Below the pieces are notes generated by a model that was not told the origin of the DNA, did no database searches, and saw nothing but the letters and a program-made list of their open reading frames with translations. A stretch of DNA of 28,997 bases from a virus: IMG/VR virus record IMGVR_UViG_3300001213_000185, positions 1 to 28,997 of that record, one strand, 5' to 3'. Shown one piece after another: positions 1-28,997 of the stretch (positions within the stretch are counted from its first letter, which is position 1; every line of letters starts with the position of its first letter). A program made the translations under genes and the position numbers.

Positions 1-368
1 TCAACTGTAGCTTCAGATTCTTCAGTAATTACAGTAGGAATGATTTTTATTAGATCATGTTCTGATTGACCAACTTGAACCTCTTCAATTAATGAATCAA
101 TATTTGACAGATTAACTTCAGTAGTTTTATTAGTTAGTAGAAGAGGGTCCAACTCCTGAAGTAGTTGATCTCTGAAGTCTCTTTTTATATCAGGAACTGT
201 ATTACGTTTAAGATTAACCTGTGGAATTTCTGGTACTTCAACTGGGAGTAGAAACTGTTTATAATTTCTAGCAATCTGAAGAGGTAACTCAAAAACTTGT
301 CCAGGATCAATTATTTTCATAATTTCCTGAATTCTTAGTGGTCTGCCTGAAATGTTTTTTACTATCAT
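1..368 (-). CDS. Hypothetical protein, C-terminus beyond window edge
   Basis: An open frame starts at ATG 368 and runs off the left edge, leaving 122 visible codons. An AAGGAT ribosome-binding site lies just upstream. The product begins MIVKNISGRPLRIQEIMKII and continues with a proline- and valine-rich stretch, then an acidic region rich in E, L and I. No signal peptide, membrane segment or catalytic motif is visible. It is the last visible gene of the gp15-gp16-gp48/54-like block, 44 nt downstream of the preceding gene, so a virion role is likely from context only. I do not recognise the family. Confidence 0.7.
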   Translation of the reverse strand, partial: MIVKNISGRPLRIQEIMKIIDPGQVFELPLQIARNYKQFLLPVEVPEIPQVNLKRNTVPDIKRDFRDQLLQELDPLLLTNKTTEVNLSNIDSLIEEVQVGQSEHDLIKIIPTVITEESEATV

Positions 369-412
369 TTTTTATCCTTTGATAAGTTAATATTCATTGT
401 ATGTTAAATATA

Positions 413-1411
413 CTATTTTTTCCCTTTATCTCTCTTTTTATCTTTCTTAGATTTTTCTTCATCTGCAAATACTGCTGCCGCCTCTTCTTTAATCTTATCA
501 TCACCAGGAACTGCAGCTGTTAATATTTCTGAAAAATTAAAGGTTTGTGTTATTCTATAAGCAGCACAAAAAGTTGCTGTATAAGTTCTAACACCTGAGG
601 AGGAATAATCCAATTTTAAATCTCCAGCAGATTTCAGGAAGCAGTCTACGAATAAATGTTGTTCAATAGTTTGATACCTGGCATTATATATTGTAACCTG
701 GAAATCTCCAATTCTATTATTATAAGGAATATGGTAATACGACATATCTATAACTCGGTGATAACACCATTGTAAAAACATCATTACAGAACCAATAGAG
801 TCCTCCTCAAAAGTTACAGTGAATTCATATTCAATTGATGTAACGTCTACTGTAGGAAATGGAACAAATAATACTTTTTGCGACTGAATATCGCTTGGTA
901 ATATCTTAAATCCTACATCTTTTATATGATAAGGCGTAATTAAAGCTGTACCTTTGCTATTATAGGCTGACGTTGTAAAGGGAGTAGTATAAGGTGTTGT
1001 AGTATCAAATTCAGGAGCATGAAATGTACAAACAAATATATTGTCAGGAAATACGGTTTTAGTCGCATAAAAGTTACTTATATATGGGTTATCTTGTTCC
1101 CTAAACTTTTCACCAGCTTCAACTTCTCCAGATAGTTTTCCAATTCTCTTTAATAGATTTCTAATTCCATCTACTGAAAGTGCTTCATATCTATTCTGAA
1201 TTTTAAAACTAGGGTCATAAGTAACGTCGCTTCTTCCAGCAGGGTCTGGCAATCTAGGAACTACTCCTTCACCAGGAAGTAAATTCAAGGCAATCGCTGC
1301 TAATGAGGCAACACTTGATATTGTGTGCCTAACCTTATCACGACCAGGAGATACATTTGACTTTTCGTCATCATCCTTATTTTTTATTTTGTCTATTAAA
1401 TCTTGTATCAT
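413..1411 (-). CDS. Tail-tube-fold protein, baseplate tube initiator (gp54-like)
   Basis: 332 residues. The central part (about residues 110-295) has the signature of the gp19 tail-tube fold: a strand containing VTFEED followed by a helix MMFLQWCYHRVID, and near the end a strand pair TYTATFCAAYRI. In T4, gp48 and gp54 (364 and 320 aa) carry this fold and link the baseplate to the tube. The length, and the position directly downstream of a longer tube-fold gene, match the T4 order 48 then 54. The N-terminus is charged and proline/glycine-rich, and the C-terminus is a lysine-rich tail (KSKKDKKRDKGKK). The start has an AAAGGAATT ribosome-binding site. The tube fold is a motif-level inference; a structural prediction would settle which T4 protein it replaces. 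Confidence 0.55.
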   Translation of the reverse strand: MIQDLIDKIKNKDDDEKSNVSPGRDKVRHTISSVASLAAIALNLLPGEGVVPRLPDPAGRSDVTYDPSFKIQNRYEALSVDGIRNLLKRIGKLSGEVEAGEKFREQDNPYISNFYATKTVFPDNIFVCTFHAPEFDTTTPYTTPFTTSAYNSKGTALITPYHIKDVGFKILPSDIQSQKVLFVPFPTVDVTSIEYEFTVTFEEDSIGSVMMFLQWCYHRVIDMSYYHIPYNNRIGDFQVTIYNARYQTIEQHLFVDCFLKSAGDLKLDYSSSGVRTYTATFCAAYRITQTFNFSEILTAAVPGDDKIKEEAAAVFADEEKSKKDKKRDKGKK

Positions 1412-1437
1412 TATAAATTCCTTTATTAAAAATTACG

Positions 1438-2892
1438 TTATATTTTGCCTTGAGGGATCATGATACTTTCATCAATTGATTGAGGATCATTTATAACAGA
1501 TTGATCTATTACAATATCTTTTGGTAATCTAATGTTTGTATTTACATCTGATGTAGCTACTGCTAATTCCGCAGCATCCCTATTTTCAAATTTAGTTTGT
1601 TTAATATTGACTTTTTTAATTAGGCTATTCATACTTGCAACAATATCAGTATTAATGATTGATTGATCAATCATAATATTTTCTGGTACTGTTACATCCT
1701 CATTTATCTTAACTGAATTTATAGTTGGAGACTGCATATTTTTATCAGTGACTTTACTTTTAACTTTTTTAATCATTGATTCAAGTACAGAATCCAATGT
1801 TTGAACCTGAGCAATCTCAGCTTTATTTAAAGTTTTCTGTATAATTTCGGCTGGCTTATATTGTGAAGATTTCATTCTATCCCTAGTTGTTTTCTTTGCG
1901 GCGCTACGTAATATTAATAAAAATAGTTCATTCATTACCGTTTGTAAAACTCCGTCTATTAATTCAGCAACTACTGATTTGAATTTATTAACTGCAGGTT
2001 TTAATGGGCTCTTTATATATTGTATTTTAAAATAATCGTAGGCAAAAGATACTGAGTACGTAATGGTTCCACCTCCAGTATAGCTCCAGCTCGAATTTCC
2101 TATTGATTTTGGATAACATCCAAAGAATTTTATTTTATACCCAATATCTTCTCCAGAATATCTGAACATCATTAATTCAATATCTGTTTTTACTTGGTGA
2201 GATAACGAGGAATTTGTAGCTAAAGAGCCACCCTCCCCTACTAAATCTTGTAGTTTTCCAGTTACACCTGTAAGATTATTATTAGTTGACTTATCAGCTG
2301 ATTGTACAACCCATTCATCAATAACATTCATCCAGGAGTTAAATTGTCTTAATATGAAAGCGTCTTCCCCCTCTTCAAATGTAACTGCTAGATCTCCAGT
2401 ATAAACTGTATTTATAGGTAAATTATTTTTAACTCCCATAAAATTAGAGGTTACACCTTCGAATTCTCTTGATGGTAATGTTACTGAATTAGTACGATAA
2501 ATTAATTCTTGTTGAGCTGACGTTGATCCAGTTTTCCCACCGGTTTTAAATAAATCAATTAGCCCTTTATAAATAGCGGTTGATATTGTACCAAATGAAA
2601 TTGCATATCCATAATTTACAAGTCTTTGTCCAAATGAAGCATAGTTTAATCCTACTTCAGTCCAATATCTTCCTTTAATATCACGTATATATAACATAAA
2701 CATCCATTCACGTTGTGGATCCATAGATGATGCAGAAATATCCAGGATGTGTGTTTTATATAAAACGTCATTTCTTTGTAAGTCATCTCCATTGGTGGCA
2801 ATCTCTGTAATCCCATTCAATCCTGGGATAAGTGACATAACCAATTCACCTAAAGTTTTATATGTTGTTTGGGCATACATTGCTGATGGCAT
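1438..2892 (-). CDS. Tail-tube-fold protein with C-terminal extension (gp48-like)
   Basis: 484 residues. Residues about 50-300 look like an enlarged tail-tube domain: EWMFMLYIRD near the front, LAVTFEEGEDAFILRQFNSW in the middle, and IKFFGCYPKSIG followed by ITYSVSFAYDYFK at the end. These match the layout of the tail tube protein at 24853-25413. A further 180 or so residues form an extension with a hydrophobic helix (ELFLLILRSA) and a degenerate repeat: IMIDQSIIN at about residue 406 and IVIDQSVIN at about 460. T4 gp48 is 364 aa and caps the baseplate under the tube. The start codon lies two bases after the gp16 stop, with GAGG upstream, so translation is probably coupled. Assignment to gp48 rather than another tube paralogue rests on gene order. 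Confidence 0.55.
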   Translation of the reverse strand: MPSAMYAQTTYKTLGELVMSLIPGLNGITEIATNGDDLQRNDVLYKTHILDISASSMDPQREWMFMLYIRDIKGRYWTEVGLNYASFGQRLVNYGYAISFGTISTAIYKGLIDLFKTGGKTGSTSAQQELIYRTNSVTLPSREFEGVTSNFMGVKNNLPINTVYTGDLAVTFEEGEDAFILRQFNSWMNVIDEWVVQSADKSTNNNLTGVTGKLQDLVGEGGSLATNSSLSHQVKTDIELMMFRYSGEDIGYKIKFFGCYPKSIGNSSWSYTGGGTITYSVSFAYDYFKIQYIKSPLKPAVNKFKSVVAELIDGVLQTVMNELFLLILRSAAKKTTRDRMKSSQYKPAEIIQKTLNKAEIAQVQTLDSVLESMIKKVKSKVTDKNMQSPTINSVKINEDVTVPENIMIDQSIINTDIVASMNSLIKKVNIKQTKFENRDAAELAVATSDVNTNIRLPKDIVIDQSVINDPQSIDESIMIPQGKI

Positions 2893-2894
2893 AA

Positions 2895-3380
2895 TTACAT
2901 TTCCTCAAAAGTTGTATTGTTTACTGGACCGTCAATAATTTGTCTAATCATATCAAGAGCATCTCCTGAAGACATTACCAGATTATTTTGTGTTACGTTA
3001 CCGTGTATAGTATTTGTCTGAGGATTTTTTAATTCATTAATCCTTAGGTTTGTATCTTTCAGTTCTCTTATGTACTCTCTTTTTTCTCTCATAAGATTAG
3101 CAAAAGAATCAAAGGCTGATGGTTTAGAACCATCATTTAATCCGCTTCGTAATGTTTCAGATACATCCCCTAAAAGTTCGACACTCATTCTTAATTCAGA
3201 TTGAATATAAGATTGATCTTCAAGAACTTCGTTTCCAGTTACTAATAGTTCCTGTTTAGTCCGTAAGTTGTCATTAACTTCTTCCAGCGATTTAACAGGC
3301 AATAAGGTTGGATCATTTTCATCTTCTGGTTGAAATGTAGTTCCAAAAGCTGACGCTATTTTATCAAATTTATTACTCAT
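2895..3380 (-). CDS. 16: Terminase small subunit (gp16-like)
   Basis: 161 residues; T4 gp16 is 164. It is acidic at the N-terminus with a long central helical pair (about residues 55-115) and a C-terminal part containing HGNVTQNNLVMSSGDALDMI. That part lines up with the T4 gp16 tail, in which a glutamine/asparagine stretch precedes a V-x-M-x-S/G-S-x-x-D/E-x-M/L-x-x-I pattern. Small terminase recognises DNA and stimulates the large subunit gp17 during packaging. It lies immediately downstream of gp15 (stop and start 2 nt apart), the same 15-16 order as T4. The large subunit gene, next in T4, is absent here and must be elsewhere. The ribosome-binding site is weak, suggesting coupling to gp15. 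Confidence 0.8.
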   Translation of the reverse strand: MSNKFDKIASAFGTTFQPEDENDPTLLPVKSLEEVNDNLRTKQELLVTGNEVLEDQSYIQSELRMSVELLGDVSETLRSGLNDGSKPSAFDSFANLMREKREYIRELKDTNLRINELKNPQTNTIHGNVTQNNLVMSSGDALDMIRQIIDGPVNNTTFEEM

Positions 3381-3382
3381 AA

Positions 3383-4147
3383 TTAAGGCCCCACTGGTGG
3401 TGGTGTTTCAATTGATCCTAGTGACTCATCTGTATTATCTTCAAAATTTTCAGTTGCAAATAAGTCAACAACAGCAGTTGCAACTATTTTTACATTCTCA
3501 ACTTTACGATACATGAATCCTTCTAAGGTTAATGAAAAATTAGAGGATATTTTTCTAGTGTCTCCAGCTGCAATCTCTGTAGATTCGAAACTAAGTGCAG
3601 GGTTTCCTAATGTTACTTTTATATCACGTTCAATATTTAAAAACTCGAATTCTTTAACTCTTAATGTTGTATTGCTTGGTGTAAAGTAAGGAAAAATGTT
3701 TTCTAGAATTTGGGCCATGTGGTCGATATATTCAGTGAAAACATTAATAGTGAATACATAGTTATAAGGGACTGGATTAAAGTCTTTTATTAAACCATTT
3801 AGGTCTAATAAAATTTGACCTTTATGATCTTCAATAGAATAATTGACATTAGATTCATTCCAGAATCTTTCTGTATTTGGTGAAATAAGTCTGGTTTCAT
3901 CTAAGTTCATACCTTCATAATGAACTTCTATTCTTGGGAATTTTGGAACATATTGTTGTTGTTCCTCATTGGTTCTAGCCCTGTGTTTTGTTTGAGCTGG
4001 ACCAGTCATTAATTCTACATTTACTTCATCGACTATCTTTCCGTTTTTATCATAAGAATAAACGATGATACCAGACAGCATATTCATTACTGTAACAAGC
4101 ATCCTCTTTGTAGTCATCGGGTAATAGTACCCTTGTTTTCCTCTCAT
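3383..4147 (-). CDS. 15: Tail sheath stabiliser and completion protein (gp15-like)
   Basis: 254 residues; T4 gp15 is 272. Stretches recognisable from T4 gp15 are PRIEVHYEGM, FNPVPYNYVFTINVFTEY, IDHMAQILENIFPYFTP and RDIKVTLGNPAL, followed by a SLTLEGFMYR strand equivalent to the T4 segment ending in GWMYPP. The C-terminus ends PPPVGP, again like the proline-rich T4 tail. gp15 forms a hexameric ring at the head-proximal end of the tail and stabilises the sheath and the connection to the neck. A GAGAGGAG ribosome-binding site precedes ATG 4147, and a late promoter motif lies 41 nt upstream. It heads a minus-strand unit that continues into gp16 and the tube-initiator genes. Confidence 0.88.
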   Translation of the reverse strand: MRGKQGYYYPMTTKRMLVTVMNMLSGIIVYSYDKNGKIVDEVNVELMTGPAQTKHRARTNEEQQQYVPKFPRIEVHYEGMNLDETRLISPNTERFWNESNVNYSIEDHKGQILLDLNGLIKDFNPVPYNYVFTINVFTEYIDHMAQILENIFPYFTPSNTTLRVKEFEFLNIERDIKVTLGNPALSFESTEIAAGDTRKISSNFSLTLEGFMYRKVENVKIVATAVVDLFATENFEDNTDESLGSIETPPPVGP

Positions 4148-4187
4148 AATAGCTCCTCTCTCAATTTACTAAAAAATCGTTCAATTG

Positions 4188-4195
4188 TATTTATT
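4188..4195 (-). promoter_or_regulatory. Late promoter motif for gp15 unit
   Basis: The minus strand reads AATAAATA, matching the T4 late promoter core (TATAAATA), 41 nt before the gp15 start. The same octamer recurs at a similar distance before most structural genes in the window. Confidence 0.6.
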
Positions 4196-4212
4196 GTTTA
4201 AATTTTGAATTA

Positions 4213-4227
4213 AAAAACGTTATATTA
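4213..4227 (+). promoter_or_regulatory. Probable early/middle promoter for polymerase fragment
   Basis: AAAAACGTTATATTA occurs here 24 nt before the polymerase-fragment start, and the identical 15 bases occur upstream of uvsW on the minus strand (23073-23087). TATATT would serve as a -10 box. No T4 MotA box was recognised. Confidence 0.45.
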
Positions 4228-4250
4228 ACTTAATGCAAAAAGGAGATATG

Positions 4251-5210
4251 ATGAGTGAACCAAAAATTATTAAAAATCCAAAAATTTCTGTTGAGAAAAG
4301 GCCCGGGAAGAACTATATTAAAACACCCCTATCAGAGTGGAATGAATGGCCAACAGCAGAGGGAATCAAGCGGTACGGAGGGATCTGGTATAAAGTTGAT
4401 ACAAAATCATCATCAAGTTTGATCGTTGAAAAAATCTTCAATGACCGTGTAAAAAACAGAAAATATGAAGCCATTGCAAAATCCTTTGAAAAAGGTGAAG
4501 ATCTTCACTGGACTGATCAAGTCCAATATGTTAAGTCTTCTGGAAGAGATTCAGCTTATTTTGACTCTGTTCAAATGATTAACAAGATCGACATTAACTC
4601 TCTGTATGGTGCAATGGGTAATAGATTCTTCCATCTATATGATCTGAATAATGCTATTAACATTACTCTATCTGGTCAACATCTAATCAAATATCTTGCT
4701 GAAAATTTCAACAGTTTCTTTAGAAATGAATTCTGGAAAAATAAAAAATACTTCAATGAAATAGATCCTAAGAACGGCGTCATGCAGCCTGTTGTAAAAA
4801 TCATTGAAACAGACTCTGTGACAGGCGATACAATTGTTACTGTCAATGGAAAAGATATAAAAATTGAAGATTTATTTGCAATTTCTGAAGATAAGTGGTA
4901 TATTAATACTAATCAATATGGAGTATTACAAAACGCTTATACACAATCAGTCAATACCTCTACACAACAAGTAGAAACTCAAAAAATCAAATACGTTATG
5001 AAACACGAAGTAGAAAAAGAAATTTTTGAAATCAAAATAAATGGGAAGTCAGTTAAAGTGACTGCCGACCATTCTATTATGGTAAAGAGAAATAATCAAA
5101 TTATTGAAGCCAAACCTTTAGAGATACAAAAAGGTGATTTATTACTTTATATGAAAGAGGTTCTAAATGAACATGAACAAACTCCGCACGATGAAACCAG
5201 CAGCAATTAA
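4251..5210 (+). CDS. 43: Family B DNA polymerase fragment ending in an intein N-terminal half
   Basis: 319 residues from ATG 4251; an upstream in-frame ATG at 4233 is unlikely because its codons form the AAGGAG ribosome-binding site. Residues about 27-188 match T4 gp43 downstream of motif A: LSEWNEWPTAEGIKRYGGIWY, an IFNDR finger segment, and motif B INSLYG at 115-120. The text then reads IIETD at 184-188, the start of motif C (YxDTDS). At residue 189 it switches to an intein: SVTGDTIVTVNG (block A), IEDLF, KYVMKH, and TADHS at 271-275 (block B, TxxH), ending shortly after KGDLLLYMKE. The exonuclease domain, motif A, second half of motif C, thumb and intein C-terminal half are all missing. 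It overlaps the next gene by 44 nt. It could be a working split polymerase piece or a remnant; the intact frame, ribosome-binding site and promoter favour the former. Confidence 0.9.
   Translation: MSEPKIIKNPKISVEKRPGKNYIKTPLSEWNEWPTAEGIKRYGGIWYKVDTKSSSSLIVEKIFNDRVKNRKYEAIAKSFEKGEDLHWTDQVQYVKSSGRDSAYFDSVQMINKIDINSLYGAMGNRFFHLYDLNNAINITLSGQHLIKYLAENFNSFFRNEFWKNKKYFNEIDPKNGVMQPVVKIIETDSVTGDTIVTVNGKDIKIEDLFAISEDKWYINTNQYGVLQNAYTQSVNTSTQQVETQKIKYVMKHEVEKEIFEIKINGKSVKVTADHSIMVKRNNQIIEAKPLEIQKGDLLLYMKEVLNEHEQTPHDETSSN
4815..5207 (+). other. Split-intein N-terminal half at the pol-c site
   Basis: 131 residues beginning at Ser189 of the polymerase fragment. Block A is SVTGDT, and block B is VTADHSIMV with the expected Thr and His. 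The order SVTGDT, I-E-x-L-F, Y-V-M-x-H, V-T-x-D-H-S, P-L-E-I matches inteins at the archaeal PolB pol-c position, which split the catalytic D-T-D. There is no LAGLIDADG or other endonuclease motif and no C-terminal block (H-N before C/S/T). The half stops where natural split inteins usually break. No matching C-half was found among the proteins of this window. Confidence 0.85.
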
Positions 5211-6222
5211 ACCAAAAGTAAATGGGGATGAGGAAGTGATGGATCAACTATCAATGCCTTTTATTTCTATGGGGAAAAATAAAGACTATAAAACGGTTCA
5301 GTCTAAATTCCATGTGCTCTACATTGAAAAAGATAAATCAGAACCAGAATCTATTACTATTCCTTTTGAAAAAATTAAAGACCTCCTTACACCAGAACAA
5401 CAAAATAAGTTCCAAGAAGAAACTTTTAAAGGTAACCTAGAGCTTTCTACTCCTGAAGTAGAATTCAATAGATTTACTCTACACATTGGTGACTTCATGC
5501 ACTTTGACGGTGAAGAAATTGCTCTCAATACTATTATCTATGAACTTGATAGAGCTGAAGAAAATGATGTACTTAATATGCCAATTGCCTCTGATGGTGG
5601 ATCTATTGATGAATACCTTAAATTAAAAAACCATGTACAATCTTCGTTCCCTGGAAGAATCACGACTATCTGTGACCCTAAAGCATATTCTGCTGGGGCA
5701 ATGATGTTCCTTTGTGGAGATAACAGAATTGTATATGAAGACTGTTCTATGATGTTTCATACTTATAAATCTGGTACTTGGGGAACTGGTAAGAACCAAC
5801 TTGATTCTATTCTGCATAATGAAGAACGGTTTAATTCAATGTTCTATCGTGAACTTATTGAACCCGGATATATGACTGAAGATGAATTTATTGAATATCA
5901 CCATGGTAAAGAATTCTGGTTAACATTCGATAAAATTATTGACCGCGGAATTGCAACTCATGTATATACTGAAGGTGTACTACTTACTGTTGACGAATAT
6001 AAACAACTTGTAGAAGACGCTGAAAAACTTGAGGCTGAAGTAGCTAAAGCGGAATCTGAAGCCACTAAAGTTGAAGACGTTAAACCTGAAGAGGCTAAAC
6101 CTGAAGAGACTAAACCTGAAATAATAGTTGAAGAAGCTAAACCTGAGGTAATAGTTGAAGAGGTTAAACCTGAGGCTACAACCGAGGAAGTCAGTATTGT
6201 CGAACTAGGTAAATACGACTAA
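5167..6222 (+). CDS. ClpP-like serine protease
   Basis: 351 residues. The core (about residues 100-275) is a ClpP/crotonase-type protease: SDGGSIDEY at 142-150, the nucleophile in AYSAGAMMFL (Ser175), and the histidine in SMMFHTYKSG (His198). The third ClpP catalytic residue is not obvious: where ClpP has an aspartate before its F-M/L-S motif, this protein reads GKEFWLT. The C-terminal 80 residues are acidic with six K-P-E units. ATG 5167 has AGAGG six bases upstream and lies 44 nt inside the preceding intein-bearing frame, so the two are probably translationally coupled. Phage ClpP-like proteins often act in head maturation, but this phage also has a gp21-type protease, so the substrate is unknown. 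A hairpin terminator follows. Confidence 0.8.
   Translation: MNMNKLRTMKPAAIKPKVNGDEEVMDQLSMPFISMGKNKDYKTVQSKFHVLYIEKDKSEPESITIPFEKIKDLLTPEQQNKFQEETFKGNLELSTPEVEFNRFTLHIGDFMHFDGEEIALNTIIYELDRAEENDVLNMPIASDGGSIDEYLKLKNHVQSSFPGRITTICDPKAYSAGAMMFLCGDNRIVYEDCSMMFHTYKSGTWGTGKNQLDSILHNEERFNSMFYRELIEPGYMTEDEFIEYHHGKEFWLTFDKIIDRGIATHVYTEGVLLTVDEYKQLVEDAEKLEAEVAKAESEATKVEDVKPEEAKPEETKPEIIVEEAKPEVIVEEVKPEATTEEVSIVELGKYD
6070..6183 (+). repeat. K-P-E coding repeats at the ClpP-like C-terminus
   Basis: Imperfect 15-24 bp units centred on AAACCTGA encode K-P-E spaced by short acidic/valine segments (EEA, EET, IIVEEA, VIVEEV). Six copies are present. They form a flexible acidic tail with variable spacing, typical of slippage-prone repeats. 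Confidence 0.8.
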
Positions 6223-6243
6223 GCGTATTTATCAATAAAAATG

Positions 6244-6277
6244 AAAAGAAGTGAAAATAAAAGTTCACTTCTTTTTT
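6244..6277 (+). terminator. Rho-independent terminator after ClpP-like gene
   Basis: A 12-bp stem AAAAGAAGTGAA / TTCACTTCTTTT with an 8-nt loop is followed by further T residues. It also overlaps the upstream edge of the early promoter of the next gene. Confidence 0.85.
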
Positions 6278-6310
6278 GCTTTGATGTATATTAATAGAGT
6301 AAGAAGAAAT
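6264..6310 (+). promoter_or_regulatory. Early promoter of the repeated type
   Basis: Contains a T-rich tract, TTTGATGTATATTAATAGAG and then TAAGAAGAAAT. It is nearly identical to three minus-strand promoters at 16.3, 16.9 and 17.6 kb. TATATT is the likely -10 box and TTCACT, about 17-18 nt upstream, the -35-like box. Confidence 0.65.
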
Positions 6311-6328
6311 GTTAATAAGGAGTTAAAA

Positions 6329-7198
6329 ATGGCTTATGGCTTAATCAAAAAATTGTATGTGCAAAATAATGCTAGTAGAAGCAAAATTTCTAAATCAAAA
6401 TTCAGTAACAGTTGTGTTGAGTTTGTTAATACACCAGTAAAGAATATTAAAATAAGTTTTACAGGATCCCAAACTTATAGTATGGTGGCAGATCCACGTG
6501 GATTTTCAGTATGTATTAAATCGGGGCATCTTATTAGAATCCTTAGTACAACTACTGTAATTAATGGTGAGATTCAGGATGAATGTGTATGGGTAAATAA
6601 AAACTCGGATTATTTTCCGGTTTCTATCAATGATGCAGAATATAAATCTACTATTAATGTTGATAGTAACTTGGTCACCTGTGCAAAACTTAAAGACGGT
6701 GAAGTAGTCAAAACAATATCTAGATATTATGGTCAAACAGAATTTGTATTCATCGGTCGTGGTACTCCTACATATAAAGCTGATATGAAGTATTATAAAG
6801 ACTATGGTAGTGCAAATAGTGGAACCCCTGACGCGACAAGAACTTTTAATTCTAATAAGGCAAAAGAAGTATTTTGGTTTGTTTCAAAAGTTGATTTCCT
6901 TAAGGGCGATTATACTAAAATGTTTGACAAAACAGCACTTAAATGTAGTCTGAGTGGTGAAACTATTGAATTTAATGAATTGCGTAAATATCGTGAAAAT
7001 ATTGTAGAAGCTATAGTGAGCAGATATTCCCTCCCAAAAACAGTTAGGGAAGAGCTTAAAGAGGTCGAAGCTGAATTTTCAGGACAAGTAAAGTATAGAC
7101 AAAAAAATACCAGAGATTCAATATCTATAAGATGTTATAGGGATTCTATTGATTTCGGTTTGATGAAGAAACTGAAGATACTGTCAAAAATGATATAA
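6329..7198 (+). CDS. Hypothetical protein, probably early
   Basis: 289 residues from ATG 6329, chosen because TAAGGAG lies seven bases upstream; in-frame codons further upstream fall in the promoter and terminator. No known family is recognised. The N-terminal half is beta-rich and polar, with a glycine/threonine stretch (FIGRGTPTYKADMKYYKDYG) near the middle. The C-terminal third is helical and charged (TVREELKEVEAEFSG). It has neither signal peptide nor membrane segment. It is a single-gene unit between an early promoter and a bidirectional terminator, facing the late capsid gene. Host takeover or nucleic-acid functions are common for such genes but nothing here shows which. Confidence 0.75.
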   Translation: MAYGLIKKLYVQNNASRSKISKSKFSNSCVEFVNTPVKNIKISFTGSQTYSMVADPRGFSVCIKSGHLIRILSTTTVINGEIQDECVWVNKNSDYFPVSINDAEYKSTINVDSNLVTCAKLKDGEVVKTISRYYGQTEFVFIGRGTPTYKADMKYYKDYGSANSGTPDATRTFNSNKAKEVFWFVSKVDFLKGDYTKMFDKTALKCSLSGETIEFNELRKYRENIVEAIVSRYSLPKTVREELKEVEAEFSGQVKYRQKNTRDSISIRCYRDSIDFGLMKKLKILSKMI

Positions 7199-7205
7199 AG
7201 CAAAA

Positions 7206-7236
7206 AAAAGGAAGTTCAATTAAGAACTTCCTTTTA
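7206..7236. terminator. Bidirectional terminator between convergent genes
   Basis: A 12-bp stem AAAAGGAAGTTC / GAACTTCCTTTT with a 6-nt loop and A/T tracts on both sides sits between the early gene ending at 7198 (plus) and the capsid gene ending at 7267 (minus). It can end transcription from either side. Confidence 0.85.
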
Positions 7237-7266
7237 TTTTTTAAGTTATTACTAACTAGTAATTTC

Positions 7267-8922
7267 TTACCAACCTGTAATACCAGTCCAGTTGGAACCA
7301 CCGAAGATAGAGTCAAGTCCGGTGAACACGATTGAACGATAGTAAGCACCAGCAGAAAGAAGGTTAGTCGCAACTGCATAACGGCTCATTACACCAATAC
7401 GTGGTTGGAAGTTTTCTTGTGCGATTGCTTCATTTACAATATTCATTGTATAAGGACAGAAGATAACACCAGAGTCATAAGCAGCAACATTACCACCTTT
7501 ATAACCAACAAGAGCATAGTCTGTAGTAGCGAATTGGTCAAGATATACAGTAAGAACGCCATTAAGTTTACCGATTTCAGTAGATTCTGAACCAGAAAGT
7601 ACGATACCTGGATCAACTTTAGCTTCGTTAGCTGTGAAGAATGGAACAGCAGATTGTAGTACAGAACCTACAGTAGGAGATACTACTACAAAGTTAGCTT
7701 TACCACGTTTTGCATATTTTGCCACTGTGTTAGCCGCAAGAAGAATTGCGTTAACTACGATTGCAGTTGATTGACGGTTATCAGAGATAGTATTACCATC
7801 AGTTACGTCTACTACTAATACGTTACCACCACCATTTTCAGTGTCGATAGATGTAGTTTTAAGAGCGTTAAGGAGTTCACGGTCAAGTTCTGCAGTTGTT
7901 TCGTATTGAAGAACTTCAAGAACTTCCATTTTAAGGTCAAGGTTGTGAAGAGCCTTAATATCTTGCATAGCTTGAAGTGAGAAGCTTGCTGCAAGTCTAC
8001 GTTCAGTAGCTTCAATAAGTTTCTTATCGAATTGTACACCGATCTCATTGATTTTATTTTGAGCGGTAACAGGAGAACCATTAACAGTACCATTTGCATC
8101 AAGAACACCAAGAAGTTCAGAGTCTTTTGTTGAAATACCACGAGCTAAATCAGAAGGAAGACTATTTGTTGAGAAATTAGGTTTATTCCAAGTGATTGTT
8201 GAACCAGGTTCACCAATAGTACCACCATTAGCATAGATTGCACTAGTACGGTTAATGATAGCTTGGTTAAATTCTGTAGCATCGGTATATACACCAGTTG
8301 CAGGATTAGAGTCACCAGTACCAGGAACGAATTTAGGAACAATATTAACACTAATAGGACCTGATGGAGTAGGAGTACCAGCAACATCAGTTGTAATTGT
8401 ATAAGTAGCTGAAGTAGCTACATAACCACCAGAGAAACCTGCATTCTTATCAATATTTACCCATGCAGCTTCAGCAGCGTTACGGTCAACAGTGGAATAA
8501 GTTGAATCTGGAAGTTGACCAGGAGTAGTTGCATGGTAAGATCTCATCGCGAATGCAACACCAACAGGAGCATTCATAGGTTGAACACCAACAAGTTTGT
8601 GAGCGAAAAGTGATGGAAGTACACGACGAGCAAGAGCCATAGATACTGGGTGATACATTGCTGTGTTACCAGTTACTCCAGCGCCGGAACCAACACCAGT
8701 ACCTAATGTACCTGCATTAGTCCATGTACCGATTGTATTATTTTCTTCAACAAGGAAGTTCCCTGAAGAGATTGCCGAATCTTTATCAATATTTTCAAGA
8801 ACAAGCATAGTTGTGTTACGAACTGCACGGTCTTGAATTGCAGCAAGTTTAAGCTTCGCTCTCTTTCCTGTACTCCATTTGCTTTGTACAGAAGGCGCAG
8901 CTGTAATATTTAGTTTTTCCAT
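7267..8922 (-). CDS. 23: Major capsid protein (gp23-like)
   Basis: 551 residues; T4 gp23 is 521. Matches to gp23 include VGVQPMNAPVGVAFAMRS near residue 110, INEIGVQFDKKLIEATERR, LQAMQDIKALHNLDLKMEVL, YLDQFATTDYALVGYKGG, the PYTMNIVNE strand and NFQPRIGVMSRYAVATN near the C-terminus. It forms the hexamers of the icosahedral head (HK97 fold). The N-terminal propeptide contains NFLVEENN; T4 is cut by gp21 after FLTE, so cleavage is expected after Glu59. The region at about residues 150-260 is serine/threonine/proline-rich and differs most from T4, so it is probably a surface-exposed insertion. A late promoter TATAAATA lies 83 nt upstream. Transcription also follows from the gp20-67-21-22 block but is separated by a terminator, allowing high independent expression. 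Confidence 0.95.
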   Translation of the reverse strand: MEKLNITAAPSVQSKWSTGKRAKLKLAAIQDRAVRNTTMLVLENIDKDSAISSGNFLVEENNTIGTWTNAGTLGTGVGSGAGVTGNTAMYHPVSMALARRVLPSLFAHKLVGVQPMNAPVGVAFAMRSYHATTPGQLPDSTYSTVDRNAAEAAWVNIDKNAGFSGGYVATSATYTITTDVAGTPTPSGPISVNIVPKFVPGTGDSNPATGVYTDATEFNQAIINRTSAIYANGGTIGEPGSTITWNKPNFSTNSLPSDLARGISTKDSELLGVLDANGTVNGSPVTAQNKINEIGVQFDKKLIEATERRLAASFSLQAMQDIKALHNLDLKMEVLEVLQYETTAELDRELLNALKTTSIDTENGGGNVLVVDVTDGNTISDNRQSTAIVVNAILLAANTVAKYAKRGKANFVVVSPTVGSVLQSAVPFFTANEAKVDPGIVLSGSESTEIGKLNGVLTVYLDQFATTDYALVGYKGGNVAAYDSGVIFCPYTMNIVNEAIAQENFQPRIGVMSRYAVATNLLSAGAYYRSIVFTGLDSIFGGSNWTGITGW

Positions 8923-9004
8923 ATTTAAATCCTTTCAGAATTCTACTATAATGTTTTTGTCATAAAACACATAGCTTATTACTAAGTGTTGTTACTTTCT
9001 ATTG

Positions 9005-9012
9005 TATTTATA
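9005..9012 (-). promoter_or_regulatory. Late promoter of the major capsid gene
   Basis: The minus strand reads TATAAATA, the exact T4 late promoter core, 83 nt before the gp23 start. It lies just downstream of the scaffold terminator, giving the capsid gene its own late transcript. Confidence 0.75.
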
Positions 9013-9023
9013 TTTTGTTAATA

Positions 9024-9060
9024 CAAAAAAAATAGAAGAGTATTTTGTACTCTTCTATTT
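9024..9060 (-). terminator. Terminator after the scaffold gene
   Basis: On the minus strand a 13-bp stem AAATAGAAGAGTA / TACTCTTCTATTT with a 5-nt loop is followed by a run of T. It separates the scaffold transcript from the capsid late promoter. Confidence 0.85.
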
Positions 9061-9083
9061 ATTTTTTAATTATGGAAAAATGG

Positions 9084-11171
9084 TTAGATTAAGCGGGAAG
9101 CTAGATCATAGGGATTATTTGATTCACCTTTTTTCACTTCATGTTTAAGTGATTCCTGGATCAATCCTTTTCCTTTTGCTTCTGGTTGCTCAATTTTGGT
9201 TTTTCTTGCCATCTTAGCACGCATTCCTTCTTCAACCACATTTCTGATAATTGAACGAATTGACGATCTAATCTCTGAGAAGTTTTTACCTTTAAGTTGT
9301 TTACGAACTTCTGAAGCATCTTTATCTTTCAATCCTTTAAGAGACTCTTCTACAAATTGATTTAGCTTGTCAGCTAAGTCTCTTTTGCGAGATTCTTCTT
9401 TTAGTTTTAACTCATGGATTTCTTTTTCTTTTTTATTCACAAAGAATTCACGGGCTTCTTCAATAATTGAAAGTCTACGGATTTGTGCTGCTTTTGCTTC
9501 TTTAATTCTTTTTTGTTCTTGAACTAATTTAGCTTTAGCTTTCTTCTGTTCCTCGATAACTTTAGCAGCTTTTTGTTCTCTGAAAAATTTACGAGCTTCT
9601 TGAATGATCTGTTGTTTACGTTTCTCATCATGTTTAGCTGCAATAATTTTTTTCTTTTCTTCTTCTTTCAAAGAAGTAAGTTCTTTTTTAAGTTGTTCCA
9701 TTTTTAATTTGGCTGTAGAAATTCTACGGCTTTCTTTTTTAATTCTTTCTTGTTGACGTTCTAAAGCAGTTTTACCGGTTCTCTGAGTTTCAGCACCTGT
9801 AGCATCTGAATCTCTTACGAATCTTACATTACCACCAGCTTTTTTACGAGCGTCATAAACATCTTTACCTCTGTCACCGCCAGAGCCAGTACCAGTACCT
9901 AGATATTCATCTTTAATACTCTTAAGTACATCTGAGGTTAAACCTACTGCATCAGTATAGTCAACAGCGTTATTAAACGTATTTAAAATTTGTTCCGCAA
10001 TATCTTTATTAGCAAGAAGTTCATCTAATACAGGAGTACCTTCTTTATTGAGAGTTTCAATATTAGGGAATTTACGATTATCTGCCATTGATTTATTTCC
10101 TGACCAATAGTAATAAATTGGTAATTCAAGATCTCTACGAATCTGTTGTAACTTTTCAGTAACCTTACCAGCGTTTTTAATTCCAAAATTGCCTTCTAAC
10201 GTTTTATCATGTTTATAAGACGCAACTCCAATACGGTCAATATAATCGATAATTTCTTTAGCTAGGCCTGAGGTCTTAGCTTTAACTTTAGACGGTTTGA
10301 AATTATCTTTAATATTCATTAGTTCTTCTAATTCAGCGTCATCAGTATCGTCTAAATTGAAGTCTTCTAAATTATCGTAATCTGGACCTGATTCGTCGTC
10401 ATCGAATGCAGAGATTTTTTTAGCTGGACCAACAGGTCCTTGTGCTTTTCTTGCATTAAGTGCAGCAGATGTTGCAGCTTTTTCTGCTTGTCTTTTTGCT
10501 TTCTTTTCAGCCCATGTCATTTCTGCTTCTTCATGAAGTTTTCTAGCATGAGCCGCTTTACGAGCAATTTTATTTTCTTCAGCTAAAAGATCTCTTGCAA
10601 GTTCTTCTTCAAGCTTCTTCATTTCATTAACTTTTTTAAGATAGGCTGATTGAGATTCAGATTTATTCTCTTGAATAAGTTTTGAAAGATTATTTGTAAT
10701 TTTAGTAAGTTGGTCAATAGCTTCATCTTTAGCTTGTGATTCCTCTAAAAGTTTAGATTTAGCTTTGGCGAGTTCTTCTTCAACAATGATCTTATTAACA
10801 TTAGGCATGATTTCAGTTTTTAAATATTGATTAACTGTATTCAATACTTGTTCCTCTAAAATTTCCTTATTACGTTTTGCATCCTTTTCAAGTTGAAGAA
10901 TCTTGTCTTCAATCTTTTCTTTTACTGAAAGGTCAATATAGTTTTCAGCTTCTTCTACAATTTTAATTTCTTTGGCACGAAATTCTTTTGCTGCAACTTC
11001 TCTAGCTTCTTCAGCTAATTTTTCTTTTAAAGCCTGAATTCTGAAAGTTAGTTCATCTTCAGTCTTTTCCTTTACAGCTACTTCAAATTCTTGTACAATA
11101 GTGGCAACAGCTTCTTCAGTCAAAATGCCAGATTTAACAAACTGTTCCATCATTTGGTTTAGTTCTGTCAT
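9084..11171 (-). CDS. 22: Prohead core scaffolding protein (gp22-like), enlarged
   Basis: 695 residues, far longer than T4 gp22 (269). Identity rests on position between gp21 and gp23 and on composition: two long charged coiled-coil regions (about 20-250 and 460-660) rich in K, E, A, R and Q. A non-coiled central segment (about 255-455) starts with an acidic stretch (FDDDESGPDYDNLEDF), continues as an apparently folded domain with PIYYYWSGNK, and ends in a glycine-rich linker. The second coil holds a repeat, IIQEARKFF at about 522 and IIEEAREFF at about 569. Several I-x-E/L-x-E sites could be cut by the prohead protease. Scaffold fills the prohead and is degraded during maturation. The start follows gp21 by 13 nt with AGGAG. 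Confidence 0.8.
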   Translation of the reverse strand: MTELNQMMEQFVKSGILTEEAVATIVQEFEVAVKEKTEDELTFRIQALKEKLAEEAREVAAKEFRAKEIKIVEEAENYIDLSVKEKIEDKILQLEKDAKRNKEILEEQVLNTVNQYLKTEIMPNVNKIIVEEELAKAKSKLLEESQAKDEAIDQLTKITNNLSKLIQENKSESQSAYLKKVNEMKKLEEELARDLLAEENKIARKAAHARKLHEEAEMTWAEKKAKRQAEKAATSAALNARKAQGPVGPAKKISAFDDDESGPDYDNLEDFNLDDTDDAELEELMNIKDNFKPSKVKAKTSGLAKEIIDYIDRIGVASYKHDKTLEGNFGIKNAGKVTEKLQQIRRDLELPIYYYWSGNKSMADNRKFPNIETLNKEGTPVLDELLANKDIAEQILNTFNNAVDYTDAVGLTSDVLKSIKDEYLGTGTGSGGDRGKDVYDARKKAGGNVRFVRDSDATGAETQRTGKTALERQQERIKKESRRISTAKLKMEQLKKELTSLKEEEKKKIIAAKHDEKRKQQIIQEARKFFREQKAAKVIEEQKKAKAKLVQEQKRIKEAKAAQIRRLSIIEEAREFFVNKKEKEIHELKLKEESRKRDLADKLNQFVEESLKGLKDKDASEVRKQLKGKNFSEIRSSIRSIIRNVVEEGMRAKMARKTKIEQPEAKGKGLIQESLKHEVKKGESNNPYDLASRLI

Positions 11172-11184
11172 GATTATTCTCCTA

Positions 11185-11838
11185 TTATCTATTTTTAAGA
11201 CTATAAATCAATTTATTAAATGCAGCCGCCACTTCTTGTGGTGAAACATTTTTCTTTGTAACTATTTTTTCATAACTATCAAAATTAACAGTTATGATTT
11301 TATCGCCGTCAATTATGTATTCACGAGCTTCTAATATAGGGTCTACAAATGAAGTTGCAAAAGATGGATCAGCTACTAAGTCGATTGCTAATAAAGTTAA
11401 TCCGGGTTGCATAACTCCTTGTGAGTCTGAATCACCTAATGCTCTAAGAGAAACACCAAATGATAAACCTTCGTCAATTAATACTTTTGCAATTTTACCC
11501 TGATCTGTATCTAGCAGACGTGCTTTACCAATTACATCTTTACCTTCATAGTGTAGGTCTTCAATAATATGTGAAATACGTCCTAAGTCGATTTCAGGCT
11601 TGTGCGGGTGATTAAGTTCGCCTACAGCACGATTCATTCTTACCTTGTTAGTTACAAATTCATCAATACATGGTCTAACTACTCTTTCAGGATATAATCT
11701 ACCATTTTGATTGCGATCATCCATACGTAAGAATGATCCTCCAATATAATACTTTTTCGGTGAACCGTTAATTGATTCTTCAATAATAGTTTGAACTTGT
11801 TCACCAGTCACTCTAAATTCTGATATTAATTTAGCCAT
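11185..11838 (-). CDS. 21: Prohead core protease (gp21-like)
   Basis: 217 residues from ATG 11838 (T4 gp21 is 212), chosen because AAGAGGAA precedes it; an in-frame ATG at 11892 lies inside the upstream small gene. gp21 motifs are present: NQNGRLYPERVV, GELNHPHKPEIDLGRISHII with the catalytic histidine, and SFGVSLRALGD with the nucleophilic serine, followed by IDLVADPSFATSFV. This serine protease (U9/herpesvirus-type fold) is activated in the prohead and cleaves scaffold, capsid and internal proteins after I-x-E or L-x-E. Its start overlaps the end of the gp67-like gene by 8 nt, and it precedes the scaffold gene by 13 nt, so the three are likely coupled. Confidence 0.93.
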   Translation of the reverse strand: MAKLISEFRVTGEQVQTIIEESINGSPKKYYIGGSFLRMDDRNQNGRLYPERVVRPCIDEFVTNKVRMNRAVGELNHPHKPEIDLGRISHIIEDLHYEGKDVIGKARLLDTDQGKIAKVLIDEGLSFGVSLRALGDSDSQGVMQPGLTLLAIDLVADPSFATSFVDPILEAREYIIDGDKIITVNFDSYEKIVTKKNVSPQEVAAAFNKLIYSLKNR

Positions 11839-11989
11839 TTTTAATTCCTCTTGTTTCTGTTCTATTTTTAATAGCAGATACATATTGAGCATGAACCAAG
11901 GATTTCAATGTTGTTAACACTGAATCCTTATCTTCAGCTATAATAGAATCAATAAATGACGTCTTATTTTCAATTTTGGTATCACTCAT
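11831..11989 (-). CDS. 67: Small prohead core protein (gp67-like)
   Basis: 52 residues, beginning MSDTKIENKTSFIDSIIAED. It sits between portal and protease, exactly where T4 has gene 67 (80 aa), and has the same outline: a short helix F-I-D-S-I-I-A-x-D followed by an amphipathic helix VLTTLKSLVHAQYVSAI. It lacks the long acidic tail of T4 gp67. A GGAG ribosome-binding site and a late promoter motif 35 nt upstream support expression. Its last codons overlap the gp21 start. In T4, gp67 is a core component needed for head-length control. Homology is by position and a short pattern, so moderately certain. Confidence 0.65.
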   Translation of the reverse strand: MSDTKIENKTSFIDSIIAEDKDSVLTTLKSLVHAQYVSAIKNRTETRGIKNG

Positions 11990-12023
11990 AAGTCTGCTCC
12001 ATTTTATGTTTAGTTTACGCCTA

Positions 12024-12031
12024 TATTTATT
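12024..12031 (-). promoter_or_regulatory. Late promoter of gp67-gp21-gp22
   Basis: The minus strand reads AATAAATA followed by TAGG, 35 nt before the gp67-like start, just downstream of the portal stop codon. Confidence 0.55.
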
Positions 12032-12048
12032 TTATTAATTATGGTATT

Positions 12049-14313
12049 TTATTCAATACCGTAATTAAAATTTTTCCCGTAACTATAAACTTCTGGGCTT
12101 ACTTCAGCAATCTGTTCAATAGACGGATTCTCGGATTTTCCATATTGATATTCACCTGGTTCCTCAGAGCCGTAAGTATATGCTTTACCAAAATCATATA
12201 AGTCTTCGCCAGTTATATAGTCTTCTGCTGGGATCTCTTTTGCACCTAAAGTCTCGAATTCAATCTCATCTAAGATGGACCCCATCTGTTCTAATTCTTT
12301 TTCTTTTTCAAGACCATATAGATATTCTCTACCGTAAGCAAAATCATTTAATGCTGATCTTAAATCTTCTTCAGGGGTTACCTCAGGTTCTTCCTCTTCT
12401 CCATAAGAAAAATCGCTACCGTATGCAAACTCACCTAGTGACGATCTTAAATCTGTAGGTTCTACTTTAGCTTTAGGTTTGACTATTTCAGAACCATATT
12501 CAAATTTATCTTCCTGGCCATATTGGAAAGTGTCTGGAGAGATGGATCCTAGACCATAGACAAAGTTGTTTTCATATTCAAATTCATCTTCATATTCTGG
12601 TACACCAGGTTCCCAATTTTCCTGATTAGTAGGTTTAGGTTCAAATGTCTTTTTATATTCTTCCAACATATCTGCGTTAACTTGTAACTCATTCTGTGAT
12701 AAATCAAAACATTTTACCATTGCAAACTTAGGAGCGAATATACCTCTAACATTGTCAGTTGGGTGGAATATATGCGCCTGCATAGCAGTATATGCTGTAA
12801 TCTGAGCATTCAATTTTACATTGTCTTGCCAGAACTGCCAGGAGTTTCTTTTTGCAAATTCAATAGAGTAATACTTTTTATTAATGTACTTCTCATCTAC
12901 TCCCATGATTCTCAATAATGTTTCAAATGGACCTGAGAAGATCTGTACAAAGTTATTCTGTAAACCCTCAACGAAATATGTTAATTCCATTTCGTCTGGT
13001 CTTACTGAGTCACGAGTTGCACCAATTGTAACTTCTGCTGATGGGTCATAGAAACTTTTTGGAATATGTAATCCTGTATATAGTTTCTCTCTGTAATATT
13101 GTACGTCATTCAATTGGTCAAGATTCATTGCACCTGATAGAGTGTCTACTGAAGTCTTATTACCAGAACCGTCGGCAGCAAAGAAGTAGTCGTCAATAAT
13201 TGAATTGAATGCGGTGTCTTGTGTAATTTCACCTGTTCCAGGATTATAGTTGAAGTCTTTTCTGAATTCTGTAATCACATCCTGGATATAGTTATCCACT
13301 TTAGTAGGTGGTAAATTACCAGTATAAATATTCCATAATCTTGTTTCTGGTGCTCTAACGAAACGATAAATTGCTAATGCGTCATCGACCACTGATAGTT
13401 GGTTATAAGTCTTTCTAATAGGTGAATAGTAACCATCGACGTCGTATATATTTGAGTTATACGATCCATAGTTTGCATACGCAACCTGGTTTGATAAGAA
13501 TTCGATTGGCACTCCCATCATTCCAGTTACTCCGAAAGAGTCATTACCTAAGTATACTCTGTTATCAATCCCCATAATAGGGTCATAGTTACTCTTCTTA
13601 TTGTCATCAGTATCAATATTATTGATAATCACATCTTCGTATTGTGTGTAACCAATGATATTATTTGTATTCTGTTGGAAGATCGGAATCATTGAATATG
13701 ATGGTAAAACATTGAATCCAACAATTGTTTGTTTCAGTTCATCTGAAATTAACTCAATGTATAATTCACCTTCGATTAAGAATTTTTTAAAGAAGTTATG
13801 AATATTATTTTCAATGTCGTAAATGTCGTGACAAAGAATATTGAAAGCAGAGTTCATAATTTCTTGTACAGCCATTGGGACTTCTTCAGTACCATTTTGT
13901 CTAATATTCAACTTTAGGATTTGACCCTGCTCATCTCTGGCTAATGCTTCATTGATAATAATATTAGTGGCCCTGTTTATTTCAGGGTACTGATACATAG
14001 TTTTCCAAGCAACCACTTTTTGTTTTTTAGTTTCAAAAATTGGAGCGAAGTTACTTACAGAAGTTGAAGAACCCTTCATTTGAGTTAAATTGTCAGCTTT
14101 ACTTTTTGATATATAATCAATAATTGTTTGTAAAGTTTTCTCATTAACAGTAGGCTCATTTTTACCAATGACTTTATTATTGGCATTAGGATCTTCAGTC
14201 ATAACGATTTTTTTATTTTTTGACAAGAATTTACTGAAGAAGCTGAATATAGATTTTTGTTTTTCTATACCTTCAATATTTTCTACGTTTTGTTCGTGGT
14301 TATAAGTACCCAT
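12049..14313 (-). CDS. 20: Portal vertex protein (gp20-like) with [FY]xYG-repeat tail
   Basis: 754 residues; T4 gp20 is 524. Residues about 75-560 match the T4-type portal: QYPEINRATNIIINEALARD, FFKKFLIEGELYIELI, VLPSYSMIPIF, APETRLWNIYTGNLPP, GSGNKTSVDTLSGAMNLDQL, LHIPKSFYDP and the FVQIF helix before the clip/crown. It forms the dodecameric DNA entry ring and initiates prohead assembly. The last 190 or so residues are an acidic extension not found in T4, carrying eleven [FY]xYG tetrapeptides (residues 584-752), often in pairs six residues apart, plus a duplicated DLRSxLxxFAYG unit. The gene is in the T4 position upstream of 67-21-22-23. Confidence 0.93.
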   Translation of the reverse strand: MGTYNHEQNVENIEGIEKQKSIFSFFSKFLSKNKKIVMTEDPNANNKVIGKNEPTVNEKTLQTIIDYISKSKADNLTQMKGSSTSVSNFAPIFETKKQKVVAWKTMYQYPEINRATNIIINEALARDEQGQILKLNIRQNGTEEVPMAVQEIMNSAFNILCHDIYDIENNIHNFFKKFLIEGELYIELISDELKQTIVGFNVLPSYSMIPIFQQNTNNIIGYTQYEDVIINNIDTDDNKKSNYDPIMGIDNRVYLGNDSFGVTGMMGVPIEFLSNQVAYANYGSYNSNIYDVDGYYSPIRKTYNQLSVVDDALAIYRFVRAPETRLWNIYTGNLPPTKVDNYIQDVITEFRKDFNYNPGTGEITQDTAFNSIIDDYFFAADGSGNKTSVDTLSGAMNLDQLNDVQYYREKLYTGLHIPKSFYDPSAEVTIGATRDSVRPDEMELTYFVEGLQNNFVQIFSGPFETLLRIMGVDEKYINKKYYSIEFAKRNSWQFWQDNVKLNAQITAYTAMQAHIFHPTDNVRGIFAPKFAMVKCFDLSQNELQVNADMLEEYKKTFEPKPTNQENWEPGVPEYEDEFEYENNFVYGLGSISPDTFQYGQEDKFEYGSEIVKPKAKVEPTDLRSSLGEFAYGSDFSYGEEEEPEVTPEEDLRSALNDFAYGREYLYGLEKEKELEQMGSILDEIEFETLGAKEIPAEDYITGEDLYDFGKAYTYGSEEPGEYQYGKSENPSIEQIAEVSPEVYSYGKNFNYGIE
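12058..12564 (-). repeat. [FY]xYG repeat-coding region in the portal C-terminus
   Basis: Eleven motifs are present: FVYG, FQYG, FEYG, FAYG, FSYG, FAYG, YLYG, YTYG, YQYG, YSYG and FNYG. Three pairs have an exact six-residue period. A longer unit, DLRS(S/A)L(G/N)(E/D)FAYGxx(F/Y)xYG, occurs twice (residues about 621-638 and 650-667). Surroundings are rich in E, S and P. Confidence 0.9.
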
Positions 14314-14340
14314 TAATCTATTCCTCCAATTTAATAATAT

Positions 14341-14694
14341 TTACTTCTTATAAAGATCATTCATAACTTTTACAATATCAGAACGGTTCTTTATCATACC
14401 TCGAACTAATAATGAATCCATATACTTATCTTCATCATAGTTATTCAAATATAAAAATTGAAATAGCTTTGAAATATTAGGACCTAACGCTCGCTTAAGA
14501 GTAAAAATTAACATGTTTAATGGGTTCAATGCACCCTGTTCAATTTCATTTTCAGGTTGTCTTATAATTTTATAATTTTGATCGATTAATCCTAATTTGA
14601 ATGCGTCCGTATCACGAACATTTTTCATTAGTTTTCTCAACACAATATAGGCAACTGCGGACTCAACATCTGTTTGTTGTGGTGTTCGTTTCAT
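14341..14694 (-). CDS. Conserved small protein upstream of portal
   Basis: 117 residues from ATG 14694 (AGGAG upstream; the ATG at 14715 has none). It is mainly helical: an N-terminal segment TDVESAVAYIVLRKLMKN, then TDAFKLGLIDQNYKIIRQP, and a helix ALNPLNMLIFTLKRALGPN. It has no membrane segment or catalytic motif. This outline (D-I-E-A-A-T-A-Y, D-A-F-x-L-G-L-I-D) is familiar from unnamed proteins in structural clusters of other phages, but I cannot name a function. It lies 28 nt upstream of the portal gene with a late promoter motif in front, so a head or neck role is likely from context. Confidence 0.75.
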   Translation of the reverse strand: MKRTPQQTDVESAVAYIVLRKLMKNVRDTDAFKLGLIDQNYKIIRQPENEIEQGALNPLNMLIFTLKRALGPNISKLFQFLYLNNYDEDKYMDSLLVRGMIKNRSDIVKVMNDLYKK

Positions 14695-14728
14695 TTGTAA
14701 TCTCCTATTGTACATTCTAATATAACAC

Positions 14729-14736
14729 TATTTATT
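14729..14736 (-). promoter_or_regulatory. Late promoter upstream of the portal unit
   Basis: The minus strand reads AATAAATA, followed by GTGTTATATTAG, 35 nt before the start at 14694. The second element resembles the GTTATATTA upstream of uvsW and the polymerase fragment. Confidence 0.55.
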
Positions 14737-14751
14737 AAATAGTTAATGAAC

Positions 14752-14785
14752 AAAAAAAGGAATGGTGAAATTCACCATTCCTTTT
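14752..14785 (-). terminator. Terminator after the hsp20 gene
   Basis: A 13-bp stem AAAAGGAATGGTG / CACCATTCCTTTT with a 5-nt loop is followed on the minus strand by seven T. It separates the chaperone transcript from the portal unit. Confidence 0.85.
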
Positions 14786-14809
14786 CAATTTGATCACAAA
14801 TATATTTAC

Positions 14810-15253
14810 TTACTGAATTGAATACTCAGTTACTTCTGGTTCAACTTGTTCAAGTCGTTTCAGATTGATCTTGAGAATGTTTTCACGATAAGTTACTTCA
14901 ACATCTCGCAGATTAAACTGTTTGTCATCTACATAGAATTCAAGATCAACATCTTTACGGGAAATACCTTTACAAATATAGTTTCTACCCGGAATTGAAT
15001 GTTCACCTTTCTTGTAGGAAATTTTAATTTTGTCAGTACCGGCTGGATTGGTTACTTTGATATTTTCTTTCTCAGCTTCAATCAATACGATTTCAATGTT
15101 AAGCCCTGATTCATCAGACCAAACATCAACTGGAAGACCAAGTTTTGCATTTGCTAGCGGAGCCGGTTGTAGATCTCGTCTCATTAGATTTCTGAAAGAA
15201 ACATCAAAAGGAGAAAAGAACGGATCATTAAAGAAATTTTTTAGTGCAGTCAT
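14810..15253 (-). CDS. hsp20: Small heat-shock protein (Hsp20 / alpha-crystallin)
   Basis: 147 residues from ATG 15253, selected for the GAAGGTGG ribosome-binding site; an in-frame ATG at 15328 has none. The N-terminus has the phage Hsp20 pattern (FFNDPFFSPFDVSFRNLMRR), followed by the alpha-crystallin domain: LPVDVWSDESGLNIEIVLIE, DKIKISYKKG, NYICKGISRKDVDLEFYV, and the closing strand ENILKINL, equivalent to the usual GxLxIxL motif. Such ATP-independent holdases occur in many cyanophages and other T4 relatives and may help fold virion or host proteins. It is a single-gene unit with a late promoter motif 93 nt upstream and a strong terminator. Confidence 0.88.
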   Translation of the reverse strand: MTALKNFFNDPFFSPFDVSFRNLMRRDLQPAPLANAKLGLPVDVWSDESGLNIEIVLIEAEKENIKVTNPAGTDKIKISYKKGEHSIPGRNYICKGISRKDVDLEFYVDDKQFNLRDVEVTYRENILKINLKRLEQVEPEVTEYSIQ

Positions 15254-15345
15254 TTTTGTACCACCTTCATTTTTTAGTTTAACATACTTTGTAGAGGATA
15301 TTTTCTCTCTACTAACGAAATGTATCATTCGTTACATTTCATTTT

Positions 15346-15353
15346 TATTTATT
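15346..15353 (-). promoter_or_regulatory. Late promoter motif upstream of hsp20
   Basis: The minus strand reads AATAAATA, 93 nt before the hsp20 start and immediately after the stop codon of the small membrane protein gene. Confidence 0.5.
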
Positions 15354-15355
15354 TT

Positions 15356-15511
15356 TTAATCTTCAAGAAACAGTGCCTGAAAATACATATACCCAGGGAT
15401 AAGTGATAGCAACTTCTCTTTTTCAGTAAAAAAGAGATTTTCACTCCAAAAAATAACCCATAAAATAAGTTGAACAATATAAGCAATTACAGCAAATATA
15501 AAAATAGTCAT
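15356..15511 (-). CDS. Small single-span membrane protein
   Basis: 51 residues, beginning MTIFIFAVIAYIVQLILWVI. Residues 2-22 form one hydrophobic membrane segment, followed by WSENLFFTEKEKLL and an aromatic C-terminal part. An AAAGGAATTAGT ribosome-binding site precedes ATG 15511, and the gene lies 13 nt after the preceding gene, so it is the end of the early unit starting near 16.34 kb. No family is recognised. Phage proteins of this size and shape include lysis-regulating and superinfection-exclusion proteins, but nothing specific shows either. Confidence 0.7.
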   Translation of the reverse strand: MTIFIFAVIAYIVQLILWVIFWSENLFFTEKEKLLSLIPGYMYFQALFLED

Positions 15512-15524
15512 ATACTAATTCCTT

Positions 15525-16082
15525 TTATCCAAAAAGTATTCCGAATTTGCCTGATAAATCATCACTTAGAGCTGGAACCCAATTTTCCAATTGTTTATAA
15601 AACTTTTCTGTAAGTGGGAAATAAGGAGACTGTGATAAGTACGCAAGTTTAACTAACTGCTGAACTTCTTCAGTATTAGAAGATTTAGCTTTTCTAGCCA
15701 AATACTCTGAAAGTACATGAGCTCGTCTTTGACCAAACTGAATTAGATATTGTTGAAAACCCTCATCCAATTCTGAGAATCTTGTTTTATTCCAAAGGTA
15801 TGTCCACTTCTCGGGACACTTAACAAAGTCTTTTGGGTCCAACCACTTTGGAATATAAATTGTTTCTTTTACAAAAACATTCAATACAACTGGATGGTCA
15901 AGAGGACCATAGTATGATTTTGTTTTTTCAAAATCAATTTCTTCTGCGCCTGCAAGACAGTAAAATCGGAGTTTATAATCCTCTCCAGCTCTATGCAAAA
16001 CAATATCAATCTGTTTTGCATCCTCTTTTTTGAACCCTCTTTGAGAGGATGAGGTTTTAGCAACTTTGTGTTTAACTTTCAT
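15525..16082 (-). CDS. Hypothetical protein
   Basis: 185 residues. The N-terminus is basic (MKVKHKVAKTSSSQRGFKK). It is followed by a beta-rich part (IDIVLHRAGEDYKLRFYCLAG), a segment with P-K-W-L-D-P and W-T-Y-L-W-N, and a helical C-terminal half (FGQRRAHVLSEYLARKA). It has no membrane segment or known catalytic motif. Its start codon shares one base with the stop of the preceding gene (TAATG), a sign of coupled translation, and GGAG lies within that gene's end. I do not recognise the family. Confidence 0.75.
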   Translation of the reverse strand: MKVKHKVAKTSSSQRGFKKEDAKQIDIVLHRAGEDYKLRFYCLAGAEEIDFEKTKSYYGPLDHPVVLNVFVKETIYIPKWLDPKDFVKCPEKWTYLWNKTRFSELDEGFQQYLIQFGQRRAHVLSEYLARKAKSSNTEEVQQLVKLAYLSQSPYFPLTEKFYKQLENWVPALSDDLSGKFGILFG

Positions 16083-16300
16083 TAGTTAACTCCTTTCAAC
16101 CAATCCCATACTGCCTTACGGCCATCTCTTGTCAGAGGTTTTGTTTTAAGACCTTCACGTGAATACGTCATATATTCTTTGAAATCCATCTTGGATGCAC
16201 GTGTGATCTCCTCACCAGCTTCCTTAAGAGTGAAGCCATAATACATGTGAAGGCGATTAGCAGCATTTGCTCTACAAGTTGTTTCAAAATCGATATTCAT
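16082..16300 (-). CDS. Hypothetical small protein
   Basis: 72 residues, beginning MNIDFETTCRANAANRLHMY, with helices around FTLKEAGEEITRA and a C-terminal segment DGRKAVWDWLKGVN. An AAAGGACC ribosome-binding site precedes ATG 16300. It is the first gene after one of the repeated early promoters and heads a unit of three: this gene, the 185-residue protein and the small membrane protein. Function unknown. Confidence 0.75.
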   Translation of the reverse strand: MNIDFETTCRANAANRLHMYYGFTLKEAGEEITRASKMDFKEYMTYSREGLKTKPLTRDGRKAVWDWLKGVN

Positions 16301-16321
16301 ATTCGGGTCCTTTCGTGATCA

Positions 16322-16366
16322 TTTCTTCTTACTCTTATAATATACATCAAAAAAGAAAAAGTGTAT
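16322..16366 (-). promoter_or_regulatory. Early promoter of the repeated type (copy 2)
   Basis: The minus strand has TACACT, a T-rich tract, then TTTGATGTATATTATAAGAG and TAAGAAGAAAT. Identity to the copies at 6.3, 16.9 and 17.6 kb continues past the -10 region into the transcribed leader. Confidence 0.7.
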
Positions 16367-16373
16367 AAAAAAT

Positions 16374-16481
16374 CTAATCTTGTTCAAGATTATAAAATCT
16401 TCTTGTTTCAATGTCATTGGTTAAAGGTATCTCAATTTTATTTTTGAATTCATCACTTAAAGGGAGGCTATAATATTCCAT
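16374..16481 (-). CDS. Very small hypothetical protein
   Basis: 35 residues, beginning MEYYSLPLSDEFKNKIEIPL and ending FYNLEQD. AAAGGAAC precedes ATG 16481, and the frame starts 11 nt after the stop of the gene upstream, so it is co-transcribed with it. The product is charged, with no membrane segment. It is accepted as a gene because of the ribosome-binding site and snug spacing; no homologue is recognised. Confidence 0.5.
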   Translation of the reverse strand: MEYYSLPLSDEFKNKIEIPLTNDIETRRFYNLEQD

Positions 16482-16492
16482 TTTTAGTTCCT

Positions 16493-16876
16493 TTATGAAA
16501 GAGCGTCAATAATTTCCTGTTTGGAAGTAACATAGTTAGTTCCATTCTTACTTGTGATCTGAACAATGTTTTTTCTTTTTTTGTGGTCAATTCCGGTAAT
16601 TGTAAGAAGTGATCCCCCGATCCGAACTTCTTTTCCGAACCACTCCGCTTTCATACCGTAGAGAGGAGCCCACCGATCCCATTCTCTTTTAGCTACATCT
16701 TCTTTAGTTCCGCCGTTTGTTACTTTAGCAGTTATTTTTGAAGTGAACTGATCTCCTGTATAAGAGATATTACCAAGATCAATTGTGAGACCGTGTTTAG
16801 CCATTACAGATGCAAGAGCTTTGTTAATGTCTTCACGTACTTCTTTAAGATTTGTAGTTGTAAATGTTTTAATCAT
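16493..16876 (-). CDS. Conserved phage protein of unknown function
   Basis: 127 residues. It follows a layout seen in many phages: TNLKEVREDINKALASVMAK, HGLTIDLGNISYTGDQF with an antiparallel strand SKITAKV, then YGMKAEWFGKEVRIGGSLLTI and a second small domain TGIDHKKRKNIVQI. The family has no assigned function known to me. AAAGGAAC precedes the start, and an early promoter of the repeated type lies upstream. It forms a unit with the 35-residue gene downstream. Confidence 0.8.
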   Translation of the reverse strand: MIKTFTTTNLKEVREDINKALASVMAKHGLTIDLGNISYTGDQFTSKITAKVTNGGTKEDVAKREWDRWAPLYGMKAEWFGKEVRIGGSLLTITGIDHKKRKNIVQITSKNGTNYVTSKQEIIDALS

Positions 16877-16900
16877 TGGGTGTTCCTTTCGTGAACTTAT

Positions 16901-16943
16901 TTTCTTCTTACTCTTATAATATAGATCAAATAAAAAAATGTGT
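16901..16943 (-). promoter_or_regulatory. Early promoter of the repeated type (copy 3)
   Basis: The minus strand has TACACA, a T-rich tract, TTTGATCTATATTATAAGAG and TAAGAAGAAA. The leader also shares CACGAAAGGA with copy 2. Confidence 0.7.
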
Positions 16944-16954
16944 ATAATTATTTT

Positions 16955-17263
16955 TTAAATAATAACAGTAGACGTTATAAATTTAGGTGTAGTATAATCA
17001 ATTCCTATATATGAACACAAATCTTTTAAGTTGTAAAGGTGTTCCTCTGTAACTGTTGGATTTAACTCTTTACTATCATACTCATCTGAAATACTAAAAA
17101 TAATTCCTATTGAAAAATTATAAAATCTATCTCTACTATCCCCTGAATACCCAAAAGATATATTTCCTATTTCGTCACTTATAAATTCATTTTGAAATTT
17201 CTGAAATATTTGTTCATCAATAGGAAATCCTAAAATTGTTTTAGATACTACATTATAACTCAC
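16955..17263 (-). CDS. Hypothetical protein
   Basis: 102 residues, beginning MSYNVVSKTILGFPIDEQIF. It is beta-rich and acidic, with FSIGIIFSISDEYDSKELNP in the middle and a helix LYNLKDLCSYIGIDY near the end. No domain is recognised. Its start lies 11 nt inside the preceding gene, whose lysine-rich end encodes the ribosome-binding region, so translation is probably coupled. It is the second gene of the unit from the promoter near 17.57 kb. Confidence 0.7.
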   Translation of the reverse strand: MSYNVVSKTILGFPIDEQIFQKFQNEFISDEIGNISFGYSGDSRDRFYNFSIGIIFSISDEYDSKELNPTVTEEHLYNLKDLCSYIGIDYTTPKFITSTVII

Positions 17264-17534
17264 AATTTGCCTTCTTTTTTATCTTTTTTCTTTCTTGCTC
17301 TAAAGAAGCAATATACCAAACGTTTCCTTTTGCAGGAGTTCTCTGTCTTTTACGAGCTGCGGAAGCAAACTTAGAATCTGATCCGTTCTTATCATACCAA
17401 CGAAGCATCTCACGGCAGATCCAACCAATATCAAGCTGAGAAGCACAAGCCATTTCATCGATAACTTTATCTCCACAAAGGAGGCGTGCGTGATAACGAT
17501 CTTTAATTTTAGTTACTTTTATTGTTGGTTCCAT
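17253..17534 (-). CDS. Conserved phage protein of unknown function
   Basis: 93 residues from ATG 17534 (TAAGGAG nine bases upstream; upstream in-frame codons belong to the promoter). The core YHARLLCGDKVIDEMACASQ, DIGWICREMLRWYDKNG and SKFASAARKRQ matches a small family found in many phages, without known function. The C-terminus is basic (ERKKIKKKANCEL). It is the first gene after an early promoter. Confidence 0.8.
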   Translation of the reverse strand: MEPTIKVTKIKDRYHARLLCGDKVIDEMACASQLDIGWICREMLRWYDKNGSDSKFASAARKRQRTPAKGNVWYIASLEQERKKIKKKANCEL

Positions 17535-17552
17535 GATAATCTCCTTAGTAAT

Positions 17553-17599
17553 ATTTCTTCTTACTCTTATAATATAGATCAAACAAAAAAATTAGTAGG
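17553..17599 (-). promoter_or_regulatory. Early promoter of the repeated type (copy 4)
   Basis: The minus strand has TACTAA, a T-rich tract, TTTGATCTATATTATAAGAG and TAAGAAGAAAT followed by a leader very like that at 6.3 kb. It overlaps the last codons of the HNH gene. Confidence 0.7.
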
Positions 17600-17879
17600 T
17601 ATTTTTTAAAAGTTTATAATCAATTTTTCCATCCATAGAATACTCGACAACCATTCCTGCAGAAGACAACATCTTACTTTCGATCACAATTGGGTTTACC
17701 CCTTTAATTCCATGAATTCCTTTTGATCCAGTGATATATATGCGGTGGTGACAATTTGGACAACAATATAGTCTATTGAAAGACTTATCTGATCCTTTCA
17801 TAGACTTAGGTTTAATATGGTGGTAATGGATTCTGTCCCGGTCTTCTGTTTCATAATCACACATTTCACAATAGTACAT
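17592..17879 (-). CDS. Small HNH nuclease-like protein
   Basis: 95 residues. CEMC at 4-7 and CPNC at 40-43 would bind structural zinc. Between and after them are the HNH elements: YHHIKP (His20/His21), an asparagine at 35 and HHRIY (His44/His45). The C-terminal half (GIHGIKGVNPIVIESKML) is not recognised. Free-standing HNH proteins in T4-like phages are often homing nucleases or packaging-associated nickases; this one is short for a homing enzyme and has no DNA-recognition repeat. An AAAAAGGAG ribosome-binding site precedes the start. Confidence 0.75.
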   Translation of the reverse strand: MYYCEMCDYETEDRDRIHYHHIKPKSMKGSDKSFNRLYCCPNCHHRIYITGSKGIHGIKGVNPIVIESKMLSSAGMVVEYSMDGKIDYKLLKNTY

Positions 17880-17911
17880 TTAGGATCTCCTTTTTAAAAA
17901 ATAATATAACT

Positions 17912-17919
17912 AATAAATA
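17912..17919 (+). promoter_or_regulatory. Late promoter of shared-N-terminus gene 1
   Basis: AATAAATA lies 39 nt before the start at 17958, in the divergent gap facing the HNH gene. Confidence 0.55.
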
Positions 17920-17957
17920 GAAATGTAGATCCATTTATTTAGAAAGGTGTAACTAAA

Positions 17958-18569
17958 ATGAAAAGATCAGAACTAAAACAAATAATTCGTGAAGTGATTG
18001 AAGAATCTCTATTATATGAGGAAATGAGTAAAGCCTCAGATGTAAGAGATTTAATATTGGCAAATCCCTCTATGACTGCAAAAGAAGCTGCAGCAAAATT
18101 GGGAGTTAGCCTTAATGATGCGTCATCTGCAATTAGTAGATTGCGCAAAGCTGGAAAACTTCCTGCAAAAAATGCAGGAACTACAAAAGCTCCTGAAAAA
18201 GCAAAAAAGACACCAGCTAAAAAAACAAAAGTTCCAGAACCAGGACTTAAAGAACTTAATGAAATTCTTAGTAAACATAAATTAAAAGTGTATAACGATG
18301 AATTAGATGAATATAGTGAAACAGTAGGTTTCAGTGTAGATACTAAAGATTCTGGTCAAAGACTTGATATGGGTGGTGGAGAAGACGGTGATGATTGGTT
18401 AGATAGTAATCAAAAAGCCAGAGTTATAAATCCGTACAAACAAAAATGGAGACCCATAATTGAAGCTATAGAAAAATCTATGAAAGATAAAGGATTCAAA
18501 GACCCAAGAGTAGAATTTGAGTATACGGATAAAGGTAAAGTGTGGTTACTCGGTTATTATGATAAATAG
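17958..18569 (+). CDS. Putative internal head protein with helix-turn-helix
   Basis: 203 residues. Residues 1-16 are MKRSELKQIIREVIEE, the module shared by five genes here. Residues about 25-68 (SDVRDLILANPSMTAKEAAA, then LGVSLNDASSAISRLRKAGKL) are a clear winged-helix/helix-turn-helix DNA-binding domain. An alanine-lysine-proline linker follows (about 70-95), then an acidic alpha/beta domain with a D-M-G-G-G-E-D-G-D-D-W-L stretch. If the N-terminal module is a capsid-targeting peptide cut by gp21 at I-x-E, this would be a DNA-binding protein packaged with the genome. A late promoter lies 39 nt upstream, and AAAGGTG serves as ribosome-binding site. Confidence 0.8.
   Translation: MKRSELKQIIREVIEESLLYEEMSKASDVRDLILANPSMTAKEAAAKLGVSLNDASSAISRLRKAGKLPAKNAGTTKAPEKAKKTPAKKTKVPEPGLKELNEILSKHKLKVYNDELDEYSETVGFSVDTKDSGQRLDMGGGEDGDDWLDSNQKARVINPYKQKWRPIIEAIEKSMKDKGFKDPRVEFEYTDKGKVWLLGYYDK
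18561..18568 (+). promoter_or_regulatory. Late promoter motif of shared-N-terminus gene 2
   Basis: GATAAATA overlaps the stop codon of the preceding gene and lies 26 nt before the start at 18594. One base differs from the usual AATAAATA. Confidence 0.4.
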
Positions 18570-18593
18570 AATTATTTAGGAAGGAAATTAAAA

Positions 18594-19064
18594 ATGAAAA
18601 GATCTGAATTAAAACAAATGGTTAGAGAAGTTATTGAGGAAGCAGCCTCTCGTAAATCTCTATCATCAAGAATTGAAACATTAAAAGCTAAAATCAAAAA
18701 AGCCGAAAAAGCTGTTAGTGATTTTGAATGGCTTGTTCTTGACGCTAAACGTCGAAATGATTCTCCTAAGGTTGATAAATATGGAACTCAATTAGAAAAG
18801 GCTCAAGATAAATTAGCAGAATTAGAGGATAATTTAGAAGAAGAACTTAAGCTATATCGTGAATTAAATGATGGCAAAGAATATGTAAAAGAATCCAAAA
18901 CTGTTGAAGAAGCAAGTACTCCTGAACGAGATGTGAAAATAATTATTAATGGTTTAGATGCTATTAAAGAAGTAATTTCTGAAATGGGGGTTCAGATGCC
19001 TTCATACCAATTAGACAAGTACAAACAAATGGTGTCTGAAATTAGAAATGAATTAGATATTTAA
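18594..19064 (+). CDS. Putative internal head protein, coiled coil
   Basis: 156 residues. It begins with MKRSELKQMVREVIEE, the shared module. Residues about 22-95 form a charged coiled coil (ETLKAKIKKAEKAVSDFEW, then AQDKLAELEDNLEEELKLY). The last 50 residues are a separate helical segment (VKIIINGLDAIKEVISEMG). No enzyme motif is seen. AAGGAAAT precedes the start, and a hairpin terminator follows the stop. Virion location is inferred from the N-terminal module and late promoter motif. Confidence 0.75.
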   Translation: MKRSELKQMVREVIEEAASRKSLSSRIETLKAKIKKAEKAVSDFEWLVLDAKRRNDSPKVDKYGTQLEKAQDKLAELEDNLEEELKLYRELNDGKEYVKESKTVEEASTPERDVKIIINGLDAIKEVISEMGVQMPSYQLDKYKQMVSEIRNELDI

Positions 19065-19066
19065 TT

Positions 19067-19100
19067 AAAAAAGACTGGAGTTTTAATTCCAGTCTTTTTA
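19067..19100. terminator. Bidirectional terminator
   Basis: A 12-bp stem AAAAAGACTGGA / TCCAGTCTTTTT with an 8-nt loop and A/T tracts on both sides lies between convergent shared-N-terminus genes. Confidence 0.85.
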
Positions 19101-19134
19101 TTTTACTCACGTGTATCTTTTTTATTTTCCTTGC

Positions 19135-19479
19135 CTAAACTCGTTCGCCAGCCCAATTATATGTGGTAGAACCTATAACTTCCTTATCTGGGAAATCATA
19201 ATATTCTGGTAAAATCCAATAACCATCAGTAGTAACTACAAGACCATTACTTTGTAAATATCTTTCAACTGTGAATGTATCTCCAGCTTCAACTTCTAAA
19301 GGATCTGCTTTGCCTTTTTTAGTAATAACAGTATTCTTTGTTATTTCTACTGTATCACCAGGTTCTGGAGTTGAATAAGTATTGATTGTTTTACCTGCAA
19401 CTTCAGTAATTGCGTCATAGACGTCTCTGTCTTCCTCAATCACTTCTCTAATAATCTGTTTTAATTCTGATCTTTTCAT
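19135..19479 (-). CDS. Putative internal head protein
   Basis: 114 residues. It begins with MKRSELKQIIREVIEE, identical to the gene at 17958. The rest is beta-rich with a small barrel-like pattern (PGDTVEITKNTVITKKGK, EAGDTFTVERYL, LVVTTDGYWILPEYY), ending in TTYNWAGERV. No catalytic residues are recognised. A GAAGGAAA ribosome-binding site and a late promoter motif 35 nt upstream precede it. It lies just downstream of the gp14-like neck gene. Confidence 0.75.
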   Translation of the reverse strand: MKRSELKQIIREVIEEDRDVYDAITEVAGKTINTYSTPEPGDTVEITKNTVITKKGKADPLEVEAGDTFTVERYLQSNGLVVTTDGYWILPEYYDFPDKEVIGSTTYNWAGERV

Positions 19480-19513
19480 TTAGTTTTCCTTCATGTTAAA
19501 TAATTAATATCAT

Positions 19514-19525
19514 TATTTATTTATT
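19514..19525 (-). promoter_or_regulatory. Late promoter of the shared-N-terminus gene at 19.5 kb
   Basis: The minus strand reads AATAAATAAATA, two overlapping copies of the late octamer, 35 nt before the start at 19479. It overlaps the stop codon of the neck gene. Confidence 0.5.
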
Positions 19526-20402
19526 GATTTTCCCACCAACCATTAGTATTCCAACCAGGATCTTGACTTCCTTTTTCTTCGGTGGTCTCGTTATATTTAA
19601 CGTCGTCAGCCTCTTCTCTGGCGATCTTACGCATATTAAACAGATCAGAATCTTTCTGATTAGTTACGCATGGATTATCAATATCCTGCATTTCATCAGC
19701 CATTCCGTATTCATCAGAAACTTTAATTTGATTATCTTTCATAAGTTTAAGTGTCAATGTCCAGAATGAGGTACCCTGTAATGAGGTGTATCTATTCTTT
19801 ACATTGGTAACTTCAAAATATAGTCCGTTCATTTTTACTTTTATATGGTCCCCGATTCGCGGCGCCATACTTTCAAATTGAATATCTTCCTGGTACTGGA
19901 AATCCTGTTCTACTCCTGGAATGTCTGGAGTTGCAATTCCTGCTTTTGTACTGGCAACTAAGAAATGTCGTTTAGCTACATCTACATTATAAGTATTGTC
20001 TGCCCAAATACCCCACATATTAAAGGAATAATCAGGTTCCATAATTTCTTCAGAATAAAGCATGAAATCGAATTTTCTAAGGAATTGTGGGTTACCATCT
20101 TCACCAAAGAATTTGTCATAATCCTGGTCGTATGAAGTAACGTAATATTCTCCTATCAAACCTCTTTGGTTTACAAATTCTGCATTTAAGTGATCTAGTA
20201 ATATTCTTTCTTGATTATATTCTGTTTGACCTTTATATAAGTAATCCATAACTGGCATATCTGTACCAGGACCCTGTAAAGCATCGTAAATTTGTACAGT
20301 CCGTAAATAGTATTTAGAGTTAGGATCATAAGCAGCTTCAACTCTGGCAGCTCCTTGCCCAAATAAATTTAATTCTCCGGCGTTACTAACTCTATTTTTC
20401 AT
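19521..20402 (-). CDS. 14: Neck protein (gp14-like)
   Basis: 293 residues; T4 gp14 is 256. The order of segments fits T4-like neck proteins: an N-terminal part with EYNQERILLDHLNAEFVNQRG, IGEYYVTSYDQDYDKFFGED, a strand FDFMLYSEE, FNMWGIWADNTYNVDVAKRHFLV, then PRIGDHIKVKMNGLYFEV followed by FWTLTLKLMKDN. gp14 and gp13 join the packaged head to the tail. The acidic C-terminal 50 residues are variable. It starts directly after the upstream gene's stop in a three-gene late unit. No clear gp13 was recognised, although one of the two upstream genes may replace it. Confidence 0.65.
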   Translation of the reverse strand: MKNRVSNAGELNLFGQGAARVEAAYDPNSKYYLRTVQIYDALQGPGTDMPVMDYLYKGQTEYNQERILLDHLNAEFVNQRGLIGEYYVTSYDQDYDKFFGEDGNPQFLRKFDFMLYSEEIMEPDYSFNMWGIWADNTYNVDVAKRHFLVASTKAGIATPDIPGVEQDFQYQEDIQFESMAPRIGDHIKVKMNGLYFEVTNVKNRYTSLQGTSFWTLTLKLMKDNQIKVSDEYGMADEMQDIDNPCVTNQKDSDLFNMRKIAREEADDVKYNETTEEKGSQDPGWNTNGWWENQ

Positions 20403-20927
20403 TTATTCATCCCACTTAACTAAGTATTGTTTCATGACGTTATTAATTTTTCCTTCAATCCAGGATAAAATAAAGTCGTCACCTTTCATTACATTTGAAT
20501 TCCCAAAATATTCATACGCAATAACTGGCATAACTCCAGCATCTGGTTTATTCCCGCAAATTGCATATCCATATATGTCACCTGTAATTAGAGGCCATTT
20601 AACTTCCATTGGTGAGAAATCTGTATATAACATTGTTACTGAATTATCTGATTCCACTTTTGGGAGTCCTGGCATAAATTTACCAAATGGTACATATCCA
20701 GTTGAACTGGGAAGTTCCAAAGTTTTAATATTTTTTTTGAATCCTGTTGGTGCCGGTAATAACAAATTATCTGAATAATAGTCGTATTCCATTATCGTTT
20801 CTATTTCATCATAGGATAACTTTTTAAGCAATATGATTATAAATTGTTCCCCTGCAGGGGAACAATAATCCAAAATAGATTGCATCATCTTATGTTTTAT
20901 TTTGGTTGGAAATTTGATATTACTCAT
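20403..20927 (-). CDS. Hypothetical virion-associated protein
   Basis: 174 residues. The N-terminal 35 residues are helical (HKMMQSILDYCSPAGEQFII). They are followed by a beta-rich body with TGYVPFGKFMPGLPK, TDFSPMEVKWPLITGDIYGY and PVIAYEYFGNS, and a closing helix DFILSWIEGKINNVMKQYL. No known domain is recognised. It overlaps the upstream gene by 8 nt and abuts the gp14-like gene, so it belongs to the neck unit. It is a candidate head-completion or tail-terminator protein, from position only. Confidence 0.7.
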   Translation of the reverse strand: MSNIKFPTKIKHKMMQSILDYCSPAGEQFIIILLKKLSYDEIETIMEYDYYSDNLLLPAPTGFKKNIKTLELPSSTGYVPFGKFMPGLPKVESDNSVTMLYTDFSPMEVKWPLITGDIYGYAICGNKPDAGVMPVIAYEYFGNSNVMKGDDFILSWIEGKINNVMKQYLVKWDE

Positions 20928-21441
20928 AACTCAAATCATCCATATCTTCAAGCTCGTCATAAACTCGTTCGTCTACTCCCTTAAGATACTTATTACCTTT
21001 TGTGAAGCGGTCAACTTTTCTCTTACGAGAACGTTGTGATTGAACTAGTTCTGTCATATCTGTCATGTCCGCTAAAATATCAAGCAATTCATCAAAGTCA
21101 AAATTAGGATCTATTGAAACAGGGCCTAAAATAAACTGTTTGAATTGTCTGTACATATCTTCTGATGTCTGAAATCCTTCTCCCATTGCTGGACCACGAT
21201 TATTTCTTCCTGGTTGACGATCTAGTATTTGTTGTTGCATATTTGTCATCGGGGCTTGATATTGGTTACCGCCCCATCCCTGATTATCTGCATAGTCATT
21301 AGATTCCTCAGTTAAGAAATCTAATACGCCGTCATCATTATTATCAATTGTACTGTACTTTTGTCCAATTGGAAGTGGACGTGTTTGTGGTCTATTTCCA
21401 GCGTTATTCATAGCCTCTAGAATTTGGTCAATGCCACTCAT
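20920..21441 (-). CDS. Hypothetical protein of the neck unit, N/Q-rich
   Basis: 173 residues. The N-terminal half is rich in asparagine, glutamine, glycine and proline (disordered) and contains DFLTEESND at about residues 41-49; FLTE is the sequence cut by gp21 in the T4 capsid protein. The C-terminal half is helical and acidic, with a basic patch QRSRKRKVDRFTKGNK. It is the first gene of the minus-strand unit leading to the gp14-like gene, with a late promoter motif 35 nt upstream and AAGGAGAA as ribosome-binding site. Family not recognised. Confidence 0.7.
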   Translation of the reverse strand: MSGIDQILEAMNNAGNRPQTRPLPIGQKYSTIDNNDDGVLDFLTEESNDYADNQGWGGNQYQAPMTNMQQQILDRQPGRNNRGPAMGEGFQTSEDMYRQFKQFILGPVSIDPNFDFDELLDILADMTDMTELVQSQRSRKRKVDRFTKGNKYLKGVDERVYDELEDMDDLSYE

Positions 21442-21475
21442 AAAAATTCTCCTTGTATAAGTTTGTATTCAAAAG

Positions 21476-21483
21476 TATTTATT
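21476..21483 (-). promoter_or_regulatory. Late promoter of the neck unit
   Basis: The minus strand reads AATAAATA, 35 nt before the start at 21441, between the uvsW stop and the neck unit. Confidence 0.55.
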
Positions 21484-21487
21484 TTAT

Positions 21488-23038
21488 TCACAATTGGATT
21501 TGTTCATTAATAAATGGGAATTCTTGTTCCTTATAATACTCCAACCGTTGTTCAAAATGTTTGTAAACATGATTTTTATTTACTAACCTCCCAGTTTTCT
21601 GTACTTCACAAAAATTGTCAACTATATCCCATAAAACCATTTTCAATTTATCCTTAGCTTTTCTAAGTCCTCTTCCTATACTTTGGAGAACTTTTATCTT
21701 AGCTTTATAGGACGCCGCAAAAATAACGTGGTCAATTGCGGGAATATTTAACCCAGTTCCTACAGTTGCGAAACTGGCAACCAGAATGTAATTCTTAGAG
21801 TTAGCCATCTCTACTCGAATTTCTTCTCTAATTTTTCCAGAAATTTCACCATTAATCACTTTAATAATATATTTTGAATCTAAGGTACTCTTCAAATACT
21901 CGGCAATCTCATCAATATGTTTCAAGTGTTTCGCTAGCACTAAGGTATTTTGTCCGTCTTCTATTCTGTCAAAAATAGTATTGAAAATTTTATTTCTTTC
22001 TGGAATAGACTCAATAAGATCGATCTCTGTATTGTATTCCTTCTGCAAACCTTTTAATGATAATTCTTCATTGTATCTAATAATCAAATTTCTAATTTCA
22101 ATTTTAGATAAAACACCTTTATCAATTAACTCTTTAGATTTTACTGTGAATGCTACTGGACCAATATAACCGATAGTAGTCTGTTTATCCGCCTCATTAT
22201 CACCAAGTGTTCCAGTCAAACCAATTTTATATCTGGCATTTAAACACTTTTTAGAAATACTCTGTAGAGCTTTCCCAGAATTAGTAACTCCATGAACTTC
22301 ATCAACTATAATAGCGTCGAACTGCTGAAACCACTTATCTGTTTTCTTCTGGATAGATTGCCAGGTTGTAACTAGAAATGGTCTATTAATTTCGTTCTTA
22401 CTAATTTCCTTTTTATCTTTATCCTTAGTATCTTTACAAAGTAAGTACCCTTTATTATCAAAATCTTTCCACCCGTAATCATCTACGAAATTAGATCGCA
22501 TCTGGTTTACAAGGTTGATTGATGGAACAATAATTAATACTCTATCAGCTTCTTCAGTTGCATATAGAATTCTCATAAGTTCATAAATAACTGCTGACTT
22601 TCCAAATCCTGTAGCTAACAGGAGAATACACTTTCTAAATTGTAGAGCGTAATGAATCGATTGAAGTTGATCTTCACGCATACAGAATGGTAAATCTTTT
22701 TCAATTATATTTTCATTAAATAGATCAATGAATTCTCTGGAGAATTTTGGATTCTGAAATAACTCTTTCGGGTCGAATCCTTTGAAAGCGTATTGTAGGT
22801 TTTGTTTTTGACAGTATTCAAGAATCTGTTTCCACAGACCGAGAGGCATTGTTTGTGTTCTCATGTCTAAAAATGAAACTTTCCCATCCCAGATACCCTG
22901 TTTGAATCTGGGTGAGTACTGACTTCCTGGAATAAGAACCTTGAAGTATTCATAAATTTTTCTTAGCTCTGAATATTCATTACATGAAATTCTAAGGTTA
23001 ACCTCATTTATTTTCTCAAGCATTAAAATTGACTGCAT
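21488..23038 (-). CDS. uvsW: UvsW-like superfamily 2 helicase
   Basis: 516 residues from ATG 23038; the in-frame ATG at 23053 is unlikely because its codons form the AAAGGAGAT ribosome-binding site. The N-terminal UvsW domain is recognisable (YFKVLIPGSQYSPRFKQGIW). Helicase motifs follow: LLATGFGKSA (Walker A, residues 141-150), VTTWQS (Ia/Ib), DEVHG (Walker B, 246-250), LTGTLGD (motif III), and QSIGRGLRKAKDK (motif VI). T4 UvsW unwinds branched DNA and R-loops, ending origin-dependent initiation and promoting recombination-dependent replication. The leader shares 15 identical bases with that of the polymerase fragment. Confidence 0.93.
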   Translation of the reverse strand: MQSILMLEKINEVNLRISCNEYSELRKIYEYFKVLIPGSQYSPRFKQGIWDGKVSFLDMRTQTMPLGLWKQILEYCQKQNLQYAFKGFDPKELFQNPKFSREFIDLFNENIIEKDLPFCMREDQLQSIHYALQFRKCILLLATGFGKSAVIYELMRILYATEEADRVLIIVPSINLVNQMRSNFVDDYGWKDFDNKGYLLCKDTKDKDKKEISKNEINRPFLVTTWQSIQKKTDKWFQQFDAIIVDEVHGVTNSGKALQSISKKCLNARYKIGLTGTLGDNEADKQTTIGYIGPVAFTVKSKELIDKGVLSKIEIRNLIIRYNEELSLKGLQKEYNTEIDLIESIPERNKIFNTIFDRIEDGQNTLVLAKHLKHIDEIAEYLKSTLDSKYIIKVINGEISGKIREEIRVEMANSKNYILVASFATVGTGLNIPAIDHVIFAASYKAKIKVLQSIGRGLRKAKDKLKMVLWDIVDNFCEVQKTGRLVNKNHVYKHFEQRLEYYKEQEFPFINEQIQL

Positions 23039-23072
23039 ATATCTCCTTTTCATGTGCCTAAATATTACTATC

Positions 23073-23087
23073 TAATATAACGTTTTT
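23073..23087 (-). promoter_or_regulatory. Probable promoter of uvsW
   Basis: The minus strand reads AAAAACGTTATATTA, identical over 15 bases to the sequence upstream of the polymerase fragment (4213-4227). TATATT would be the -10 box. Confidence 0.45.
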
Positions 23088-23091
23088 ATTT

Positions 23092-23099
23092 AATAAATA
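23092..23099 (+). promoter_or_regulatory. Late promoter of shared-N-terminus gene 4
   Basis: AATAAATA lies 43 nt before the start at 23142, in the divergent gap with uvsW. Confidence 0.55.
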
Positions 23100-23141
23100 C
23101 TTGAAGAATATTTATTAACATGAATTCTAGGAGAATTACAA

Positions 23142-23525
23142 ATGAAGAGATCAGAATTAAAACAAATCATCCGTAAAGTAATTGAGGAAGGAAAGATTGA
23201 TACTACTTATAAAATAGATCTAGATAAAATTGATTCTATCAGATCTGAATATAAAAAAACTGTCTTAGATGAACTAGAATCTGGTTTAGATCAGATTAAA
23301 ACTAAAAATCCAGATATGTTTGATTACTCACTTAATCGGTCGCCTAATGGTGTTATTCTATTACAATTGATGCCTATAGATTTCAATCCTGATAAGTCTA
23401 ATTCCCTTCATACGATTTCAAGAGCAATTCTTGACTTAACTAGGAAACTTGAAATAAATTTAGATTCACCTAATAGTAATGAAATATCGGAAGGTAAAAA
23501 ACAATCATTCTATATTGAAGTATAA
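23142..23525 (+). CDS. Putative internal head protein
   Basis: 127 residues. It begins with MKRSELKQIIRKVIEE, one residue different from two other family members. The remainder is a helical N-terminal part (LDKIDSIRSEYKKTVLDELE) and a short alpha/beta part (NGVILLQLMPIDFNPDK). No known domain is seen. TAGGAGAA precedes the start. A second family member follows after 30 nt. Confidence 0.75.
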   Translation: MKRSELKQIIRKVIEEGKIDTTYKIDLDKIDSIRSEYKKTVLDELESGLDQIKTKNPDMFDYSLNRSPNGVILLQLMPIDFNPDKSNSLHTISRAILDLTRKLEINLDSPNSNEISEGKKQSFYIEV

Positions 23526-23528
23526 ATA
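23521..23528 (+). promoter_or_regulatory. Late promoter of shared-N-terminus gene 5
   Basis: TATAAATA, the exact T4 late core, overlaps the stop codon of the preceding gene and lies 28 nt before the start at 23556. Confidence 0.6.
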
Positions 23529-23555
23529 ACAAATTTAATAAAAAGGAAATAAAAT

Positions 23556-23780
23556 ATGAAAAAATCAGAACTTAAACAGTTAGTTTTACAAGTTATTGAA
23601 GAAGAATATGAACAAGAAGAAGAAACCGATGAAGTAGGAGATAAAGTTGAAGCCGCTGCAAAGGCTCTTAGTAGTCTGTTAAATGCGTTAGAAGATACTG
23701 AAGAAGATATTGATGTGGAACCAGTAGGTAACGTTATTGAAGCATTCGTACAATATTTTGGTGGAAGCGTAAATTGGTAA
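23556..23780 (+). CDS. Putative internal head protein, short and acidic
   Basis: 74 residues. It begins with MKKSELKQLVLQVIEE, the most diverged copy of the module; VIEE is kept. The rest is strongly acidic (EEYEQEEETDEVGDKVEAAA) with a helix KALSSLLNALEDTEEDIDV and an uncharged end FVQYFGGSVNW. AAAAGGAAAT precedes the start, and a strong terminator follows. Confidence 0.75.
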   Translation: MKKSELKQLVLQVIEEEYEQEEETDEVGDKVEAAAKALSSLLNALEDTEEDIDVEPVGNVIEAFVQYFGGSVNW

Positions 23781-23794
23781 CTAATTTAATTATA

Positions 23795-23830
23795 TAAAAA
23801 AGACACCTAAAAAATTAGGTGTCTTTTTTT
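23795..23830. terminator. Bidirectional terminator
   Basis: A 15-bp stem AAAAAAGACACCTAA / TTAGGTGTCTTTTTT with a 4-nt loop and T/A tracts on both sides lies between convergent genes ending at 23780 and 23830. Confidence 0.9.
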
Positions 23831-24015
23831 TATTCATCCTCGTCTTCATACATCTTTGCAATTTCCGAGGCGCTCATATTCGTAATATCAATATCATCAA
23901 TGTCAATTATTTCTGCAGACTTCATCTGTTTTACCTTTTGCTTTTTCTGCTTGTGATTATTCATTTCCAATTTGAAAAAGTTGTCTTCGCGAGTTTTTTT
24001 GTTTGACTTAATCAT
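23830..24015 (-). CDS. Hypothetical small protein, basic head and acidic tail
   Basis: 61 residues. The first half is lysine-rich (NNHKQKKQKVKQMKSAE); the second is acidic with repeated I-D (EIIDIDDIDITNMSASEIAK), ending YEDEDE. An AAAGGAAAAAC ribosome-binding site is present. It is the third gene of the gp62 unit. The charge split suggests binding to nucleic acid or a protein partner, but no family is recognised. Confidence 0.65.
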   Translation of the reverse strand: MIKSNKKTREDNFFKLEMNNHKQKKQKVKQMKSAEIIDIDDIDITNMSASEIAKMYEDEDE

Positions 24016-24030
24016 TCTGTTTTTCCTTTA

Positions 24031-24282
24031 CTAATATGCACTGCCTGTTTCTCCTGCTAAATATGCTGCTTCCTGAATCATACCTTCTTTAGATACAATT
24101 CGTTCTTTCATTTTATTATCATCATACCCACCTGGAACCTTATCGCAAAACTGTTTACTAACAGACTGAATAATATTCTTACTCATCTCTTGTCCACAAC
24201 TCTGGCAAATAACTGTTTCATTTGGTTTAACCAGTTTCCTCTCAGATTTCCCACATTCACAATCAAATATAAATATCGGCAT
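24031..24282 (-). CDS. Zinc-ribbon protein (FmdB-like)
   Basis: 83 residues from ATG 24282 (AAAGGAATT upstream; a TTG two codons earlier is less likely). The N-terminus MPIFIFDCECGK and CQSCGQEM give a C-x-C, about 15 residues, C-x-x-C zinc ribbon like the FmdB family of putative regulators. The rest is polar and helical, ending EAAYLAGETGSAY. It starts 2 nt after the gp62 stop, so the two are coupled. Role in replication or transcription unproven. Confidence 0.7.
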   Translation of the reverse strand: MPIFIFDCECGKSERKLVKPNETVICQSCGQEMSKNIIQSVSKQFCDKVPGGYDDNKMKERIVSKEGMIQEAAYLAGETGSAY

Positions 24283-24284
24283 AA

Positions 24285-24698
24285 TCAATTCCTTTTCTTG
24301 CTTTTCTTAATCTCTGGGTCGTCATACATCCTAATCAATTCTTCAATCAAATCTCTGGGGATCATCGGCAAATAGCTTTCAGCCTCAGAAATTGGAACTT
24401 CAAAATAATCAGAAAGTATCTTTAAAGTATTTATATCCGCAACTTTCTCTTTACTAATGTACTTAAAATATACCTTTGTTTTTGGAAGATACGTCAATAA
24501 AAAATTGTAGTGAACCTCGTCTGAAATGTTTTTCAACATATTTAGTTCTTCAATAAGACCTAGAAATTTATCATTCATTCCTATGAACCGGTTTATCATG
24601 TATTGATTATAGTTTTTTGTGAAATCCGGGTCATCTGACCAAGGTTCTTTTTTAAGTGTCAACCCATCCAGGTGTTCAAATAAACTCTTCGCTGCCAT
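24285..24698 (-). CDS. 62: Clamp-loader small subunit (gp62-like)
   Basis: 137 residues; cyanophage gp62 proteins are about this size, T4 gp62 is 187. Recognisable parts: NYNQYMINRFIGMNDKFLGL near the front, SDEVHYNFLLTYLPKTKVYF (T4 has S-D-E-A-H-F-N-Y-L), and NTLKILSDYFEVPISEAESY. gp62 with four gp44 subunits loads the gp45 sliding clamp for DNA polymerase and late transcription. gp44, gp45 and gp43 are its neighbours in T4 but are not next to it here. GGAG precedes the start, and both an early-like and a late-like promoter motif lie upstream. It heads a unit with the zinc-ribbon and acidic proteins. Confidence 0.85.
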   Translation of the reverse strand: MAAKSLFEHLDGLTLKKEPWSDDPDFTKNYNQYMINRFIGMNDKFLGLIEELNMLKNISDEVHYNFLLTYLPKTKVYFKYISKEKVADINTLKILSDYFEVPISEAESYLPMIPRDLIEELIRMYDDPEIKKSKKRN

Positions 24699-24720
24699 TC
24701 TGTATCACTCCTTACATTAA

Positions 24721-24743
24721 TAATATAATATACATCTTTTCAT
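24721..24743 (-). promoter_or_regulatory. Early-like promoter of gp62
   Basis: The minus strand has AAAAGATGTATATTATATTA, matching the GATSTATATTATA core of the repeated early promoter but not its downstream part. It lies just ahead of the gp62 ribosome-binding site. Confidence 0.4.
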
Positions 24744-24765
24744 AGCATTAAAGAAGAAAAAGAAC

Positions 24766-24773
24766 TATTTATT
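24766..24773 (-). promoter_or_regulatory. Late promoter motif facing gp62
   Basis: The minus strand reads AATAAATAG. With the plus-strand copy at 24799 it forms an inverted pair, AATAAATAGT in both directions. It lies 68 nt before the gp62 start. Confidence 0.4.
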
Positions 24774-24798
24774 ATCAGCAAATAAACTTTTTGTAAAA

Positions 24799-24806
24799 AA
24801 TAAATA
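24799..24806 (+). promoter_or_regulatory. Late promoter of the tail tube gene
   Basis: AATAAATA followed by G lies 47 nt before the gp19 start, immediately before a 20-bp palindrome. Confidence 0.6.
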
Positions 24807-24826
24807 GTATTGTTAATTAACAATAC
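24807..24826 (+). repeat. 20-bp perfect palindrome in the tail-tube leader
   Basis: GTATTGTTAATTAACAATAC is its own reverse complement. It begins one base after the late promoter octamer, so it lies at or just after the expected transcript start. As RNA it would fold into a hairpin at or near the 5' end; as DNA it is a symmetric protein-binding site candidate. Confidence 0.9.
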
Positions 24827-24852
24827 AATGAGTTTATCAAAGGAGATAAATT

Positions 24853-25413
24853 ATGGCGAATGATGGACAATTCAATTACCATATTCTGAACGCTGCGGAG
24901 GGCATTGGTGATATTCAAAGAGACTGGATGTGGAATTTAGAATTTCCAACTATCTCTGAAATCCTACCTATGTACTCTACCAACGGACTATGGGTAAGAG
25001 TAAGATCAGCACTAATTCCTGGTGCAACAATAGATGCAATAGAATCACAATTCATGGGATCCAAACAGTTCTTTCCAGGTAAAAAAGCGCCTACAGCTGA
25101 AATGTCCTGTAACTTTGAAGAAACTGATAACCACTATGTATTTAGTGCCATGAATACCTGGTTAGGTTTGATTCAACAATTAGATCATACTAAAGGAAAT
25201 CCTGGTGTATCTTCAATGCCATCTAAAAAGAAATTAGTTTGTGCTGCAGCATATTTACACCTATTAGCTTATGATGGTCAAAAAACCAGAACAATCATGT
25301 TACATAACATCTGGCCTAAGAGTATTGATACTCCTGCGCTTGGTTATGAATCAGCTGGTGCTATTAAATATGCAGTTACATTCCAATATGATAACTGGAC
25401 AGTAGTTAAATAA
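24853..25413 (+). CDS. 19: Tail tube protein (gp19-like)
   Basis: 186 residues; T4 gp19 is 163. Matches include WVRVRSALIPGATIDAIESQ (T4 has the C-K-A-T-A-L-P-G strand), MSCNFEETDNHYVFSAMNTW, IMLHNIWPKSIDTPALGYES and the closing strand IKYAVTFQYDNW, equivalent to T4 F-E-V-T-L-A-L-D-Y-W. It stacks as hexamers to make the inner tube of the contractile tail. It stands alone on the plus strand, separated from the sheath gene that precedes it in T4. AAAGGAGAT precedes the start, and a hairpin lies beyond the stop. Confidence 0.9.
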   Translation: MANDGQFNYHILNAAEGIGDIQRDWMWNLEFPTISEILPMYSTNGLWVRVRSALIPGATIDAIESQFMGSKQFFPGKKAPTAEMSCNFEETDNHYVFSAMNTWLGLIQQLDHTKGNPGVSSMPSKKKLVCAAAYLHLLAYDGQKTRTIMLHNIWPKSIDTPALGYESAGAIKYAVTFQYDNWTVVK

Positions 25414-25430
25414 ACAAAACTACATGGAAA

Positions 25431-25457
25431 TAAAAAGGGAGAAATTATTCTCCCTTT
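25431..25457 (-). terminator. Hairpin between tail tube gene and convergent gene
   Basis: A 10-bp stem AAAGGGAGAA / TTCTCCCTTT with a 4-nt loop. On the minus strand it is followed by TTATTT and includes the stop codon of the gene ending at 25445. On the plus strand the T tract is weaker (ACCATTTTAA) but may also end the tail tube transcript. Confidence 0.7.
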
Positions 25458-25675
25458 ACCATTTTAATAAATCTGTCAAGATTAATGTTTGAAAATGGAC
25501 CTTTATGATATTCCATAATCAGAAAGTCTTCCAGTGATTCTTTAGTCTTCATACGGAAAATTTCTTCAAATGACATATCATCCAAAACATCCTGAATCAT
25601 TTCTTTAACATCTGAAGTTTCAACTTCAACTTCAACTTCAACTTCTTTCCAAACTGTGAAACTGGTCTTTCCCAT
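25445..25675 (-). CDS. Hypothetical small protein with VE repeat
   Basis: 76 residues from ATG 25675 (AAAGGAAA upstream). A run of V-E pairs after WKE (residues about 9-17) is encoded by tandem GAAGTT units at 25617-25649. The rest is helical and acidic (DVKEMIQDVLDDMSFEEIF, ESLEDFLIMEYHKG), ending DRFIKMVKGE. No domain is recognised. It is the last gene of the minus-strand unit from the primase-helicase. Confidence 0.65.
   Translation of the reverse strand: MGKTSFTVWKEVEVEVEVETSDVKEMIQDVLDDMSFEEIFRMKTKESLEDFLIMEYHKGPFSNINLDRFIKMVKGE
25617..25649 (-). repeat. Hexanucleotide GAAGTT repeats
   Basis: Tandem GAAGTT copies on the minus strand encode alternating E and V. This is a slippage-prone tract, so the number of pairs may vary between relatives without a frameshift. 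Confidence 0.8.
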
Positions 25676-25688
25676 TCTTCTTTTCCTT

Positions 25689-25898
25689 TTATTTAAACTT
25701 GAACCAATGTTTACCTTCATCAGTCGAATACTCTAAATTCGACAAAGGCTGATTATCTATAAATATACATTCATCCCTAACCAAAATGGATGGAAATATA
25801 AAAATATCACTTGAAAAAATTCTTCGGAAATAAACACCTTCTCGTATCAACTCACATAAATTCTTAACAGTAGTTTTTTCGTATGATAACTGTTTCAT
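25689..25898 (-). CDS. Hypothetical small protein
   Basis: 69 residues from ATG 25898, chosen for the strong AAAGGGGGGAA ribosome-binding site. It begins MKQLSYEKTTVKNLCELIRE, followed by a beta-rich part (YFRRIFSSDIFIFPSILVRD) and NLEYSTDEGKHWFKF. No domain is recognised. It lies 11 nt after the primase-helicase stop and 14 nt before the next gene. Confidence 0.65.
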   Translation of the reverse strand: MKQLSYEKTTVKNLCELIREGVYFRRIFSSDIFIFPSILVRDECIFIDNQPLSNLEYSTDEGKHWFKFK

Positions 25899-25908
25899 AT
25901 TCCCCCCT

Positions 25909-28290
25909 TTAAATAAATTTACAATTAGCAAAATTTACTACAGAACATATAAAATTTGAATAGACAGTAGTTGTTATTTCCTCTGATACTGTTCTAGATC
26001 TTTCAATCGCCTGAACCATTTCAGAATCAATATGATGAAAAACTATTTGCTGCAAATCCTTATCTTCATAGGTGAAAAATAAAAAAGTATTATTATTAAA
26101 CTCAACGTACTGGTTACTCATTTTCGTATTTTCAATAGCTCTATCATTTATATAAGTATATTTATGAAAGTAAACTTCTGAAGGACACTGATAAGTGTAA
26201 GCCACATTCAGCTCCATCCCCTTTAATACATCATATCCTAAAGTATTACCACCATAAGGCACACTCTCACCATTATTCATATAAGAAGAGTGCTCCTTAT
26301 ATGTAATAGTTATTGCATCTTTTGTCAAGGCTGAATTAATCTTATTAAAGTTTTTCTTGTAAGCAGTTTTGGAAGTGTTCATAATTATCTGTTCAATCTT
26401 CCCTTTTCTTTTTACAGATGGGACTGATCTTTCAATTACTCGCATTCCAGACTCTTCTGCTATCTTCTTTATTAAAATAATATCTGGCGTCGCAGAGAGT
26501 ATAATAATTTTTTTATTTTGTGGAAAAAGTTTTACAGTAGAATATGAATTGTCTGAATATGTTTTGGCTGACAAAAAAGAAACAATATCAGTTTTAATAT
26601 TCAGAAAGTTCTTCCTCTGATAATCCAAAACTTTCTTAGATACTGCGACCAGAACTTCCTTAACACTGTCACCCTTAAATCGATACTGTTTAGGAATAGA
26701 TTTATGTTTTTCCCTAATGTTATTAAGGAACTTAATTAAGACTGGCTTCTCCTCGTCTGTAATTAATTTCTCCTGGTCTAATGTTTCAATATCTTTAATA
26801 ATAGTTGCATACGAATATTTCTTAAATTGAAACATAGAATTATAGGACGGGTCTTCATCATAGAAAATGGTGGAACACCCTTTATCATAATTAGCAAAAA
26901 ATGTTTTCTCATGAGTAGTAATCATTTTATTTGTCAAAGGAATATTCTTGCTCTTCAGAAACTTTTCACCGTCAGGATATTTCTTTATGATAGAATTTGC
27001 AGACGCAATATTCTTAGTTTCATAAAACCTGATCAGATCAGAATAATCATCTGGATCAGTTACAATGGTCTTAACATCAGAAGTTGAATATACACTACGA
27101 CCTGATTTTTCAATTATTTCTTTTTTCTCCTGCAACAACTTATGATTAGGGAAAGCAACCACTCCATAATTCAAATAGTCATTTATAATTGCTGTTGTTT
27201 TTCCAACTCCAGCTGGAACCTTATAAACATAAACTACATTAGATTCCATATCAAAAACATCATTCCTTAAATTTGTACTTAGGAAAGCCCGAGCTTCCTC
27301 TAATGTAATTTCAATTTTAGGAATATCAATCTTATCCTTATTATTCAAAGTATTGTAGACACTTCCGAATTGTTTATAACTTGGGCAAGTTGAACAATGG
27401 CTGCATGAGAAGTTGCAGCTCATTGGAGAATACTTACTGTTCATCATGAATTGAGAAATGTTTATCCACTTATCTTTGTGCATTGTATTCTGACCATTCT
27501 GTAATAGTGACTTGAACATCTTATCACCATTTTTTATATGGACCAGGTTACTCAGGAGTAATACCTTTTCAGAGTGTGATATTTTTTTACCATCTGAAAA
27601 TTCTTTAAATAACTGACAGATAGAATTCAATTCAGTATAGTTAATATCTGAAATTACTTCCAGGTTACTTTCCATTGAAACCATCTTATTGAATTCTTTA
27701 ATAGATGTTTTAACAGTCTTCGACAAAGCGTAGTGAGGTGCTATTTTCAATATGAATTGTTCTTTATCGAATTCAGTTGACTCAAAGAAAATAAAATCCT
27801 TATCCTGTTTAGGACCTGTAAAAAACCATCTGTTATAGTTGAATGTAGACTTATCACACTTGTCAAAAATGAATCGTAACAGTTTCGTAGTTGTTTCATA
27901 TTCCTCGCTGCTGGTGAATTCAGAAGTGAAAATATATACAAATCTAAATTTGGTAATTAGAGATTTATCTTTACCAAAATACTTTTCTGATAATGTCTTA
28001 TATGCAAATGTGGGGGTGAGACCATATTCCTTTGCTCTACGAAGTTCTTCACGAGCATTTGTGTTTTTATCGAAGTCAATAAAAACAACAGAGGATGAAT
28101 CCATGAATCCATTCCATGGCTTAAGCGATCCGGAAGATTTTATTAAATCCTTGAACTCATCTAGTGACTGAATATTAACCTGAGTATCTATATCAGTTTT
28201 GTAAATATAAGAAAGTCTCTTATATTCCTTAGAATTGTTCTTCGGTTTATTATAATAAACTTCTGGATCAGCTTGTATAAAAAAGTTCAA
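25909..28290 (-). CDS. Putative primase-helicase (PrimPol-like N-terminus, SF2-like helicase)
   Basis: 793 residues with a TTG start (AAGGAA upstream; no suitable ATG until residue 63). Residues about 60-180 resemble archaeo-eukaryotic primase domains: VVFIDFDKN (68-76), a T-P-T-F-A-Y-K-T-L-S segment, and KFRFVYIF (114-121). A zinc site follows, CNFSCSHCSTC (Cys292, 296, 299, 302). The helicase part has VPAGVGKTT (Walker A, 358-366), IFYDEDP (Walker B, 475-481), ILSATP (motif III), YGGNTLGYDVLKG (motif V-like, about 679-691) and QAIERSR (motif VI, 760-766). T4 uses separate gp61 and gp41, so this fusion looks acquired, perhaps from a plasmid or satellite replicon. The primase call is less certain than the helicase. 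Confidence 0.7.
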   Translation of the reverse strand: MNFFIQADPEVYYNKPKNNSKEYKRLSYIYKTDIDTQVNIQSLDEFKDLIKSSGSLKPWNGFMDSSSVVFIDFDKNTNAREELRRAKEYGLTPTFAYKTLSEKYFGKDKSLITKFRFVYIFTSEFTSSEEYETTTKLLRFIFDKCDKSTFNYNRWFFTGPKQDKDFIFFESTEFDKEQFILKIAPHYALSKTVKTSIKEFNKMVSMESNLEVISDINYTELNSICQLFKEFSDGKKISHSEKVLLLSNLVHIKNGDKMFKSLLQNGQNTMHKDKWINISQFMMNSKYSPMSCNFSCSHCSTCPSYKQFGSVYNTLNNKDKIDIPKIEITLEEARAFLSTNLRNDVFDMESNVVYVYKVPAGVGKTTAIINDYLNYGVVAFPNHKLLQEKKEIIEKSGRSVYSTSDVKTIVTDPDDYSDLIRFYETKNIASANSIIKKYPDGEKFLKSKNIPLTNKMITTHEKTFFANYDKGCSTIFYDEDPSYNSMFQFKKYSYATIIKDIETLDQEKLITDEEKPVLIKFLNNIREKHKSIPKQYRFKGDSVKEVLVAVSKKVLDYQRKNFLNIKTDIVSFLSAKTYSDNSYSTVKLFPQNKKIIILSATPDIILIKKIAEESGMRVIERSVPSVKRKGKIEQIIMNTSKTAYKKNFNKINSALTKDAITITYKEHSSYMNNGESVPYGGNTLGYDVLKGMELNVAYTYQCPSEVYFHKYTYINDRAIENTKMSNQYVEFNNNTFLFFTYEDKDLQQIVFHHIDSEMVQAIERSRTVSEEITTTVYSNFICSVVNFANCKFI

Positions 28291-28428
28291 TTTATGTTTC
28301 CTTATCTCTATTTCTAAACTAGTTTTTTGCTATCAAGAGGGCTAGTTTTTCCACCTTTTTTATCTGAGGCTAGCTTAGCTATGTCTAGCCTCTAAAAGCT
28401 CCTAAAAATCACACATGTGTGTTAAATA
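28291..28428 (-). promoter_or_regulatory. Structured CTAG-rich leader of the primase-helicase
   Basis: 138 non-coding bases. Four CTAG tetramers fall within 70 bp (28319, 28342, 28370, 28385). GAGGCTAG at 28366-28373 pairs with CTAGCCTC at 28385-28392 in an 8-bp stem with an 11-nt loop. AAAAACTAG occurs twice on the minus strand. CACACATGTGTG (12-bp palindrome) lies at 28410-28421. No T tract follows the stem on either strand, so it is not a standard terminator. It may be an RNA leader, an operator or an origin. Confidence 0.5.
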
Positions 28429-28836
28429 TCATTGTGCTTCACGTGTATGATTAAGTAGAACACAAAGCAGAGTTGAATATAGATTCCTTTTACCAGAAGG
28501 CATTTTTGCAAGTGAACTTTGGAGATGGACAGGACGCCCATTGCTCTTAAGCCAACTTGAAATAAATCGGTAAGAGCTTTTGTCTTTCTTGATTTCATCA
28601 AGTTCAGTTGTCATTCCGTTCTGCTTGAATACTGACTCCAGAATAAATCCAACATTCGTGACTGAATCCTTGTAATCAATAGAATGGATGTACGAATACA
28701 GATTGGCCCCGTTGTCATAAATCCAGTTTGAGAACGATTGTTCTGAATCGAATGCTGTCATTACAAGACGTTGGAAGTGCTTGTAAGATTTGCCAGTTAC
28801 TACTTTGTTGAATGCTACTAAATTTTGTCTGTTCAT
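28429..28836 (-). CDS. Hypothetical protein upstream of primase-helicase
   Basis: 135 residues, beginning MNRQNLVAFNKVVTGKSYKH. It is helical, with aromatic clusters (SFSNWIYDNGANLYSYIHSI) and a basic C-terminal third (SWLKSNGRPVHLQSSLAKMP). No domain is recognised. AAAGGAGAA precedes ATG 28836. The upstream 161 bases to the window edge are very AT-rich with no gene; a minus-strand GTAGTATATTGTGTATG there may be a promoter, a weak match to the early class. It probably shares a transcript with the primase-helicase. Confidence 0.7.
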   Translation of the reverse strand: MNRQNLVAFNKVVTGKSYKHFQRLVMTAFDSEQSFSNWIYDNGANLYSYIHSIDYKDSVTNVGFILESVFKQNGMTTELDEIKKDKSSYRFISSWLKSNGRPVHLQSSLAKMPSGKRNLYSTLLCVLLNHTREAQ

Positions 28837-28997
28837 AATTTCTCCTTTTCAATTATTACTCTTTTTGATCTTCATACACAATATACTACTTCTTTTATTC
28901 AATTTCTAATTTTCTTACTACTATTTAAAATCTTTTACTAACACTTCTATATAAATCAATAACTTACATAATAATCATTCTTAAATATTTAAATTAT

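What the first reader, a model, noticed from the sequence alone, without database searches (positions are those of the whole stretch)
4815..5210. DNA polymerase broken inside motif C by a split intein half
The frame goes from polymerase sequence ending IIETD directly into SVTGDTIV..., a block A intein start, then TADHS block B, and stops without C-terminal intein blocks or C-extein. The break falls in YxDTDS, the active-site motif, the same place as archaeal pol-c inteins. If functional, the two catalytic aspartates would be brought together only by trans-splicing. Natural split inteins in phage fractured genes are known (gp41, nrdJ types), but I know of none splitting a T4-like gp43 at this site.
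Basis: partly seen in the sequence, partly recalled or inferred. Interest (0 to 1): 0.92.

Follow-up and report, generated by a model that had tools for sequence, protein, structure and literature searches.

The report
Lone middle piece of split polymerase
An uncultured T4-like phage keeps the middle third of its DNA polymerase in a gene of its own that ends in half of a protein-joining element (a split intein); split polymerase inteins of this kind are already known in phages, but here the middle piece stands apart from the other two pieces, which is unusual.

Summary
ORF 4251-5210 (+) encodes the fingers and half of the palm of a T4-type family-B polymerase (gp43). It runs straight into an N-terminal intein half (Ser1, block B TADH, no cysteine) and stops without C-terminal blocks. 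The novelty claim fails. The same split intein in gp43 is known from Aeromonas phage Aes123 (spliced in vitro, crystal structure 9hth), Campylobacter CP21, Pseudomonas MIJ3/PA5oct and others, and I found more than 200 relatives in IMG/VR. The mechanism claim also fails in detail. The window's intein falls in the family inserted after YxDTD|S, two residues past archaeal pol-c, so both acidic residues of motif C lie on this piece.

What is unusual: (1) the gene also begins abruptly, about nine residues after motif A, so it is a middle piece; (2) alone of 51 well-flanked loci it has no C-half within reach, and no N-half either. It sits with a ClpP-like gene between gp15 and gp23; one relative (L174) shares this; (3) motif C reads ETD instead of DTD in both. 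Selection is purifying (dN/dS about 0.14). Most likely it is one of three dispersed gp43 pieces, trans-spliced to an unseen C-half. The record is a 29-kb fragment, so neither partner could be tested.

The parts
4251..4814 (+). N-extein: middle piece of gp43, from just after motif A (start MSEPK aligned to NISPE) through fingers and motif B (KIDINSLYG) to motif C IIETD; 188 aa, no cysteine
   Evidence: PF00136; phrog_262 and phrog_27191; alignment with L092/L094, shuffle test 0 of 1000; RBS AAAAGGAGATA before the start, also in L174
4815..5210 (+). IntN half of a typical split intein: Ser1 (SVTGDTIV), KH of motif NX (YVMKHEV), block B TADH, KP/block N4; 131 aa, no cysteine; the tail overlaps the next gene
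   Evidence: PF14890; 9hth E 2.5e-20; AF2 model matches 9hth Z 14.0 over 119 residues; tree inside the DTD|S clade
4236..4250 (+). probable ribosome-binding region (AAAAGGAGATA) of the 43B1 gene
   Evidence: conserved in L174 upstream of the aligned ATG
5173..6222 (+). ClpP-like serine protease gene, same direction, overlapping the end of 43B1; same pair in L174
   Evidence: PF00574 E 1.6e-8; phrog_26628; 52% identity to L174
6244..6275 (.). terminator-like palindrome after the 43B1-ClpP unit
   Evidence: pattern match only
3383..4147 (-). gp15 tail sheath stabiliser, left neighbour on the opposite strand; same neighbour in L174
   Evidence: PF16724 E 2.8e-33
7267..8922 (-). gp23 major capsid protein, right neighbour beyond ORF 6329-7198
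   Evidence: PF07068 E 2.1e-65

Best explanation
The gene is gp43B1, the middle third of a T4-type replicative polymerase that has been broken into three separately encoded pieces and dispersed in the genome. 43A (exonuclease and motif A) and 43B2 (IntC, rest of palm, thumb) should lie elsewhere in the phage. The IntN on 43B1 and the IntC on 43B2 should associate and trans-splice at IETD|S by the Ser1/Ser+1 class-1 pathway. The left break, just after the motif-A helix, carries no intein and should be joined non-covalently, as is inferred for the separately encoded gp43A and gp43B of Aeromonas phages. Shown here: the anatomy of 43B1, the intein half and its class, purifying selection, and conservation of the gp15-43B1-ClpP setting in a second phage. 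Inferred: that 43A and 43B2 exist, the splicing itself, and activity with an ETD motif C.
For: Same three-piece parts list in Aes123: gp43A, gp43B1 with N-intein, VSR endonuclease, gp43B2 with C-intein, and in PTm1. 43B1 is 67-68% identical to L174, as conserved as gp15, with dN/dS about 0.14 and both extein and IntN constrained. Across 28 aligned relatives K112, N116, G120 and D188 (RB69 K560, N564, G568, D623 by my alignment) and the intein Ser1, KH and TxDH residues are kept. In 50 of 51 well-flanked loci a C-half lies downstream. Dispersal has precedents: in L105's contig 43A is on the other strand, about 23 kb from 43B1; in L129 and L144 it is 7-9 kb away.
Against: No 43A or 43B2 has been seen for this phage clade; the window and L174 are fragments. 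Motif C is ETD where the other correctly read DTD|S loci have D. The conserved G-hh-P before the fingers helix and the hydrophobic residue of KILINS (Asp here) are lost in both members. These could mean adaptation to the split, or loss of polymerase function. Residues 1-49 are predicted with low confidence.
Confidence: 0.66

Rival explanations
1. The phage has a complete gp43 elsewhere (one piece, or the usual A+B1-IntN / IntC-B2 pair), and the stand-alone 43B1 is a displaced duplicate kept for another task, for example a decoy or regulator whose IntN competes for the IntC half.
For: 43B1 alone is moved next to late structural genes and paired with ClpP in two phages. Motif C and other motif residues have drifted (ETD, KIDINS, lost G-hh-P). 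Related phage L092 has an ordinary adjacent gp43 pair.
Against: The polymerase residues carried by this piece are mostly kept, and the motif B to C stretch is its most conserved part (80% identity). No second gp43 has been seen.
Confidence: 0.17
2. Relic: a fragment left by rearrangement or endonuclease-mediated breakage, decaying and without function.
For: L174 has a frameshifted homing-endonuclease-like ORF downstream; ETD and other motif changes.
Against: Open frame, conserved RBS and start, 67-68% identity with dN/dS about 0.14 in two phages.
Confidence: 0.06
3. The intein sits at the true pol-c position (IIETD|TDS), so trans-splicing would separate and rejoin the two motif-C aspartates. 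This concerns only the joint and can go with the three-piece reading.
For: IIETD|SVTGDT can be lined up with IIYGD|SVTGDT of the YxD|TDS class without gaps.
Against: The IntN falls in a 44-row clade whose rows are all of the DTD|S class (97/79 support), apart from the 19-row YxD|TDS clade. It has MKH like its class, where the other class has MRH. ETD lines up with DTD in L092 and L094.
Confidence: 0.08
4. Assembly artefact or chimera placing a polymerase fragment among structural genes.
For: The window is a metagenomic contig fragment.
Against: An independent contig from another record (L174) has the same order gp15 - 43B1 - ClpP at 52-68% identity.
Confidence: 0.03

Closest known systems
Aes123 PolB1 split intein, Aeromonas phage Aes123 gp43A/gp43B1/gp43B2 (JN377899; PMC11923092; PDB 9hth)
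   Same: Three-piece gp43; IntN on the middle piece directly after (D/E)TD; Ser1; cysteine-less intein; about 39-42% identity in the intein
   Different: In Aes123 the pieces are adjacent with a VSR endonuclease between the intein halves; motif C is DTD; its left break lies in the fingers, not just after motif A
Campylobacter phage CP21/F379 PolB1 split intein (PMC12707363; HE815464, MT932329)
   Same: Best cultured matches (37.5-41.7% identity); IntN after DTD, partner HN|SCY
   Different: 43A and 43B1 are one ORF in F379; the C-half is about 1 kb downstream
Split DNA polymerase B of Pseudomonas phage MIJ3/PA5oct (PMC6892783)
   Same: Split intein at DTD|S of a phage PolB
   Different: Two pieces, with an endonuclease ORF between the halves
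Archaeal pol-c inteins and the Neq Pol split intein
   Same: Inteins at motif C of family-B polymerases; Ser1
   Different: The pol-c site is YxD|TD (archaeal site from memory; the phage YxD|TDS class was seen here), two residues upstream of the DTD|S site
L092, IMG/VR 3300001533_000696
   Same: Closest gp43 after L174 by scan score (about 40-44% identity); SVTGDT intein start
   Different: A+B1 in one ORF, DTD motif, C-half 163 bp downstream, no endonuclease between

Membership tests
Naturally split class-1 intein, N half | Nucleophile at position 1 and block A directly after the N-extein | tested here: met
   S189 SVTGDTIV after IIETD; PF14890 over cut-off
Naturally split class-1 intein, N half | Block B TxxH | tested here: met
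   TADH; T271, D273, H274 invariant in 28 relatives
Naturally split class-1 intein, N half | HINT fold | tested here: met
   AF2 model of residues 188-306 vs 9hth Z 14.0, rmsd 2.1, 119 aligned
Naturally split class-1 intein, N half | Frame stops before blocks F and G | tested here: met
   Stop at 5210; no IntC in the window
Naturally split class-1 intein, N half | Complementary IntC-extein gene in the same genome | not testable with these tools
   The record is a 29-kb fragment; the only linked relative, L174, is 14 kb and has no other polymerase piece
Naturally split class-1 intein, N half | Trans-splicing activity | not testable with these tools
   Needs expression of both halves
Cysteine-less PolB split inteins (Aes123 type) | Ser1, no Cys, NX-motif His | tested here: met
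   No Cys in the 319 aa; MKH present (NX motif per PMC10189870, where an Arg is said to precede the His; Aes123 has Lys too). Only the N half could be judged; L174 has one Cys in block B
Cysteine-less PolB split inteins (Aes123 type) | Insertion at YxDTD|S with Ser+1 in the partner | tested here: inconclusive
   Clade and alignment point to DTD|S, but the partner is unseen and the residues are ETD
Archaeal-type pol-c insertion (YxD|TDS) | N-extein ends at the first Asp of motif C and the intein clusters with that class | tested here: not met
   Window IntN lies outside the YxD|TDS clade
T4-like gp43, family-B polymerase | Motif B KxxxNSxYG | tested here: met
   KIDINSLYG
T4-like gp43, family-B polymerase | Motif C DTD | tested here: not met
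   ETD in window and L174; D in the other correctly read DTD|S loci. Second Asp kept. Filed as a piece of gp43 by homology, not as an active polymerase
T4-like gp43, family-B polymerase | Motif A (DxxSLYP) and exonuclease domain on the same protein | tested here: not met
   Absent from this ORF, which starts about 9 aa after SLYP; not elsewhere in the window

The most novel reading that the evidence does not exclude
The phage makes a complete polymerase from other genes and keeps this stand-alone fingers-IntN protein as a decoy or regulator: its IntN would capture the IntC-43B2 half and splice it into a polymerase core lacking motif A and the exonuclease, tuning or blocking replication late in infection.
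Probability: 0.1. Interest if true: 0.75.

Novelty: new variant of a known kind. Interest (0 to 1): 0.42.

Why it matters
If the three-piece reading is right, the polymerase active site of this phage is divided over separate genes: motif A on 43A, fingers and motif C on 43B1, thumb on 43B2, with one joint closed by trans-splicing and the other not. That shows how far a replicative polymerase can be dispersed and still be kept under selection, and it makes the ETD motif C testable. Practically, the cysteine-free IntN is a candidate for the small set of cysteine-less split inteins used in protein chemistry. The claim that such splits were unknown in gp43 does not stand.

Tried and rejected
Searched for relatives with the partners: viral-contig scans with 43B1, gp23 (20), the 413-1411 protein (33), C-halves (27), gp20 (49) and the N-terminal tag (40) gave only L174 (14 kb) and L175 (9.7 kb) as clade members; neither holds 43A or 43B2. 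L094 comes from the same sample as L175 and carries an ordinary gp43 pair, but GC (38% vs 29%) and tetranucleotide profile (r = 0.04) say it is another phage, so I do not use it to claim a second gp43 in the clade. A second split intein at the left break was considered and rejected: no block F/G or HN precedes the start. An exact pol-b (SLYP|S) left break, suggested by the first alignment, was rejected after realignment: the break is about nine residues later, at NISPE. My motif-C table misread one row (L168), and its regex skipped the YxD|TDS loci; both were re-read by eye. In one search the regex mis-read the window itself; that row is ignored. dS between window and L174 is near saturation, so dN/dS is approximate. 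The promoter scan was at chance. No plasmid match.

Full report
Observation. The window is a 28,997-base virus record, a fragment of a T4-like phage (gp23, gp15, gp20 and UvsW-like genes). The frame 4233-5210 on the + strand is open. It matches DNA_pol_B (PF00136, 25.4 bits, cut-off 23) and then Intein_splicing (PF14890, 37.6 bits, cut-off 35.8). The intein starts at Ser, nt 4815, after IIETD. It has block B TADHS and stops with no C-terminal blocks. The AF2 model of the IntN part matches the Aes123 PolB1 split-intein crystal structure 9hth at Z 14.0 over 119 residues.

It is not the first of its kind. tblastn against cultured phages finds the same arrangement in Campylobacter F379/CP21, Aeromonas Aes123/Aes508/AS-gz, Pseudomonas PA5oct/MIJ3 and Tenacibaculum PTm1. 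The Aes123 record is annotated as gp43A, gp43B1 with N-intein, VSR endonuclease, gp43B2 with C-intein. The Aes123 intein has been spliced in vitro and solved (PMC11923092). CP21 and two metagenomic PolB split inteins are published (PMC12707363), and so is the MIJ3 split polymerase (PMC6892783). In IMG/VR at least 215 stretches encode relatives of the 43B1-IntN region and 213 of the C-half.

Where the break falls. Phage PolB inteins use two sites. One group ends YxD and its partners begin HN|TDS (26 loci); this is the archaeal pol-c position (archaeal site from memory). The other ends YxDTD and its partners mostly begin HN|S-x-Y. A tree of 72 IntN sequences puts the window and its relative L174 in a 44-row clade made up only of DTD|S rows (97/79), away from the 19-row YxD|TDS clade. 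So the window's joint is most likely ETD|S, and both acidic residues of motif C are on this piece. In both members of the clade the first Asp is Glu; the other correctly read DTD|S loci have Asp. In RB69 that Asp belongs to the catalytic triad D411/D621/D623 (PMC3792054).

The left end is also a break. The start codon at 4251, with RBS AAAAGGAGATA, is conserved in L174. The first residues align with NISPET, about nine residues after SLYP of motif A, in L092 and L094; none of 1000 shuffles reached the score of this left segment. Motif A and the exonuclease are absent from the ORF and from the window. The other stand-alone 43B1 genes mostly begin 30-70 residues before motif B, so this break is further upstream than usual. 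No IntC precedes it, so this joint would not be spliced.

Isolation. Of 51 loci with at least 3.5 kb upstream and 4 kb downstream, 50 have a C-half downstream and 47 have the N-half upstream; the window alone has neither. L174 has the same gp15 - 43B1 - ClpP order but only about 1.5 kb beyond 43B1, ending in a frameshifted homing-endonuclease-like ORF, the kind of gene that often lies between intein halves. In three other contigs (L105, L129, L144) the 43A piece is 7 to 23 kb away, in L105 on the other strand. Dispersal of pieces thus has precedents; full isolation of the middle piece was seen only here.

Is it functional? Window and L174 43B1 are 67-68% identical, like gp15 (67.5%), and more than ClpP (52%) or the 413-1411 protein (41%). 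dN/dS is about 0.14 with dS near saturation; motif B to C is 80% identical, IntN 62%. Invariant polymerase and intein residues are kept, but G-hh-P before the fingers helix and one residue of motif B have changed in both.

Explanation. I favour a three-piece gp43 with dispersed genes and one trans-spliced joint (0.66). The main rival is a displaced duplicate with another role (0.17). Neither partner gene could be looked for beyond the fragments held. The finding is a variant of a known kind.

Noticed in passing
window 17958(+), 18594(+), 19479(-), 23142(+), 23556(+); L174 4990(-), 10012(+), 10796(+); L175 2647(+): Otherwise different proteins share an N-terminal tag like MKRSELKQIIREVIEE (5 in the window by DNA pattern, 0 expected by chance). 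It may be a capsid-targeting sequence like that of T4 internal proteins, ending in an I-x-E prohead-protease-like site. In IMG/VR only these clade members carry the exact tag; no match in cultured phages.
   Followed up: partly
L083, L104, L110-L112, L116-L118 and others versus L092-L103 and others: Phage PolB inteins occupy two sites two residues apart, YxD|TDS and YxDTD|S, with matching partners and largely separate IntN clades.
   Followed up: partly
L105, L129, L144 (records G001, G002, G003): Three-piece polymerases whose 43A gene lies 7-23 kb from 43B1/43B2, in one case on the opposite strand.
   Followed up: partly
L129:1398-4451: A ribonucleotide reductase-like gene broken by a split intein (IntN ORF, HNH endonuclease-like ORF, IntC ORF with DDILVHNC) a few kb upstream of the split polymerase; L144 has an uninterrupted-looking stretch at the same place.
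   Followed up: no
L174:13648-14126: Frameshifted homing-endonuclease-like ORF (DUF7487, phrog_3339) one gene downstream of 43B1, cut by the contig end; the C-half may follow.
   Followed up: partly
L105:3850-4749: A ClpP-like gene also lies about 1 kb from 43B1 in L105, on the opposite strand; coincidence or recurring neighbour.
   Followed up: no
window 6329-7198: ORF between the ClpP gene and gp23 with a domain shared with Pseudomonas and Vibrio phage hypothetical proteins (phrog_6266).
   Followed up: no
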